NCBI RefSeq assembly: GCF_003725695.1
Contig: NZ_RJSE01000003.1
Coordinates: 219,127 to 283,126, forward strand
Source: Nocardioides marmoriginsengisoli
GTDB taxonomy: Bacteria; Actinomycetota; Actinomycetes; Propionibacteriales; Nocardioidaceae
Direction of reading: 5' to 3'
Length of the DNA: 64,000 nt
Part shown: in pieces, positions 1 to 64,000 of the stretch
Numbering within the stretch: position 1 is the first letter of the stretch
Layout: every line of letters starts with the position of its first letter
The notes under the pieces: model-generated
What the model was told of the DNA's origin: nothing
The model's database searches: none
What the model saw: the letters and a program-made list of their open reading frames with translations, nothing else
Translations under genes and position numbers: made by a program

Positions 1-867
1 GCCCTCGAGCTCGCCCCACTCGGAGCCGGCGAAGTTGAAGCGGTACTCGATGTCGACGGTGCGCTTGGAGTAGTGGCTGAGCTTCTCCGGCAGGTGCTCG
101 AAGTGCCGCAGGTTCTCGGCCTTGATGCCCAGGTCGACGTACCAGGCGGTGCGCTGGTCGATCCAGTACTGGTGCCAGGTCTCGTCCTCGCCGGGCTTGA
201 CGAAGAACTCCATCTCCATCTGCTCGAACTCGCGGGTGCGGAAGATGAAGTTGCCCGGGGTGATCTCGTTGCGGAAGCTCTTGCCGATCTGGGCGATGCC
301 GAACGGCGGCTTCTGCCGGCTCGAGGTCACCACGTTGGCGAAGTTGAGGAAGATGCCCTGCGCGGTCTCCGGGCGCAGGTAGTGCAGCCCGGACTCGTCG
401 TCGACGACGCCGAGGTAGGTCTTCAGCAGGCCGGAGAAGCTGCGCGGCTCGGTCCAGGCGCCACGGGTGCCGCAGTTGGGGCAAGCCAACGTGGCGAGCT
501 CGACGGTGTCCGGGTTGTCGATGCCCTTCTTCTCGGCGTACGCCTCCTGCAGGTGGTCGGCGCGGTAGCGCTTGTGGCAGGACTGGCACTCGGTCAGCGG
601 GTCGGCGAAGGTGGCGACGTGACCGGAGGCTTCCCAGGTCTGCCGCGGCAGGATCACGCTGGAGTCGAGGCCGACGACGTCCTCGCGCGACTGCACCATC
701 GCGCGCCACCACTGGCGCTTGATGTTCTCCTTGAGCTCGACGCCGAGCGGGCCGTAGTCCCAGGCGGAGCGGGTGCCGCCGTAGATCTCCCCGCAGGGGA
801 ACACGAAGCCGCGCCGCTTGGCGAGGGAGACGACATGGTCGACGGTGGTAGCGGGCGCCTTGGCCAC
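1..867 (-). CDS. glyS: Glycyl-tRNA synthetase (N-terminal part, runs off window)
   Basis: Class II glycyl-tRNA synthetase of the alpha2 type, which charges tRNA-Gly in the cytoplasm. The first 289 codons are present; the rest, including the anticodon-binding domain, lies beyond base 1. The GTG start at 867 is chosen because AGGAG stands at 878-882. The translation shows the N-terminal block [13 protein letters not shown], the YGPLG segment, paired cysteines CQSC and CPNC of the catalytic-domain insertion, and the class II motif-2 region [15 protein letters not shown] followed by GKSFRNE. It is cut only by the window edge; no internal frameshift is seen. Confidence 0.96.
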
Positions 868-934
868 GGTGGTTCAACTCCTGCTGGGATCATTCCCGGT
901 CATCGTCCGGCTGGCTGCCGGGCGAGGGACGATC

Positions 935-1264
935 TTAGCGAGCGCCGAGGTCGCGGGGCACCGCGGTATTGAGGTCGCCGTCGAGCCCCGGCTCGACCGG
1001 CTCGTAGGCGCTCGGCTCCTCGATCGCCCGGCTCAGGGTCTGCACGGCCCCCAGCTTGACGTCGTACGACGACAGCGCCCGCCGGTAGGAGCCGACGTCG
1101 CGCCAGCGGGTCACCATCACCCACAGGCCGGGGTCGTCGACGTTGCGACCGAGCCGCCCGTCCTCGTAGCCCCGTTGCGCGCTCAGCACCTCGAGTGCCT
1201 TCTCCAGGTCGGCCCGGAAGGCGGCGTCGTCGGCATCGGCACGGAAGCGGTTCACGACGAGCAT
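935..1264 (-). CDS. Antibiotic-biosynthesis-monooxygenase-like small protein
   Basis: A 109-residue protein with the pattern of the dimeric alpha/beta-barrel (ABM) superfamily: beta strand MLVVNRFRAD, amphipathic helix with ALEVLSAQRGYEDGRLGRN, then a WVMVTRW strand and a helix YRRALSS. Family members include heme-degrading enzymes and quinol monooxygenases, but no substrate can be read here. It ends 67 bases before glyS and appears to have its own leaderless promoter that overlaps the stop codon of the sulfotransferase gene behind it. Function is inferred from fold only. Confidence 0.8.
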   Translation of the reverse strand: MLVVNRFRADADDAAFRADLEKALEVLSAQRGYEDGRLGRNVDDPGLWVMVTRWRDVGSYRRALSSYDVKLGAVQTLSRAIEEPSAYEPVEPGLDGDLNTAVPRDLGAR

Positions 1265-1270
1265 GAGTCG

Positions 1271-1276
1271 AGGTTA
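1271..1276 (-). promoter_or_regulatory. -10 element for a leaderless transcript
   Basis: TAACCT read on the minus strand, separated by six bases from the ATG at 1264. This TAnnnT-N6-start spacing recurs in the window before hisD, the Lon-domain gene and the flavodoxin gene, and would place the transcript start at or next to the start codon. Its TAA is also the stop codon of the sulfotransferase gene. Confidence 0.55.
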
Positions 1277-2518
1277 GTCGGCCTCAGTTCCGAGGAACCG
1301 GGCGGCGTAGGCCGCGAACCGGGTCCGCAGCTCCTCGGGGTCGAGACCGAGATCCGCGGCCCGGTAGTCGATCCGCCCGTGCCGGTCGCGCTGGTGGGAC
1401 GCCAGGAACGTCCGCATCGCCGCGTCGTCCGCCACCGTCATCGGCTCCCCGGCGAGCTCGTGGACCCGGGCGGCCGCCGCGAGGTCGTCGGCCATGAAGT
1501 CGTCGAAGCGCAGGTCCATCGACGTCCCGGCGGGCAGTGCGTCCCGGTCGGCGAGCAGGGTGCCGAGCATCATCTCGATCCGGTCCGCCCAGTAGCCGGC
1601 CAGGCGTTCGACGGGGACCTCGGTCCGGTACATCCGAGCCGTGTAGACGATCATCGTCGCCATCGAGACCACCACCGCGACCGGATCCCGATGGGTGACG
1701 ACGACGGTGGCGCCGGGGAATGCCGAGGCAAGTACCGGCAGCTGCTCGAGGTGCTGCGGCGACTTGAGGACCCACCGCCGTCCGCCGCGGAGGTGCTGCA
1801 AAGCCTTCAGCTGCACCCGCAGGTGCGCGTAGTGCGGGGTCTGATCGTGCTCCAGGTAGTGGTCGCGCCACCCGGGCACCTCGCCGACCGTCTCGAAGAA
1901 CATCGTCGAGAAGTCGTTGGCCAGCAGCTGGATCTCCTCGTGCACGTGGTCGGTGGTCATCTCGTGCATCGCGGCGAAGTGCGGCATCGCCTCGTTCGCG
2001 AACCAGACCGCCTGCCCGGTGCGCTCCCGCCGGGGTTCGACGTCGGCGCCCTCGTCGGCCGGCGGGAACGGCTCGATGCTCTCCCAGTACGGCAGCGACC
2101 GGAAGGCCGGGCCGGCGGAGAGCAGGTTGTGCAGGTGCGTGGTCCCGGTGCGCGGCAACCCGGCGATCACCACCGGCGGCAGCAGCTCGACCTCGGCGAT
2201 CTCCGGGCGCCGGCGGAGCAGGTCGACCAGCTGCAGCCGGTTCTTCAGCAGCTGCAGCAGCTGGCTGTGCAAGCCGAGCAGGCCGGCCGGGCTGAGCCCG
2301 TCGATCGCGTTCATGGCCTCCAGCAGGACGGTCAGCCTGCTCTCGTAGTCGCGCGACCCGAAGTCGGTCAGCCCGGTCTGCTCGGTCGCCATCCGGTGCA
2401 GCTGGTCGGACTCCAGGAGCAGGCCGTCGGCCATCGGGACCATCACGTCGAAGATCGCCCGGACGTCGGGGGTGAAGTCGGGCCGGGCGAGGTCGGTCAG
2501 GCGGATCGCGACGGGCAT
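1274..2518 (-). CDS. Sulfotransferase family protein
   Basis: A 414-residue PAPS-dependent sulfotransferase-like protein. The PAPS 5'-phosphosulfate loop is seen as GLPRTGTTHLHNLL near residue 118, and the central GGRRWVLKSPQHLEQL and VVTHRDPVAVVVSM segments match the 3'-phosphate-binding region (Arg and Ser of HRDP..VVS). The N-terminal 100 residues are helical and typical of the actinobacterial branch. The acceptor is unknown. The ATG at 2518 has AGGAG seven bases upstream. It is divergent from a tetR gene across a 40-base gap that contains one palindromic operator, so it is probably controlled by that repressor. Confidence 0.88.
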   Translation of the reverse strand: MPVAIRLTDLARPDFTPDVRAIFDVMVPMADGLLLESDQLHRMATEQTGLTDFGSRDYESRLTVLLEAMNAIDGLSPAGLLGLHSQLLQLLKNRLQLVDLLRRRPEIAEVELLPPVVIAGLPRTGTTHLHNLLSAGPAFRSLPYWESIEPFPPADEGADVEPRRERTGQAVWFANEAMPHFAAMHEMTTDHVHEEIQLLANDFSTMFFETVGEVPGWRDHYLEHDQTPHYAHLRVQLKALQHLRGGRRWVLKSPQHLEQLPVLASAFPGATVVVTHRDPVAVVVSMATMIVYTARMYRTEVPVERLAGYWADRIEMMLGTLLADRDALPAGTSMDLRFDDFMADDLAAAARVHELAGEPMTVADDAAMRTFLASHQRDRHGRIDYRAADLGLDPEELRTRFAAYAARFLGTEAD

Positions 2519-2539
2519 CTGTTGCTCCTGGTCCTATTA

Positions 2540-2556
2540 CGATACATTCTGTATCG
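2540..2556. promoter_or_regulatory. TetR-type operator in divergent promoter
   Basis: A perfect inverted repeat CGATAC-ATTCT-GTATCG, 6-base arms and 5-base spacer, in the 40-base gap between the sulfotransferase and tetR starts. TACATT at 2543-2548 could be the -10 for tetR, ten bases before its ATG, so binding would block tetR and probably the sulfotransferase. Symmetry and position are seen; the regulator is inferred from adjacency. Confidence 0.72.
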
Positions 2557-2558
2557 CA

Positions 2559-3113
2559 ATGATCACACAGACCGACGCTCCCGAACAGGCCTCCGGCCGT
2601 CCCCGTGACGGTCGCATCGACGAGGCCGTCCTCCGCGCGACCGCGGAGCTGCTGGTCGAGGTCGGGTACGCCGATCTCACCTGGGCCAAGGTCGCCTCCC
2701 GGGCCGGCACCACCCGCCCCGCGCTGTACCGCCGGTGGCCCTCGCTCGCGCACCTGGTGCACGAGGCCGCCTTCCCGCAGTCCCTGACCGCACCGTTCCC
2801 CCGCACCGGCGATCCGGCGACCGACGTGCGCACGATGGTCGCCGGGGCGCTCGGCGCGTTCGCGCACCCGGTGGCGAGAGCGGCCGCACCCGGCCTGGTC
2901 GCCGCGGTCACCGCCGACCCCACCCTGCACAGCGCCCTGCTCGCCCGGTTCTCCGAGGCCCTCGGCGGGATCGAGCAGCCGCTCCTCGACCTGATCGCCG
3001 GCGCCGCGCTCTTCGCGCTGCTGCTGCACCCCGGCGACCTGGACGCGGAACCGACGAGAACCGCCTGGACCGACCGGATCACCGCCCTGCTCACGGAAGG
3101 CGTCACCGCATGA
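2559..3113 (+). CDS. TetR family transcriptional repressor
   Basis: A 184-residue TetR-type regulator. The N-terminal helix-turn-helix is clear around residues 20-60 (TWAKVASRAGTTRPALYRRW), followed by a short, variable ligand-binding domain. The ATG at 2559 follows the operator palindrome by two bases; the frame is open further upstream, but those codons would run through the operator and the neighbour's translation signals. There is no Shine-Dalgarno sequence, so translation may be nearly leaderless. It overlaps the next gene by ATGA, so the two are co-transcribed. It likely represses itself and the divergent sulfotransferase. Confidence 0.88.
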   Translation: MITQTDAPEQASGRPRDGRIDEAVLRATAELLVEVGYADLTWAKVASRAGTTRPALYRRWPSLAHLVHEAAFPQSLTAPFPRTGDPATDVRTMVAGALGAFAHPVARAAAPGLVAAVTADPTLHSALLARFSEALGGIEQPLLDLIAGAALFALLLHPGDLDAEPTRTAWTDRITALLTEGVTA

Positions 3114-4276
3114 ACGCAGCACCCGAGAACCGCTGGGAGTCCACGGCCGCCTGGAACGAGCTGCTCGCCGGGCTCGGCGAGCTCCAGGACGTCTTCCTGA
3201 CGGGCGACCGCGCCGTCAGCACCGAGACCGGGGTCGTGAACGGCTACCGGATGCTCGCCACGATCCTCGGCGTCGGGCTGGACATCTACCTCTACCCGGA
3301 GAAGAGCCGGCCGGTCTGGGTGGACACGGTGACCCCGTTCCGCCGGGACCGGCGCTGGGGCGGGGACAACACCGACGCGGCGTACGGGTTCACGGTCTTC
3401 GACCCCGAGCGCACCTACCGGATCTGGGGCACCCGCAACGACAGCGCCTACTTCTCGGTGACGGTGTACAACGAGCCGTCGCCCGGCGCCTGGTCGGACA
3501 AGGTGATCGGCGTCGTGAACGACTCCGACCTGGACTTCGACGACGACGGCGGCTTCTCGTTCTACCTGGGCGCCCGCAAACCCGCCGGGTACGACGGCCC
3601 GTGGATCGAGTTCACGCCGGACACCGCCGCCGCCCTGACCCGCGACTACCAGGCCGACCCGCTGACCGGGAAACCGGTGGAGTGGCACATCGAGTGCCTC
3701 GACGAGCCGGACCCGGTGGTCCGCTCCGACGCCGCCACCGCGCAGGCGCTGCGCTCGACGCTGAGCTGGATGCGGACGATGTTCATGATCGTGCCGATGT
3801 CGATCCAGGAGCGCACCGACGAAGTTCGGCTCGGGCTGGGCCACCAGACCCCGGACGGCGTCAACACGGTCGCCGAGCCGTACCGGGTCCCGGACTTCAA
3901 CTTCGGCTGGTCGGCCACCGATGCGACGTACTGCTTCGGGTCCTACGACCTGCAGCCCGACGAGGCGCTGGTGATCAGCTACCGCCCGCCGAACAGCTTC
4001 CGGTTCTGGAACTTCATGCCGTGGACCGAGTACATGGCCGGCCACAACGCCGCGGACGGCAAGACCTCGCTGAACAACCACACCGCGGTGCCGAACAGCG
4101 ACGGCACCGTCACGATCGTGATCTCCCGGAGCCAGCTGGCGCACCCGAACGCGGTCACCACCCTGGACAACCAGCGCGGCATGATCGCGTTCCGCTGGTT
4201 CCTCGCCGACGAGGTCCCCGCGAAGCCGGTGGTGACGCTGGTCAAGGCGGTCGACGCGCCGGTGGCGATCACCTGA
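3110..4276 (+). CDS. DUF1214 domain protein
   Basis: A 388-residue protein with a C-terminal DUF1214 domain (conserved FNFGW, PPNSFRFWNFMPWTEY and a terminal stretch VTLVKAV). It has no signal peptide or membrane segment. The start is fixed by the ATGA overlap with tetR. DUF1214 proteins are often found with DUF1254 and with lipid or steroid catabolic genes; no enzymatic activity is established. Here the partner genes are a TetR repressor and a divergent sulfotransferase, which suggests a small inducible pathway for a sulfated or lipophilic substrate. That is inference. Confidence 0.8.
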   Translation: MNAAPENRWESTAAWNELLAGLGELQDVFLTGDRAVSTETGVVNGYRMLATILGVGLDIYLYPEKSRPVWVDTVTPFRRDRRWGGDNTDAAYGFTVFDPERTYRIWGTRNDSAYFSVTVYNEPSPGAWSDKVIGVVNDSDLDFDDDGGFSFYLGARKPAGYDGPWIEFTPDTAAALTRDYQADPLTGKPVEWHIECLDEPDPVVRSDAATAQALRSTLSWMRTMFMIVPMSIQERTDEVRLGLGHQTPDGVNTVAEPYRVPDFNFGWSATDATYCFGSYDLQPDEALVISYRPPNSFRFWNFMPWTEYMAGHNAADGKTSLNNHTAVPNSDGTVTIVISRSQLAHPNAVTTLDNQRGMIAFRWFLADEVPAKPVVTLVKAVDAPVAIT

Positions 4277-4277
4277 C

Positions 4278-4315
4278 TTGACAATGATTCTCATTTTGAA
4301 TGAGAATCATTGTCA
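4278..4315 (+). promoter_or_regulatory. Zur box with nested promoter of the zinc-uptake operon
   Basis: A perfect inverted repeat with 17-base arms, TGACAATGATTCTCATT (4279-4295) and its complement (4299-4315), around a 3-base spacer. The core TGATAATGAT-like pattern is that of Fur-family Zur boxes. A consensus -35 TTGACA lies at 4278-4283 and a -10-like GAGAAT at 4302-4307 with 18-base spacing; the start would then fall at about 4313-4315, on the znuA ATG. Zn-loaded Zur bound here would cover the whole promoter. Confidence 0.9.
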
Positions 4316-5205
4316 TGTCCTTCCGCATCCCCCGCCGCTCCGTCCGTGTCCGACTCGCCACCCTGATCGCCACCCTGATGGTGATCCCGCTGGCGGCCTG
4401 CTCCGCCTCCGACGACGATGGCCGCCCGACCGTCGTCGCGTCCTTCTACCCGCTCCAGTACGTCGTCGACCAGATCGCCGGCGACCGCGTCCGGGTGGTC
4501 AACCTGACCGCCCCCGGTGTCGAGCCGCACGACCTGGACCCCTCGACCAAGCAGATCTCCGAGATCAGCGGTGCTGACCTGGTCGTCTACTCCGACGGCC
4601 TCGCGCCCGCGGTCGACAAGGCCGTCGAGCAGAACGCCGGCAAGGACGCGCTCGACGTCAGCAAGGTCGTCGACCTCACCGACGACAACCCGCACTTCTG
4701 GCTGGACCCGCTGCGCCTGGAGAAGGCCGCCGAGGCGGTCGAGGCCCGGCTCGCCGAGGCGGTGCCGGACCACGCCGACGAGTTCGCCACCAACCTGGCC
4801 GCGCTCAAGACCACCCTCGAAGGTCTCGATGCGGCGTACACCGCCGGCCTGAAGGACTGCGCCCGCAACCTGGTCGTGACCAGCCACGACGCGTTCGGCT
4901 ACCAGAAGCGCTACGGCCTCGAGTTCGCCCCGATCGCCGGGCTGAGCCCGGACGCCGAGCCCAGCCCGGCCCGGATCGCGGAGCTGCACGACCTGATCAA
5001 GTCGGACGGCATCACCACCGTCTTCAGCGAGACCATCGCCAGTCCCAAGATGGCCGAGACGCTGGCCGACGAGCTCGGGCTGCGCGCGGCCGTGCTCGAC
5101 CCCCTCGAGGGCATCGCCAAGGGCAGCTCCGAGGACTACGCCTCGATCATGAAGTCGAACCTGGTCAGCCTCCAGGAAGCGAATGGGTGCAGAGTTCAGT
5201 CATGA
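4315..5205 (+). CDS. znuA: Zinc ABC transporter substrate-binding lipoprotein
   Basis: A 296-residue cluster A-I metal-binding lipoprotein of a zinc ABC importer, anchored outside the membrane. The start at 4315 gives a signal peptide with lipobox PLAAC (Cys29); an in-frame ATG at 4300 lies inside the Zur box and is less likely. Zinc-ligand positions are visible: His in EPHDLDP, His in NPHFWLDP, His in TSHDAFGY, and an acidic residue near SETIASPKMAETLADEL. No His-rich loop is present, unlike E. coli ZnuA. First gene of znuA-znuC-znuB-zur. Confidence 0.93.
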   Translation: MSFRIPRRSVRVRLATLIATLMVIPLAACSASDDDGRPTVVASFYPLQYVVDQIAGDRVRVVNLTAPGVEPHDLDPSTKQISEISGADLVVYSDGLAPAVDKAVEQNAGKDALDVSKVVDLTDDNPHFWLDPLRLEKAAEAVEARLAEAVPDHADEFATNLAALKTTLEGLDAAYTAGLKDCARNLVVTSHDAFGYQKRYGLEFAPIAGLSPDAEPSPARIAELHDLIKSDGITTVFSETIASPKMAETLADELGLRAAVLDPLEGIAKGSSEDYASIMKSNLVSLQEANGCRVQS

Positions 5206-5990
5206 GCTCACCCGACCAGCGCATCCTCGAGCTGCGCGGAGTCGCCGTCGCCCTCGGTGGCCGGCCGATCCTCCGCGACCTCGACCTGACCGTAGAGGCG
5301 GGCGATGTTGTCGCCCTGCTGGGCGCCAACGGATCCGGCAAGTCGACCCTGGTCAAGTCGATCACCGGGCTGCTTCCGCTCTCCGCCGGCAGCGTCCGCC
5401 TCTTCGGTCAGCCCATCCGCGAGTTCGACCAGTGGCCGCGCCTCGGCTACGTCCCGCAGCGCTCCACGATCGCCCAGGGCGTGCCGTCGACGGTGGCCGA
5501 GGTGGTCTCCGCCGGGCGGCTGTCGCGGCGCCGTCCGTTCCTGCCGGCCCGGGCGGCCGACCGGCGGGCGGTACGCGAAGCGCTCGAGACCGTCGGCCTC
5601 GCCGACCACGCTCAGCACCAGGTCTCGACCCTGTCGGGCGGCCAGCAGCAGCGCGTCCTGATCGCCCGCACCCTGGCCGGCGACCCCGAGCTGCTGGTCC
5701 TCGACGAGCCCAACGCCGGCGTCGACCTGATCAGCCAGCAGGCGATCGCGGTCACCCTGGAGCGCAGTGCCCGGGCCGGCGCGACCATCGTCGTCGTGCT
5801 GCACGAGCTCGGCGCGTTCGCACCGTTCATCGACCGGGCGGTGATCCTCCGCGAGGGCCGGATCGCGTACGACGGCCCGCCCGAGGGCGCCCACCCGCAC
5901 GACCCGCACGGGGCCGACGCGGGAGCCCACTGCACCGAGGACCAGGTCCGGCTCGCGCCGATCTCCGGCGTCCTGGGAGAGGACCTCTGA
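5187..5990 (+). CDS. znuC: Zinc ABC transporter ATP-binding protein
   Basis: A 267-residue ABC ATPase that energises zinc import. Walker A GANGSGKST, signature LSGGQQQRV, Walker B LLVLDEP and a switch His in VLHELG are all present. GTG at 5187 is favoured by AGGAAG at 5174-5179; the ATG at 5202, which makes an ATGA overlap with znuA, is an equally usable start 5 codons later. The C-terminal tail carries several His residues (HPHDPHGADAGAHC), which could hold or sense zinc. Confidence 0.93.
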   Translation: MQSSVMSSPDQRILELRGVAVALGGRPILRDLDLTVEAGDVVALLGANGSGKSTLVKSITGLLPLSAGSVRLFGQPIREFDQWPRLGYVPQRSTIAQGVPSTVAEVVSAGRLSRRRPFLPARAADRRAVREALETVGLADHAQHQVSTLSGGQQQRVLIARTLAGDPELLVLDEPNAGVDLISQQAIAVTLERSARAGATIVVVLHELGAFAPFIDRAVILREGRIAYDGPPEGAHPHDPHGADAGAHCTEDQVRLAPISGVLGEDL

Positions 5991-6979
5991 TGCTCGACAT
6001 CCTGTTCGCGCCGTTCATGGTCAAGGCCCTCTTCGCCGCCGCGCTCACCGGGCTGGCCAGTCCCGCCGTCGGCACCTACCTGGTGCAGCGCAAGCTGTCC
6101 CTGATGGGCGACGGCATCGGCCACATCAGCGTCACCGGGGTCGCGCTCGGCCTGCTCACCGGCACCTCCCCCACGCTGACCGCGGTGATCGTGGCGATCA
6201 TCGGCGCGGTGGCAATCGAGGCGCTGCGCGCCTCCGGACGAGCTTCCGGGGACGTCGCGCTGGCACTGATCTTCTACGGCGGCCTGGCCGGCGGGCTGAT
6301 GCTGGTCTCGTTCGCCGGTAACGGCGCGCTGGCCCTGCAGTCCTATCTCTTCGGGTCGATCACCACGCTGACGAACGAGGACGTCTGGGTCAGCGGCACG
6401 CTCGCGATCGTCGTGATCGCGCTCTGCCTGACCCTGCTCCCCCAGTTCTTCTCGGTCGCGAACGACGAGGACTACGCCCGCACCACCGGCCTCTCGGTCC
6501 CGGTCTACAACGTGCTGGTCTCGGTGCTGGCAGCCCTGACCGTCAGCGTCGCGATGCGCACCGTCGGCCTGCTGCTGGTCAGCGCCCTGCTGGTGATCCC
6601 GGTGGCCACCGCGCAGCAGTTCGCCCGCGGCTTCCGCAGCACGATGCTGGCGGCGATGGTCGCGGGGTTGCTGGCCTCGGTCACCGGCGTGGTGATCTCG
6701 GCGTACGTCGACGTTCCTCCCGGTTCGACGATCGTGCTGGTGGCGCTCGCCGGCTTCGCCCTCACCGCTCCGATCGGGGTGGTGCTGGGCAAGCGCCGGC
6801 TCGCCCGGGTCCCGTTCGAGATGCCGTCCGAGCCCGAGCAGCAGCGCGTCGAGGAACCGCACCGGCACCAGCACGGGCCTGGCTGCGGCCACCCCGCGGT
6901 CGAGCACGGCGACCACGTCGACTACATCCACAACGGGCACCGGCACGCCGTCCATGGAGGGCACTATGACGAGCACTGA
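5990..6979 (+). CDS. znuB: Zinc ABC transporter permease with His-rich tail
   Basis: A 329-residue ABC-3 family permease. Eight or so hydrophobic segments fill residues 1-270, with the family GDGIGHISVTGVALG loop and a VGLLLVSALLVIPVATA helix. The last 45 residues are cytoplasmic or terminal and extremely His-rich (about 14 His), including HGDHVDY and HNGHRHAVHGGHYDEH. Typical ZnuB proteins stop soon after the last helix, so the tail is an added metal-binding extension. The start overlaps the znuC stop as TGATG, with GGGAGAGG upstream. Confidence 0.93.
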   Translation: MLDILFAPFMVKALFAAALTGLASPAVGTYLVQRKLSLMGDGIGHISVTGVALGLLTGTSPTLTAVIVAIIGAVAIEALRASGRASGDVALALIFYGGLAGGLMLVSFAGNGALALQSYLFGSITTLTNEDVWVSGTLAIVVIALCLTLLPQFFSVANDEDYARTTGLSVPVYNVLVSVLAALTVSVAMRTVGLLLVSALLVIPVATAQQFARGFRSTMLAAMVAGLLASVTGVVISAYVDVPPGSTIVLVALAGFALTAPIGVVLGKRRLARVPFEMPSEPEQQRVEEPHRHQHGPGCGHPAVEHGDHVDYIHNGHRHAVHGGHYDEH

Positions 6980-7361
6980 GACCCCCGGGCTGCGCCCGAC
7001 CCGGCAGCGCCGCGCCGTCGTCGCCGCCCTGGAGGAGAGCGGCGAGTTCCGCAGCGCCCAGGAGATCCACGAGGTGCTCCGCAGCGGCGGCGACAACGTC
7101 GGCCTCTCCACCGTGTACCGGGCGCTGCAGGCGATGGCGGACGCCGGTGAGATCGACATGCTCCGCTCCGAGGCCGGCGAGGCCGTCTACCGGCGCTGCA
7201 GCGGCAGCCACCACCATCACCTGGTCTGCCGCAGCTGCGGCCGGACGGTCGAGGTGGAGGGGCCGGCGGTGGAGCGGTGGACGAACGCGGTCGCCGCGGA
7301 GCACGGCTACACCGAGATCAGCCACACCCTAGAGATCTTCGGCACCTGCTCCAGCTGCTGA
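6966..7361 (+). CDS. zur: Fur-family zinc uptake repressor
   Basis: A 131-residue Fur-family regulator. The winged helix (RPTRQRRAVVAALEES to LSTVYRALQAMADAGEI) is followed by the dimerisation domain with CRSCG and a C-terminal CSSC, the structural zinc site, and HHHH-containing sensory residues. The ATG at 6966 is chosen because GGAGG sits at 6956-6960; it overlaps znuB by 14 bases. As the last gene of the operon controlled by the 4278-4315 box, it should be autoregulated: zinc-replete Zur shuts off its own importer. Confidence 0.92.
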   Translation: MTSTETPGLRPTRQRRAVVAALEESGEFRSAQEIHEVLRSGGDNVGLSTVYRALQAMADAGEIDMLRSEAGEAVYRRCSGSHHHHLVCRSCGRTVEVEGPAVERWTNAVAAEHGYTEISHTLEIFGTCSSC

Positions 7362-7391
7362 ACGACCCCGGCACGCACCGGAGCCGTTCAG
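7358..7391. terminator. Bidirectional hairpin between zur and uppS
   Basis: Outer arms CTGAACG (7358-7364) and CGTTCAG (7385-7391), inner arms CCGG (7368-7371) and CCGG (7378-7381), loop CACGCA. It overlaps the stop codons of both convergent genes. There is no T run, as is usual for actinobacterial terminators. Confidence 0.6.
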
Positions 7392-8179
7392 TTCTTAGGG
7401 AGATCCTCGGCGGCGCCGAACTTGCGGTGCCGCTGGGCGTAGACCTCGATCGCCTTCCAGAGCGCGACCCGGTCCACGTCCGGCCAGAGCACGTCGGTGA
7501 AGACGAACTCCGAGTACGCCGCCTGCCAGAGCATGAAGTTGCTCAACCGCTCTTCGCCGGAGGTCCGCCACACCATGTCCGCCTCGGGCAGCTCGGGCAC
7601 GTAGAGGTAGCGCGCGAAGGTGCGCTCGTCGATCCGGTTCGGGTTGACCTTCCCGGCGGCGACGTCCCGGGCGAGCGCCTGGGCGGCGTCGGCGACCTCG
7701 GCACGGCCGCCGTAGTTCACGCACATGGTCAGGGTGAGCACGTCGTTGTCCCGGGTGAGCTCCTCGGCGACCCGGAGCTCCTTGATCACCGACTTCCACA
7801 GCCGCGGCTCGCGCCCGGCCCAGCGGACCCGGACCCCGAGCTCGTGCAGCTCCTCGCGACGGCGGCGGACGACGTCGCGGTTGAAGCCCATCAGGAACTT
7901 GACCTCCTCGGGCGAGCGCGACCAGTTCTCGGTGGAGAAGGCGTACGCCGAGACCGCCTGCACGCCGACCTCGATCGCGCCCTTGACCACCTCGACCAGG
8001 GCCTGCTCACCGCGCTCGTGGCCCGCCGTACGGGGTAGTCCGCGCTGGTTGGCCCAGCGGCCGTTGCCGTCCATGATCACCGCGACGTGCGCGGGGACCA
8101 GGTCGGCCGGGATCGACGGCGGGGTGGCGCCGCTGGGATGCGGCTCAGGATGGGCGAACTGCCGCCGGTTTCTGCGCAC
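7388..8179 (-). CDS. uppS: Isoprenyl (undecaprenyl/decaprenyl) diphosphate synthase, cis type
   Basis: A 263-residue cis-prenyltransferase that makes the polyprenyl-phosphate carrier used by MraY and MurG. The catalytic Asp is in VIMDGNGRWAN; other family blocks are YAFSTENWSRS, VNYGGRAEV and RTSGEERLSNFMLWQ. The frame is open into recO, but homologous sequence begins near here; the GTG at 8179 has AAGG nine bases upstream and lies 11 bases after the recO stop, so the two form an operon. Product chain length cannot be told. Confidence 0.93.
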   Translation of the reverse strand: MRRNRRQFAHPEPHPSGATPPSIPADLVPAHVAVIMDGNGRWANQRGLPRTAGHERGEQALVEVVKGAIEVGVQAVSAYAFSTENWSRSPEEVKFLMGFNRDVVRRRREELHELGVRVRWAGREPRLWKSVIKELRVAEELTRDNDVLTLTMCVNYGGRAEVADAAQALARDVAAGKVNPNRIDERTFARYLYVPELPEADMVWRTSGEERLSNFMLWQAAYSEFVFTDVLWPDVDRVALWKAIEVYAQRHRKFGAAEDLPKN

Positions 8180-8190
8180 GAGGAACGACC

Positions 8191-8919
8191 TTATCCAGTC
8201 GCGTAGGGCAGCGAGCGCAACCCTCGCTCCAGGTGCCACGCCAGGTACGCCGAGACCAGCCCGCGAGCCTCCCGGCGATCCCGGTCGGCCGCGGCGTCGA
8301 CGTCGGCCCAGGACCCGGACAGCAGCGCGCCCATCAGCATGATCGTCCCCGGCGACGGCCGGGCCGAACCAGGCATCCGGCAGTCCGAGCAGAGCATCCC
8401 GCCGGAGGCCGGGTGGAAGTCCCGGTGCGGACCCTCGAGGCCGCACCGGGCGCAGCCGTCGAAGGAGGGCGCGTAGCCGGCGACCGCCAGCGAGCGCAGG
8501 ACGAACGAGTCCATCACGTCCGAGGACCGGTGATCCCCGGCCGCCATCGCCCGCAGCCCGCCGACCAGCAGCGAGTACTGCTGGACCGACGGCTCGCGCT
8601 CCTCGGCCACCAGCCGCTCCGCCGTCTCCAGCATCACCGACGCCGCCGTGTACCGGTCGTAGTCGGCGCTGATCGCCTCACCGTACGGCGCCTTGGTGAC
8701 GGCCTGGGTGATCACGTCGAGGTTGCGCCCCTCGGCCAGCTGCAGGTCGACGTGCGTGAACGGCTCCAGCCGCGACCCGAACTTCGAGCTGGTCCGGCGC
8801 ACGCCCTTGGCGACCGCCCGGACGACCCCGTGCTGGCGGGTCAGCAGGGTGATGATCCGGTCCGCCTCCGCGAGCTTGCGCGTGCGGAGCACGATCGCTT
8901 CGTCGGTGTAGAGGGGCAC
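8191..8919 (-). CDS. recO: DNA repair protein RecO
   Basis: A 242-residue RecO: N-terminal OB fold (MPLYTDEAIVLRTRKLAEADRIITLLT), helical middle, and a zinc-binding CARC...CSDC pair in the C-terminal part. It works with RecR to load RecA on SSB-coated single strands in gap repair. The start is GTG at 8919 with a GGGGGGAG purine run upstream. It is followed at once by uppS, a pairing common in actinobacteria. Confidence 0.94.
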   Translation of the reverse strand: MPLYTDEAIVLRTRKLAEADRIITLLTRQHGVVRAVAKGVRRTSSKFGSRLEPFTHVDLQLAEGRNLDVITQAVTKAPYGEAISADYDRYTAASVMLETAERLVAEEREPSVQQYSLLVGGLRAMAAGDHRSSDVMDSFVLRSLAVAGYAPSFDGCARCGLEGPHRDFHPASGGMLCSDCRMPGSARPSPGTIMLMGALLSGSWADVDAAADRDRREARGLVSAYLAWHLERGLRSLPYATG

Positions 8920-8943
8920 GGAACCATTCTCCCCCCTCGCCGG

Positions 8944-10599
8944 TCAGCTGGACCGGGCGACGCGCGGGCCGGCCAGCGGCAGCCTGATCTCCAGGGTGGT
9001 CCCCAGCCCGACCGTGCTGTCCACCGAGATGGTGCCCCCGTGGGCCTCGATGATCGTCTTCGAGATGGCCAGGCCGAGCCCGGTCCCGGGGATCGCGTCC
9101 AGCTGCACCCCGGGCGAGCGGAAGAACTTCATGAAGACGTCCTCCAGCTCCTCCGGCGGGATCCCCCGGCCGGTGTCGCTGATCCGGATCACCGCGACCC
9201 GGCCGTCGCGCTTGACGAAGCCGCTCACCGTCCCGCCGGGCGGGGTGAACTTCACGGCGTTGTTGAAGACGTTGTCGATCACCTGGGCCAGCCGCTCGGC
9301 GTCGCCCTGGACCTCGAGGATCGCGCGGCCGATCTCGACCTCGAAGCCCAGTCCGGCCGCGTGCGCGGTCTTCTCCGCCTCGACCGCCGAGGCCCGGACC
9401 ACCGCGGCCAGCGAGATCCGGCCGAGGTGCAGCTCCGCCTTACCGAGCTTCAACGCGTCGGAGAGCAGGTCGTCGACCAGCCGGTGCAGCCGGCGGGCGT
9501 TGCGCTGGACCGTCTCCAGGAACGGGCGCGCCTCGACGGGGATGCCGTCGATGTCCTCGAGCAGCACGTCGACGTACCCGACGATCGAGGTGAGCGGCGT
9601 CCGCAGCTCGTGGCTGACCGTGGCCACGAACTCGTCCTTGAGGCGCGCGGCCGTCATCAGCTCGGTGATCTCGTGGTACGCCAGCACTGCCCCGTCGAAG
9701 GTCCCGTTCTGGGTGAAGAACGGCGACACCGAGACCGCGAAGGCCCGCCGGTCCGCGGCGCTGGCGCCGACCCAGATCACGTAGTCGCGCAGGGTCTCCC
9801 CGTGGGTCGCCCGCCAGGTCGGCAGCTCCTCGGCGGCCAGCGCGTTGAAGCCGTCCGGCCCGAAGGTTCGCCCGAGCTGGTCGAGCTGGCCGTCGGCCGC
9901 CCCGGAGGTCTCCAGGAAGCGCTGGTGCCGCGGGTTCACCGAGTGCACCGCGCCGCGCGCGTCGAGCGCCACCAGGCCGACGTCGACGCTGTTCAGGATC
10001 GCCTCGTTGAACCGGCGCTGGTCGGCGCTGTCCGCGACCGCGCGCTCCAGCATCCGCTGCGCGTCCGCGGCCTCGGTCACCTTGCTCTGCCACATCTCGG
10101 CGGTCACCGTCACCACCAGGGCGCAGAGCAACGCCACCACCACCTGCTGGACGGTCATCGCGCGGAGCATGTCGGACTCCTCGCGCAGCGCCGTCGGCAG
10201 GATCATGGCGAGCGCGCTGGCGATGGCGACCAGGCCCATGCCGCGACGACCGAACTGGAGTCCCATCCAGATCGCCGGGAAGACCAGCAGCGCGGTGGCC
10301 GCGCTCTCCGGATCGAGCCGGAGAACACCGAGCGCGGCGATGTCGAGCAGCGGGACCAGCACGCTGGCGCGCTCGGCGAAGAGGCCCCGCCCGATCAGCA
10401 CCGCGAGCACGGTCGCAACCGCCGCGACGCAGAGACCGCCGAGGTACCGGTCCCCCAGCGCCGAGGACCCGTGCAGCCGGACGTAGGCCAGGTCCACCAG
10501 CACCGGGATCAGGAACAGGTACTGCGCCACCCGCGGATCGGCGTGCTCGCGGCCGAGGAGCTGCTGGATGCCACGCACGAAGGCCGACTGGGAACGCAT
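8944..10599 (-). CDS. PAS-domain sensor histidine kinase (orphan)
   Basis: A 551-residue membrane sensor kinase. Residues about 25-170 hold six hydrophobic segments (a MASE-like sensor), then a linker coiled coil, a PAS domain (NSVDVGLVALDARGAVHSVNPRH onward), HisKA with the phospho-acceptor His330 in VSHELRTPL, and HATPase_c with N box NVFNNAVKF, G1 DTGRGIP, and G2 GTGLGLAIS. No response regulator is adjacent, so its partner is elsewhere. The ATG at 10599 has GGAGAGGGG upstream. The signal is unknown. Confidence 0.93.
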   Translation of the reverse strand: MRSQSAFVRGIQQLLGREHADPRVAQYLFLIPVLVDLAYVRLHGSSALGDRYLGGLCVAAVATVLAVLIGRGLFAERASVLVPLLDIAALGVLRLDPESAATALLVFPAIWMGLQFGRRGMGLVAIASALAMILPTALREESDMLRAMTVQQVVVALLCALVVTVTAEMWQSKVTEAADAQRMLERAVADSADQRRFNEAILNSVDVGLVALDARGAVHSVNPRHQRFLETSGAADGQLDQLGRTFGPDGFNALAAEELPTWRATHGETLRDYVIWVGASAADRRAFAVSVSPFFTQNGTFDGAVLAYHEITELMTAARLKDEFVATVSHELRTPLTSIVGYVDVLLEDIDGIPVEARPFLETVQRNARRLHRLVDDLLSDALKLGKAELHLGRISLAAVVRASAVEAEKTAHAAGLGFEVEIGRAILEVQGDAERLAQVIDNVFNNAVKFTPPGGTVSGFVKRDGRVAVIRISDTGRGIPPEELEDVFMKFFRSPGVQLDAIPGTGLGLAISKTIIEAHGGTISVDSTVGLGTTLEIRLPLAGPRVARSS

Positions 10600-10688
10600 G
10601 GTCGGCCCCTCTCCTGCCTGGCAACGGTGCGATTCGAGACTAGTCGCCAGGGTTCACGATCACCTGGCCCTTGGACAATAGGGGTACG

Positions 10689-11543
10689 TCAGGAAGACGC
10701 GTCCAGCAACCTGCCGGTCTCGCCGGCCGCCCACACCCCGGTGACGAAGTCGACCGCGAGCTGGTCGAGCCGCTCGGGCCGGAACCGCCACTCCAGGATG
10801 CTTCGGGCCTCGACGAACCGGGAGTCGGCGATCTCCTCGGCCAGCATCGCGGCATCGGCGGCCGGGTGGATCGGATCGCTGGGGTGGCCGATCACCAGTG
10901 CCGGCGCCGTGATGGCCATCCGCTCCCGCGCCGAGGGGGCGACCCGCCCGAAGAACAGGCCGTGCACGGTGGCAGCCATCGCGGCCGGGCGCTGATCCAG
11001 CGTGTCGAGCACGATCCCGGGCCAGAACGGGACGATCCGGCGCGGCACCGCACGGCTGAGCAGGCGGGCACCGGAGACCGCCAGCGGCGCGAACCGGGAG
11101 ACGAACAGCAGCGGCGCGAACGCCAGGATCCCGGCCTCCACGGCGTTGTCGAGGACCGGCATCTCGATCAGCAGTCCCTGGACCCGTTCGGGAGCCAGCA
11201 CCGCCGCCTCCAGCGAGACGTTGGCACCGAGGGAGGTGCCGCCCAGCACGGCGCGGTCCGCGCCGAGGTGGTCGAGCAGCGCGACCACCTGCTCCCCGAA
11301 GGCGGTCATCGAGTAGAGCATCGGGTCCGTCGGCCGGTCCGAGCGGCCGTGCCCGAGCAGGTCGAGGGTGACCACGTGGGCGCCGCTCGCGGCGAGCGCG
11401 CGGGCCAGCGGCTGGTGCATCCGGCGCGGCATCAGCTGCCCGTGCACGAGCACGACCCAGCGCTCCCCCGAGCCGAACTCGGTGTACTCGAGCCGGTGGT
11501 CGCCGTGGAAGAACTGGCCGATGCGTTCGGAGACGAGCGTCAT
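10689..11543 (-). CDS. Alpha/beta-fold hydrolase
   Basis: A 284-residue alpha/beta hydrolase. The oxyanion strand VVLVHGQLMPRRMHQPLA, the helix LDLLGHGRSDRP and the nucleophile elbow GGTSLGAN (GxSxG) are clear. The acid is likely the Asp of GHPSDPIHP. The usual catalytic His near the C-terminus (GH..P motif) is not at the expected place, where the sequence reads ARSILEWRFRPERL; the only nearby His is in DPIHP. It may be a divergent esterase or a non-hydrolytic member. The start ATG at 11543 is where homology begins; upstream in-frame codons run into a palindrome. Confidence 0.87.
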   Translation of the reverse strand: MTLVSERIGQFFHGDHRLEYTEFGSGERWVVLVHGQLMPRRMHQPLARALAASGAHVVTLDLLGHGRSDRPTDPMLYSMTAFGEQVVALLDHLGADRAVLGGTSLGANVSLEAAVLAPERVQGLLIEMPVLDNAVEAGILAFAPLLFVSRFAPLAVSGARLLSRAVPRRIVPFWPGIVLDTLDQRPAAMAATVHGLFFGRVAPSARERMAITAPALVIGHPSDPIHPAADAAMLAEEIADSRFVEARSILEWRFRPERLDQLAVDFVTGVWAAGETGRLLDASS

Positions 11544-11598
11544 GAGGTCAACCCTGCCACGATGCCCGCTCCGAACCCCGTTGAACGGGCCCCAATCC

Positions 11599-11656
11599 AC
11601 GTTGAATAGGCCCGTTCTGACGGCCCACTGGGCCGTCAGAACGGGCCTGTTCGACG

Positions 11657-11657
<1 letters not shown>
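11599..11657. repeat. 59-base near-perfect palindrome after leuA
   Basis: Arms 11599-11627 and 11629-11657 pair over 29 positions with only two G-T pairs, around a single central base. The inner 19 bases (GGCCCGTTCTGACGGCCCA and complement) are perfect. A partial direct repeat of its edge, a TTGAACGGGCCC-like unit, sits just outside at 11581-11592. It touches the leuA stop codon. It may act as a strong terminator for leuA, or be a REP-like intergenic element; no T run follows. Confidence 0.9.
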
Positions 11658-15666
<4,009 letters not shown>

Positions 15667-15682
15667 CCAGCGCCCCCGGGGA

Positions 15683-16444
15683 TTAGCGAACCGGGTGCCC
15701 CGCTGCTGCCAGGCTCTGCTTGACCTCGCCGATCCGCAGGGTGCCGAAGTGGAAGACGGTCGCGGCCAGGACGGCGTCCGCGCCGGCGTCGACCGCGGGC
15801 GCGAAGTGCTCCAGCCGACCGGCCCCTCCGCTGGCGATCACCGGGATGCTGACCTCGGCGCGCACCAGCCGGATCAGCTCGAGGTCGAAGCCGTCCTGGG
15901 TGCCGTCGGCGTCCATCGCGTTGAGCAGGATCTCACCGGCGCCGAGCTCGGCGGCCCGGACGGCCCACTCGATCGCGTCGAGGCCGGCGGACTCGCGGCC
16001 GCCGTGGGTGGTGACCTCGAACCCCGAGGCGGTGCCGGCTGCCCGGCGGGCATCCACGGAGAGCACCAGCACCTGGTTGCCGAACCGGTCGGCGATCTCG
16101 GCGACCAGCTCCGGGCGCCGGATCGCGGCGGTGTTCACGGCGATCTTGTCCGCACCGGCGCGGAGCAGCCGGTCGACGTCCTCGACGCTGCCGACTCCCC
16201 CGCCGACGGTCAGCGGGATGAAGACCTGCTCCGCCGTCCGGGAGACGATCTCCATCGTGGTGGCGCGGCCCTCGTGGGAGGCGGAGATGTCCAGGAAGGT
16301 CAGCTCGTCGGCACCCTCGGCGTCGTACACCTTGGCCAGCTCGACCGGGTCGCCTGCGTCACGCAGCTCCTGGAAGTTGATCCCCTTCACCACCCTGCCG
16401 CCGTCGACGTCCAGGCACGGGATGACGCGCACCGCCAAGCTCAT
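15683..16444 (-). CDS. hisF: Imidazole glycerol phosphate synthase, cyclase subunit
   Basis: A 253-residue (beta/alpha)8 barrel that, with HisH, converts PRFAR and ammonia into IGP and AICAR. Catalytic Asp residues are in [10 protein letters not shown] and VLSVDARR; phosphate-binding GGGVGSVED and [10 protein letters not shown] loops are present. Last gene of the his operon, starting within the hisA stop (ATGA). Convergent with the second lipoprotein gene, 16 bases away. Confidence 0.96.
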
Positions 16445-17184
16445 GAGCCGAACCGCTCCGGCCAGGTCAGGTGCAGCGCGTCCTCCAGGGTGAACCGGCC
16501 CTCGTAGAGCGCGGTCCCGATGATCGCGCCCTCGACGCCGACCCCCACCAGGTCCATCAGCGCCTCCAGGTCGTGCAGCTCGGTGATCCCGCCGGAGGCC
16601 ACCACCGGACGGTCCGTGACCGCGCAGACGTCGGTGAGCAGCTGCAGGTTCGGCCCCTGGAGCATCCCGTCCTTGTTCACGTCGGTGACGACGTACCGGG
16701 CGCAGCCCTCGCTGTCCAAGCGGGCGAGCACCTCGTAGAGGTCGCCGCCGTCGCGGGTCCAGCCGCGGGCCGCCAGGGTGGTGCCGCGGACGTCCAGCCC
16801 GATCGCGACCCGGTCGCCGTAGGTGGCGATCGCCTGCGCGCACCAGTCCGGCTGCTCCAGCGCGGCGGTGCCGATGTTGACCCGACGGCACCCGGTCGCC
16901 ATCGCAGCGGCGAGCGACTCGTCGTCCCGGATGCCGCCGCTCATCTCGACCTTGATGTCGAGCCGGTCGACGATCCGGGCCTGCAGCTCACGGTTGTTGC
17001 CGCGCCCGAACGCGGCGTCGAGGTCGACCAGGTGCAGCCACTCGGCGCCGGCGTCCTGCCAGCGCAGCGCCGCCTCGATCGGGTCGCCGAAGCGCTTCTC
17101 CGAGCCGGCCACGCCCTGGACGAGCTGGACGGCCTGACCTCCCGCGATGTCGACGGCGGGAAGCAGCTCAAGGTGATCGGACAA
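16441..17184 (-). CDS. hisA: ProFAR isomerase HisA / PriA
   Basis: A 247-residue barrel catalysing the Amadori rearrangement of ProFAR. Catalytic Asp residues are in PAVDIAGG and VVTDVNKDG. Actinobacterial members are the bifunctional PriA, which also serve as TrpF; the loop [10 protein letters not shown] is of that kind, but dual function cannot be proven here. The start is TTG at 17184, supported by AGGAG six bases upstream; no better start is nearby. Confidence 0.94.
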
Positions 17185-17229
17185 CGGTGACTCCTGTATC
17201 GAGGGTGGATCGGACGAGGCGGCCGGGCC

Positions 17230-17904
17230 TCAGGACGGCGGGGTCGGCAGGCCGCCGACCCAGTTGGCGAGCAGGCGGGCGCCGGCGTCGCCGGACTTCT
17301 CCGGGTGGAACTGGGTCGCGCAGAGCGGGCCGTTCTCGACCGCGGCGACGAACCGGTCGCCCCGCTCCTGATCGGGCCCGGTCTCGGCCCAGGTCACCAG
17401 CGGCGCCTTGGTCCGGTCGTTGGTGACCAGCTCCCACTCCCGGACGCCGTACGAGTGCACGAAGTAGAACCGCTCGTCGGTGATGCCGTCGAAGAGCCGG
17501 CTCCCCTCGGGGACCGCGACGGTGTTCCAGCCCATGTGCGGCACGACCGGGGCCCGCAGCCGCTCGACCGTCCCGGGCCACTCGTCGCAGCCCTCGGTGG
17601 TGATGCCGTGCTCGACACCGGTCGCGAAGAGCACCTGCATCCCGACGCAGATGCCCAGCACCGGCCGCCCGCCGGCCAGTCGGCGGCCGATGATCTCGGG
17701 GCCCTTGACCCCGCGCAGCCCGGCCATGCAAGCGGCGTACGCGCCGACCCCGGGAACCACCAGGCCGTCCGCGTCCAGGGCTGCCTGCTTGTCCGAGGTC
17801 AGCGTCACCGCGGCACCAGCGCGCTCCAGCGCGCGCACGGCCGAACGAAGGTTCCCCGAGCCGTAGTCGAGGACGACGACGGTCGGCAATTGCGCAGACG
17901 CCAC
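17230..17904 (-). CDS. hisH: Imidazole glycerol phosphate synthase, glutaminase subunit
   Basis: A 224-residue class I glutamine amidotransferase that feeds ammonia to HisF. The nucleophile is in GICVGMQ and the His-Glu pair in [10 protein letters not shown]. The N-terminal strand [19 protein letters not shown] is typical. GTG start at 17904, directly after the hisB stop. Confidence 0.95.
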
Positions 17905-17906
17905 GG

Positions 17907-18506
17907 TCAGAGCGTTCCCTTGGTGGACGGGACCCCGGTCTCGCGCGGGTCGAAGGCGACCGCGTCCCGCAGTGCCCGGGCGACCGCCTTGAACTGGGTC
18001 TCGACGATGTGGTGCGGGTCGCGCCCGCCGAGCACCCGGACGTGCAGGCCGAGGCTGGCGTGGTGCGCCAGGGTCTCGAAGACGTGCCGGGTCAGCGACC
18101 CGAGGTACGCGTCGCCGATCAGCACGAACTGCTGCCCCTCGGGCTCACCGGTGTGCACGCAGTACGGGCGGCCGGAGACGTCGACGGCGCACTGGACCAG
18201 CGCCTCGTCGAGCGGCACCAAGGCGTCGCCGAACCGGCGGATCCCGGACTTGTCGCCGAGCGCCTGCTTGAGCGCGTCGCCGAGCACGATCGCGGTGTCC
18301 TCGACCGTGTGGTGCGCGTCGATGTGGGTGTCGCCCTCGGTCTGCACCGTCAGGTCGAACAGGGCGTGCCGACCGAAGGCGGTGAGCATGTGGTCGTAGA
18401 ACCCGACCCCGGTCGAGATGTCCGTCCGGCCGCTCCCGTCGAGATTGAGCTCGACCAGGACCTTCGACTCCTTGGTCTCACGTTCCAGACGTGCCGTGCG
18501 ACTCAT
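17907..18506 (-). CDS. hisB: Imidazoleglycerol-phosphate dehydratase
   Basis: A 199-residue monofunctional dehydratase without the phosphatase domain of enteric HisB. Metal-binding His-rich motifs [11 protein letters not shown] and the second half [20 protein letters not shown] match the duplicated fold. It starts inside the hisC stop (ATGA), showing translational coupling. Confidence 0.96.
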
Positions 18507-19609
18507 CGGGTCTCCTTCTTCAGCAAGTGGTTCAACGTGTCGGTGAGAGCGTCCTGGAACGCCGCCATCTCCTCAGGCGTGCCGATCGACACCCGGAGCC
18601 ATCCTTCGGGACCAGTCTCCCGGATGAGCACGCCCCGATCGAGCAGGCCCTGCCATACCGCGTGCCGGTCGGCGAAGACCCCGAACAGGCAGAAGTTCGC
18701 GTCCGAGTCGGCGACCTGGTGCCCCTGGGCCCGCAGCCACGCGACCGTGCGGTCCCGCTCGGACCGCAGCGCGGCCACGCCGCCGAGCAGCTCGTCGGCG
18801 TGTCGCAGGGCGGCGCTCGCCGTCGCCTGGGTGACGGCGGAGAGGTGGTACGGCAGCCGGACCACGCGCAGCGCGTCGCAGATCTCCGGTGCCGCCGCGA
18901 GGTAGCCCAGCCGGGCACCGGCCAGCGAGAACGCCTTGCTCATCGTCCGGGAGACCACCAGGTTCCGGTACGCCGGCAGCAGCTCCAGCGCCGAGGGGGT
19001 GCCCTCGCGACGGAACTCGGCGTAGGCCTCGTCGATCACCACGATCGCGTCCCCGGCGAGCTCGCAGAGCGTGCCGATCACGTCGTGCGGCAATGCGGTT
19101 CCGGTCGGGTTGTTCGGCGACGGCAGCAGGATCACGCTCGGGGTGTGCTCGGCGATCAGCGCCGCCGCGTGCTCCAGGTCGAAGGAGAAGTCCTCGTGAC
19201 GCCGGCCGGCCACCCAGCCGGTCATGGCGTCGCGGGCGTACTCCGGGTACATCGAGTACGTCGGCGCGAACGAGATCGCCGTCCGGCCCGGACCGCCGAA
19301 GGCCTGCAGCAGCTGCAGCATCACCTCGTTGGAGCCGTTCGCGGCCCAGACCTGGTCGGCCACGATGCCCGACCCGCCCGAGCTGTTCAGGTAGGCCGCC
19401 AGCCCCTCCCGGAGCTCGGTGAACTCCCGGTCGGGGTAGCGGTTCAGGGTCACCGCGGCCTCCGCCACCGCGGTGGCGATGTCGGCGACGACCTTCGCGG
19501 ACGGCGCGTACGGGTTCTCGTTGACGTTGAGGCAGACGGGCACGTCGAGCTGGGGGGCGCCGTACGGCTCGACGCCCCGGAGCTCCTCGCGCAGGGGCGG
19601 GAAGGTCAT
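18503..19609 (-). CDS. hisC: Histidinol-phosphate aminotransferase
   Basis: A 368-residue fold-type I PLP enzyme. The PLP lysine is in [17 protein letters not shown]; substrate and phosphate contacts include [17 protein letters not shown] and DEAYAEF. Starts inside the hisD stop (ATGA). Confidence 0.95.
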
Positions 19610-20916
19610 TGCTCCGACCCCTCCACCCGTACCCGGACGGCGGCGCCGTGACCGGGCAGGTCCTCGGCGTCGGCGAGCGTCGTCACGTGGTCGGCCACCT
19701 CGAGCAGCGCGTCCCGGGAGTACTCGATCACGTGCACGGCGCGCAGGAACGCCCGGACCGAGAGGCCCGAGGAGTGGCAGGCGCAGCCCGCCGTCGGCAG
19801 CACGTGGTTCGACCCGGCGCAGTAGTCGCCGAGGGAGACCGGCGCGAAGGCGCCCACGAAGATCGCCCCGGCGTTGCGCACCTTCGCCGCGACGGCGCCG
19901 GCCTCAGCGGTGTGGATCTCCAGGTGCTCGGCGGCGTACGCGTTGACGACGTCGAGGCCCTGGGCCACGTCGTCGACCAGCACGATCCCGGACTGGGCCC
20001 CGGTCAGCGCGCTACGGATCCGCTCGACGTGCCGGGTGGCGGCGACCTGCTTGTCCAGCTCGGCCTCCACCTCGTCGGCCAGCCGGAGCGAGTCGGTGAC
20101 CAGCACGGAGGCGGCCATCGGGTCGTGCTCGGCCTGGCTGATCAGGTCGGCCGCCACGTACGTCGCGTCGGCGGTGTCGTCGGCCAGGATCGCGATCTCG
20201 GTCGGGCCGGCCTCGGAGTCGATCCCGACGACGCCCTTGAGCAGTCGCTTCGCGGAGACGGTGTAGATGTTGCCCGGACCGGTGACCAGGTCGACCTTGC
20301 GGCACGGTCCGGCGCCGTAGGCCAGCATCGCGATCGCCTGGGCTCCCCCGACGGCGTACACCTCGGTGATCCCGAGCAGCGCGCACGCGGCCAGGATCGT
20401 CGGGTGCGGGAGACCGTCGTGGTCCTTCTGCGGCGAGCTGGTCAGCGCGATCGAGCCGACGCCGGCGACCTGGGCCGGAACGACGTTCATGACGACGCTG
20501 GAGACCAGCGGCGCGACGCCCCCGGGGACGTACAGGCCGACGCGGTCGACCGGGATCATCCGCTGGGTGACCCTCGCCCCGGGGCCGAGGTCGGTGACGA
20601 CGTCCCGCTCGAGCTCGGCCTCGCAGGTGGCGCGGAGACGGCGGATCGACTCCTCCAGACCTGCGCGCACGGCCGGGTCGAGGTCGGCGAGTGCCTGGGT
20701 GAGCGCCTCGGCGGGGACGGTGATCTCGGCGCGGTCGACGCCGTCGAACCGGGCCGAGTACTCCACGATCGCCGCGACCCCGCGGTCCCGGACGTCGTCG
20801 CAGATCGGGCGCACCACGTGCAGGGCGGCCTCGACGTCGAAGTCGGCGCGCGGCACCACCGTGCGGTAGTCCGGGGAGGCGTCAGCGGTCCCGCGGAGGT
20901 CGATCCTGCGAATCAT
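19606..20916 (-). CDS. hisD: Histidinol dehydrogenase
   Basis: A 436-residue zinc enzyme that oxidises histidinol to histidine in two steps. Landmarks are [37 protein letters not shown] and SNHVLPTAG, which include the catalytic Glu/His and metal ligands. First gene of hisD-C-B-H-A-F. The ATG at 20916 has no Shine-Dalgarno sequence; a -10 element sits six bases upstream, so the whole operon seems to start as a leaderless mRNA. Confidence 0.96.
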
Positions 20917-20922
20917 GGGTCC

Positions 20923-20928
20923 AGTCTA
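20923..20928 (-). promoter_or_regulatory. -10 element of the his operon
   Basis: TAGACT on the minus strand, six bases (GGACCC) before the hisD ATG. Fits a leaderless transcript for the operon. Confidence 0.6.
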
Positions 20929-20996
20929 GGGAGGGGCGGGCCACGACTCCGACCCGATTTCACCGCTCGGTCACCGACGCGGAAGTACCCACGGGC

Positions 20997-21002
20997 TACG
21001 TT
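20997..21002 (+). promoter_or_regulatory. -10 element for a leaderless transcript
   Basis: TACGTT, six bases before the GTG at 21009. The same hexamer with a seven-base gap precedes the gene at 63371. Confidence 0.6.
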
Positions 21003-21008
21003 GAGCAC

Positions 21009-21677
21009 GTGACGACCCTCCCGGTGTTCCCGTTGAACGCGGTGATCTTCCCCGGCGTCGTCACTCCCCTGCACATCTTCGAGGACCGCTACCGCGCGCT
21101 GATGCGGGACCTGCTCGCCATCGACGACCCGGCGGACCGGATCTTCGCGATCGTCGCGATCCGCGAGGGCTACGAGGTCGGCGAGCACGGGATGCAGTCG
21201 ATGCACCGCACCGGGACACTCGTCCAGCTCACCGAGTCCGAGCGGTACGACGACGGCCGCTTCGACATCGAGGTCACCGGTCGGCAGCGGGTCGTCCTGA
21301 ACGCCGTCGACAGCGACGGCGAGTACCTCCGCGCCGAGTGCGACCTGGTCGCCGACTCCGACGAGGACCCGTCCACGGCGGCCGAGGCAGTCCGGACCCT
21401 GTCCACCTTCGAGGAGTACCGCGACCAGCTCTCGGACCTCCGCGGCGGCCCGGTGCTCGCCGGTCCGATGCCGCACGACCCGACCTACCTGTCCTACTCG
21501 CTGGCCGCCACCTGCCTGCTCAGCCAGGCCGAGCGCCAGGAGATGCTGGAGGCGCCCGACGCGGTCTCCCGGCTGCGGATGGTGCGGCACTCGTTGCGCG
21601 AGGAGATGCGGGCGATGCGTGCCCTGCCCAGCCTGCCCGCGACCGAGATCGCCCGGACCCGCTGGTCCCCGAACTAA
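21009..21677 (+). CDS. Lon N-terminal (LON substrate-binding) domain protein
   Basis: A 222-residue stand-alone LON domain: LPVFPLNAVIFPGVVTPLHIFEDRYRALMRD is the hallmark start, followed by a helical tail (residues 120-222). The AAA+ and protease domains of Lon are absent. Such proteins are widespread in actinobacteria and of unknown role. GTG start is leaderless; divergent from hisD. The downstream YbaK gene starts 11 bases after the stop. Confidence 0.87.
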   Translation: MTTLPVFPLNAVIFPGVVTPLHIFEDRYRALMRDLLAIDDPADRIFAIVAIREGYEVGEHGMQSMHRTGTLVQLTESERYDDGRFDIEVTGRQRVVLNAVDSDGEYLRAECDLVADSDEDPSTAAEAVRTLSTFEEYRDQLSDLRGGPVLAGPMPHDPTYLSYSLAATCLLSQAERQEMLEAPDAVSRLRMVRHSLREEMRAMRALPSLPATEIARTRWSPN

Positions 21678-21688
21678 AGAGCTGGCTG

Positions 21689-22219
21689 GTGGCGAAGAAG
21701 TCCTCTGCCGGAACCCCGGCCATGGTGGCGCTGGAGCGCGCCGGGATCGCCTTCACCGTGCACACCTACGAGCACGCCGACCTGGCGGACCGGTCCGCGA
21801 AGCGGGTCGGCGGTGCCCGTCCGGAGGGCTACGGGATCGAGGCCGCGGAGGCACTCGGCCTGGATCCCGCGGTGGTCTTCAAGACGCTGGTGGCCGACGC
21901 CGATGCCGAGCTGGTCGTCGGCGTGGTGCCGGTGACCGGGGAGCTGGACCTGAAGTCCCTCGCGCACGCGGTCGGCGCCAAGAAGGCCACGATGGCCGAC
22001 CCGGCGGTCGCGGCGCGGGTGACCGGGTACGTGGTCGGCGGCATCTCCCCGCTCGGCCAGAAGCGGCGGCTGCGCACCGTGGTCGACGCGTCCGCACTCG
22101 ACCACCCGCTCGTCTACGTGAGTGGCGGACGCCGTGGGCTCGACCTGGGGGTCGAACCCACGGCACTGGTCACGGCGACAGCGGCCACCACCGCAGCGAT
22201 CAGTCGGTCGAGAGCTTGA
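21689..22219 (+). CDS. ybaK: Cys-tRNA(Pro)/Cys-tRNA(Cys) deacylase, YbaK family
   Basis: A 176-residue trans-editing deacylase that hydrolyses mischarged Cys-tRNA-Pro. The catalytic Lys is in DPAVVFKTLVADAD, and the GGISPLGQKR motif of the Cys-tRNA deacylase subgroup is present. GTG at 21689 has AAGAG about eight bases upstream; the frame is open further up but overlaps the Lon-domain gene. Its 3' end overlaps the convergent DUF3352 gene by 20 bases. Confidence 0.92.
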   Translation: MAKKSSAGTPAMVALERAGIAFTVHTYEHADLADRSAKRVGGARPEGYGIEAAEALGLDPAVVFKTLVADADAELVVGVVPVTGELDLKSLAHAVGAKKATMADPAVAARVTGYVVGGISPLGQKRRLRTVVDASALDHPLVYVSGGRRGLDLGVEPTALVTATAATTAAISRSRA

Positions 22220-23912
22220 TCAGCACGTGGCTGGTGGAGCCCTCCGTCCAGGAGCTCACCCCGAAGGACTTCAGCGGCTTGCTGTTCTCGTCGGCGACCT
22301 CGACGTCGTCGTCGGACGCGCCCAGCTCCTTGGCGAACTCGACGAGCGTCTCGCGCCAGCCCGAGTCGAAGTTGACGTAGAAGACGCCGGCGGCCTTGTC
22401 GGCGTTCGGCACCGCGTTCTTGAAGTTCGCGGTATCGCCGAGCGACCCGTCCTTCAGCAGCTCCTCGGCGTAGTCCTCCGACGGGCTGGCCACGATCCGC
22501 GAGTCCGAGGTCTTCAGGTGGATCGGGATGTCGGAGAGCTTGAAGCCCAGGGCGGTCTCGACCTTGCCGATCAGGTCCTCGATCTTCGAGGCGTCCCCGT
22601 CGATGCTCAGCCCGATCGTCGCGTTCGAGGGGTCGTCCAGCTCGTTCAGCTTGGCCGGCGCGTCCCCGCCGATCGAGAGCGTCACCGCCGAGCCCAGCAG
22701 GGTCTCCAGGTCGCCGGGGAACGACAGCCCGGTCTCCCGCTCGGCGTCCTTGAGGAAGTCGTTCGCCTCCGCTCCGGCGCCGCACTTGAACGACGTGAAC
22801 AGGTCCGACGCGTAGCCCTGGGGGATGCCGATGCCGGCCGCGATCGCGGTGTCCTTCGGGAGCTTGCTGATCTTGTCGCCGACCGCCGCGGACGAGTCGA
22901 GCTGCTCGACGCCGCGGGTCGCGAGCGAGAGCTCCATGCCGCCGCCGGCGAACCGGACCGTCCCGGCGAGGCCGTCGAATTTCTCCAGCTGGTCCTTGGC
23001 CGCGCCGAGCGGGTCGTCGCTGCACTCGGTCTTCAGCGGCACGGAGGTGCCGCCACCACCGCTCGAGCTGGGGTCAATGCCGCCGGTGAGTCCCTCGGTG
23101 AACGACTTGCCGAGCTCGTCGAGGCCGTCGGCCAGGTACTGCGCCGCCTTCTTCGCGACGTAGAAGTTCAGCACGCCCTGGTCCCCGGCCTCGTCGGTCC
23201 AGCGCTGGTAGGCGGCGTCGTCGGCGAGCGGCTTCTTGGCGCCGTCGTCCAGGATCTGCTGCGCGTGCTTGGCGCTGTCGCTGGCGATCAGGTAGTCGTC
23301 GCCGACCGCGAAGCCGAAGTCGGTCCCGAAGTCGCCGCAGCGGGCGACCTTGCCGAAGCCCGCCTGGGCCTTGTCCCCGTCGGTGACCTGGATCGCGATC
23401 GCCGGCACCGGGAGGTCGTCACCGAGGTCGACGGCCGCGACCGCCGCGCGCTTGCCGATCCACGGCTCGACGTCCTTCTCGAAGTCGAAGTCCTTGCAGC
23501 CGGCTGCCTCGGTCGCCTTCTCGAAGAGGAACTTCCGCAGGTCGTCCTGGGTCTCCAGGCCGAGGTTCTCGCGCAGCGCCGGGAACTTGCGGATCGCCTT
23601 GATCGCCTCGATCTTCTGGCCCGCGGACGGGTTCAGGTCGACGCTGAGGATCGCGATCGTCGAGGTCGGCAGGGCCTCCGCGGGCTGCGGTCCGCCGGCG
23701 AAGAAGACCTTCCAGGTGGCGAACGCGCCGCCACCGAGCACGGCTACGACCAGGACGGCCACCGTCGCGATGATCGCCGTACGACGCTTTCCGCGTCCGG
23801 CCGCCTCGGGTGCGGGCGCTACCGGGATCTGGGCGGTCGGCTCGGCGTCGACCGGGAGCGGGGCCGTCGGCTCGGTGCCCTCGGGCATCTCGGGAGGGTG
23901 GGTGTCAGACAT
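22200..23912 (-). CDS. DUF3352 membrane-anchored protein
   Basis: A 570-residue protein. A Pro/Glu/Thr-rich cytoplasmic N-terminus (1-42) leads to one membrane helix (TAIIATVAVLVVAVLGGGAFATW, about 45-67 as a type II anchor), then a large extracytoplasmic domain with DUF3352 features (ALPTSTIAILSVDLNPS; DDYLIASDS; later LSIGGDAP). The protein appears to contain two related halves. A Ser/Gly linker lies near residue 290. Function unknown. ATG at 23912 has AAGGGA upstream. Confidence 0.84.
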   Translation of the reverse strand: MSDTHPPEMPEGTEPTAPLPVDAEPTAQIPVAPAPEAAGRGKRRTAIIATVAVLVVAVLGGGAFATWKVFFAGGPQPAEALPTSTIAILSVDLNPSAGQKIEAIKAIRKFPALRENLGLETQDDLRKFLFEKATEAAGCKDFDFEKDVEPWIGKRAAVAAVDLGDDLPVPAIAIQVTDGDKAQAGFGKVARCGDFGTDFGFAVGDDYLIASDSAKHAQQILDDGAKKPLADDAAYQRWTDEAGDQGVLNFYVAKKAAQYLADGLDELGKSFTEGLTGGIDPSSSGGGGTSVPLKTECSDDPLGAAKDQLEKFDGLAGTVRFAGGGMELSLATRGVEQLDSSAAVGDKISKLPKDTAIAAGIGIPQGYASDLFTSFKCGAGAEANDFLKDAERETGLSFPGDLETLLGSAVTLSIGGDAPAKLNELDDPSNATIGLSIDGDASKIEDLIGKVETALGFKLSDIPIHLKTSDSRIVASPSEDYAEELLKDGSLGDTANFKNAVPNADKAAGVFYVNFDSGWRETLVEFAKELGASDDDVEVADENSKPLKSFGVSSWTEGSTSHVLIKLSTD

Positions 23913-23994
23913 GCGGATCCCTTGCTCGGGCGGTGCGCTGACGCCGGGTGCACGAGGACGTCAGGAGCCGGTGGGCGGGTTAGATCGCCGCACT

Positions 23995-24618
23995 TTACCC
24001 GTTCCGGCCGGTGTCGGTCCCGTAGCCGTACTGCTGCAGCGCCTGGTGGTACGAACGGCTCGACTCCCGCATCTCGCCGCCGACCAGGCCGACCAGCGCT
24101 CCGGCGAGCGCCGCGGTGGGCCAGACGAAGGCCAGGCCCTTCGAGGCGTACTCGAGCTGCAGCGGCACCTTGTCGCCCACGGCCACCGAGGCCAGAGCCG
24201 CGTTCGGGTCGCCGGGCCCGAGGAGCAGGCCGATCTCCTTGGTCAGGTACCACGCCAGGGTGCTGCCGGCGACGATCCAGACCACCATCAGCACCGGGGC
24301 GCGGAAGCGCAGCAGCATCAGAGCCAGTCCGCTGACCGCACCGCCGACCGCCGCGACCACGAAGAACCAGCCGTCGGCCGCGACCTGCACCGCCAGCTGC
24401 TGCTCGTCCATAGTGCCGTTGTCGGTGGTCCGGGTGTACTCGGCCAGCGGTGTCACCTGCCACCAGATCACGGCCGCGATCAGCCCCGCGACGACGAACC
24501 AGGCCAGCACGAAGGACAGGTCCACCAGCCGCGGCAGCACCTTGCGGAGCAGCATCGCGTCGAAGTCGTCGACCTCGTTCGGGTACGACGGACCGGCCGG
24601 CGCCTCCGGGCCGCTCAA
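23995..24618 (-). CDS. Four-helix membrane protein of unknown function
   Basis: A 207-residue protein with four predicted membrane helices: about residues 33-53, 84-102, 107-125 and 165-182. A charged N-terminus (NEVDDFDAMLLRKVLPR) and a C-terminal tail ending YGYGTDTGRNG face the cytoplasm. I do not recognise the family with confidence; its layout resembles DUF2567-type actinobacterial proteins. The TTG at 24618 is the best start I can see. It lies 22 bases after dnaE and 82 bases before the DUF3352 gene, on the same strand. Confidence 0.72.
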   Translation of the reverse strand: MSGPEAPAGPSYPNEVDDFDAMLLRKVLPRLVDLSFVLAWFVVAGLIAAVIWWQVTPLAEYTRTTDNGTMDEQQLAVQVAADGWFFVVAAVGGAVSGLALMLLRFRAPVLMVVWIVAGSTLAWYLTKEIGLLLGPGDPNAALASVAVGDKVPLQLEYASKGLAFVWPTAALAGALVGLVGGEMRESSRSYHQALQQYGYGTDTGRNG

Positions 24619-24640
24619 CGTGGGAACCTGTTCATCCTCA

Positions 24641-27600
24641 CTAGCCTAGACACCCGGGCCCCAGGAGCTGCTTGAGGTCCGCGACCAGCGCCGGACTGGG
24701 GGTCACCCGCAACTGGTCGGGCAGCTTCATCACCTTGGTCGACTGCCGGCTCATCAGCTTGAGCCGGACCTCGGAGGTGCCGGGGTGGGTGGCCAGGATC
24801 TCCTTGAGCTGGTCCACCACCGCGGCGGTGCATCGGGTCGAGGGCATCGCGATCATGACCGGGCCGCTGGGGCCGTCGTTGAGGTCCGGGAGGGTGACCT
24901 CCTGGCCGTGCAGCTCGGGCTGGTCCTTCTGCCGGGACAGCCGGCCCTTGACCGTCACGATGGCGTCCTCGGTGAGCAGGGTCGCCGCGAGCTGGTAGGC
25001 ACTCGGGAAGAGCAGGACGTCGATCGCGCCCTCGAGGTCCTCGAGCGTCACCATCGCCCAGGTGTCGCCGCGCTTCGTCATCTTCCGCTGGACCGAGGTG
25101 ATCAGACCGGAGACCGTGATCGGCGAGCCGTCGGCGCGCTCCTCGTCCATCAGCAGCTGGCCGATGGTGCAGTCGCTCGACGAGGCCAGGATGTGCTCGA
25201 CGCCGATCAGCGGGTGGTCGCTCACGTAGAGGCCGAGCATCTCGCGCTCGTGCCCGAGCAGGACCATCTTGTCCCAGTCCTCGATGTCGGGGATGCCGAC
25301 CGAGACCCCGAATCCCGGATCGGCACCGTCGGCCTCGTCGAGGCCCGCGAACAGGGAGTCCTGCCCGATCGCCTCGTTCTTCTTCAGGTCGGCGTACTGG
25401 TCGACGGCGGCTTCGTGGATGGCGACGATCGCGCGGCGCTTGTGCTTCATGTCGTCGAACGCACCGGCCTTCGCCAGCGACTCGATGACCCGCTTGTTGC
25501 ACACGACCGCCGGCACCTTGTCCATGAAGTCGTTGAAGTCGGCGTACCGGCCCTTCTCGCCCCGGGCGGTGACGATGCCGTCGACGACGTTGTGCCCGAC
25601 GTTGCGGACCGCGGTGAGGCCGAACCGGATGTCGTTGCCGACGGCGGTGAAGTCGTGCGCCGACGCGTTCACGTCCGGGGGCAGCACCTGGATCTTCATC
25701 CGGCGGCACTCGTTGAGGTAGATCGCCATCTTGTCCTTGGTGTCCTTGACGGACGTCAGGAGGGCGGCCATGTACTCGGTCGGGTAGTTCGCCTTGAGGT
25801 AGGCGGTCCAGTAGGTGATGACCCCGTACGCCGCCGAGTGCGACTTGTTGAACGCGTAGTCCGCGAACGGGACCAGGATCTCCCAGAGCTTCTTGATCGC
25901 GTCCCGCGGGTAGCCGCGCTCGAGCATGCCGGCCTCGAAGCCGTCGTACTCCTTGGCGAGCTTCTCGGCGTCCTTCTTGCCCATCGCGCGGCGCATGTTG
26001 TCGGCGGCGCCCAGGGAGAAGCCGGCGAGCACCTGCGCGATCGCCATCACCTGCTCCTGGTAGACGATCAGGCCGTAGGTCTCCCCCAGGACCGGCTCCA
26101 GCGCGGCCGCCAGGGCCGGGTGGATCGGCTCGATCGGCTGGCGGCCGTTCTTGCGGTGCGCGTACTTGTTGTGCGAGTCGGCACCCATCGGGCCGGGACG
26201 GTAGAGCGCGCTGACCGCGGTGATGTCGGCGAACTGGTCGGGCTGCATCGAGCGCAGCAGCGCCCGCATGCCGCCGCCATCGAGCTGGAAGACGCCCAGC
26301 GTGTCGCCGCGGCCCATCAGCTCGTAGGTCGCCCGGTCGTCGAACGGCAGCTCCTCCAGGACCACCTTCTCGCCGCGGTTGGCCTCGATGTTGGCCAGCG
26401 CGTCCTCGAGCGTGCGGAGGTTGGAGAGGCCCAGGAAGTCCATCTTGACCAGGCCGAGCGACTCGCACATCGGGTAGTCGAACTGGGTGATCACCGCGCC
26501 GTCCTGCGGGCGCGCCATGATCGGCACGATGTCGATCAGCGGCTCGCTGGACATGATCACGCCGGCCGCGTGCACGCCCCAGTTGCGGATCTGGCCCTCG
26601 AGACCGAGCGCGGTGCCGTAGATCGTCCGGACGTCGTGGTCCTGGTCGTGCAGGGTGCGGAACTCGCCGCCCTCGTTGTACCGCTTGTGCTCGGCGTTGA
26701 AGATGTCCTTGAGCGCGACGCCCTTGCCCATCACGTCGGCCGGCAGCGCCTTGGTGATCTTGTCGCCGATCGCGAAGCCGTGGTCGAGCACCCGGGCCGC
26801 GTCCTTGATCGCGGCCTTCGCCTTGAGCCGGCCGAAGGTCGCGATCTGGGCGACCCGCTCGGAGCCGTACTTGTCGCTGACGTACTGGATGACCTCGCCA
26901 CGGCGGACGTCGTCGAAGTCGATGTCGAAGTCGGGCATCGAGGGGCGCTCGGGGTTGAGGAACCGCTCGAAGAAGAGGCCGTGCTCCAGCGGGCACAGGT
27001 CGGTGATCCGCAGCGCGTATGCCGCGATCGACCCGGCACCGGAACCACGACCGGGGCCGACCCGGATGCCGTTGTCCTTGGACCAGCCGATGAAGTCGGC
27101 GACCACGAGGTAGTACCCGCAGTAGCCCTTCTGCGAGATGATCCCGAGCTCCATCTCGACGCGCTCGCGGACCGCCTCGGTGAGCCGGTCCCCCGGGTAG
27201 CGGGCCTCGATGCCGCGCCAGACCTCCTTGCGGAACCAGGACTCCTCGGTCTCGCCGGCCGGTACGTCGGCACGTGCCATGTAGCCGCCGGTCGACTCGG
27301 TGAACTCGACCTGGCAGCGCTCGGCGATCGCCAGGGTGTTGTCGCACGCCTCGGGCATCCCGAAGCCGTCGGCCCAGAGCGCGCGCATCTCGGCGGCCGA
27401 CTTGATGTAGTAGCCGCCGCCGTCGAACTTGAGCCGGTTGGTGTCCGAGAGCCGCTTGCCGGAGGCGACGCAGATCAGGGCGTCGTGGGCGTCCGCGTCC
27501 TCGGGGTTGTTGTAGTGCGAGTCGTTCGTGGCGATCGGCGGGATGCCGAGCTGCTTGCCCAGCTTGAGCAGGTCGTCGCGGACCCGCTTCTCGATCGAGA

Positions 27601-28204
27601 TGCCGTGGTCCATCAGCTCGAGGAAGACGTTCTCCCGGCCGAAGATGTCCTGGAGCTCGCCGGCCTCCTGGACCGCCTCTTCCCACTGACCCAGGCGCAG
27701 ACGCGTCTGGATCGCGCCGCTCGGGCAGCCCGTCGAGACGATCAGGCCCTTGCTGTGCGCCTGCAGAATCTCCTTGTCCATCCGCGGCTTGAAGTAGTAG
27801 CCCTCGAGGCTGGAGAGCGAGGAGAGCCGGAAGAGGTTGTGCATCCCCTCGGTCGACTCCGACCACATCGTCATGTGGGTGTACGCGCCACCGCCTGCTA
27901 CGTCGTCGCCACCCTCCTCGGCGGCGTCGCCGCGACCCCAGCGGACCCGGCGGCGCTCGGAGCGCTGCGTCCCGGGCGTCACGTACGCCTCGATCCCGAT
28001 GATCGGCTTGACGCCGTACTTCTTCGCCTTGGAGTAGAAGTCGAAGGCCCCGTGCAGGTTGCCGTGGTCGGTCATCGCGATCGACGTCATCCCGAGGTCG
28101 TTCACCCGGGAGAACAGGCCGTCCAGCAGCGAGGCGCCGTCGAGCATCGAGTACTCGGTGTGCACGTGCAGGTGGACGAAGTCGTCACCGGAACCGTTCG
28201 GCAT
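24641..28204 (-). CDS. dnaE: DNA polymerase III alpha subunit (replicative)
   Basis: A 1187-residue C-family polymerase, DnaE1 type. The N-terminal PHP domain keeps the metal-binding set (HLHVHTEYSMLDG, MTDHGNLHG, TNDSHYN), which in mycobacteria gives proofreading. Polymerase Asp residues are in PDFDIDFDD; GPGRGSGAGS, GVFQLDGGGM and the HhH, OB (VSGLITSVQRK) and C-terminal regions follow. Full length. A TAGGCT -10-like element at 28282-28287 could drive it with a leader of about 75 bases, after the htpX terminator hairpin. Confidence 0.97.
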   Translation of the reverse strand: MPNGSGDDFVHLHVHTEYSMLDGASLLDGLFSRVNDLGMTSIAMTDHGNLHGAFDFYSKAKKYGVKPIIGIEAYVTPGTQRSERRRVRWGRGDAAEEGGDDVAGGGAYTHMTMWSESTEGMHNLFRLSSLSSLEGYYFKPRMDKEILQAHSKGLIVSTGCPSGAIQTRLRLGQWEEAVQEAGELQDIFGRENVFLELMDHGISIEKRVRDDLLKLGKQLGIPPIATNDSHYNNPEDADAHDALICVASGKRLSDTNRLKFDGGGYYIKSAAEMRALWADGFGMPEACDNTLAIAERCQVEFTESTGGYMARADVPAGETEESWFRKEVWRGIEARYPGDRLTEAVRERVEMELGIISQKGYCGYYLVVADFIGWSKDNGIRVGPGRGSGAGSIAAYALRITDLCPLEHGLFFERFLNPERPSMPDFDIDFDDVRRGEVIQYVSDKYGSERVAQIATFGRLKAKAAIKDAARVLDHGFAIGDKITKALPADVMGKGVALKDIFNAEHKRYNEGGEFRTLHDQDHDVRTIYGTALGLEGQIRNWGVHAAGVIMSSEPLIDIVPIMARPQDGAVITQFDYPMCESLGLVKMDFLGLSNLRTLEDALANIEANRGEKVVLEELPFDDRATYELMGRGDTLGVFQLDGGGMRALLRSMQPDQFADITAVSALYRPGPMGADSHNKYAHRKNGRQPIEPIHPALAAALEPVLGETYGLIVYQEQVMAIAQVLAGFSLGAADNMRRAMGKKDAEKLAKEYDGFEAGMLERGYPRDAIKKLWEILVPFADYAFNKSHSAAYGVITYWTAYLKANYPTEYMAALLTSVKDTKDKMAIYLNECRRMKIQVLPPDVNASAHDFTAVGNDIRFGLTAVRNVGHNVVDGIVTARGEKGRYADFNDFMDKVPAVVCNKRVIESLAKAGAFDDMKHKRRAIVAIHEAAVDQYADLKKNEAIGQDSLFAGLDEADGADPGFGVSVGIPDIEDWDKMVLLGHEREMLGLYVSDHPLIGVEHILASSSDCTIGQLLMDEERADGSPITVSGLITSVQRKMTKRGDTWAMVTLEDLEGAIDVLLFPSAYQLAATLLTEDAIVTVKGRLSRQKDQPELHGQEVTLPDLNDGPSGPVMIAMPSTRCTAAVVDQLKEILATHPGTSEVRLKLMSRQSTKVMKLPDQLRVTPSPALVADLKQLLGPGCLG

Positions 28205-28358
28205 GGAGCGGGGATCACCTTCCCGAGGGGTCTGTGGGTGGGGACGCCGAAGCGTCTCGGAACTGCCTGGGGAAGGCTGTCAGCCTACGTCCCCGATGAC
28301 CGCGATTGTGTCAGGCACGGCCGACATTCCGACGGCCGGGACGGCTGGCCGAAAGGGA

Positions 28359-28390
28359 CGCCCGGCGCGTCGGTGACGACACGCCGGGCG
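28359..28390 (-). terminator. Hairpin between htpX and dnaE
   Basis: Arms CGCCCGGCG (28359-28367) and CGCCGGGCG (28382-28390) with a 14-base loop, 18 bases past the htpX stop and followed on the minus strand by TCCCTTTC. It would separate htpX from dnaE. Confidence 0.6.
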
Positions 28391-28407
28391 GCTGGGAGAT
28401 CCGGGGC

Positions 28408-29298
28408 TCAGAACCCGCCGGGACCCCGTCCGGCCATCGCCTGCAGCCGGGCGATCCGGTCGGCGGTCGGCGGGTGCGTCGAGAACAGCTTGGACATGTC
28501 CTGGGCGCGGAACGGGTTCGCAATCATCAGGTGGCTGGCGTTCTGCAACTGCGGGGTGACCTGCAGCGGCCGGGCCGCGACCCCGTGCTCCAGCTTGTTC
28601 AGCGCGCTGGCCAGGGCCATCGGGTCGCCGGTGAGCCGGGCGCCGTCCTCGTCGGCGTCGTACTCGCGGGTGCGACTGATCGCCATCTGGATCACCGAGG
28701 CGGCGATCGGCGCGAGCAGCGACATCAGGATCAGCACGAACGGGTTCGGGCGGTCCTCGTCGTTGCCGCCGCCGCCGAACATCGAGGCGAACATCATCAT
28801 CTGCGCGACCGAGGTGATCACCCCGGCGAGAGCAGCGGCCACCGAGGAGGTCAGGATGTCGCGGTTGTAGACGTGCATCAGCTCGTGGCCGAGGACGCCG
28901 CGCAGCTCGCGCTCGTCGAGCAGGGTCAGGATGCCCTGGGTGCAGCACACCGCCGCGTGGTCGGGGTTGCGCCCGGTCGCGAACGCGTTCGGGGCGTCGG
29001 TCGGCGAGACGAAGAGCGCCGGCATCGGCTGGCCCGCGGTCATCGAGAGCTCGCGGACGATCCGGTACATCGCCGGCTGCTCGGCCTCGGTGACCGGTAC
29101 CGCGCGCATTGCCTTGATCGCGATCTTGTCGGAGTTCCAGTAGCCGTACGCCGTCATCCCGACGCCGAGCAGGGCGAACAGCCAGATGAAGGCCATGCTG
29201 CCGGTGGAGGCGCTGACCAGGCCGCCGATGGCGAGCAGCAGGCCGAAGATCCCGCCGAGGAGGAGGGCCGTCTTCAGTCCGTTGAAATGGTTGTGCAT
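28408..29298 (-). CDS. htpX: HtpX-like membrane zinc metalloprotease (M48B)
   Basis: A 296-residue membrane protease of the HtpX family. The zinc motif HExxH is in [12 protein letters not shown], the third ligand Glu in [17 protein letters not shown]; two N-terminal helices and another pair (about 145-195) cross the membrane. ATG at 29298 is chosen because GGAG lies five bases upstream; an in-frame start at 29340 would add residues without match to the family. Likely role: turnover of damaged membrane proteins. Confidence 0.94.
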
Positions 29299-29365
29299 GT
29301 CTACTCCAACGTGCGGTGGGCGGGCCGGGTTCCCCGGCACCGGCGGACCGGACGTGATCCGGACC

Positions 29366-30097
29366 TCATCGTGGACCCCGGGACTCGTAGGCGTCCAGGG
29401 ACTCCGAGATCACCGCGTGCATGATCCGGGCGATCGCGTCGGCGCCGAGCCCCGGGGCGTGCGCCGCCATCCGCTCGGCAATGGCCCGCTCCCGGGCGCT
29501 GTCGCGACCCTGCTGGCCGGGGGTGGACTTGTAGCCCTGCACGGTCGCGGTGAGTGCGAACCTGCGCGCGAGCAGCAGCGCGAGCTCGTCGTCGACGTCG
29601 TCGATCCGGCCCCGCAGGTAGCGGATCGGGTCCTGACCGGGCCAGGCCATCCGTACGTCGGGCGAGCGCTCCGCGTTGGCGGAGCCGTCGGTGTGCTCCA
29701 GCTCCACCAGCCCGTGCCGGTGGTAGAACCCCCGCGCCGAGGCGTTGCTGGCGAAGACCCAGAGCCCGAACCCGTCGGGGCGCTGCGCCTTGATCAGGTC
29801 CAGGAGCATCGAGCCGATGCCCGAGCCCTGCCGAGGCGGCCCGACGTACAGGGAGTTCAGCCAGGCGCCGTCGAGCATCGCGAACCCGATGATCTCGCCG
29901 TCCTCGGCGACCCAGTACTCGTGGGTGTCGCAGTGGTCGGCGAACCACTGCCGGATCGCGTCGTCGTCGCTGACCACCGGTGGCATCTGCGGCACCGCGT
30001 CCCGCCGGGTCGCGATGAACAGCTCGGCGATCTCGGCCAGGTCCTCGGCTGTCCCGGGCCGGATCAGGACGTCGGCGTCGCTCTCAATCGGCGTCAC
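29366..30097 (-). CDS. GNAT acetyltransferase - chorismate mutase fusion
   Basis: A 243-residue two-domain protein. Residues 10-150 are a GNAT acetyltransferase with the acetyl-CoA loop [14 protein letters not shown] and a C-terminal [19 protein letters not shown]. Residues 157-240 match AroQ-type chorismate mutase: Arg162, Arg179, Lys190, Asp199, Arg202 and Glu203 fall at exactly the spacing of E. coli Arg11, Arg28, Lys39, Asp48, Arg51 and Glu52. The C-terminal helix ends [10 protein letters not shown], with an acidic residue near the Gln88 position. GTG at 30097 has GGAG seven bases upstream and overlaps rluD by 14 bases. Confidence 0.86.
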
Positions 30098-31025
30098 GGA
30101 TCTTCTCCAGGGCGCGGGCCAGGTCGTCGGGGTAGGGCGAGGTGAACTCGACGTACTCCCCCGAGTCCGGGTGCGTGAAGCCGAGCCGTACGGCGTGCAG
30201 CCACTGCCGCTCCAGGCCTAGCCGCTTCGCCAGGGTCGGGTCGGCGCCGTAGGTCAGGTCGCCGACGCAGGGGTGCTTCAACGCCGCCATGTGCACCCGG
30301 ATCTGGTGGGTGCGCCCGGTCTCCAGCTGGATCTCGAGCAGGCTGGCGAAGCGGTGCGCCTCGAGCGTCTCGTAGTGGGTGACGCTGTGCTTGCCGTCCT
30401 CGCGGACCGCGAACTTCCAGTCCGACTTCGGCGCCCGGCCGATCGGGGCGTCGATGGTGCCCTCCAGCGGATCCGGGTGGCCCTGGACGAGGGCGTGGTA
30501 GGTCTTGTCGATCTCCCGGTTGCGGAAGGCGTTCTTGAGAACCGAGTAGGCGCGCTCGCCCTTGCAGATCACCATCACGCCGGAGGTGCCGACGTCGAGG
30601 CGCTGGACGATGCCCTGCCGCTCGGGCGCTCCGCTGGTCGCGATCCGGTAGCCGGCGGCGACCAGGTGCCCGACCACCGTCGGACCGGTCCAGCCCATCG
30701 ACGGGTGCACGGCGACGCCGACCGGCTTGTCGATCACCACGATCGACTCGTCGTCGTGGATGACGGTGATGCCCTCGACCTCTTCGGCGTTGATCTCCAG
30801 CGGGTTCGCGACCGGGGGCAGGCTCACCTCGAGCAGGGCGCCGGGCAGCAGCCGGTCGGACTTCGACGCGGCCGAGCCGTCCAGGGCCACGAGCCCCTGG
30901 CGGACCAGGTCGGCGGCCTTGGAGCGGGAGATGCCGAACATCCGGGCCAGCCCGACGTCGACCCGCTCGCCGGCGAGGCCGTCCGGCACCAGCAGGGCGC
31001 GCTCGTCGCTCGTCGGGGTCGTCAT
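30084..31025 (-). CDS. rluD: RluA-family 23S rRNA pseudouridine synthase (RluD-like)
   Basis: A 313-residue RNA pseudouridine synthase. An N-terminal S4 domain ([26 protein letters not shown]) precedes the catalytic domain with [11 protein letters not shown] (catalytic Asp), [14 protein letters not shown] and [10 protein letters not shown]. Probably modifies helix 69 of 23S rRNA. Start ATG overlaps the lspA stop (ATGA), a conserved lspA-rluD pairing. Confidence 0.94.
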
Positions 31026-31597
31026 GCGGGCCCGGACTCCTTGGGCTCCTCGGCGGACTCCTCGGCGGTCGCCGGCTGGCCGGAGAGCGGGATCCCCCGG
31101 AAGGAGAACAGGATGATCAGGCCGGCGGCGATGTTGATGCAGATGTCGGCCACGTTGAAGATCGGCCAGTTCGGCAGGGCCAGGAAGTCGACCACGTGGC
31201 CGCGCAGGGGGCTGGGGTCCCGGAACAGCCGGTCGGTGAGGTTGCCGGCGATCCCGGCCAGCAGCAGTCCGATCGCCCACGCCCAGCCGAGGGTGCCGAC
31301 CCGGCGGGCGACCACCAGGACCACCACGAACGCGATGATCGCGAAGGTGCTGATCCACTGCGTCAGACCGGTCCCGGTGCTGAACGCCGCCCCGGAGTTG
31401 AAAGTGAGCTGGAACTTCAGCAGCGAGCCGATGACGTTGACCTGCTCACCGTCGGAGAGACGGTGCACGGCGAGGGTCTTGGTGCCGAGGTCGACGGCCC
31501 AGGCCGCGACGGCGATACCGAGAACCCACCCGAGACGGGACCTGCTCCTGGTGGGGTGGGAGTCGCTGGTCAGCGACGCTCCTCGCGCTGCTTGCAT
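31022..31597 (-). CDS. lspA: Lipoprotein signal peptidase
   Basis: A 191-residue membrane aspartyl peptidase that cleaves prolipoproteins ahead of the lipidated Cys, acting on the many lipoproteins in this window (ZnuA, septum-formation pair). Catalytic Asp residues are in GNLTDRLFR and [10 protein letters not shown]; four helices are present. The start is uncertain: ATG at 31597 overlaps the dksA-like gene by 28 bases and lacks a clear ribosome site, and the frame stays open upstream to 31669. The C-terminal tail is acidic. Confidence 0.92.
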
Positions 31598-32622
31598 GTC
31601 ATGCACATTGTGGCACGCGGGAACGCCATCAAACGATTCTTGCCGATCGGGTTGCCGCAGACCTCGCACCGGCCGTAGGTACGGGCGGCGATCCGGTCCA
31701 GGGCGTGCTCGGACTGCTCCAGCATGTCCCGGGCGTTGTTGACGATCGTCATCTCCTGGTCGCGCTCGAAGGTCGCGGAGCCGACGTCGGCGGTGTCGTT
31801 CCCGGCGCCTTCACCGGCGTCGCGCATCAGGTGGGCGAGGTCGCCCTCGACGACGTCGAGCTCGGCCCGGAGGCGCTTCACGTCGGCGCGCAGCTGCGTG
31901 CGCACCTCGTTGAGCTCGGTCTTAGTCCACGGGTCCTCGGCCTCGAGAACGACCAGCTTCGAGCTGGTGGCGGCCTTGATCGGAGCAGCTGTTTTCTTGG
32001 CGGTGCTGGGTGCGGGAGTCGCGGTCACGGGGGCAACTTTGACAGGTGCGTCCAACTTGGCTGACGGCGGCTTCGGCGTAGTCGCGGGCTTGCTCGCCGG
32101 GGTGGGCTTTTTGGCGGGTGCGGCCTTCTTGGCCGGAGCCTTCTTGGCCGGCGCGACCTTCTTCGCCGGAGCCTTCTTGGCCGGCGCGACCTTCTTGGCC
32201 GGAGCCTTCTTCGCGGGTGCCGCCTTCTTCGCCGGAGCCTTCTTAGCCGGAGCCTTCTTCGCCGGTGCCGCCTTCTTCGCGGGCGCCGCCTTCTTCGCGG
32301 GCGCCGCCTTCTTCGCGGGTGCCGCCTTCTTCGCCGGAGCCTTCTTGGCCGGAGCCTTCTTCGCCGGTGCCGCCTTCTTGGCCGGTGCCGCCTTCTTGGC
32401 CGGTGCGGCCTTCTTCGCGGGCGCCGCCTTCTTCGCGGGCGCCGCCTTCTTGGCGGGTGCGGCCTTCTTCTCGGGCGCCGCCTTCTTGGCCGGCGCCGCC
32501 TTCTTCGCCGGAGCCTTCTTGGCGGGCGCCGCCTTCTTCGCCGGTGCCGCCTTCTTGCCGACTACTTTGCGCGCGGCAGCACCTGCGCGGCTCACCAGGG
32601 ATTTCTTACCGGTCGTTGCCAT
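31570..32622 (-). CDS. TraR/DksA zinc-finger protein with long Lys/Ala/Pro tail
   Basis: A 350-residue protein. Residues about 22-175 are a near-regular low-complexity array of AAPAKK and APAKK units (around 30 lysine pairs), like histone H1 or HupB tails. A Pro/Thr linker follows, then from about 235 a coiled coil ([25 protein letters not shown]) and a C4 zinc finger CEVC-x17-CMTC of the TraR/DksA type. The basic tail should bind DNA or RNA; the DksA part would fit the RNAP secondary channel. The DNA of the array (about 32100-32560) is an internal repeat with unusual codon monotony. Confidence 0.9.
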
Positions 32623-32653
32623 CGGTAGCGCGCCCCCATCGGGCTAGAGGAAA

Positions 32654-32669
32654 TATGACCTAAGTCATA
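32654..32669. promoter_or_regulatory. Small palindrome upstream of the DksA-like gene
   Basis: TATGAC-CTAA-GTCATA, perfect 6-base arms, in an AT-rich patch 32 bases before the start of the DksA-like gene. It may be an operator or lie over its -10; no known regulator matches clearly. Confidence 0.35.
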
Positions 32670-32789
32670 ACCGTGGCCGCGACAATAGGCCCATACGCGG
32701 GCCCCTTCAACTCGCCATTCCGTCCGGCGACGTGCCAATACCGGGATGAAGATGAACAGTTCCCTCTGGCACACTTGGTTCCGCTGCAC

Positions 32790-33001
32790 AGGCATTGATG
32801 GGGCCATCACCCCGGAGTCGCCGGAAGAAACGTCTCGGAATGCTCGAAACGGACTAGAACCGGCAGCAGCGAATCGTGAGTGGGCAGGCGCCGCCGTACC
32901 GGGCGCCGGCCAAGGAGGGTGGTACCGCGGGAGCCGGAAAATGGCCCTCGTCCCTTCGGGTTTCTCCAAGCTGAACCTCCGCAATGACCCGAAGGAACAC
33001 C
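32790..33001 (+). ncRNA. T-box riboswitch of ileS (translational type)
   Basis: The T-box core GGAGGGTGGTACCGCGGGAG is at 32914-32933; its GGT pairs with the tRNA acceptor end. An Ile specifier ATC, followed by A, is likely at 32807-32809 in a short GGGG-CCATCA-CCCC hairpin (an ATC at 32873 is an alternative). Downstream, CCTTCGGGT (32953-32961) is perfectly complementary to ACCCGAAGG (32987-32995), which contains the ileS ribosome site; its CCCTT can instead pair with AAGG of the T-box. Uncharged tRNA-Ile would thus release the ribosome site. The rest of the 379-base gap 32623-33001 holds the divergent promoters. Confidence 0.9.
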
Positions 33002-36000
33002 GTGAACACCAGCAGCTCCGGCTACCGCCCCGTCCCCCCGCAGGTCGACCTGCCCGCGCTCGAGCGCGACGTCCTCGCCCTGTGGAAGGAGCAGCAGACC
33101 TTCGACAAGTCGGTCGAGCTGACCCGCGACGGCGAGCCGTGGACGTTCTTCGAAGGCCCGCCCACGGCCAACGGCATGCCCGGCACCCACCACATCGAGG
33201 CCCGGGTCTTCAAGGACCTGTTCCCGCGGTTCCACACGATGCGCGGCCGGTACGTCGTCCGCAAGGGCGGCTGGGACTGCCACGGCCTGCCGGTCGAGCT
33301 GGCCGTGGAGAAGGAGCTCGGCTTCTCCGGCAAGGGCGACATCGAGGCGTTCGGCGTCGCCGAGTTCAACGAGCGCTGCCGGGAGTCGGTGCAGCGCCAC
33401 GTCGGTGCCTTCGAGCAGATGACCGAGCGGATGGGGTACTGGGTCGACACCGAGAACCCGTACCGGACGATGGACTCGGCCTACATCGAGTCGGTCTGGT
33501 GGGCGCTCCAGCAGATCCACACCAAGGGCCTGCTGGTCGAGGACTACCGGGTGGCGCCGTACTGCCCGCGCTGCGGCACCGGGCTCTCGGACCACGAGCT
33601 CGCCCAGGGGTACGAGACCGTCACCGACCCGTCCGTGTACGTGAGGTTCCCGCTGACCAGCGGCCCCTGGGAAGGGGCCGACCTCCTGGTCTGGACGACC
33701 ACCCCGTGGACACTGGTCTCGAACACCGCGGTCGCCGTGAACCCGACGGTGGACTACGTCCTTGCCGAGCACCAGGGCAAGCGCGTCGTCGTCGCCCGCC
33801 CGCTGCTCGACGCCGTGCTGGGCGACGAGCACTCCGAGGTCGCCTCCGTCGCCGGCGCCGAGATGGAGCGCTGGAGCTACCAGCGGCCGTTCGAGCTGGT
33901 GGCATTCCCCGAGGGCACCGAGAGCCACTTCGTCGTCCTCGCCGACTACGTCACCACCGAGGACGGCACCGGCCTGGTGCACCAGTCCCCCGCGTTCGGC
34001 GCGGACGACATGGCGGTCTGCAAGGCCTACGGCCTGCCGGTGGTCAACCCGGTCAAGCCGGACGGCCACTTCGCCGACGACGTGCCGCTGGTCGGCGGGC
34101 AGTTCTTCCGGCACGCCAACGCCGACCTCACCGCGGACCTGGAGCAGCGCGACCTGCTCTTCAAGCACGTGCCCTACGAGCACAGCTACCCGCACTGCTG
34201 GCGCTGCCACACCGCGCTCCTCTACTACGCGCAGCCGTCCTGGTACGTCCGCACCACCGCGGTGAAGGACGCCCTGCTCCGCGAGAACGAGCAGACCAAC
34301 TGGTTCCCGGAGACGATCAAGGAGGGCCGGTACGGCGACTGGCTCAACAACAACATCGACTGGGCGCTCTCCCGCAGCCGGTACTGGGGCACGCCGCTGC
34401 CGATCTGGCGCTGCACCGCGGGCCACCAGACCTGCGTGGGGTCGCTCGCGGAGCTCTCCGAGCTCACCGGGACCGACCAGTCCGGCCTCGACCCGCACCG
34501 GCCGTTCATCGACGAGGTGACGTTCGGCTGCCCGGCCGAGAACTGCGCCGAGGTCGCGACCCGGGTCCCCGAGGTCATCGACGCCTGGTTCGACTCCGGC
34601 TCGATGCCGTTCGCCCAGTGGGGCTACCCGCACGTCGAGGGCTCGAAGGAGAAGTTCGAGGCCGCCTACCCGGCCGACTTCATCTGCGAGGCGATCGACC
34701 AGACCCGCGGCTGGTTCTACACGCTGATGGCCGTCGGCACCACGGTGTTCGACCGGTCGTCGTACAAGAACGTGCTCTGCCTGGGCCACATCCTGGCCGA
34801 GGACGGCCGGAAGATGAGCAAGCACCTGGGCAACATCCTGGAGCCGATCCCGCTGATGGAGGAGCACGGCGCCGACGCGGTGCGCTGGTTCATGGCCTGC
34901 GGCGGTTCGCCGTGGTCGGCCCGTCGGGTCGGGCACACGACGATCCAGGAGACCGTCCGGAAGGTGCTGCTGACCTACTGGAACACGGTCGCCTTCCAGG
35001 TCCTGTACGCCGGCACCTCCGACTGGGCCCCCGGCTCACCGGCCCCGGCCGTGGCCAAGCGCTCCGTGATGGACCGCTGGGCCCTCTCCGAGGCGCACCT
35101 GCTCGCCCGCGAGGTCACGGCGGCGCTGGATGCCTTCGACACCCAGCGCGCCGGGTCCCTGCTGTCGGCGTACGTGGACGACCTGTCGAACTGGTACGTG
35201 CGGCGCTCGCGCCGGCGGTTCTGGAACGGCGACCCGGCCGCGCTGGCCACCCTGCACGAGTGCCTGTACGTCGTCACGCTGCTGATGGCGCCGCTGACCC
35301 CGTTCATCACCGAGCGGGTCTGGCAGGACGTGTTCCGCTCCACCTCCGCGGAGCTGCCCGAGTCGGTGCACCTGGCAGCCTGGCCGGAGGTCGACGGGTC
35401 CCTGGTCGACGAGGGCCTCGGTGCTCAGATGTCGATCGCCCGCCGCCTGGTCGAGCTGGGCCGGGCGGCCCGGGCCGACGCGAAGGTGCGCACCCGGCAG
35501 CCGCTGCGGCGTGCCCTCGTCGGCACCTCGGCGTACGAGCAGCTCAGCGACGAGCTCCGCGCCGAGATCGCCGACGAGCTGAACCTCGGCGGCATCGAGC
35601 CGATCAGCGCCGCCGGCGCCGACCTGGTCGACCACTCCGCCAAGGGCAACTTCCGCGCCCTCGGCAGGCGGTTCGCGAAGGAGACCCCCCGGGTCGCCGC
35701 CGCGATCGCCGACGCCGATCCGACCGTGCTGGCGGCCGCCCTGGCAGCCGACGGCCGGGCGACGGTGCTGCTCGACGGCCAGGAGGTCGAGGTGCTCGCC
35801 GACGAGGTGATCGTCTCCGAGCGCCCGCGCGAGGGCTGGGCGGTGGCCAACGAGCAGGGCGAGACGGTGGCGCTGGACCTGGAGCTGACCGACGAGCTGC
35901 GCCGGGCAGGACTGGCCCGCGACATCATCCGGATGATCCAGGAGGCGCGGAAGAACAGCGGGTTCGACGTCTCCGACCGGATCGCCCTGACCTGGTCGGC

Positions 36001-36151
36001 GAGCGACGCGACGGCGGCGGCGTTCGCCGAGCACAGCGGCCTGATCGCCGACGAGGTACTGGCGGCGTCGATGGCGGAGTCGGACTCCCCGGCGGACCTG
36101 GAGTTCTCGGACGATGAGGTCGGCTTCGCGTTCAACGTGTTCCGCGTCTGA
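33002..36151 (+). CDS. ileS: Isoleucyl-tRNA synthetase
   Basis: A 1049-residue class Ia synthetase. The HIGH-equivalent is GTHH (residues 61-64, in NGMPGTHHIEARVF), the KMSKS-equivalent KMSKH begins at 604. These variants and the long form place it in the eukaryote-like IleS2 clade, whose members are often less sensitive to mupirocin. An editing CP1 domain and C-terminal anticodon domain are present. GTG at 33002 is chosen over ATG at 32984 because GAAGGA (32991-32996) lies five bases before it and is the sequence sequestered by the T-box. Confidence 0.96.
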   Translation: MNTSSSGYRPVPPQVDLPALERDVLALWKEQQTFDKSVELTRDGEPWTFFEGPPTANGMPGTHHIEARVFKDLFPRFHTMRGRYVVRKGGWDCHGLPVELAVEKELGFSGKGDIEAFGVAEFNERCRESVQRHVGAFEQMTERMGYWVDTENPYRTMDSAYIESVWWALQQIHTKGLLVEDYRVAPYCPRCGTGLSDHELAQGYETVTDPSVYVRFPLTSGPWEGADLLVWTTTPWTLVSNTAVAVNPTVDYVLAEHQGKRVVVARPLLDAVLGDEHSEVASVAGAEMERWSYQRPFELVAFPEGTESHFVVLADYVTTEDGTGLVHQSPAFGADDMAVCKAYGLPVVNPVKPDGHFADDVPLVGGQFFRHANADLTADLEQRDLLFKHVPYEHSYPHCWRCHTALLYYAQPSWYVRTTAVKDALLRENEQTNWFPETIKEGRYGDWLNNNIDWALSRSRYWGTPLPIWRCTAGHQTCVGSLAELSELTGTDQSGLDPHRPFIDEVTFGCPAENCAEVATRVPEVIDAWFDSGSMPFAQWGYPHVEGSKEKFEAAYPADFICEAIDQTRGWFYTLMAVGTTVFDRSSYKNVLCLGHILAEDGRKMSKHLGNILEPIPLMEEHGADAVRWFMACGGSPWSARRVGHTTIQETVRKVLLTYWNTVAFQVLYAGTSDWAPGSPAPAVAKRSVMDRWALSEAHLLAREVTAALDAFDTQRAGSLLSAYVDDLSNWYVRRSRRRFWNGDPAALATLHECLYVVTLLMAPLTPFITERVWQDVFRSTSAELPESVHLAAWPEVDGSLVDEGLGAQMSIARRLVELGRAARADAKVRTRQPLRRALVGTSAYEQLSDELRAEIADELNLGGIEPISAAGADLVDHSAKGNFRALGRRFAKETPRVAAAIADADPTVLAAALAADGRATVLLDGQEVEVLADEVIVSERPREGWAVANEQGETVALDLELTDELRRAGLARDIIRMIQEARKNSGFDVSDRIALTWSASDATAAAFAEHSGLIADEVLAASMAESDSPADLEFSDDEVGFAFNVFRV

Positions 36152-36158
36152 GGTAACG

Positions 36159-36194
36159 ACGAAGGGCCCCTCTCCTAGGAGAGGGGCCCTTCGT
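36159..36194. terminator. Perfect palindromic terminator between ileS and wag31
   Basis: A 36-base perfect palindrome: ACGAAGGGCCCCTCTCCT (36159-36176) followed at once by its complement (36177-36194). It lies between the stops of convergent ileS and wag31 and would form an equally strong hairpin in either transcript. Confidence 0.9.
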
Positions 36195-36205
36195 GTTGCA
36201 GGTGA

Positions 36206-36964
36206 CTACGCGTCGCCGGCGTCTTCGCCGAGGATGCTCCTCAACCGCTTGGGCGCGTGCTCCTGGCCGACGGGCAGGCTGGCCGAGGTCGCGGTCGATC
36301 CGTCGAGCGCCTCGAGCTGCTGGCTGAAGTAGCTCTTCAACCGGCTGCGGTACTCGCGCTCGAAGGAGCGGAGCCCCTCGATCTCACCGTTGAGGGAGTC
36401 CTTCTCCTTCTCGAGGTTGCCGAAGATCTCCTTGCGGCGGGCCTCGGTCTCGGAGTCGAGCATCGCCGCGCGGGTGCGGGCGTCGGACTCGAGGCGGTCG
36501 GTCTTGGTCTTGGTCTCGGCCTCGAGGCGCTCGGCCTTGGTCTTGGCGGCACCGATGATCTGGTCGGCCTCGTTCTTGGCCCCGTCGACGAGCTCGTCGG
36601 CGTTGCGGGTGGCGATCTCGAGCAGCTTCGCGGCAGCGCTGGAGGCGTCCGCCACCGTGCTGACCCGGAACTCCTGGACCGGCGCCGCTGCGGCCGGGGC
36701 GGGCGTGGGGACCGCGACAGGCGCGGGCGGTGCGACCGGCTCGGGGGCCTTCTCGAAGACCGGCGCGGGGGCCGGGGTCGAGTCGCCACCACCGCGCTGG
36801 GCGGCGCTGAGCTTCGTCCGGAGGTCGTCGTTCTCCTTGTTCAGGCGATCCAGCTCGGCCTCGACCTCGTCGAGGAACTGGTCTACTTCGCCCATGTCGT
36901 AGCCCTCACGGAGCCGGACCGGAGTAAAGCGCTTGTTGCTCACGTCCTCAGGCGTCAGCGGCAT
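36206..36964 (-). CDS. wag31: DivIVA/Wag31 polar growth scaffold
   Basis: A 252-residue DivIVA family protein that marks negatively curved membrane and directs polar wall synthesis. The N-terminal membrane-binding domain is LTPEDVSNKRFTPVRLREGYD followed by a first coiled coil (to residue 60). A Pro/Ala-rich linker (about 65-100) leads to a long second coiled coil (115-230) rich in Lys/Glu/Ala. ATG at 36964 has GAGG just upstream. Last gene of the dcw cluster. Confidence 0.95.
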   Translation of the reverse strand: MPLTPEDVSNKRFTPVRLREGYDMGEVDQFLDEVEAELDRLNKENDDLRTKLSAAQRGGGDSTPAPAPVFEKAPEPVAPPAPVAVPTPAPAAAAPVQEFRVSTVADASSAAAKLLEIATRNADELVDGAKNEADQIIGAAKTKAERLEAETKTKTDRLESDARTRAAMLDSETEARRKEIFGNLEKEKDSLNGEIEGLRSFEREYRSRLKSYFSQQLEALDGSTATSASLPVGQEHAPKRLRSILGEDAGDA

Positions 36965-37034
36965 TGACCTCACCCATTCTTCGTTAGTCGGACAAAACTC
37001 GTACTGAATCGAACACAGTGCGGATTGAACAATA

Positions 37035-37056
37035 GCCGTTCTCGGACAAGAGCGGC
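37035..37056 (-). terminator. Hairpin between yggT and wag31
   Basis: On the minus strand GCCGCTCT-TGTCCG-AGAACGGC, 8-base arms with one mismatch, followed by TATTGTT. It starts 11 bases after the yggT stop and could partly end transcription, leaving wag31 to its own promoter in 36974-37034, where I cannot fix a -10. Confidence 0.5.
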
Positions 37057-37067
37057 ATTCCCGGTCC

Positions 37068-37361
37068 TCAGGGCCAGAGCGCGCCGTTGACGTTGAGCAG
37101 CAGGAAACAGATCAGCATGACGGCCAGGAAGCTGAAGTCGAGGGCCACTCCCCCGATGCGGAGCGGCTTGAACACCTTGCGGAACGCCTGGATCGGCGGG
37201 TCGGTCACCGAGTAGACGGCTTCCAGAACCACCAGCACAGGGCCGTGCGGCGACCACGAACGGGCGAACACCTGGATCCAGTCCACGACGAGCCGGACCA
37301 GCAGGAAACCGATGAAGATCTTCAGGGCAAGGTCGATGCCGATGCCCACGGGGTTGGTCAA
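37068..37361 (-). CDS. YggT family membrane protein
   Basis: A 97-residue YggT-family protein: two hydrophobic segments (about 10-32 and 72-93) around a loop with TDPPIQAFRKVFKPLRIGGVALDFS, the family hallmark. It sits in its usual place between sepF and divIVA. Start is the TTG at 37361, seven bases after the sepF stop. Family role in division or osmotic balance is unclear. Confidence 0.9.
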   Translation of the reverse strand: MTNPVGIGIDLALKIFIGFLLVRLVVDWIQVFARSWSPHGPVLVVLEAVYSVTDPPIQAFRKVFKPLRIGGVALDFSFLAVMLICFLLLNVNGALWP

Positions 37362-37368
37362 GACACGC

Positions 37369-37854
37369 TCAGCTCTGGTTGAAGAAGCCGCCCTCGGCGA
37401 TGAGCTCCTTCTCCTCGGCAGCTACCTCGACGTTCGGCGGGGACAGCAGGAAGACCTTGCTCGTCACGCGTTCGATGGTGCCACGCGTGGCAAAAACCAG
37501 TCCGGCGGCGAAGTCGACCAGGCGCTTCGCGTCCGACTCGGTCATCTCGCTGAGGTTCATGATCACCGGGATGCCGTCACGGAAGTTCTCACCGATCACC
37601 CGGGCCTCGTTGTACGTCCGCGGGTGCAGCGTGGTGATCCGGGAGAGCGGCGAGGCCGCACGGGCCGGAGCGGCCTGGGCGGGAGCTGCGGGCGCCGGGC
37701 GGCGACGCTCGGCGATGTTGGAGACCGAGCGGGTCGCCGGCTCGGCCTGGCGACGGGTCGGCTCGTCGTACGCGTTGTCGAGCTCGGCGTACTCACCTTC
37801 GGCGTCCTCGAGCAGTCCGAGGTAGACGCCCATCTTCCGCATCGCGCCGCTCAT
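37369..37854 (-). CDS. sepF: Cell division protein SepF
   Basis: A 161-residue SepF. The N-terminal amphipathic membrane-targeting segment [10 protein letters not shown] is followed by a linker rich in Ala/Pro and the C-terminal SepF domain (about 75-155: [23 protein letters not shown]). It tethers FtsZ to the membrane; with ftsA absent from this cluster, SepF is the expected FtsZ anchor. Confidence 0.95.
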
Positions 37855-37927
37855 GAATCCTCTTCCTCTACGCCTGTTCGGACCCCGGACGGGGGTCTGG
37901 AATCCTGCTGCTGCCTACTTGGGGACA

Positions 37928-38638
37928 TTACTGGACCAAAGGCCTCGGACCGAGGACCGCAGAGCCGACACGCACGTGTGTCGCGCCGAATTTCACGGCG
38001 TCCTCCAGGTCGCCGCTCATCCCGGCGGACAGCACGGTCGCCCCGGGATGGTCCGCTCGGAGCCTGCTGGCGATCTCGGCCAGCCGTGCGAAGGCCGGGG
38101 CGGCCGGCTCACCGAGCGGCGCGACCGCCATCAGCCCGGCCAGGCGGAGCGCCGGAGCCGCGGCGATCGCGTCGGCCAGCGCGCCGACCTCGGCCGGGTC
38201 GGCACCGCCCCGACCGTGCGAGGGGCCAGAATCAGCCCCGGCGTCCAGGCTCACCTGGACCAGGCAGTCGACCACCCGGCCGGACTCCTCGGCACCCCGG
38301 CTGAGGCCGTGGACGAGCTTGACCCGGTCGACCGACTCGACGACGTCGGCGTACCGGGCGACGGCCGCGGCCTTGTTGCTCTGGATCGAGCCGATGAAGT
38401 GCCAGGAGAGGCCGAGGTCGGCGCACTCGGCCGCCTTCGCCGACGCCTCCTGGTGCTTGTTCTCGCCGACCTCGCCGACGCCCAGGTCGGCGAGCAGGCG
38501 TACGTCGGCGGCCGGGAAGTACTTCGTCACCACCACCAGGCCGACCTCCCCCGGGGCGCGGCCGGCAGCCGTGCAGGCGGCATCGATCCGAGCCCGTACG
38601 GCGGCAAGGTTGGCGGCGAGCTCGTCGCGGCGGGTCAT
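37928..38638 (-). CDS. yggS: YggS-type PLP homeostasis protein
   Basis: A 236-residue single-domain PLP-binding barrel. The PLP Lys is in VVVTKYFPAAD; GENKHQEASAKA, WHFIGSIQSNKA and LSAGMSGDLEDAV are family blocks. It has no known catalytic activity and keeps PLP and amino acid pools balanced. Start overlaps the pgeF stop (ATGA). Confidence 0.94.
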   Translation of the reverse strand: MTRRDELAANLAAVRARIDAACTAAGRAPGEVGLVVVTKYFPAADVRLLADLGVGEVGENKHQEASAKAAECADLGLSWHFIGSIQSNKAAAVARYADVVESVDRVKLVHGLSRGAEESGRVVDCLVQVSLDAGADSGPSHGRGGADPAEVGALADAIAAAPALRLAGLMAVAPLGEPAAPAFARLAEIASRLRADHPGATVLSAGMSGDLEDAVKFGATHVRVGSAVLGPRPLVQ

Positions 38639-39396
38639 CGGGTTCCCTTCGGGTGCAGCCGGATCAGGCCGGCATGACGACCGGCCGCGGCGCCGTCGCG
38701 CCGGTAGGAGTACAGGTCCGCCGACTCGCGGGTGCAGGTGGCCACGTCGACCACGGTGACGCCGGCCGCCTCCAGCTGGGCGCGGACCCCGGCGCCGATG
38801 TCCAGGGCCGGCGTCCCCCAGGAGGTCGTCGACACCGCTGCCGGGACGAGCGCCCCGACCTCGGCCTGCATCGCGGCCGGCACCTCGTAGCAGGCGCCGC
38901 AGATGGAGGGCCCGATCCACGCGCGGATCGAGGATGCTCCGCTGTCGCGCATCCGGGACACCGTCGCGGCCGCGATGCCGTCGACCATCCCCCGGCGACC
39001 CGCATGGGCGACGGCGATCACCTGGTGCTCCGGGTCGGCGAGCACGACCGGGACGCAGTCCGCCGCGCGGACGAGCAGCACGACGCCGGGCCGCGCGGTG
39101 ACCATCGCATCGGCCTCCGGGAGTCCGGGGGAACGCCGGTCCTCGACCAGGTCGACGACGGTCCCGTGGACCTGCCTCATCTGCGCGACCGGCAGCGCGA
39201 CGCCGGCGTCCGGTCGGGCAACCAGGTCCGGGGCGAAGTCGGTGACGACCCGGCGCAGGTTCTCCGAGCGCGCGGACGCGTCGTCGGCGTCGTCCTGCGC
39301 CAGGTTCAGCTCCGCGTAGGGGACGCCGCTGACCCCGCCGTACCGGTCGGTGAAGGCCAGGTCGACGGGGCCGAGCGTGGAGCGATGGAGGTACAC
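38635..39396 (-). CDS. pgeF: Peptidoglycan editing factor PgeF (YfiH/LACC1 family)
   Basis: A 253-residue DUF152 protein. Metal or active-site residues are in QVHG, RAADCVPV and AVAHAGRRGM. The E. coli homologue hydrolyses UDP-MurNAc-L-Ser so that precursors carry L-Ala; others have purine-nucleoside phosphorylase activity. The position between ftsZ and yggS fits wall quality control. GTG start at 39396. Confidence 0.92.
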   Translation of the reverse strand: MYLHRSTLGPVDLAFTDRYGGVSGVPYAELNLAQDDADDASARSENLRRVVTDFAPDLVARPDAGVALPVAQMRQVHGTVVDLVEDRRSPGLPEADAMVTARPGVVLLVRAADCVPVVLADPEHQVIAVAHAGRRGMVDGIAAATVSRMRDSGASSIRAWIGPSICGACYEVPAAMQAEVGALVPAAVSTTSWGTPALDIGAGVRAQLEAAGVTVVDVATCTRESADLYSYRRDGAAAGRHAGLIRLHPKGTR

Positions 39397-39418
39397 GAGG
39401 ACTCGGTGAGGAGGTCCC

Positions 39419-40594
39419 CTACTTCAGGAAGTCGGGGACGTCGAGGTCGTCGTCGAAGTCGGGCGCCCGGTTCACCGCGGGGTTGGTGACGCCGACCGGG
39501 ACCGGCTCCTTGCGCTGCACCGGCGTCGAGGCGGCACGTCGCTCCTCGACGAGCGCCTTCGCGGCGGCCCGGGTCTCCTCCTGGGTCTGGGGCTGCTGGG
39601 TCGGCGCCGGACGACGAAGACCCGGAGCCTCCTCGCGGCGCTTCGGCCGACCGCCCTCGAAGCCGGCGGCGATCACGGTCACCCGCACCTCATCGCCGAG
39701 CGCGTCGTCGATGGTGGCACCGAAGATGATGTTCGCCTCCGGGTGCACCGCGTCGGCGACCATCGCCGCGGCCTCGTTGATCTCGAAGAGGCCGAGGTCG
39801 GATCCGCCGGCGATCGAGAGCAGCACGCCCTGGGCTCCGTCGATGGACTCCTCGAGGAGCGGCGAGGAGACGGCCAGCTCGGCCGCCTCGACGGCCCGGT
39901 TCTCACCGCGCGCCGAGCCGATGCCCATCAGCGCCGAGCCGGCGTTCGACATCACCGACTTCACGTCGGCGAAGTCGAGGTTGATCAGACCGGGGGTGGT
40001 GATCAGGTCGGTGATGCCCGAGACGCCCTGGAGCAGCACCTGGTCTGCCTGCTTGAACGCGTCCAGCATGCTGACGTTGCGGTCGGCGATCGAGAGCAGC
40101 TTGTCGTTCGGGATCACGATCAGGGTGTCGACCTCCTCGCGGAGGTTGGCGATGCCCTCTTCGGCCGAGGTCGAGCGACGGCGGCCCTCGAAGGCGAACG
40201 GGCGGGTCACGACGCCGATCGTCAGCGCGCCCAGGGAGCGGGCGATCTTGGCCACGACGGGCGCGCCGCCGGTGCCGGTGCCGCCGCCCTCGCCGGCCGT
40301 CACGAAGACCATGTCGGCCCCCTTGATGACCTCTTCGATCTCGTCCGCGTGGTCCTCGGCGGCGCGGGCACCCACGTCGGGGTTCGCGCCGGCGCCGAGC
40401 CCGCGGGTGAGCTCGCGGCCGATGTCGAGCTTCACATCGGCGTCGCTCATCAGCAGTGCCTGCGCATCGGTGTTGATGGCGATGAACTCAACGCCCCGCA
40501 GCCCGACCTCGATCATCCGGTTGACGGCATTGACTCCACCTCCACCGATACCCACGACCTTGATGACGGCCAGGTAGTTCTGTGGTGCTGCCAT
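39419..40594 (-). CDS. ftsZ: Cell division GTPase FtsZ
   Basis: A 391-residue tubulin homologue that forms the Z ring. The signature loop is [13 protein letters not shown], the T7 catalytic loop [12 protein letters not shown] variable linker (about 315-375) leads to the conserved C-terminal peptide [11 protein letters not shown], which binds SepF and FtsW in actinobacteria. It is preceded by a 227-base gap with its own signals, as expected for a gene with several promoters. Confidence 0.98.
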
Positions 40595-40697
40595 GGCGGT
40601 GCCCTTCCTGATGCAGGTTGCATTTCTGCTGGTCGCCCTGCCCGACTGCAGAGCGGCTCCGGATCTTGTTCAGCTGTCCGCCTCGGACCGGGAACCC

Positions 40698-40730
40698 TAA
40701 CCCTCCAGTAGAAGGTTAATGTTATGTCAA
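40698..40730 (-). promoter_or_regulatory. Promoter-like element upstream of ftsZ
   Basis: On the minus strand a consensus TTGACA (40725-40730) is followed by TAACATTAACCTTC and then GGAGGGTTA; TAACCTTC and GGAGGGTTA form an imperfect inverted repeat (40698-40718). No good -10 lies at 16-18 bases, so the exact start is unresolved; the repeat may be an operator. Confidence 0.45.
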
Positions 40731-40760
40731 CCTGAGGCCGTGAGAACAAGGTAGGCGCGG

Positions 40761-40779
40761 GCCGCGGCCAATCCGCGGC
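40761..40779 (-). terminator. Stem-loop between ftsQ and ftsZ
   Basis: Arms GCCGCGG (40761-40767) and CCGCGGC (40773-40779), perfect, with a 5-base loop, 42 bases past the ftsQ stop. It may trim or attenuate read-through from ftsQ so that ftsZ depends more on its own promoter. Confidence 0.5.
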
Positions 40780-40821
40780 AACACGCCCACGCGGCGGAGA
40801 ATTCCTTGACCCGGGTGCGGA

Positions 40822-41601
40822 TCAGCGGGTCGTCGGCCGACCGGGAACGCTGACGTCGATCTCGGAGATCCCGCCGTTCGGACCACGGTCCTTCTTCGCG
40901 GTGCGCAGCAGGACCGCCAGCACCTCCGCCTTCGCCGCGGACGAGTCCGCGCTCCCCCAGACCACCGTGATGCCGCCGGTCAGCCGCAGCGAGATCTTGT
41001 CGATCGAGGCGACGTCGACGTCCTCCACCGAGGCCGCGATGTCGGACCGCAGCGACCGGATCACCCGGGCCGCCTCGGCCAGCGCCGCCGCTTTCACGTT
41101 CGGATCGGTCCGGACCAGCGGCAGGTCGGCCGGCGGCCGGGCGTAGCTGCCGAACAGCACCCCGTCGTCGTCCACCGCCTGCAACCCGGTGCCGCGGCTG
41201 ACGACCGCGATCGGCACCCGCTCGGTGACCTCGATCTTGATCCCGTGCGGCCAGGACCGGGAGACCGCGACCGTCCGGATCGCCGGGATCGCCTCCACCC
41301 GGGCCTGGATCGCGCCGAGGTCGACCCGGACGAGCTGGCGGTCGAGCGGCACCTGCGCGACCCGTTCGATCCGGGCCGTGCCGACGGCGCTGTTGCCGGT
41401 GACCTCGACGTCGCGCACGGTGACGACCGAGGAGAACCAGATCAGCCAGACGGCGGTGGCGACCAGCACGACGACGAGGCCGGTGATCAGGAACGGCCGC
41501 CAGCGCCGCAGCCGGGCGCGCAACCGCCGGCGGGCGAAGTCCGGGCCGGCCACCATCACCGTGACGTCGGTCGGCTCGACCTCCTCGTCAGCCATCGTCA
41601 T
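40822..41601 (-). CDS. ftsQ: Cell division protein FtsQ
   Basis: A 259-residue bitopic protein. A cytoplasmic N-terminus ends in an Arg-rich stretch before one helix (PFLITGLVVVLVATAVWLIW, about 36-55), then the POTRA domain (VVTVRDVEVTGNSAVGTARIE) and the FtsQ domain with SWPHGIKIEVTERVPIAV. It links early and late divisome parts with FtsB and FtsL. ATG at 41601 has GGAG seven bases upstream and overlaps murC by 14 bases. Confidence 0.94.
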   Translation of the reverse strand: MTMADEEVEPTDVTVMVAGPDFARRRLRARLRRWRPFLITGLVVVLVATAVWLIWFSSVVTVRDVEVTGNSAVGTARIERVAQVPLDRQLVRVDLGAIQARVEAIPAIRTVAVSRSWPHGIKIEVTERVPIAVVSRGTGLQAVDDDGVLFGSYARPPADLPLVRTDPNVKAAALAEAARVIRSLRSDIAASVEDVDVASIDKISLRLTGGITVVWGSADSSAAKAEVLAVLLRTAKKDRGPNGGISEIDVSVPGRPTTR

Positions 41602-43039
41602 CCGGGGTCTCCTCCGGGGCCTCCTTGGCCCGCTGGGTCAGCAGCGCCAGCACCGAAGGACCGAGCAGCGTCACGTCGCCGGCGCCCAGGGTCAGGATCA
41701 CGTCGCCGGGCAGTGCCCGATCCACCAGGTGCTCGGCGGTCGCCGACCAGGACGGCTCCAGCACCACCTGCTCGGCCGGCAGCGGCACGGCGTCGGCGAC
41801 CAGCGCCGCCGTCACCCCGGGTTCCGGGTCCTCGCGGGCGACGTAGATGTCCATCACCACGACTTCGTCGGCAGCGCCCAGGGCCTGGCCCATCTCAGCG
41901 CCGAAGATCCGGGTGCGCGAGACCATGTGCGGCTGGAAGGCGACCACGATCCGCCCCGGACCGGCCAGCGACCGGGCCGCCTCCAGGTCGCCGCTGATCT
42001 CCTTGGGGTGGTGGGCGTAGCTGTCGTAGACCCGGATGCCGCCGACCTCGCCCTTGAGCTCCATCCGCCGCCGGGTGCCGGAGTACGCGCCGAGCCCGCG
42101 GGCCAGGTCCGCGAACCCGAAGCCGAGCCGCAGCCCGGACGCCAGCGCCGCCAGGGCGTCGAGCACGTAGTGCTGACCGGGCACCTGCAACCGGACCTCG
42201 CCGAGCCTCCGGCCCCGGTCGACCACGTCGAACGTCGAGGTGGCGCCGACCTGGCGCAAGTTCTCCGCGCGCACCTCGGCGTCGGCACCGATGCCGACCC
42301 CGATCGTGCGCAGGCCGCGCTCCGCCGCGTCCGCGACCAGCGCCGCGGCCCCCGGGTCGTCGGTGCACGCCACCAGGAAACCGGCCGGGTCGATCCGGCC
42401 GAGGAACTCGGTGAAGGCGGCCCGGTAGGCCTCCTCGGTGCCGTAGTTGTCGAGGTGGTCGGCCTCGACGTTGGTGACCAGCGCGGCGTACGGCGAGTAG
42501 ACCAGGAAGGCGCCGTCGCTCTCGTCGGCCTCGGCGACGAAGAGGTCGCCGGTGCCGTCGTGGGCGTTCGACCCGGACTCGTTCAGGTCGCCGCCGATCG
42601 CGAACGACGGGTCCGCCCCGCAGTGCTGCAACGCGACGGTGAGCATCGAGGTGGTGGTGGTCTTGCCGTGCGTCCCGGCGACCGCAACCACCCGGCGGCC
42701 CTGCATCACCGCCTCCAGCGCGGCCGACCGCGGCAGCAGCCGGAGACCGAGACGGCCGGCCTCGACCACCTCCGGGTTGTCGGCGCGGACCGCCGTGGAG
42801 ACGACCACGGTGTCGGCGCCCGCGACCTGCTCCGCGGCGTGCCCGACGAAGCACTCCGCTCCCAGTGCGCGCAGCGCCTCGATCGTGGCCGACGGCTTGG
42901 CGTCGCTGCCGGAGACCTCGATCCCCCGGGCGAGCATGATCCGGGCGATCCCGGAGAGACCGGCACCGCCGATGCCGACGAAGTGCACCCGGCCCAGGGC
43001 TTCGGCCGGGAGCAGCTCGGAGGGGACCGGGACCTTCAT
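41588..43039 (-). CDS. murC: UDP-N-acetylmuramate-L-alanine ligase
   Basis: A 483-residue Mur ligase adding L-Ala to UDP-MurNAc. N-terminal Rossmann-like VHFVGIGGAGLSGIA, ATP loop AGTHGKTTTTS, central EADESDGAF and DSYAHHPKEI. Start overlaps the murG stop (ATGA). Confidence 0.96.
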   Translation of the reverse strand: MKVPVPSELLPAEALGRVHFVGIGGAGLSGIARIMLARGIEVSGSDAKPSATIEALRALGAECFVGHAAEQVAGADTVVVSTAVRADNPEVVEAGRLGLRLLPRSAALEAVMQGRRVVAVAGTHGKTTTTSMLTVALQHCGADPSFAIGGDLNESGSNAHDGTGDLFVAEADESDGAFLVYSPYAALVTNVEADHLDNYGTEEAYRAAFTEFLGRIDPAGFLVACTDDPGAAALVADAAERGLRTIGVGIGADAEVRAENLRQVGATSTFDVVDRGRRLGEVRLQVPGQHYVLDALAALASGLRLGFGFADLARGLGAYSGTRRRMELKGEVGGIRVYDSYAHHPKEISGDLEAARSLAGPGRIVVAFQPHMVSRTRIFGAEMGQALGAADEVVVMDIYVAREDPEPGVTAALVADAVPLPAEQVVLEPSWSATAEHLVDRALPGDVILTLGAGDVTLLGPSVLALLTQRAKEAPEETPDDDG

Positions 43040-44118
43040 CGGTTCCCTCCCGCTGCCTGCTCGATCAGGTCCGCCAGCTTCTCGTCGGCGTCCAACGGGA
43101 TCACCCCGGAGGCAGCGCGGCCCATCGTCTCGCGGCGCTCCCGGTCGGCGACGAGGCCGGGCAGGGTCGACCGGACCCACTCCGGGGTGAAGGCGGCATC
43201 CGCCACCAGCAGGCCGCCACCGGCGTCGACCACCGGGCGGGCGTTGAGCGCCTGCTCGCCGTTGCCGATCGGCAGCGGCACGAAGACTGCCGGCAGCCCG
43301 ACCCCGGAGACCTCGGTGACGGTGTTGGAACCGGCCCGGCAGACGACCAGGTCCGCGGCCGCGTAGGCCAGGTCCATCCGGTCGACGTACCGCTCCACGA
43401 CGTACGGCGTCCCGGTGGCGACGTCGCCGACCTCGCCCTTCGGTCCGACGATGTGCAGCACCTGGACGCCGCCGGCGGCGAACGCGTCCGCCGCGGCCGA
43501 GACCGAGTCGTTGATCCGCCGGGCGCCCTGCGAGCCGCCGGTGACCAGCAGCGTCGGCAGCTCGGCGTCCAGGCCGAAGAACTCCCGCGCCTCCGCGCGC
43601 AGCGCGCCGCGGTCCAGGGTGGCGATCATCCTGCGGATCGGCAGCCCCGTGCAGACGGCGTGCGGCAGCGCGGTCCCCGGGAAGCTGGTCGCGACGTACG
43701 GCGTGATCCGGGCACCGAGCTTGTTCGCGATCCCGGGCAGGGCGTTGCCCTCGTGGACCACCAGCGGCAGCTTCCGCCGGCGCGACGCCAGGTACGCCGG
43801 CACCGAGACGTAGCCACCGAAGCCGACCACCACGTCGGGGCGGATCCGGTCGAGGACGGCGACCGCCTCGTTGACCGACGCCCGCAGCCGGCCGGGGGTC
43901 CGGAGCAGGTCGGCGTTGAGCTTCCGCGACAGCGGTACCGGCGAGACCAGCTCGAGCGGGTAGCCCGCCGCCGGGATCACCGTGGTCTCCAGCCCGCGAG
44001 CCGTGCCGAGGCAGGTGATCTCCAGGTCGGGGTGCCGGCGGCGCAGCGCGTCCGCGGTGGCCAGCAGCGGCGAGGTGTGGCCCGCAGTGCCACCCCCCGC
44101 GAGCAGGATGCGCTTCAC
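43036..44118 (-). CDS. murG: UDP-GlcNAc:lipid I GlcNAc transferase
   Basis: A 360-residue GT-B glycosyltransferase that turns lipid I into lipid II at the inner membrane face. Glycine loops LLAGGGTAGH and VTGGSQGARRIND, acceptor region HEGNALPGIANKL and UDP-GlcNAc region VVCRAGSNTVTEV are clear. GTG at 44118 overlaps the ftsW stop as GTGA. Confidence 0.96.
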   Translation of the reverse strand: MKRILLAGGGTAGHTSPLLATADALRRRHPDLEITCLGTARGLETTVIPAAGYPLELVSPVPLSRKLNADLLRTPGRLRASVNEAVAVLDRIRPDVVVGFGGYVSVPAYLASRRRKLPLVVHEGNALPGIANKLGARITPYVATSFPGTALPHAVCTGLPIRRMIATLDRGALRAEAREFFGLDAELPTLLVTGGSQGARRINDSVSAAADAFAAGGVQVLHIVGPKGEVGDVATGTPYVVERYVDRMDLAYAAADLVVCRAGSNTVTEVSGVGLPAVFVPLPIGNGEQALNARPVVDAGGGLLVADAAFTPEWVRSTLPGLVADRERRETMGRAASGVIPLDADEKLADLIEQAAGGNR

Positions 44119-45377
44119 GACCAGCGCCTCGGGACCGCGCCCGCGTTCACCGCACGCTGGGTCTTGCGGGCGCTCCGGCGCCGGCGCAGCTCGCCGGCCG
44201 CGTTCGGCTCCGAGCGGGCGAAGCCGATCACCAGGCCGAGCGCGACCAGCTCCGGCACCAGCGACGAGCCGCCGTACGAGACCAGCGGCAGCGGGATGCC
44301 GATCACCGGCAGCAGCGCCAGCACCATCCCGATGTTGATGATCGCGTGCGCGGTCAGCCAGATCACGATCCCGGCGGTGGCGTAGCGGACGAAGAGGTTC
44401 TCGGCCTGCATGGCGACCCGCAGGCCGGCGTACGCGATGGTCAGGAACAGCACCAGGACCAGCAGCGTGCCGGCGAGGCCGAGCTCCTCGCCGAGGACCG
44501 CGAAGATGAAGTCGGTGTGCGCCTCGGGCAGGTTGCCCCACTTCTGCTGGCTGGCGCCGATGCCCTTGCCGAAGAGGCCGCCGCTGGCCATGCCGAGGAT
44601 GCCGTGGCCGGCCTGCCAGCCGGAGCTCTGGAAGTCCTTGAAGGGGTCGGCGAAGCTGGTGATCCGGTTGAGGCGCTCGTCGCTGCTCGCCGCGAGGTAC
44701 AGCGCCGCGACCGAGACCAGGCTGACCGCGCCGACGAAGAGCCGGGCCGGGACGCCGATCACCCAGAGCATGCCGAGAGTGATCGCGAACATCACCAGCG
44801 CGGTGCCGAGGTCACCACCGACCAGCACCAGTCCGGTGATCAGGCCGGCGACCGGGATCACCGGGATCATCAGGTGCCACCAGGAGCCGAGCAGCTTGTC
44901 CTTGCGGGCGTAGACATCGGCGCACCAGAGCACCATCGCGAACTTCGCCACCTCGGACGGCTGCACCTGGAACGGGCCGAGACCCAGCCAGTTCTTGTTG
45001 CCGTTGACCTCGACACCGAGGCCGGTCTGGGTCAGGGCCAGCATCACCACGGCGACCAGCAGACCCGGCCACGCCAGGAAGCGCAGCGTCCGGAGCGGGA
45101 TCTTGGTCGCGACCCACGCGCACGGGAACGCGACCACCACCCACATCAGCTGCTTGAGCGCCCAGTAGTAGGAGTTGCCGTGCTTCTCGAAGCCGTCGAC
45201 GCTGGAGGCGCTCAGCACCATCACCAGGCCGATCGCGAGCAGCAGCGCGGTCGCGCCGAGGAGCAGGTAGTACGGCGTCAGCGGGCGGTCCAGGTGGCGT
45301 CGCATCGTGGCGACCCAGCCACGGATCCCGGCGTCCTCACCGAAGGTCCGCTCGCCCGGATGCGCGGTGGCGCTCAC
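44115..45377 (-). CDS. ftsW: SEDS peptidoglycan polymerase FtsW
   Basis: A 420-residue polytopic SEDS glycosyltransferase that polymerises septal lipid II with FtsI. Ten hydrophobic segments, the PSEVAKFAMVLW motif, the catalytic-region VLVGGDLGTALV, and the GIPLPLVSYGGSS signature are present. A basic C-terminal tail (RRRRSARKTQR) fits the FtsZ contact known in mycobacteria. GTG at 45377 has GGAGGA upstream. Confidence 0.96.
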   Translation of the reverse strand: MSATAHPGERTFGEDAGIRGWVATMRRHLDRPLTPYYLLLGATALLLAIGLVMVLSASSVDGFEKHGNSYYWALKQLMWVVVAFPCAWVATKIPLRTLRFLAWPGLLVAVVMLALTQTGLGVEVNGNKNWLGLGPFQVQPSEVAKFAMVLWCADVYARKDKLLGSWWHLMIPVIPVAGLITGLVLVGGDLGTALVMFAITLGMLWVIGVPARLFVGAVSLVSVAALYLAASSDERLNRITSFADPFKDFQSSGWQAGHGILGMASGGLFGKGIGASQQKWGNLPEAHTDFIFAVLGEELGLAGTLLVLVLFLTIAYAGLRVAMQAENLFVRYATAGIVIWLTAHAIINIGMVLALLPVIGIPLPLVSYGGSSLVPELVALGLVIGFARSEPNAAGELRRRRSARKTQRAVNAGAVPRRWS

Positions 45378-45395
45378 TCGTCCTCCTCGTCGTGA

Positions 45396-46877
45396 CTACT
45401 CCTGCGTCCCCCGCCTGCGGCGCACGGCCGCGGCGAAGGCATCGCCGCGTGCGCCGTAGTTGGTGAACATGTCCATGGACGCACAGCCCGGGGCCAGAAG
45501 CACGGTGTCCCCGGGTCGGGCGAACGCCGCGGCTTGCGCCACGACGCTGTCCATAGGAGAAGTCTCGCCGGGCGGCAGACGGAAGACGGGGACATCCGGC
45601 GCGTGTCGGGCCAACGCCTCACCAATCACTTCAGCATCAGCACCGATCAGCACCACCGCGCGCAGCCGGTCCCGCACCCGTTCGACGAGGTCCTCGAACC
45701 GGGATCCCTTGGCCAGGCCGCCGGCGATCCAGACCACCGGGTCGTAGGCCTGCAGCGACGCCAGCGCTGCCGGCGGGTTGGTGGCCTTGGAGTCGTCCAC
45801 CCAGGTGACGCCGTCGAGCACGGCCACCTCGGCGATCCGGTGGTCGCCGGGGACGAAGCCGCGCAGCGCGTCCCGGATCGCGACCGGCTCGACCCCGAAG
45901 GAGCGGGCCAGGGCGGCCGCGGCGAGCGCGTTCTGGACGAAGTGCGGTGCCGGCGTGGCCAGGTCGGCGATCGTGCACAGCTCGGCGGCCGCATTCCGCC
46001 GGTCCTCCACGAACGCCCGGTCGGCGAGCACGTCCTCGACCACGCCGAGCATCCCGACACCCGGCATCCCCAGGGTGAACCCGATCGCCCGGGCCCCCTC
46101 GGCGACGTCGGCGTCGCGGACCAGCTGCTCGGTGACCGGGTCGGCGAGGTTGTAGACGCAGGCGGTCTCGACGCCGGCGTAGATCCGGCCCTTGTCCGCG
46201 GTGTAGGCGTCCATCGGGTCGCCTCCCGCCGTCGAGTACCAGTCCAGGTGGTCCGCGGCCACGTTGAGCACCGCGGCCGAACGGGCCCGCATCGAGGAGG
46301 TGTAGTGCAGCTGGAAGCTGGAGAGCTCGACCGCCAGCACGTCGTACGGCGACGCGCCGTTCTCGTCCTCGGTCATCACGGCCTCGACGATCGGCAGCCC
46401 GACGTTGCCGGCCGCGACCGTGCGCAGGCCGCCGGCGAGCAGCATCTGCTCGAGCATCTGCACCGTGGTGGTCTTGCCGTTGGTCCCGGTGATCGCCAGC
46501 CAGGGCGCCGGGCGGTGCAGGTCGCGCAACCTCCAGGCGAGCTCGACCTCGCCCCAGATCGGGATCCCGCGCGCGGCGGCCTGGGCCAGCAGCGGGGCGT
46601 CCGGCCGCCAGCCGGGCGAGGTGACCAGCACGTCGACGTTCTCGGGGAGGACGGCCGTGCTGCCCGCACCCAGCCGGATCGTGGCGCCGAGGATCTCCAG
46701 CAGGGTGGCCTTCTCCCCGCGCGCCTCGTCGTCGGCCTCGTCGAGCGCGGTCACCGAGGCGCCGAGGTGGTTGAGGCTGTCCGCGGCGGCGAAGCCGGAG
46801 ACGCCCATGCCGGCGACGACCGCATTGATGCCCTCCCAGGAGCTCTCCCGACCCAGACCGTCGAGACGCGTGCTCAC
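45396..46877 (-). CDS. murD: UDP-MurNAc-L-alanine-D-glutamate ligase
   Basis: A 493-residue Mur ligase adding D-Glu. ATP loop [25 protein letters not shown] and the [12 protein letters not shown] motif are typical. The GTG at 46877 is preferred since it overlaps the mraY stop as GTGA; an ATG at 46892 would overlap by 19 bases and lacks a ribosome site. Confidence 0.95.
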
Positions 46878-47968
46878 CCGCCGACCACCCATTCGGCGTA
46901 GAAGACACCGAGCCCGGCGGCGACGAACACCGCGCCGATCAGCCAGAACCGGATCACGACGGTGATCTCCTCCCAGCCGAGCAGCTCGAAGTGGTGGTGC
47001 AGCGGCGCCATCCGGAACAGGCGTTTGCCCTTGGTCGCCTTGAACCAGCCGACCTGCAGGATCACCGACATCGTCTGGACCACGAACAGGCCGCCGAGCA
47101 GCGCCAGCAGCAGCTCGGTCCGGGTCAGCACCGCCATCCCGGCGACCGCGCCGCCGAGGGCGAGCGATCCGGTGTCCCCCATGAAGATCTGGGCCGGCGA
47201 GGCGTTGTACCAGAGGAAGCCGAAGCAGGCGCCGGTGATCGCCGCCGCGACCACGGCCAGGTCGAGCGGGTCACGCACCTCGTAGCAGGAGCCGACCGCG
47301 CCGGAGACCGCCACCCGGGTGCCGGAGCAGGACTGGTTGTTCTGCCAGATGTTCATCAGGGTGTAGGCGCCGAAGACCATCATCGAGGCGCCGGCGGCCA
47401 GCCCGTCGAGGCCGTCGGTGAGGTTCACCGCGTTGCTCGCCCCGGCGATCATCAGCACGATGAAGAGCACCAGCACGGCGGTCGGCAGCGCGAACCGCTC
47501 GATGTCGCGGGTGAAGGAGATCGCGTGACCGGCCGGGGTCAGGCCGCGCTCGTCCTCGATCGGGTCGACGCGCCAGAGCACCAGCCACCCGAAGATCACC
47601 GCGATCAGGGTCTGGCCGATGAACTTGGCCTTGCTGCGCAGGCCGAGGTTGCGCTGCTTGTAGATCTTGATGAAGTCGTCCAGGAACCCGACCGTGCCGA
47701 GACCGACGAAGAGGAAGAGCAGCAGCAGCGCCGAGATCGAGGGTTCCGAGCCGGTGAGCAGCTTGGCCAGGAAGTAGGCGAGCACGGTGGCCAGCACGAT
47801 CACCAGGCCGCCCATGGTGGGGGTGCCCCGCTTGGTGTGGTGCGTCGTCGGACCGTCGTCGCGGATCAGCTGGCCGTAGCCCTTGGCGGCGAAGATCCGG
47901 ATCGCGTAGCGGGTCCCGATCAGGGTGAGCACGAGGGAGAGCCCCCCGGCCAACAAGATCGCCTTCAC
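46874..47968 (-). CDS. mraY: Phospho-MurNAc-pentapeptide transferase
   Basis: A 364-residue polytopic enzyme making lipid I on the polyprenyl phosphate produced by UppS. Catalytic Asp residues are in GFLDDFIK and [10 protein letters not shown]; the HHHFELLGW motif and KRGTPTMGG are present. Ten helices. GTG start at 47968 with GGGATGAG upstream. Confidence 0.97.
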
Positions 47969-47972
47969 CCGC

Positions 47973-49355
47973 TCATCCCTCCGCTTCAGTCAGCAACGCG
48001 TCGGCGACCCGCTCGAGCCCGACCGCCCGCGACGCCTTCACCAGCACCACCGAGGTGCCGACCACATTGTTCCGTACGGCGACGATCGCATCGGCCACCG
48101 ACTCGTGGAACGAGGCGGATTGATCGGCGTGACTGATCTCTCGTGCCCCGTTGCCCACCACGAAAACCTGGTCGATCCCGAGCTCCCGGGCGAGCCGGCC
48201 GATCCCGGCGTGCTCGGCGGCACTGGCCTCGCCGAGCTCGCGCATCTCCCCGACCACGGCCACCGTCGGCCGGCCGGACCGGCGGCCGATCTCGGCCAGG
48301 GTCCGCAGTGCGGCACCCATCGACTCCGGGTTCGCGTTGTAGGCGTCGTTGACCACGATCAGCCCGTCGGCGCGCTCGTGCAGCTCCATCCGCCACCGGG
48401 AGAGCGCGCGGATCGTGCCCAGCGCCGTACCGATCCCGGCGAGACCGGCGCCGACCGCCAGCGCCGCCGCGGTGACGGCGGCCGCATTGATCGCCTGGTG
48501 CTCGCCGAGCAGCTGGAGCTTGACGTGCACCCGCTGGGTGCCGTGCTGCAGGTCGAACGACGGCCGCCCGAGGTCGTCGAGCTCGATGTCCGACAGCCGC
48601 ACCGCAGCTCCGGGGTCGCGGCCGAAGGTCTGCACCCGGCCACGGGTGCGCGGTGCCATCGCGGCGACCGCCGGGTCGTCGAGGTTCAGCACCGCGACCC
48701 CGTCCGGGCCGAGGGCCTCGACCAGCTCACCCTTGGCCTGGGCGATCGCCGCCTGCGACCCAAACTCACCGAGGTGCGCGGTACCGACGTTGAGCACCAC
48801 GCTGACGTCCGGCGGGGCGATCCCGCAGAGCACCGCCAGGTGCCCGATCCCGCGGGCACCCATCTCCAGTACCAGGAACCTGGTCCCCGGCTCGGCCCGG
48901 AGCACCGTGAGCGGCAGGCCGAGCTCGTTGTTGAAGGACCCGTACGTCGCCACCGTCGGCGCGACCTCGGCCAGCACCGCGCCGAGCATGTCCTTGACCC
49001 CGGTCTTGCCCTGGGACCCCGTGACCGCCAGCACCCGCAGCTCCGGGTCGGCCCGGCGCAGCGCGCGCAGCACGTGCGCGGCCAGGCGCTGGACCCCCGC
49101 CTCGACGTCGCCGACCACCACGGTCGGCACCCCGGTCGGACGGCTACCGAGCACCGCCGCGGCACCGCCCTCGACGGCCGCGACGGCGAAGTCGTGCCCG
49201 TCCACGTGCTCCCCCGCGATCGCCAGGAAGAGTCCGTCCGGGACCGGGTCGCGGCTGTCGAGGAACGCCGGGCCGAGCACCCGGACGTCCGCGTCGCCCG
49301 CATCGACCGACCCGTCGACGACCGCCGCGATCTCGGCCAGCGTCATCGCGATCAT
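47973..49355 (-). CDS. murF: UDP-MurNAc-tripeptide:D-Ala-D-Ala ligase
   Basis: A 460-residue Mur ligase adding D-Ala-D-Ala. ATP loop [25 protein letters not shown] and [11 protein letters not shown] are hallmark blocks. Start overlaps the murE stop (ATGA). No ddl gene is in this window. Confidence 0.95.
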
Positions 49356-50896
49356 CGGCTGTCCCCCGCCAGTGCGTCCCGGGCCTCGTCGCGGTCGTCG
49401 AACGGCTGCGTCACCCCGGCTGCCTCCTGACCCGTCTCGTGGCCCTTGCCGGCGATCAGCACGGTGTCGCCGGGACCCGCCAGCGCGATCGCCTGCCGGA
49501 TCGCCTGCCGCCGGTCGCCGACCTCGAGCACCTCGCCGCGCTGCGGGGGCGGCACCTCGTCGGCACCCGCCAGCACCGCCGCCCGGATCGCTGCCGGGTC
49601 CTCGGAACGCGGGTTGTCGTCGGTGACCACGAAGACGTCGGCCTCGCGAGCACCGATCGCCCCCATCAGCGGGCGCTTGCCGGTGTCCCGGTCGCCGCCG
49701 GCCCCGAGGACCAGGATCAGCCGGCCGGTGGTCAGCGGACGCAGCGCGGCCAGCGCCGCGTCCAGCGCGTCGGGCTTGTGGGCGTAGTCGACGACGACCA
49801 GGAACTGCTGGCCGGCGTCGATCCGCTCCAGCCGACCCGGCACTCCCCCGGAGGCGGCGATCCCGCCGGCGACCAGGGCCGCGTCGAAGCCTGCCTCGGC
49901 GGCGAGCGCGACCGCGCACAACGCGTTGGCGACGTTGAAGGCGCCGGTCAGCGGCACCCCGGCCGGGATCCGCACGCCGTCGGGTCCGACGATCGTGAAC
50001 CGGGAGCCCTCGGGGCGAAGCTCGACGTCGACGGCTCGCCAGTCGGCCTCAGCCCCGGACGGCGAGAAGGTCCGCACCGGGATCTCCGCGTCCAGCAGCC
50101 GCCGCCCGAACTCGTCGTCGACGTTGGTCAGCCCGACCCGGGCCCGCGCCGGCGTGAACAGCGACGCCTTCGCCTGGAAGTAGTCCTCGAGGTCGGCGTG
50201 GAAGTCGAGGTGGTCGCGGCCGAGGTTGACGAAGGCGGCGACGTCGAAGACCACCCCGTCGACCCTGCCCATCACCAGTGCGTGGCTGGAGACCTCCATC
50301 GCGCAGCCGCGGACCTGGTGCTCGCGCATCACCGCGAACAGCGCGTGCAGGTCCGGCGCCTCGGGCGTGGTCAGCGCCGTCTTCACGTCCTGGCCGGCGA
50401 TCCGGGTGCCGACGGTGCCCACCACCGCGGCCGGGATGCCGACCTGCTCCAGCCCGGCCTCCAGGAGCCGGGTGGTGGTGGTCTTGCCCTGGGTGCCGGT
50501 GACCGCCATCAGCGTCAGGTCCGCCGCAGGGTCGCCGTAGATCCGGGCCGCCAGGCCGCCGAGCGCGGGCCGCGGGTCGTCGAGCACGAGCACCGGCACC
50601 GGCGTGCTGGTCAGCCGGGCCGCGCCCGCCGGGTCGGTCAGCACCGCCACCGCACCGGCCGCGACCGCTTCGTCCGCATAGGCGGCTCCGTGCGCGCGTG
50701 CGCCCGGCAGCGCGGCATACAGGTCACCCGGGAAGACCCGCTGGGAGCTCAGGCTCAGACCGGTGACGACCCGCTGCCCGGGGTCGCCGACCACCTCGGC
50801 GCCGACCCAGGACGCCACGTCGGTGAGCGTGGTCGCGCGCGGCGCGGCCGGGCGGGTCAGTCCCGGTCGCCGCATGCTCGAGTCAGAAACGGCCAC
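49352..50896 (-). CDS. murE: UDP-MurNAc-dipeptide:diaminopimelate ligase
   Basis: A 514-residue Mur ligase adding the third residue. ATP loop TGTQGKTTTTRLL; the DNPRSEDP motif marks specificity for diaminopimelate rather than lysine, consistent with a DAP-type wall (LL-DAP in Nocardioidaceae, though the isomer cannot be read). MEVSSHAL and HKPDALDAAL are present. GTG start at 50896. Confidence 0.96.
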   Translation of the reverse strand: MAVSDSSMRRPGLTRPAAPRATTLTDVASWVGAEVVGDPGQRVVTGLSLSSQRVFPGDLYAALPGARAHGAAYADEAVAAGAVAVLTDPAGAARLTSTPVPVLVLDDPRPALGGLAARIYGDPAADLTLMAVTGTQGKTTTTRLLEAGLEQVGIPAAVVGTVGTRIAGQDVKTALTTPEAPDLHALFAVMREHQVRGCAMEVSSHALVMGRVDGVVFDVAAFVNLGRDHLDFHADLEDYFQAKASLFTPARARVGLTNVDDEFGRRLLDAEIPVRTFSPSGAEADWRAVDVELRPEGSRFTIVGPDGVRIPAGVPLTGAFNVANALCAVALAAEAGFDAALVAGGIAASGGVPGRLERIDAGQQFLVVVDYAHKPDALDAALAALRPLTTGRLILVLGAGGDRDTGKRPLMGAIGAREADVFVVTDDNPRSEDPAAIRAAVLAGADEVPPPQRGEVLEVGDRRQAIRQAIALAGPGDTVLIAGKGHETGQEAAGVTQPFDDRDEARDALAGDSR

Positions 50897-50913
50897 GTGG
50901 CGAACCTATCGGT

Positions 50914-52722
50914 TCACCACTCCACCGGCAGTGCCGCGGGCGGGGTGTTCGTCGGCGGTACGGCGTACTTCTGCAACAGGTAGGACATGACCTTGCGGAA
51001 CACCGGTCCCGCGGTGCCACCACCGCTGCCGCCGTTCTTGGGCTTCTGGATCACGACGTACACGGTGAACCGCGGGTCGTCGGCCGGAGCGAACCCGGCG
51101 AAGGAGACCGCCAGCGAGCCGTCGTAGCACTTGCAGGTCTTGCCGACCTGCTGCGCCGTACCGGTCTTGCCGGCCACCCGGTAGCCGGGGATGCCCGCAC
51201 CCGGCGCCGTGCCTGCTCCCTGGGTGACGACCATCTCCATCATCTTGGCGGCCGCCGAGGCTGCCTGCGGGCTGATCACCCGGTGCCGGGTCGCGACGTC
51301 CGAGCCGACCTCGACGCCGCTCCCCGTGGTGGCCCGGCCCTTGATCAGGCTCGGCGAGATCAGCTCGCCGCCGTTCGCGACCGCGTTGATCGCCGTCGCC
51401 ATCTGCAGGGCGTTGACCGAGAGGCCCTGCCCGAAGGAGATCGTGGCCTGGGTCAGCTCGGTCCAGTCGGCCGGCTTCGGCAGCAGGCCGCGGGTCTCGC
51501 CAGCCAGGCCGATACCGGCCCGGTGACCGAGTCCGAACTTGTCCAGGTAGCCCCAGAGCTGCTCGGGCTTGAACTGGCGGGTGGCCAGCACCGTGCCGAT
51601 GTTGGAGGACTTCGCGATCACCCCGGCCAGGGTCAGCTTGATCAGCGAGTGCTCGAAGTAGTCGTTGATCACGTCGCTGCCGATCGGCAGGTTCGCCGGC
51701 ACCCGGATCCGGGTCCGCGGGGTCACCTTGCCGGCGTCGATCAGCGCGGAGGTGGTCAGGACCTTCTCCACCGAGCCCGGCTCGTAGACGTTGCTCAGCG
51801 CCCGGCTGCCCCGGTCCGCCTTGGGGGCGGCACCGGCGTCGTTGGCGTCGTAGGACGGGTAGTCGGCGAGCGCCAGGATGTCCCCGGTCTTGGTGTCGAT
51901 CGCGATCGCGGCGCCGGACTCGGCGCGGGAGTTCTGCACCGTGGTGCGCAGCACCCGCTGGGCGTAGAACTGGACGTCCCGGTCGATGGTCAGGGTGAGG
52001 TCCTTGCCGTTGACCGGCTTCACCTCGGTGTTCTCGCCGAGCGGGATCCGGTTGCCGCCGCCGACCTCGTAGCTCTCGCTGCCGTCCTTGCCGGCGAGCT
52101 GCTTCTCGAACATCATCTCCAGGCCGGCCAGCGGCTTGCCGTCGGCGCCGAGGAAGCCGAGCAGGTTCGCGCCGACGTCCTTGGCCGGGTAGAAGCGCAC
52201 CGGGTCCGGGCGGGTGTCGACGCCCTGGAAGCCGGCCTTCTTGACGGCCGCGACCGCCGCGAGCGCGGTCGCCTCCGGCACCCGGCGGGCGACGTAGGCG
52301 AAGCGCAGGTCGGGCTTGCCGGCACCGTTGCTCTTCCGCAGCGCGTCGAGCACGTCGAAGTAGTCCAGCTCCAGCCGGTTCGCGAGGATCCGGGCGATCT
52401 TCTCGGCGTTCGGCCGGGTCCGCTGCGGGTCGGCGAAGATCATCAGGCCGCTGACGCTCTCGGCCAGCGGCACCCCGTTGCGGTCGGTGATCTCGCCGCG
52501 GGTCGCGGGCAGCGGCAACTTCACCAGGCCGGCGGCGTCGGCCCGGGCGGCGTACGCCTTCGGGTCCAGGCCCTGCAGCTGGACCAACCGGACGCCGAAG
52601 ACCGAGAGCACCATCGCGATCACGATCAGACCGACCCGGAGCCGCATCTCGGGTGCTCCGCGCAGGGTGCGCGAACCGGTGGTGGCCCGGGGGCGGACGG
52701 CCGGTCGGCTGCGCTGGTTCAA
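50914..52722 (-). CDS. ftsI: Septal transpeptidase FtsI (class B PBP)
   Basis: A 602-residue class B penicillin-binding protein. One N-terminal helix (about 27-45), a pedestal domain (about 60-220), then the transpeptidase with SVEK (Ser317, Lys320), the SSN triad part in KSSNIGT and KTGTAQ. It cross-links septal peptidoglycan with FtsW. The TTG at 52722 has GGGAG about eight bases upstream. Confidence 0.95.
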   Translation of the reverse strand: MNQRSRPAVRPRATTGSRTLRGAPEMRLRVGLIVIAMVLSVFGVRLVQLQGLDPKAYAARADAAGLVKLPLPATRGEITDRNGVPLAESVSGLMIFADPQRTRPNAEKIARILANRLELDYFDVLDALRKSNGAGKPDLRFAYVARRVPEATALAAVAAVKKAGFQGVDTRPDPVRFYPAKDVGANLLGFLGADGKPLAGLEMMFEKQLAGKDGSESYEVGGGNRIPLGENTEVKPVNGKDLTLTIDRDVQFYAQRVLRTTVQNSRAESGAAIAIDTKTGDILALADYPSYDANDAGAAPKADRGSRALSNVYEPGSVEKVLTTSALIDAGKVTPRTRIRVPANLPIGSDVINDYFEHSLIKLTLAGVIAKSSNIGTVLATRQFKPEQLWGYLDKFGLGHRAGIGLAGETRGLLPKPADWTELTQATISFGQGLSVNALQMATAINAVANGGELISPSLIKGRATTGSGVEVGSDVATRHRVISPQAASAAAKMMEMVVTQGAGTAPGAGIPGYRVAGKTGTAQQVGKTCKCYDGSLAVSFAGFAPADDPRFTVYVVIQKPKNGGSGGGTAGPVFRKVMSYLLQKYAVPPTNTPPAALPVEW

Positions 52723-52733
52723 CGAGGTGCTCC

Positions 52734-53318
52734 CTATCGGGCGGTTGCTGAGTTATTCCTACCGCCGGCGGGGGTTCCGCCTGCGGAGGCGGGGCCGTCG
52801 TCCGCCTGGGTTTGTACTGAATTTCCAGCGGGTGGCGGCGGGAGCTTGATGTAGCGCGGCTTCTTGTTGAACTCCTCCGGCAGACCGGCCGGCAACGAGG
52901 TGATCCGCATCGTGTCCTCGCTGGTCGCCGGCGTCGGGATGCCGCTGATCTTGCCGGTACGCAGGTCGATGAACGCGGGCACCGGCGGCACCACCATGCC
53001 GAGCTTCCGGCCGGCCGCCGCCAGCTGCTGCGGGTCGCGCAGCCGGGCGACCTCCATCTCCAGCGCCTGCCGCTTGGCGGCCAGTGCGTCGGCGCGCTGC
53101 TGCAGCGAGGTGGCGTAGAACGACGCCTGCTGCATGTGGGTGTTGAACATCAGCAGGCCGACCACGCCGGCACCGAGCAGCAGGGCGACCAGGACCGCGA
53201 ACGGTGCCCGCGGGGCGCGGACCGTCCGGGTCGGGACCAGAGCGAGCCGGGCCCGTTCGATCGCCGACGGCGCCTGCCGGGGGACGCGGACGCGACCGGG
53301 GTTGACGAGACTGCTCAT
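52734..53318 (-). CDS. FtsL-like divisome membrane protein
   Basis: A 194-residue bitopic protein: basic cytoplasmic N-terminus (1-38), one helix ([19 protein letters not shown], about 40-58), then a coiled coil with [23 protein letters not shown] and a [10 protein letters not shown] motif seen in FtsL/FtsB-like proteins, and a Pro/Ala-rich C-terminus. The location between rsmH and ftsI is that of ftsL. Sequence is too variable for a firm name. Start overlaps rsmH stop (ATGA). Confidence 0.8.
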
Positions 53319-54268
53319 GCCGCTGCCCTCACTCGTTCCACGGCGCGGAGCCGCACCGACGCGGCCCGCGAGTTCTCGGCGATCTCGGCCTCGGTGACCT
53401 TCTCGGCACCGCGGGTGATCAGGCGCAGCTCCGGCTGGAACTCCTCCGGGACGACGGGCAGGTCCACCGGCGCCTTCGAGCGGGTCCGGTCGACGAAGGT
53501 CTCCTTGACCATCCGGTCCTCCAGGGAGTGGTAGCTCATCACCACGACCCGGCCGCCGACGGCGATCGAGTCGAGCGCCGCCGGGATCGCCCGGCGCAGC
53601 ACGCCGAGCTCGTCGTTGACCTCGATCCGCAGCGCCTGGAAGGTGCGCTTGGCCGGGTGCCCGCCGGTACGCCGCGCCGGCGCCGGGATGGTGTCGTAGA
53701 GCAGCTCGACGAGCCGGCCCGAGGAGGAGAACGGTTCCGTCTCCCGCTCCCGTACGACGGCCCGGGCGATCTGGCGCGCGAACTTCTCCTCGCCGTACGA
53801 CTTCAGGATCCGGGCCAGGTCGGCGCCGCTGTAGGTGTTGAGCACGTCGGCAGCGGTGAGTCCGGTGGTGTCGTTCATCCGCATGTCCAGCGGGGCGTCC
53901 TCCGCGTAGGCGAAGCCGCGCTCGCGGACGTCGAGCTGCATCGAGGAGACGCCGAGGTCGAAGAGGATGCCCTGCACCGGGCCCATCCCGAGCCGTTCCA
54001 GGACGTCGGGGATCTCGTCGTACACGGCGTGCACCAGGGTGGTACGGCCGGCGAACGGCTCCAGGCGCTTCCCGGCCAGCTCGAGGGCGTGCACGTCGCG
54101 GTCGATGCCGAGGACGTGCGCGTTCGGGCAGCGGGTCAGGACCGCCTCGGTGTGGCCGCCGAGGCCGAGGGTGGCGTCGATCAGGACGCTGCCGGGCTCG
54201 GCCAGGGCCGGAGCCACCAGGGCGACGACCCGGTCGAGCAGGACCGGGACGTGGAGGGGGGCGCTCAT
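53315..54268 (-). CDS. rsmH: 16S rRNA m4C1402 methyltransferase
   Basis: A 317-residue SAM-dependent methyltransferase (MraW). SAM site [15 protein letters not shown], then [22 protein letters not shown] and [13 protein letters not shown] are family blocks. It methylates N4 of C1402 in the ribosomal P site. Follows a small membrane-protein gene by seven bases. Confidence 0.96.
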
Positions 54269-54275
54269 CGGGGCT

Positions 54276-54419
54276 CTACTTCCCGAGTCCGACGAGCAGC
54301 GTGAAGGTCAGCGCGAGTCCGATGCTGACGGCCGCCGAGAACGCCATCACGGCGAGCCCGTCGCGTACGTCGTGGCGCACGCGTCGAGCCGGTGTGACCG
54401 ACTCGCGTACAACCTGCAT
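54276..54419 (-). CDS. 47-residue small membrane protein between mraZ and rsmH
   Basis: An open frame too short for most gene finders. It begins [16 protein letters not shown], has a basic N-terminal half and a single hydrophobic helix (about residues 24-45: [21 protein letters not shown]) and ends LGK, TAG. AGGGG lies eight bases before the ATG, it stops seven bases before rsmH, and base use fits coding sequence. It sits where a small FtsL/FtsB-like partner could be, but it is unrecognised. Confidence 0.68.
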
Positions 54420-54448
54420 GGCTCGACCCCTGGTGTGGTTGGTGACGG

Positions 54449-54573
54449 GTGGTGATCGCCTGACCAGGTTCGGGTCCGCTCACCGCTCGGGAAGCGGCCT
54501 TCTGTCACCGGGGAAGGTGCGACAGACGGCACGTGAGAAGGAGCGGACACGAACCTCGTCCTGCGATCACCGT
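54449..54573 (-). ncRNA. Structured RNA element upstream of the rsmH gene
   Basis: On either strand the bases fold into a multibranch structure. Outer stem GGTGATCGC (54451-54459) with GCGATCACC (54563-54571), perfect. Inner stem 54466-54481 with 54541-54556, 15 of 16 paired. Within it are hairpin CCGCT/AGCGG (54483-54497) and hairpin TCTGTCACC (54501-54509) with 54516-54526, which has a two-base bulge. It fills the 182-base mraZ-rsmH spacer. An actinobacterial 'mraW RNA motif' is known at this place; I cannot confirm that this is a member. Confidence 0.7.
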
Positions 54574-54601
54574 TGTTGACTTGTGCGGGTGCTGCCCCGG
54601 A

Positions 54602-55030
54602 CTAGAAGCCCGGGAAGATCTCTTCCGAGACGTCCGAGAACGCCTGCTCCTGCGCGGCCGTGTAGTCGGCCCAGGCCTGCGGTTCCCAGATCTCGATCCG
54701 GTTGTAGATGCCGATCACGACGCAGTCCTTCTCGAGCCCGGCGTACGCCCGCAGCTCGGGAGTGACCGTGAACCGGCCCTGCTTGTCCGGGGTCTGCTCC
54801 GAGGCGAGCGCGAACAGCATCCGGCCATAGCCGCGGAGCCGGGCGTCGGTCTGCGACGCGTTCTGGAACTTCTCGGCGAACACGTCGAAGTCGGCCTTGG
54901 TGCGCATGTCGATCGAGCGCTCCTGACCTCGGGTGATCACCAGCCCGTCCCCCATCGCCTCTCGGAATTTCGCGGGGAGGAAGAGCCGCCCTTTGTCATC
55001 GAGCTTCGGGGTGAAGGTGCCGGAGAACAT
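54602..55030 (-). CDS. mraZ: Transcriptional regulator MraZ
   Basis: A 142-residue protein with two AbrB-like (SpoVT) halves: FSGTFTPKLDDKGRLFLPAKFRE and FALASEQTPDKQGRFTVTPELR. MraZ forms a ring that binds tandem repeats in its own promoter and represses the dcw operon. Four such repeats lie just upstream at exact 10-base spacing. First gene of the cluster that runs to wag31. Confidence 0.97.
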   Translation of the reverse strand: MFSGTFTPKLDDKGRLFLPAKFREAMGDGLVITRGQERSIDMRTKADFDVFAEKFQNASQTDARLRGYGRMLFALASEQTPDKQGRFTVTPELRAYAGLEKDCVVIGIYNRIEIWEPQAWADYTAAQEQAFSDVSEEIFPGF

Positions 55031-55053
55031 CGCGCCACCTCATCCCTCTCTTC

Positions 55054-55095
55054 CTCCACTTTCCCCCACCATACTCCACATTGCTCCACCGTCAA
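55054..55095 (-). promoter_or_regulatory. MraZ-box array and dcw promoter
   Basis: Read on the minus strand, GTGGAG, GTGGAG, GTGGGG, GTGGAG begin every 10 bases (plus-strand CTCCAC/CCCCAC at 55084, 55074, 55064, 55054). A -35 TTGACG (55090-55095) and -10 TATGGT (55068-55073), 16 bases apart, overlap the boxes, so MraZ binding would block RNA polymerase. Confidence 0.88.
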
Positions 55096-55219
55096 CCACA
55101 TCTGCTCCCTTTCTCACCCCTTGTGGCCACGGATTCGCCCGGACCGCTTTTCGGTCACGGATCCGTGGCGGTTTCGCCGACGGCGGGACCGGCTACGACC
55201 GATGAGGTTGACTAGGGGC

Positions 55220-56206
55220 ATGGAGGCTTGGGAGACGGAGATCGGGCGCGGGGTACCCGCCAACGGCCTGGACGCGCTGCGGTCGGTGACCGACCGGGTG
55301 CAGGCCAACATCGAGAAGGTGATCGAGGGGAAGCCCGAGGTCGCACGGACCGCGCTGGTGGTCCTCCTCGCCGAGGGGCACCTGCTGATCGAGGACGTCC
55401 CCGGCGTCGGCAAGACGATGCTGAGCAAGGCGCTGGCCCGGTCGATCGACCTGACCGTCCGCCGGATCCAGTTCACTCCGGACCTGCTGCCCTCGGACGT
55501 GACCGGGGTGTCGATCTTCAACCAGGACACCCGGGAGTTCGAGTTCCGTCCCGGCGGCATCTTCGCCAACATCGTGATCGGCGACGAGATCAACCGGGCC
55601 TCCCCCAAGACCCAGGCGGCGATGCTCGAGTGCATGGAGGAAGGGCAGGTGACCGTCGACAACCAGACGTTCCTGCTCGACGCCCCGTTCATGGTGGTCG
55701 CCACCCAGAACCCGCTCGAGATGGAGGGCACCTACGCCCTCCCCGAGGCGCAGCGGGACCGGTTCCTGGCCCGGGTCTCGATGGGCTACCCGGTGATGGC
55801 CGCGGAGATCGCGATGCTGTCCGCCCGGGAGACGACCAGCCCGATCGACGAGCTCGAGCCGGTCACCGACGCCGCCGAGATCCGCAAGCTGATCTCGATC
55901 GTCGGCGGCGTGCACGTCGCCGCCTCGGTGCAGCGCTACACGGTCGCCCTGATCACCGCGACCCGGACCTCCCCCGACCTCCGGCTGGGAGCGTCGCCAC
56001 GCGCCACCCTGCACCTGGTCCGCGCCGCCAAGGCCGCCGCCGCGATGGCCGGCCGGGACTACGTCGTCCCGGACGACATCGCCACCCTGGCGCCCGCGGT
56101 GCTCGCCCACCGGCTGCTCCCGACCGTCGAGGCCTCGATGAGCGGACGAGGGCCGGCCGAGATCCTCAGCGGCATCCTGGCCGCGGTCGCGGTCCCCGAC
56201 CAGTAG
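55220..56206 (+). CDS. MoxR family AAA+ ATPase
   Basis: A 328-residue MoxR ATPase. Walker A DVPGVGKTML, Walker B VIGDEINRASPKTQ, sensor VATQNPLEMEGTYALPEAQRDRF. It likely acts as a chaperone with the DUF58 and transglutaminase proteins encoded next. ATG at 55220 has a TTGACT six bases upstream and poor ribosome site, so may be leaderless; an in-frame ATG at 55202 is the alternative. Divergent from mraZ. Confidence 0.93.
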   Translation: MEAWETEIGRGVPANGLDALRSVTDRVQANIEKVIEGKPEVARTALVVLLAEGHLLIEDVPGVGKTMLSKALARSIDLTVRRIQFTPDLLPSDVTGVSIFNQDTREFEFRPGGIFANIVIGDEINRASPKTQAAMLECMEEGQVTVDNQTFLLDAPFMVVATQNPLEMEGTYALPEAQRDRFLARVSMGYPVMAAEIAMLSARETTSPIDELEPVTDAAEIRKLISIVGGVHVAASVQRYTVALITATRTSPDLRLGASPRATLHLVRAAKAAAAMAGRDYVVPDDIATLAPAVLAHRLLPTVEASMSGRGPAEILSGILAAVAVPDQ

Positions 56207-56211
56207 ACGCC

Positions 56212-57486
56212 GTGGACGGGTTCCGCACGGGCCTGCGCGCCCTGACCACCCGCGGTCGTGCCTTCATCGCCGGCGGGGTCACCGCCGTGGTCTGCGGCCT
56301 GGTCCTCGGCGAACGCGACATCGTCAGGATCGGCGCCCTGATCGGGCTGCTACCGCTGCTCACCGTCGCCTTCGTGGCCCGGACGGGACAGCACCTGAGC
56401 CTGAACCGCTCGCTCTCCCCCACCCAGGTGGAGGTCGACCAGACCGCGACGGTGCGCCTGGACCTGACCAACCACGGTGCCCGCACCGGGCTGCTGCTGG
56501 TCGAGGACCAGGTGCCGTGGGCGCTCGGGCACCGGCCGCGGTTCGTGGTCGACGCGATCCCCTACGGCTGGCACCGCGAGGTCGAGTTCCCGGTCCGGGC
56601 CGAGGTCCGCGGCACCTACGACATCGGTCCGGTGCAGCTGCGGGTCGCGGACCCGTTCGGGATGCTCTCGCTGCACCGCAGCTTCACCCAGGTCTCGACG
56701 CTGGTGGTCGTGCCGGCGGCCGAGCCGCTCCCCTCGATCCGGCTCTCCGGCGCCTGGACCGGGAGCGGTGAGAACCGTCCCCGGCCGTTCTCCTCCGGAG
56801 GCACCGCGGACGTGACCGTCCGCGAGTACCGGATTGGCGACGACCTCCGCCGGGTGCACTGGCGCAGCACCGCGCGGACCGGCGAGCTGATGGTCCGCCG
56901 CGAGGAGCAGCCCTGGCAGTCCCGCTGCACCCTGTTCGTCGACAACCGCGGTGTGGCCCACCGGGGCAGCGGGCCGGACTCGTCGCTGGAGCGCGCGATC
57001 ACCGCCATCGCCTCGATCGCGGTGCACCTGGCCCACTCCGGCTTCCAGGTCCGGCTGATCAGTGCCGACGGCGAGGCCGACCTCGACGAGTTCCGCGAGC
57101 ACGGCTGGCACGACAGCGACGCGGTGGCCCAGGTGCGACCGGTGCTGGAACGCCTGGCCGCGCTACCGACCACCGGAGCCGTGCAGCTGCCGGACTCCTG
57201 GGTCACCGAGACCGGGTCGACCGGCTTGTTCATCGGCGTCTTCGGAGCACTCAGCCAGCACGACCGGGCACTGCTCGGCCGACTGCAGAACCACGGAGCC
57301 GCCTCCTACGCGATGGCACTGGACGTGGAGACCTGGGCAGCCCGGACCCGCGACCCGGCCGAGCCCGCCGGACCGGCCGCCCCGGCGACGTCGAGCACGT
57401 CGTGGTTGCAGCACCACGGCTGGAAGGCCACCGACCTGACCCGGTCCGGCTCGCTGCCGGTCGCCTGGCAGGAGCTCGGCCGATGA
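56212..57486 (+). CDS. DUF58 domain protein
   Basis: A 424-residue protein: two close membrane helices (about 15-55), a beta-rich region, then the DUF58 domain with the signature SSGGTADVTVREYRIGDDLRRVHWRSTAR and a von Willebrand A-like end (CTLFVDNRG). It usually pairs with MoxR. GTG at 56212 follows the moxR stop by five bases; overlaps the next gene by ATGA. Confidence 0.92.
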   Translation: MDGFRTGLRALTTRGRAFIAGGVTAVVCGLVLGERDIVRIGALIGLLPLLTVAFVARTGQHLSLNRSLSPTQVEVDQTATVRLDLTNHGARTGLLLVEDQVPWALGHRPRFVVDAIPYGWHREVEFPVRAEVRGTYDIGPVQLRVADPFGMLSLHRSFTQVSTLVVVPAAEPLPSIRLSGAWTGSGENRPRPFSSGGTADVTVREYRIGDDLRRVHWRSTARTGELMVRREEQPWQSRCTLFVDNRGVAHRGSGPDSSLERAITAIASIAVHLAHSGFQVRLISADGEADLDEFREHGWHDSDAVAQVRPVLERLAALPTTGAVQLPDSWVTETGSTGLFIGVFGALSQHDRALLGRLQNHGAASYAMALDVETWAARTRDPAEPAGPAAPATSSTSWLQHHGWKATDLTRSGSLPVAWQELGR

Positions 57487-59795
57487 GGCAGCGGATCGGG
57501 TCCCGCTTCGCCGTGGCCGCGGTCGCCGCGGCGATGGCCTGGGTGGCCGTCTGGTCCTGGAGCGGTCTGGTCGAGCAGCCGTCGCGGTTCGTCTGGCCGG
57601 CGCTCTTCGGCGCGGTGCTGGTGGTGCTCGTCGGTGCCGGCATCCGGAGCACCCGGGCACCGTGGCCGGTCGCCCTGCTCGCCCAGGTGGTCGTCCTCGG
57701 CACCTGGCTCCAGCACCGCCAAGGGACCGAGTCCCGGTTCGGCGGCTGGGTGCCGACACCGGACGGCATCAGCGGGCTGCTCGACCAGGTGCAGTCCGGG
57801 GCCTCCCAGGTCAACCGCTACACCGCGCCGGTCGACGTCAGCCGCACGGACGCGCCGGTCTACCTGCTGGCGGTGGCGGTGCTGCTGATCCTCGGTGTCG
57901 ACCTGATCGCGGCCGGCCTGCGCCGGGCACCCTGGTCCGGACTGCCGGTGATCGTCGCGCTGACCGTGCCGATCAGCGTTCTCGACAACGGGTTGCCCGC
58001 CCTGGTCTTCCTGCTCGTCGGCGTCCTGTTCGCACTGCTGCTCGCCACCGCCGAGACCGATCGGGTACTGGCCTGGGGTCAGGACCTCGACGCGGACCGG
58101 CGTGCCGACACCCCGGACGCCCGTCCCGGCCGGACCTCGATCACCGTGGCGGCGCTGCGGATCGCGATGGTCACCGCCGTCGGCGCACTGGTCCTGCCGA
58201 TCCTGGTGCCGGTCGGCTCCGGGGTGCTCGGCGGCGACAAGGACGACGGCGGCGGGGGCGGCAGCAACGGGAACTCAGTGGTGCTGAGCAACCCGCTGGT
58301 CGACCTGCGCCGCGACCTGGTCAGGAACGACCACCTGCCGCTCCTCGACGTCCGCACCGATGCTCCCGACCCGTCGTACCTGCGGACCAGCGTGCTGGAC
58401 CGGTTCACCGGAAAGGCGTGGCAGCCGGCGAGCCGCGACCTCAGCGCCTCCCGACGGGCGGCCGGCGAGCTGCCCGCGCCGCCCGGAGTGGCGGCCGTCG
58501 CGCGGCCCTCCTACGAGTGGACCCTGAACACCACGCCCCGGTTCAAGACCAGCTGGTTGCCGACGCCGTACGTGACCGAGGCGATCACCATCGACACCGG
58601 CGAGTGGCGCTACAGCCCGAACACGATGGACGTCGCCAGCGCCGAGACCAAGCCGCCCGCCGGAGTCGGGTACGACCTGACCGCCACCCCGCTGACGTAC
58701 GACGCCACCCAGCTCAACAGCGCTCCGCGGGCCCCGCTCGACATCCAGGAGCCGATGACCCGCGTTCCCGAGCTGCTCGATTCGATCACCGAGATCGCCA
58801 AGGACGTCACCGCCACCGGGGACACCGACTACGCCAAGGCCGTCCTCCTCCAGGACTGGTTCCGCAGCACCGGCGGCTTCGAGTACTCGCTGGCGACGGG
58901 ATCCGGCGCCGGGATGCGCCAGCTCGAGCGGTTCATCACCACCGAGAAGTCCGGGTACTGCGAGCAGTTCGCCGCTGCAATGGCCGTGATGGCGCGGGCG
59001 CTGGACATCCCCGCCCGGGTGGTGGTCGGCTTCCTCAACCCCAGCGTCAGGTTCACCGGCGGCAAGACCTACCGGTACACGACCGACGACCTGCATGCCT
59101 GGCCCGAGATCTACTTCTCCGGTGCCGGCTGGGTCCGCTTCGAGCCGACGCCCTCGTCCCGCACCGGTACGGCGCCGTCGTGGACCTCCGACCAGATCGA
59201 GGCACCCGACCCGAGCCGGCCGACCGCGACCCCGACGACGGCGCTGCCGGTACCGAGCGCACAGCCGAAGCCGGTCGAGGAGACCACCACGGTCGCCGAC
59301 GAGGGTTCCTGGTCGCCGTGGCCGCTGGTCCTGGTCGCCCTGCTGATCGCCGTCCCGTTCGTGATCGCGACACCGGCCCTGCTTCGGCGGGCGCAGCGAC
59401 GTCGCCGGCTCGCTCCGAGTACGGAGACCCGCAACACCGTGCTGGCCGCCTGGGCCGAGCTCCGTGCCACTGCGATCGACCTGAAGCTGCCCTGGCCCGA
59501 CGGACGCTCGGTGCGCGTGGTCGTCGCGTGGCTGCTCGGCCGGACCACGGCGCAGCGTGCGGACGTCGTCGGGCTGGAGCAGCTCGCGGCCCTGGTCGAG
59601 CGCGCCCGCTACAGCCGGGAGTTCGCCCTGGACGAGGCGGAGCGTGCGGCGGCGCTCGCGACCGTCACGATCTGGTCGGGGCTGCTCACCGAGTCGGTCC
59701 CGCGCCGACGGGCACGGTTCGCGAAGGTGCTGCCGCGCTCGGTGCTGGACCGCTCGCGGGTCGCGGACGAGCCGGTCCGCGAACTGGTCGGCTAG
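57483..59795 (+). CDS. Transglutaminase-like membrane protein (TgpA type)
   Basis: A 770-residue protein with N-terminal helices (to about 250), an extracytoplasmic domain containing a transglutaminase/cysteine-protease fold (Cys in EKSGYCEQFAAAMAVMARALDIPARVVVGF, His in DDLHAWPEIYF), a Pro/Thr-rich stretch, one more helix (LVLVALLIAVPFVIATPALL, about 625-645) and a cytoplasmic C-terminal DUF4129-like tail. Third gene of moxR-DUF58-transglutaminase. Substrate not known; a surface protein or wall role is likely. Confidence 0.92.
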   Translation: MRQRIGSRFAVAAVAAAMAWVAVWSWSGLVEQPSRFVWPALFGAVLVVLVGAGIRSTRAPWPVALLAQVVVLGTWLQHRQGTESRFGGWVPTPDGISGLLDQVQSGASQVNRYTAPVDVSRTDAPVYLLAVAVLLILGVDLIAAGLRRAPWSGLPVIVALTVPISVLDNGLPALVFLLVGVLFALLLATAETDRVLAWGQDLDADRRADTPDARPGRTSITVAALRIAMVTAVGALVLPILVPVGSGVLGGDKDDGGGGGSNGNSVVLSNPLVDLRRDLVRNDHLPLLDVRTDAPDPSYLRTSVLDRFTGKAWQPASRDLSASRRAAGELPAPPGVAAVARPSYEWTLNTTPRFKTSWLPTPYVTEAITIDTGEWRYSPNTMDVASAETKPPAGVGYDLTATPLTYDATQLNSAPRAPLDIQEPMTRVPELLDSITEIAKDVTATGDTDYAKAVLLQDWFRSTGGFEYSLATGSGAGMRQLERFITTEKSGYCEQFAAAMAVMARALDIPARVVVGFLNPSVRFTGGKTYRYTTDDLHAWPEIYFSGAGWVRFEPTPSSRTGTAPSWTSDQIEAPDPSRPTATPTTALPVPSAQPKPVEETTTVADEGSWSPWPLVLVALLIAVPFVIATPALLRRAQRRRRLAPSTETRNTVLAAWAELRATAIDLKLPWPDGRSVRVVVAWLLGRTTAQRADVVGLEQLAALVERARYSREFALDEAERAAALATVTIWSGLLTESVPRRRARFAKVLPRSVLDRSRVADEPVRELVG

Positions 59796-59810
59796 ACGCC
59801 GGGGAGCCTC

Positions 59811-60287
59811 TTAGAAGCCCTGGTCCCGGCGGTGCTGCCAGCGCTGTTCCATCCGCTGCATGAACGTGCCCTGCTTGCGCTGGCGCGGGGCTCGCTGCGG
59901 GCGCTGCCGCTTCGGCTTGGAAGCGCGGCCGCCGTCGATCACCTCGAAGCGGTGCGGGTGGTCGTCGAAGTCGAAGAGCGCGTCCGGGGACGGCCGCTCC
60001 TCGGGGACCTTGTGACCGCGCCAGGCGGCGAGGCCGACCATGGCGGCAGCGAGCATCACCAGGAACGCCAGCACGCCGAGGGCGGTGCCGACGGCTCCCC
60101 CGGTCATCGCCGCACCGATCAGCAGGGCCATCCCGGCCAGCAGGACGACACCGGCGATCAGGGTGCGCATCCGGGCGACGTGACGCAGCGTCCGACCCTG
60201 AAGCGCGGAGACGAACTTCGGGTCCTCCGCGGCGAGGGCTCGCTCCATCTGCTCAAGCAGGCGAAGCTCCTCTTCCGACAGTGGCAC
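59811..60287 (-). CDS. DUF3040 membrane protein
   Basis: A 158-residue actinobacterial protein. MPLSEEELRLLEQMERALAAEDPKF is the DUF3040 hallmark; two helices (about 42-63 and 68-90) follow and the tail is highly basic (KPKRQRPQRAPRQRKQG). GTG start at 60287 has GGAGGA seven bases upstream. A TAGACT -10-like sequence lies in the 133-base spacer behind dinB. Commonly found beside dcw genes or dinB; function unknown. Confidence 0.88.
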   Translation of the reverse strand: MPLSEEELRLLEQMERALAAEDPKFVSALQGRTLRHVARMRTLIAGVVLLAGMALLIGAAMTGGAVGTALGVLAFLVMLAAAMVGLAAWRGHKVPEERPSPDALFDFDDHPHRFEVIDGGRASKPKRQRPQRAPRQRKQGTFMQRMEQRWQHRRDQGF

Positions 60288-60420
60288 GACATCCTCCAGA
60301 CGATTCCCGGACGACGTACGCCGTCCGCTGTCCCAAGTCTAGGCAGGCTGGCCCGAACTCGGTACCCGAGATCTAGAATTACCCGTGTTCCGACCCGTCG
60401 TACCTCCGGATCAGCCCGGA

Positions 60421-61617
60421 TCACGGCCGGTCGGACCGGATCAGGGTCGCCGGGCGCACGGTGCCGCGGCCGAACCTGCGACCGGCCTGGTCGACGGCCC
60501 GGTCCGCCTCGCGCCAACCGCGGTCGCGCTCGCCGAGGGCCAGCTGCCGGTCGACGCCGACCCGGCTGCGCAGGCCCTCCACCCGAACCCCGACCAGCCG
60601 GATCCGGCGCTGGGTGCCCAGAGCTGTGAAGAGCCGGACCGCCTCGGTGTGCACCACGGTGCTGACGTCGGTCGGGTCCGGCAGCGAGCGGGACCGGGTG
60701 ATGGTCTCGAAGTTCGAGTACCGGATCCGGATCGCGACCGTCCGGCCGGCCAGACCTGCGGCACGCATCCGCGCGGTGACCTTGCCGGACAGCCGGAGCA
60801 GCTCCCGGCTGATCACGGCCGGATCGGCGGTGTCGCGGGAGAACGTCTCCTCGGCACCCATGCTGCGCTCCGGGTCGTCGTCGGACCGCCGGGGCGTGAG
60901 CGTGCTCCGGTCGGTCCCCCAGGCGAGCTCGTGCAGGTGGCGGCCGGTCGCCGACCCGAGCATCTGCTGCAGGGTCGGCAGCGGGATCCGGGCGACGTCG
61001 CCCACGGTGACCAGGCCGATGCGCAGCAGCTTGGCCCGGGTCTTCGGCCCGACGCCGAAGAGCTCGCCGACGTCCAGTGGGTGCAGGTAGTCGACCACCC
61101 GGTCCGGCGGCACCATCAGCACGCCGTCGGGCTTGGCCCGCCTGCTGGCGAGCTTGGCGACCGAGACGGTGCCGGCGAGACCCACCGAGCAGGTGATCCG
61201 CTGCTCGTCGAAGATCGTCGCGCGGAGCCACTCGGCCACCTGCAGCGGCGTGCCTTGGGACCGGCGGACCGCGCGGACGTCGAGGAAGGCCTCGTCGAGC
61301 GAGTACGCCTCGACCAGCGGCGTCACCTGCCGGAAGGTCTCCATCACCGACCGCGAGACCGCCTCGAAGTCGACGTAGTCCGGGGCCAGGCGCACCGCCT
61401 GCGGACAGAGCCGCCGGGCGTCGGTGCCGGACATCCCCGATCGGACGCCGAAGGCGCGAGCCGGGTAGTTCGCCGCCAGGACCACGCCGCGGTGACCGCC
61501 GCCGATCACCACCGGGACATCCCGCAGCTCGGGCCGGTCGCGCAGCATCACCGACGCGTAGAAGGCGTCCATGTCGACGTGGAGGATCGGACAGACGGAG
61601 GAACCATCGTCGGTCAC
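60421..61617 (-). CDS. dinB: DNA polymerase IV (Y family)
   Basis: A 398-residue translesion polymerase. Catalytic acids are in LHVDMDAFYASV and YSLDEAFLDV; VVLAANYPARAFGVRSGM and the HhH segment FGVGPKTRAKLLRIGLVTVGDVA are typical. The little-finger domain follows. A possible clamp contact is VDRQLALGE near 355, though no strong QxxLF end is visible. GTG start at 61617, 18 bases after the methyltransferase stop, so co-transcribed. Confidence 0.94.
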   Translation of the reverse strand: MTDDGSSVCPILHVDMDAFYASVMLRDRPELRDVPVVIGGGHRGVVLAANYPARAFGVRSGMSGTDARRLCPQAVRLAPDYVDFEAVSRSVMETFRQVTPLVEAYSLDEAFLDVRAVRRSQGTPLQVAEWLRATIFDEQRITCSVGLAGTVSVAKLASRRAKPDGVLMVPPDRVVDYLHPLDVGELFGVGPKTRAKLLRIGLVTVGDVARIPLPTLQQMLGSATGRHLHELAWGTDRSTLTPRRSDDDPERSMGAEETFSRDTADPAVISRELLRLSGKVTARMRAAGLAGRTVAIRIRYSNFETITRSRSLPDPTDVSTVVHTEAVRLFTALGTQRRIRLVGVRVEGLRSRVGVDRQLALGERDRGWREADRAVDQAGRRFGRGTVRPATLIRSDRP

Positions 61618-61635
61618 CCGGGACTCCCGGGGTTG

Positions 61636-62349
61636 CTAGGTCGTGGCGAGCAGGTGCAGCTGCGCAGCGATGGTGCGGTACTCCGGCCGGGACGCCACCG
61701 CGCGCTCGAGGTCGAGCAGACCGGCGACCGCTCCGGGCTCGAGGTCCAACAAGGTGGACGGCACCAGGTCGGCGAAGACGCGCACCCCCTGGGTCTCGGC
61801 GACGGTGAACCCGCTGGCGTCGAGCAGTGCGACGGCCTCGTCCGCGGTGAACCGGCGCTCCCCGGGGAGGTCCCCGTCGAGGACCTCGCGGGCCTGCACG
61901 AAGTGGCCGGCCATCGCCCGCGCGACCACCGCGGCGTGCCGCTGGTTGACGACCAGGCTGAGCACTCCCCCGGGACGCAGGACTCCGGAGATGGCGCCGA
62001 GGGCGGCCGCCGGGTCGTCCACGAGTCCGAGGACGTCGTGGCAGAGGACGAAGTCGACACTGCCCGCCGGGACCAGCTCGGCCAGACCGGCCAGATCGCC
62101 CTGCTGCGCCACCACGCGATCGGCGACCCCGCGCTCGGCGGCGCGCCGCCCGAGGGCGGCCAAGGCGTCCGGGCTCGGATCGACCACGGTGACCTGGTGC
62201 CCGGACTCGGCGACCCGGACTGCGAAGCCTCCCGTGCCACCCCCGACGTCGAGGACGTTCTGCGGGCCGGTTGCGGCCAACCGCGCGGCACACGCCTCCC
62301 AGACGACGGCAGTGCGAACCGAGGCCCGGCGCTCGAGAGGTCGCTCCAT
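61636..62349 (-). CDS. SAM-dependent methyltransferase (class I)
   Basis: A 237-residue Rossmann-fold methyltransferase: SAM loop VLDVGGGTGGFAVRVAESG, VVDPSPDAL, QQGDLAGL and the post-motif VLRPGGVLSLVV. Substrate not known. Conserved next to dinB in actinobacteria, perhaps SmtA/CmoA-like. It is preceded 7 bases upstream by a TAGGGT element, so may have its own leaderless promoter as well as read-through from the SOS box. Confidence 0.87.
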   Translation of the reverse strand: MERPLERRASVRTAVVWEACAARLAATGPQNVLDVGGGTGGFAVRVAESGHQVTVVDPSPDALAALGRRAAERGVADRVVAQQGDLAGLAELVPAGSVDFVLCHDVLGLVDDPAAALGAISGVLRPGGVLSLVVNQRHAAVVARAMAGHFVQAREVLDGDLPGERRFTADEAVALLDASGFTVAETQGVRVFADLVPSTLLDLEPGAVAGLLDLERAVASRPEYRTIAAQLHLLATT

Positions 62350-62356
62350 GGGACTA

Positions 62357-62362
62357 ACCCTA
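62357..62362 (-). promoter_or_regulatory. -10 element before methyltransferase-dinB
   Basis: TAGGGT on the minus strand with a seven-base gap to the ATG at 62349. It would make a second, SOS-independent entry for the methyltransferase and dinB. Confidence 0.45.
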
Positions 62363-62379
62363 GTGCTGCGCCCACGGCT

Positions 62380-62793
62380 CTACGCCACTCGAATCGCCTG
62401 GTGCTCCACCAACCCCAGCGAGGTCTCGACCAGGGCGAGGAAGCGGTCGGCGTCGCGGACCAGGTCGTCCGCCTCGCGCTCGGTCACCGCGCGACGCGAG
62501 CCGGCCTCCGCTGCCGAGCGCTTCTGGGCCCCGGCCGAGAAGAAGGCGGCCCACTCGGTGAACTCCGGCGCCACCTCGGTCAGCAGCACCCAGGCGTTCT
62601 TCTGCCGCCGTCGCGCCACCGGCATCGGCTGCGCCCGGGCGGCGAGGAGCGCTGCCGTCGCCCGGAGCGCGGAGACGTGCGCGAACGCGTAACGCTGCGG
62701 CACGTCCGTGCTCATGATCGCCTCGCGCAGCGACGCGGCCGCCCGCTCGAGGTAGGAGTGGGTCGCTGCCGGGAGGTGGATGTTGTCGACCAT
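62380..62793 (-). CDS. SAV_6107-type HEPN domain protein
   Basis: A 137-residue all-helical protein. It begins MVDNIHLPAATHSYLERAAASL and contains RYAFAHVSALRATAALLAARA and a WVLLTEVAPEFTEWAAFF segment, the pattern of the SAV_6107 HEPN-like family. The classic Rx4-6H ribonuclease motif is not evident. Starts four bases after the DUF6504-like stop; 30 bases before the methyltransferase. Role unknown, possibly DNA-damage related by context. Confidence 0.8.
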   Translation of the reverse strand: MVDNIHLPAATHSYLERAAASLREAIMSTDVPQRYAFAHVSALRATAALLAARAQPMPVARRRQKNAWVLLTEVAPEFTEWAAFFSAGAQKRSAAEAGSRRAVTEREADDLVRDADRFLALVETSLGLVEHQAIRVA

Positions 62794-62797
62794 CGCG

Positions 62798-63184
62798 TCA
62801 GTCCAGCGATCCGGCCAGGCGCCAGACGCCCTCGGCCCCGTCGAAGGCCAGGTCGAAGACGCCGAAACCGGGATCCCCGGCCGTCGAGACCGCGCGCCCG
62901 CGGGCGGCGGTGACCCGCCAGACCTCGCGCTCCCGGATGAGCTCGGAGCGACCGGGCCGCTCCTCCGGGCGCCGGAGCCACCAGGCGCCGACCTCCACCC
63001 AGTGGGCCACGATCTCGCGGACCTGCCAGAGCCGCCCGCGCCACAGGAATTGCTGAGGTCCGTCCTCCGGGAGGACATCGAGGCGCAGCTCCGGGCCCTC
63101 GCCCGCGCGCGACTCGGGGCCGTCGGCACCGAAGCCGGCCACCGGGCCCTTCCGCACCTCCACCAGGTCGTCGTAAGTCCGCAC
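62798..63184 (-). CDS. DUF6504-like protein
   Basis: A 128-residue protein with FLWRGRLWQVREIVAHWVEVGAWW and a C-terminal EVWRVTAA...FGVFDLAFDGAEGVWRLAG, matching the DUF6504 pattern found next to translesion-polymerase genes in actinobacteria. GTG at 63184 has AGGAG seven bases upstream. An in-frame ATG at 63322 is rejected because it lies upstream of the SOS box. First gene after the SOS box. Confidence 0.78.
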   Translation of the reverse strand: MRTYDDLVEVRKGPVAGFGADGPESRAGEGPELRLDVLPEDGPQQFLWRGRLWQVREIVAHWVEVGAWWLRRPEERPGRSELIREREVWRVTAARGRAVSTAGDPGFGVFDLAFDGAEGVWRLAGSLD

Positions 63185-63241
63185 TCCTCCACTCCTCCCA
63201 CGCTCGTCGTCCGGGTCCGACCGCCGTCGCCGACTGTCGGT

Positions 63242-63284
63242 GCCCTGGTGGAGGATCGGGGTCGAAGCCATCCCCCACCAGGGC
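63242..63284. repeat. Hairpin next to the SOS box
   Basis: GCCCTGGTGGAGGAT (63242-63256) pairs with 63270-63284, 14 of 15 positions, with a 13-base loop. It starts two bases from the SOS palindrome and lies in the leader (or start region) of the DUF6504-like gene. Confidence 0.75.
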
Positions 63285-63286
63285 GG

Positions 63287-63308
63287 TATTCGAACAGGTG
63301 TTCGAATA
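63287..63308. promoter_or_regulatory. SOS box (LexA operator)
   Basis: TATTCGAAC-AGGT-GTTCGAATA, perfect 9-base arms, containing the actinobacterial LexA consensus TCGAAC-N4-GTTCGA. On the minus strand a TTGGAC -35-like element (63310-63315) and GAATAC -10-like element (63286-63291) flank it, so LexA would block transcription of the DUF6504-HEPN-methyltransferase-dinB series. It is also 63 bases before the divergent gene at 63371. Confidence 0.92.
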
Positions 63309-63357
63309 AGTCCAAGGTACACCGCTCCCCCGACACGACGTCAAGAGGGAGACCCGA

Positions 63358-63363
63358 TACGTT
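63358..63363 (+). promoter_or_regulatory. -10 element for a leaderless transcript
   Basis: TACGTT, seven bases before the ATG at 63371; same hexamer as before the Lon-domain gene. Confidence 0.5.
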
Positions 63364-63370
63364 CGGCGTC

Positions 63371-63862
63371 ATGGACAGCGAGCATCCGTCGATCGCCCAC
63401 TTCCGGACCACCTTGACCGCCCTGGGCGGGGCCGGGCGGATCGTCGTACTCCCGGATTCGGTGCACACCGCCGCGCTGGCGGCCGAGGCGCTGGGCTGCG
63501 AGGTCGGCGCGATCGCGAACAGCCTGCTGTTCGCCGCCCGCCAGGACGACGGCGGTACCGACGAGCCGATCCTGATCCTCACCTCGGGCGCGCATCGCGT
63601 CGACCTCGAGAAGGTCGCGGCCACGATCGGGGTCGGCCAGCTGCGCCGCGCCAAGCCGGAGTTCGTCAAGGAGAAGACCGGCCAGGTCATCGGCGGCGTC
63701 TCGCCGTTCGCGCACCCGGCTCCGATCCGCACCTACCTGGACCCGACGCTGCGCCAGTACGACGTGATCTGGGCGGCAGCCGGCCACCCCGCCGCGGTCT
63801 TCTCCGCGACCTACGCCGAGCTGCTGGCGATGACCGACGCCACCGAGATCGAGGTCAACTGA
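63371..63862 (+). CDS. YbaK/EbsC family protein (second copy, no catalytic Lys)
   Basis: A 163-residue YbaK-fold protein. Relative to the copy at 21689, the catalytic position of VFKTLV reads IANSLLF, so the Lys is replaced by Asn. GGVSPFAHPAPIRTYLD and LTSGAHRVDLEKVA are conserved in the actinobacterial subgroup with GAIANSL, which probably has a different specificity or binding role. Leaderless start at 63371; TGATG overlap with the next gene. Confidence 0.87.
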   Translation: MDSEHPSIAHFRTTLTALGGAGRIVVLPDSVHTAALAAEALGCEVGAIANSLLFAARQDDGGTDEPILILTSGAHRVDLEKVAATIGVGQLRRAKPEFVKEKTGQVIGGVSPFAHPAPIRTYLDPTLRQYDVIWAAAGHPAAVFSATYAELLAMTDATEIEVN

Positions 63863-64000
63863 TGAGCTCGGCGTCCGCACCCCGCGACCTGGAGATCTGG
63901 GTCAATCCGGCGTGCAGCAAGTGCCGGACCGCGACCGCCGAACTCGACGCGGCCGGGATCGCCTACACCGTCCGCCGCTACCTCGACGACCCGCCGACCG
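63862..64000 (+). CDS. ArsC/Spx-type thioredoxin-fold protein (partial)
   Basis: The first 46 codons of an ArsC-family protein, cut by the window end. LEIWVNPACSKCRTATAELDAAGIAYTVRRYLDDPPT shows the ArsC-like CxxC (CSKC) and NPxCSKC pattern, so it may be a glutaredoxin-linked arsenate reductase or a YffB-like protein. It overlaps the YbaK stop by one base (TGATG). Confidence 0.85.
   Translation, partial: MSSASAPRDLEIWVNPACSKCRTATAELDAAGIAYTVRRYLDDPPT

Follow-up and report, generated by a model that had tools for sequence, protein, structure and literature searches.

The window analysed here (the whole stretch of 64,000 nucleotides) carries mraZ and rsmH on its minus strand, separated by a spacer with a structured RNA element and a small open reading frame (ORF). 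The features are:

54602..55030, minus strand: mraZ, the upstream gene (PF02381, E 2.7e-35)
54451..54571, minus strand: mraW RNA (RF01746), a single long hairpin in the mraZ-rsmH mRNA (Rfam match, fold, and covariation)
54563..54571, minus strand: basal stem, 5' strand, partner of 54451-54459 (9/9 complementary, paired in the MFE fold)
54451..54459, minus strand: basal stem, 3' strand (complementarity, MFE fold)
54541..54556, minus strand: middle stem, 5' strand, partner of 54466-54481 (15/16 complementary, paired in the MFE fold)
54466..54481, minus strand: middle stem, 3' strand (complementarity, MFE fold)
54501..54526, minus strand: apical stem-loop of eight pairs (54501-54508 with 54519-54526), loop ACCUUCCCCG (MFE fold; helix 3 of the covariation test)
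54510..54516, minus strand: CUUCCCC, the near-invariant loop sequence (in 201/201 mraZ-linked loci)
54489..54494, minus strand: second CUUCCC, in a 3' internal bulge, mostly unpaired (MFE fold; enriched in relatives)
54276..54419, minus strand: hydrophobic small ORF of 47 aa between the mraW RNA and rsmH (in 23/24 genus loci)
53315..54268, minus strand: rsmH (mraW), encoding a 16S rRNA methyltransferase, 3' of the mraW RNA (PF01795, E 3.2e-109)
55068..55095, minus strand: predicted sigma-70 type promoter upstream of mraZ (consensus match only)

Because mraZ and rsmH are both on the minus strand, the RNA runs from 54571 to 54451. The initial annotation had placed the element between these two genes, ahead of a small membrane protein and rsmH, and this placement is right, with the hydrophobic 47-aa ORF and all other features on the minus strand. 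A consensus scan of positions 54200-55300 returned just one promoter-like site, 5' of mraZ, and none within the mraZ-rsmH spacer of the window. An intrinsic terminator (a hairpin followed by a U tract) was considered for the element and rejected, as 54200-55300 contains 0 terminator-like sites. At the predicted mraZ promoter, CCAC (GTGG on the mRNA strand) occurs five times within 55056-55099 at a spacing of exactly 10 bases, which matches the layout of MraZ boxes.

The 47-aa ORF (54276-54419) has no match in Pfam. Among the genus loci (L001-L024), L016 is the one without it, and it also occurs at L061, L063, L064, L066, and L161-L166, with a conserved motif resembling RRVRHxxRDxxxVMxFS. Small hydrophobic ORFs of other kinds occupy this site in other clades; the filter for such ORFs retained 51 of 243 loci.

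Folded as mRNA (minus strand), the element has a predicted energy of -75.6 kcal/mol, compared with -46.1 ± 3.6 in dinucleotide shuffles (z -8.24), a value equalled by 0 of 200 shuffles; the plus strand folds more poorly (z -5.55). The outer arms (9/9) and inner arms (15/16) pair exactly where the initial annotation had described them, and its judgment that this much pairing exceeds chance is borne out by the shuffles. Its description of the structure as multibranch does not hold for this copy, since the minus-strand MFE structure forms a single long hairpin, interrupted by internal loops and bulges but free of any multiloop. Of the two internal hairpins that had been proposed, one is recovered as the apical stem-loop, and the other is a bulge. 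The loop sequence is not rare in itself: the 7-mer CTTCCCC has four matches in the window versus 9.4 expected.

The element almost certainly belongs to the mraW RNA family (RF01746), as a cis element of the mraZ-rsmH message. In a permissive scan of 451 bases, the Rfam covariance model is matched over its full length (model positions 1-107) at 54453-54565 on the mRNA strand, with 35.6 bits and an E-value of 7.7e-6, and the window copy is the top RF01746 match of the whole genome (E 1.8e-5). This score is lower than the Rfam gathering cut-off of 50 bits, which is a reporting threshold, and a scan of the window at that threshold gave 0 matches. Since copies at the same locus in the same genus reach 53.6, 52.9, 51.8, and 50 bits, at or over the cut-off, we read the low score as a matter of sensitivity and not as a missing feature; it is probably due to the longer stem and the bulge of the window copy. 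The defining location of the family (upstream of rsmH/mraW, on the same strand) was found in the window and in its relatives. Between the two options that had been raised, a member of the known motif or a new type, the full-length match, the location, the covariation described below, and the relatives over the cut-off decide for membership. The window copy shares with the published motif (PMC2864571) the whole model on the mRNA strand, the CUUCCCC loop, the position upstream of rsmH, and an actinobacterial host; it differs in its sub-cut-off score, in the 47-aa ORF before rsmH, and in the second CUUCCC in a bulge.

Within the genus, RF01746 matches occur in 24/24 genomes at E ≤ 10 (over the cut-off in 4/24), and the top match of each genome sits between mraZ and rsmH (L001-L024); five weaker matches lie at other sites (L025-L028 and L030; E 0.0018 to 0.09). 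The MraZ proteins of L002, L003, L016, and L017 are more distant (37-43% identity). Matches were found in 193/296 genomes across the class at E ≤ 1e-3 (86/296 exceeding the cut-off), in 147/151 genomes of family f5 at E ≤ 1e-5, and in 10/197 genomes of a phylum sample at E ≤ 1e-4, all ten from the class of the window, and these three surveys lose weak matches through their stricter E filters. At the loci around matches outside the genus (L031-L139), rsmH lies beside CUUCCCC in 109/109 and mraZ is present too in 107/109. We inspected 28 of the 103 class genomes without a match at E ≤ 1e-3, and 18 of them (17 plus G001, which is the same as L024) carry CUUCCCC upstream of rsmH, so Rfam under-counts the family. 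The RNA is nonetheless not universal in the class, and the ten inspected genomes that lack CUUCCCC all belong to genus g22.

As a conserved and structured leader, the element could in principle be a metabolite riboswitch, and in the table of its discoverers (Weinberg et al. 2010; PMC2864571) the row for the mraW motif reads 'y', 'y', '?', 'Actinomycetales', with the '?' in the third column. The association with rsmH at all 109 of the loci above is one with a single gene, and the fold is one hairpin with no junction, which makes this reading highly unlikely. Riboswitches usually serve several genes, and the column that holds the '?' is presumably the one for 'switch'.

Covariation in relatives was examined at two depths. 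In the genus alignment (MAFFT, 23 sequences, with the two-hairpin locus L016 excluded and the tested structure derived from the same alignment), 97.7% of cells are paired, and double changes occur at 14/32 pairs versus 5.0 in shuffled alignments and in 45 cells versus 10.0, with 0/500 shuffles reaching either value. A weaker measure, the number of further pair types, gives 25 versus 20.0 (reached by 6/500 shuffles), and sliding the columns by 1-3 positions drops pairing to at most 43.4%. The wider alignment (A2) has 120 rows, of which one per source was kept (96 sources) and the 87 from outside the genus were counted; in these, fitted to the covariance model in a way that favours the model's own pairs, double changes occur at 31/32 pairs versus 23.9, and in 499 cells versus 130 (200 shuffles). 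Because the rows of A2 were selected by UUCCCC, which removes reverse-strand matches, the 99-100% conservation of its loop columns is partly by construction and is not counted as evidence. The initial annotation had named missing covariation and loss of pairing in close relatives as reasons to give the structure up; both were looked for in the mraZ-rsmH spacers and neither was found, covariation being strong in the genus and in the 87 wider rows alike.

G-U cells outnumber A-C cells (161 versus 80), which favours the mRNA strand as the one that folds. A single pair of the apical stem accounts for 25 of the 80 A-C cells: at A2 columns 88 and 133, A-C or C-A is found in 25/87 rows, and G-U or U-G in 1. 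To judge from these rows, the mismatch at this position may itself be under selection.

CUUCCCC is present in the spacer of all 201 mraZ-linked loci, although 152 of these were found by an RNA model that itself contains the loop; the claim of conservation therefore rests on the 49 that were selected without an RNA match (picked via rsmH, or as Rfam misses at some threshold, in sets of 23, 1, and 25), of which 49/49 carry it. The flanking arms pass a strict test at 199 of the 201 loci and are weaker at L097 and L123. In a check of 134 loci, all located by the loop-containing model, TTCCCC is missing from none. The survey has 242 entries after a duplicate of L016 (L029) was dropped; it includes the window's own locus (L014), and two genomes are contained twice (L131/L168 and L134/L173).

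The loop motif has also been multiplied. At 67/233 loci, tandem hairpins included, an additional CUUCCC follows the loop on its 3' side at a distance of 12-52 nt, versus a mean of 1.5 (largest 5) in 100 shuffles; on the 5' side, one is found at 14/233. The 3' copy of the window is at 54494-54489. Two full hairpins with CUUCCCC in each are found at 18 loci (17 mraZ-linked loci plus L163) from ten genera and four families, including L016 of the same genus as the window, while L215, L220, and L224, which passed the arm test and resemble bulge copies, were excluded from this count. On an RsmH gene tree (FastTree, 238 tips, 18 tandem), the tandem hairpin requires at least 10 gains or losses, versus 17.5 with shuffled labels. 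Tandem relatives exceed the single-hairpin model of RF01746; the window copy does not. A near-invariant loop that is present in two copies in some lineages suggests that a molecule reads it. At L155 and L156, the mraZ-rsmH spacer has an uninterrupted hairpin (∼25 and ∼37 pairs by eye) with the loop GCUUCCCC in place of the interrupted stem.

Genomes without mraZ separate the RNA from its upstream neighbor. In family f18, a MraZ match is present in 25/61 genomes and absent from 36/61, and the region upstream of rsmH was examined in 39 genomes treated as mraZ-less (among them G039, with a sub-cut-off MraZ match of 19.8 bits). The CUUCCCC hairpin with an intact loop is kept in 29/39: in 25/25 of those from five genera other than g22, and in 4/14 of those from g22 (G284 with a five-pair arm), where 10/14 have lost it. 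The retention of the RNA in these genomes indicates that it follows rsmH rather than mraZ. At L203 there is no recognizable mraW RNA at all upstream of rsmH, and at L190, L191, L192, and L226 the middle stem persists after the loop has decayed, so stem and loop are separable.

Three candidate readers of the loop were tested, namely RsmH, MraZ, and KhpA, and none found support as a necessary one. MraZ is the neighboring regulator, and the 10/10 genomes without a CUUCCCC hairpin are also without mraZ; the intact loops in the mraZ-less genomes of the five other genera (25/25) and in 4/14 of g22 make it extremely unlikely as the reader, and those 25 genomes reject it as a necessary one. Autogenous control, in which RsmH would bind the leader of its own mRNA, with the leader possibly imitating the enzyme's 16S rRNA target, would account for an RNA that tracks rsmH and not mraZ, and RsmH is an RNA-modifying enzyme (by its PF01795 family). 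We consider this improbable. Of 83 RsmH columns with a conservation of 95% or more across loop-intact genomes, 0 change in three or more of nine loop-decayed genomes (L203 excluded), an absence of co-change with which RsmH could still be the reader. The generally accepted substrate of RsmH is the assembled 30S subunit. Autogenously controlled leaders are known, e.g., those of ribosomal proteins, and share with the present case an RNA element that precedes the gene for an RNA-acting protein; they would differ from it in that RsmH here appears, from the sequences compared, not to have changed along with the loop. KhpA/KhpB was rejected as a necessary and as a general reader: PF13083 is over its cut-off in 17/18 genomes including all nine loop-decayed ones, and Corynebacterium glutamicum has an intact loop and just a sub-cut-off PF13083 match (21.2 bits).

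The C-rich loop could also match G-rich Shine-Dalgarno sequences and block translation by pairing in cis with the ribosome-binding region. When all 21 orders of its letters were compared over 181 loci, CUUCCCC ranked 21/21 (the worst) against the region from the hairpin to rsmH, pairing less well than each of the 20 other orders, and this candidate was rejected; against the mraZ start region (175 loci) its rank of 13/21 is unremarkable. The mraZ-rsmH spacer also varies from 102 to 464 bases across loci. Such pairing is barely credible.

Transcript ends from corynebacteria bear on whether the stem is processed. In a C. glutamicum RNA-seq study (PMC3890552), the 5' end of rsmH is at 2,266,932 and the motif at 2,267,021-2,266,916. 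Mapped onto our C. glutamicum locus (L160), where the motif spans 106 bases and the ATG comes exactly at the end of the published leader, this 5' end falls in the basal stem, on its 3' strand, and lacks a TAnnnT at the -10 position. The 5'-end library, as described there, was enriched for triphosphate ends, which favors a start site; the end may be such a site or a protected product of cleavage. For C. diphtheriae, the motif is reported upstream of the rsmH start and a 5' end downstream of the motif (PMC5784534), and a small-RNA study (PMC4046766) includes the mraW motif, at cg2377, in its list of leader RNAs. With these ends, inside the motif in C. glutamicum and after it in C. diphtheriae, at least part of the rsmH mRNA of the two species lacks the intact RNA.

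These ends would also fit a motif that works at rsmH as DNA, in the manner of a promoter or operator, in place of an RNA, as the 5' ends in the two corynebacteria lie at or after the motif. The arms covary as their sequence changes, G-U pairs exceed A-C, the spacer of the window is free of promoter-like sites, and a -10 box is absent at the published C. glutamicum end; a DNA element is thus very unlikely. The long stem might instead serve chiefly for double-strand cleavage of the RNase III type, by which mraZ would be cut off from the rsmH-dcw message, with the loop secondary. This would fit the C. glutamicum end within the basal stem and its lack of TAnnnT, the C. diphtheriae end downstream of the motif, and the survival of the stem after loop decay in some g22 genomes; moreover, RNase III is reported to cleave the C. 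glutamicum mraZ mRNA, though in its coding region (PMC8247434, citing Maeda et al. 2016). It leaves the near-invariant CUUCCCC loop and its multiplication unexplained, and the triphosphate enrichment reported for C. glutamicum points rather to a start site, though it would also be compatible with processed ends that resist exonuclease. As the main function of the element, cleavage is rather unlikely; stem processing is nevertheless a strong rival to the recognition of CUUCCCC by a factor, or a companion step to it.

Four things are established here: the pairing is under selection at the RNA level, the loop is near-invariant, its motif has been multiplied, and the element stays with rsmH when mraZ is lost. 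The mechanism that we prefer, although we give it somewhat less than an even chance, is that a trans-acting factor reads CUUCCCC in this cis element. The long stem would present the CUUCCCC loop, in many cases along with another CUUCCC that is carried by a bulge close by or by an additional hairpin. The factor that binds the loop or loops would probably be an RNA-binding protein, and binding would alter the expression level of rsmH and perhaps of the rest of the dcw operon, probably through changed stability of the message or its processing at the long stem. Counted against such a reader, 10/14 g22 genomes live without the CUUCCCC hairpin, the corynebacterial 5' ends leave part of the rsmH mRNA short of an intact element, and RsmH, MraZ, and KhpA gained no support as necessary readers. 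More tentatively still, the hairpin could be a recognition unit of variable copy number for an RNA-binding factor of actinobacteria whose control of rsmH and the dcw operon would set in once transcription has begun, with a second copy (hairpin or bulge) repeatedly added and with loss under way in part of one mraZ-less genus. If so, it would represent a new, class-wide layer of control over cell-division genes that is independent of MraZ.

The mraW RNA family was already known, and what is new here is a further member and the family-wide pattern of the loop. The member in the window is ordinary; the part of interest is the near-invariant and repeatedly multiplied loop across the family. Among the matches listed in the literature searched, we found no functional study of the mraW RNA, which was published in 2010. 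The survey yields a concrete, testable recognition unit (CUUCCCC), offers naturally occurring forms with one copy, two copies, or a decayed loop that can be compared, and gives negative results for several obvious readers, all at the head of the division-machinery operon of a major bacterial class.

ANTAR-target RNAs are hairpins with a conserved loop, sometimes paired, in actinobacteria. The mraW RNA is likewise an actinobacterial conserved-loop hairpin that is sometimes doubled, but it differs from them in its loop sequence and in that 54200-55300 has no terminator-like site. Lastly, in L131, L134, and other loci of genus g22, which lack mraZ, GTGG-type repeats are seen by eye ∼10 bases apart on the 5' side of the mraW RNA, and in L131 they are accompanied, also by eye, by a promoter-like TTGACC-16-TAAAGT. 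From sequence alone, an MraZ-box-like element may have been retained in genomes without mraZ.
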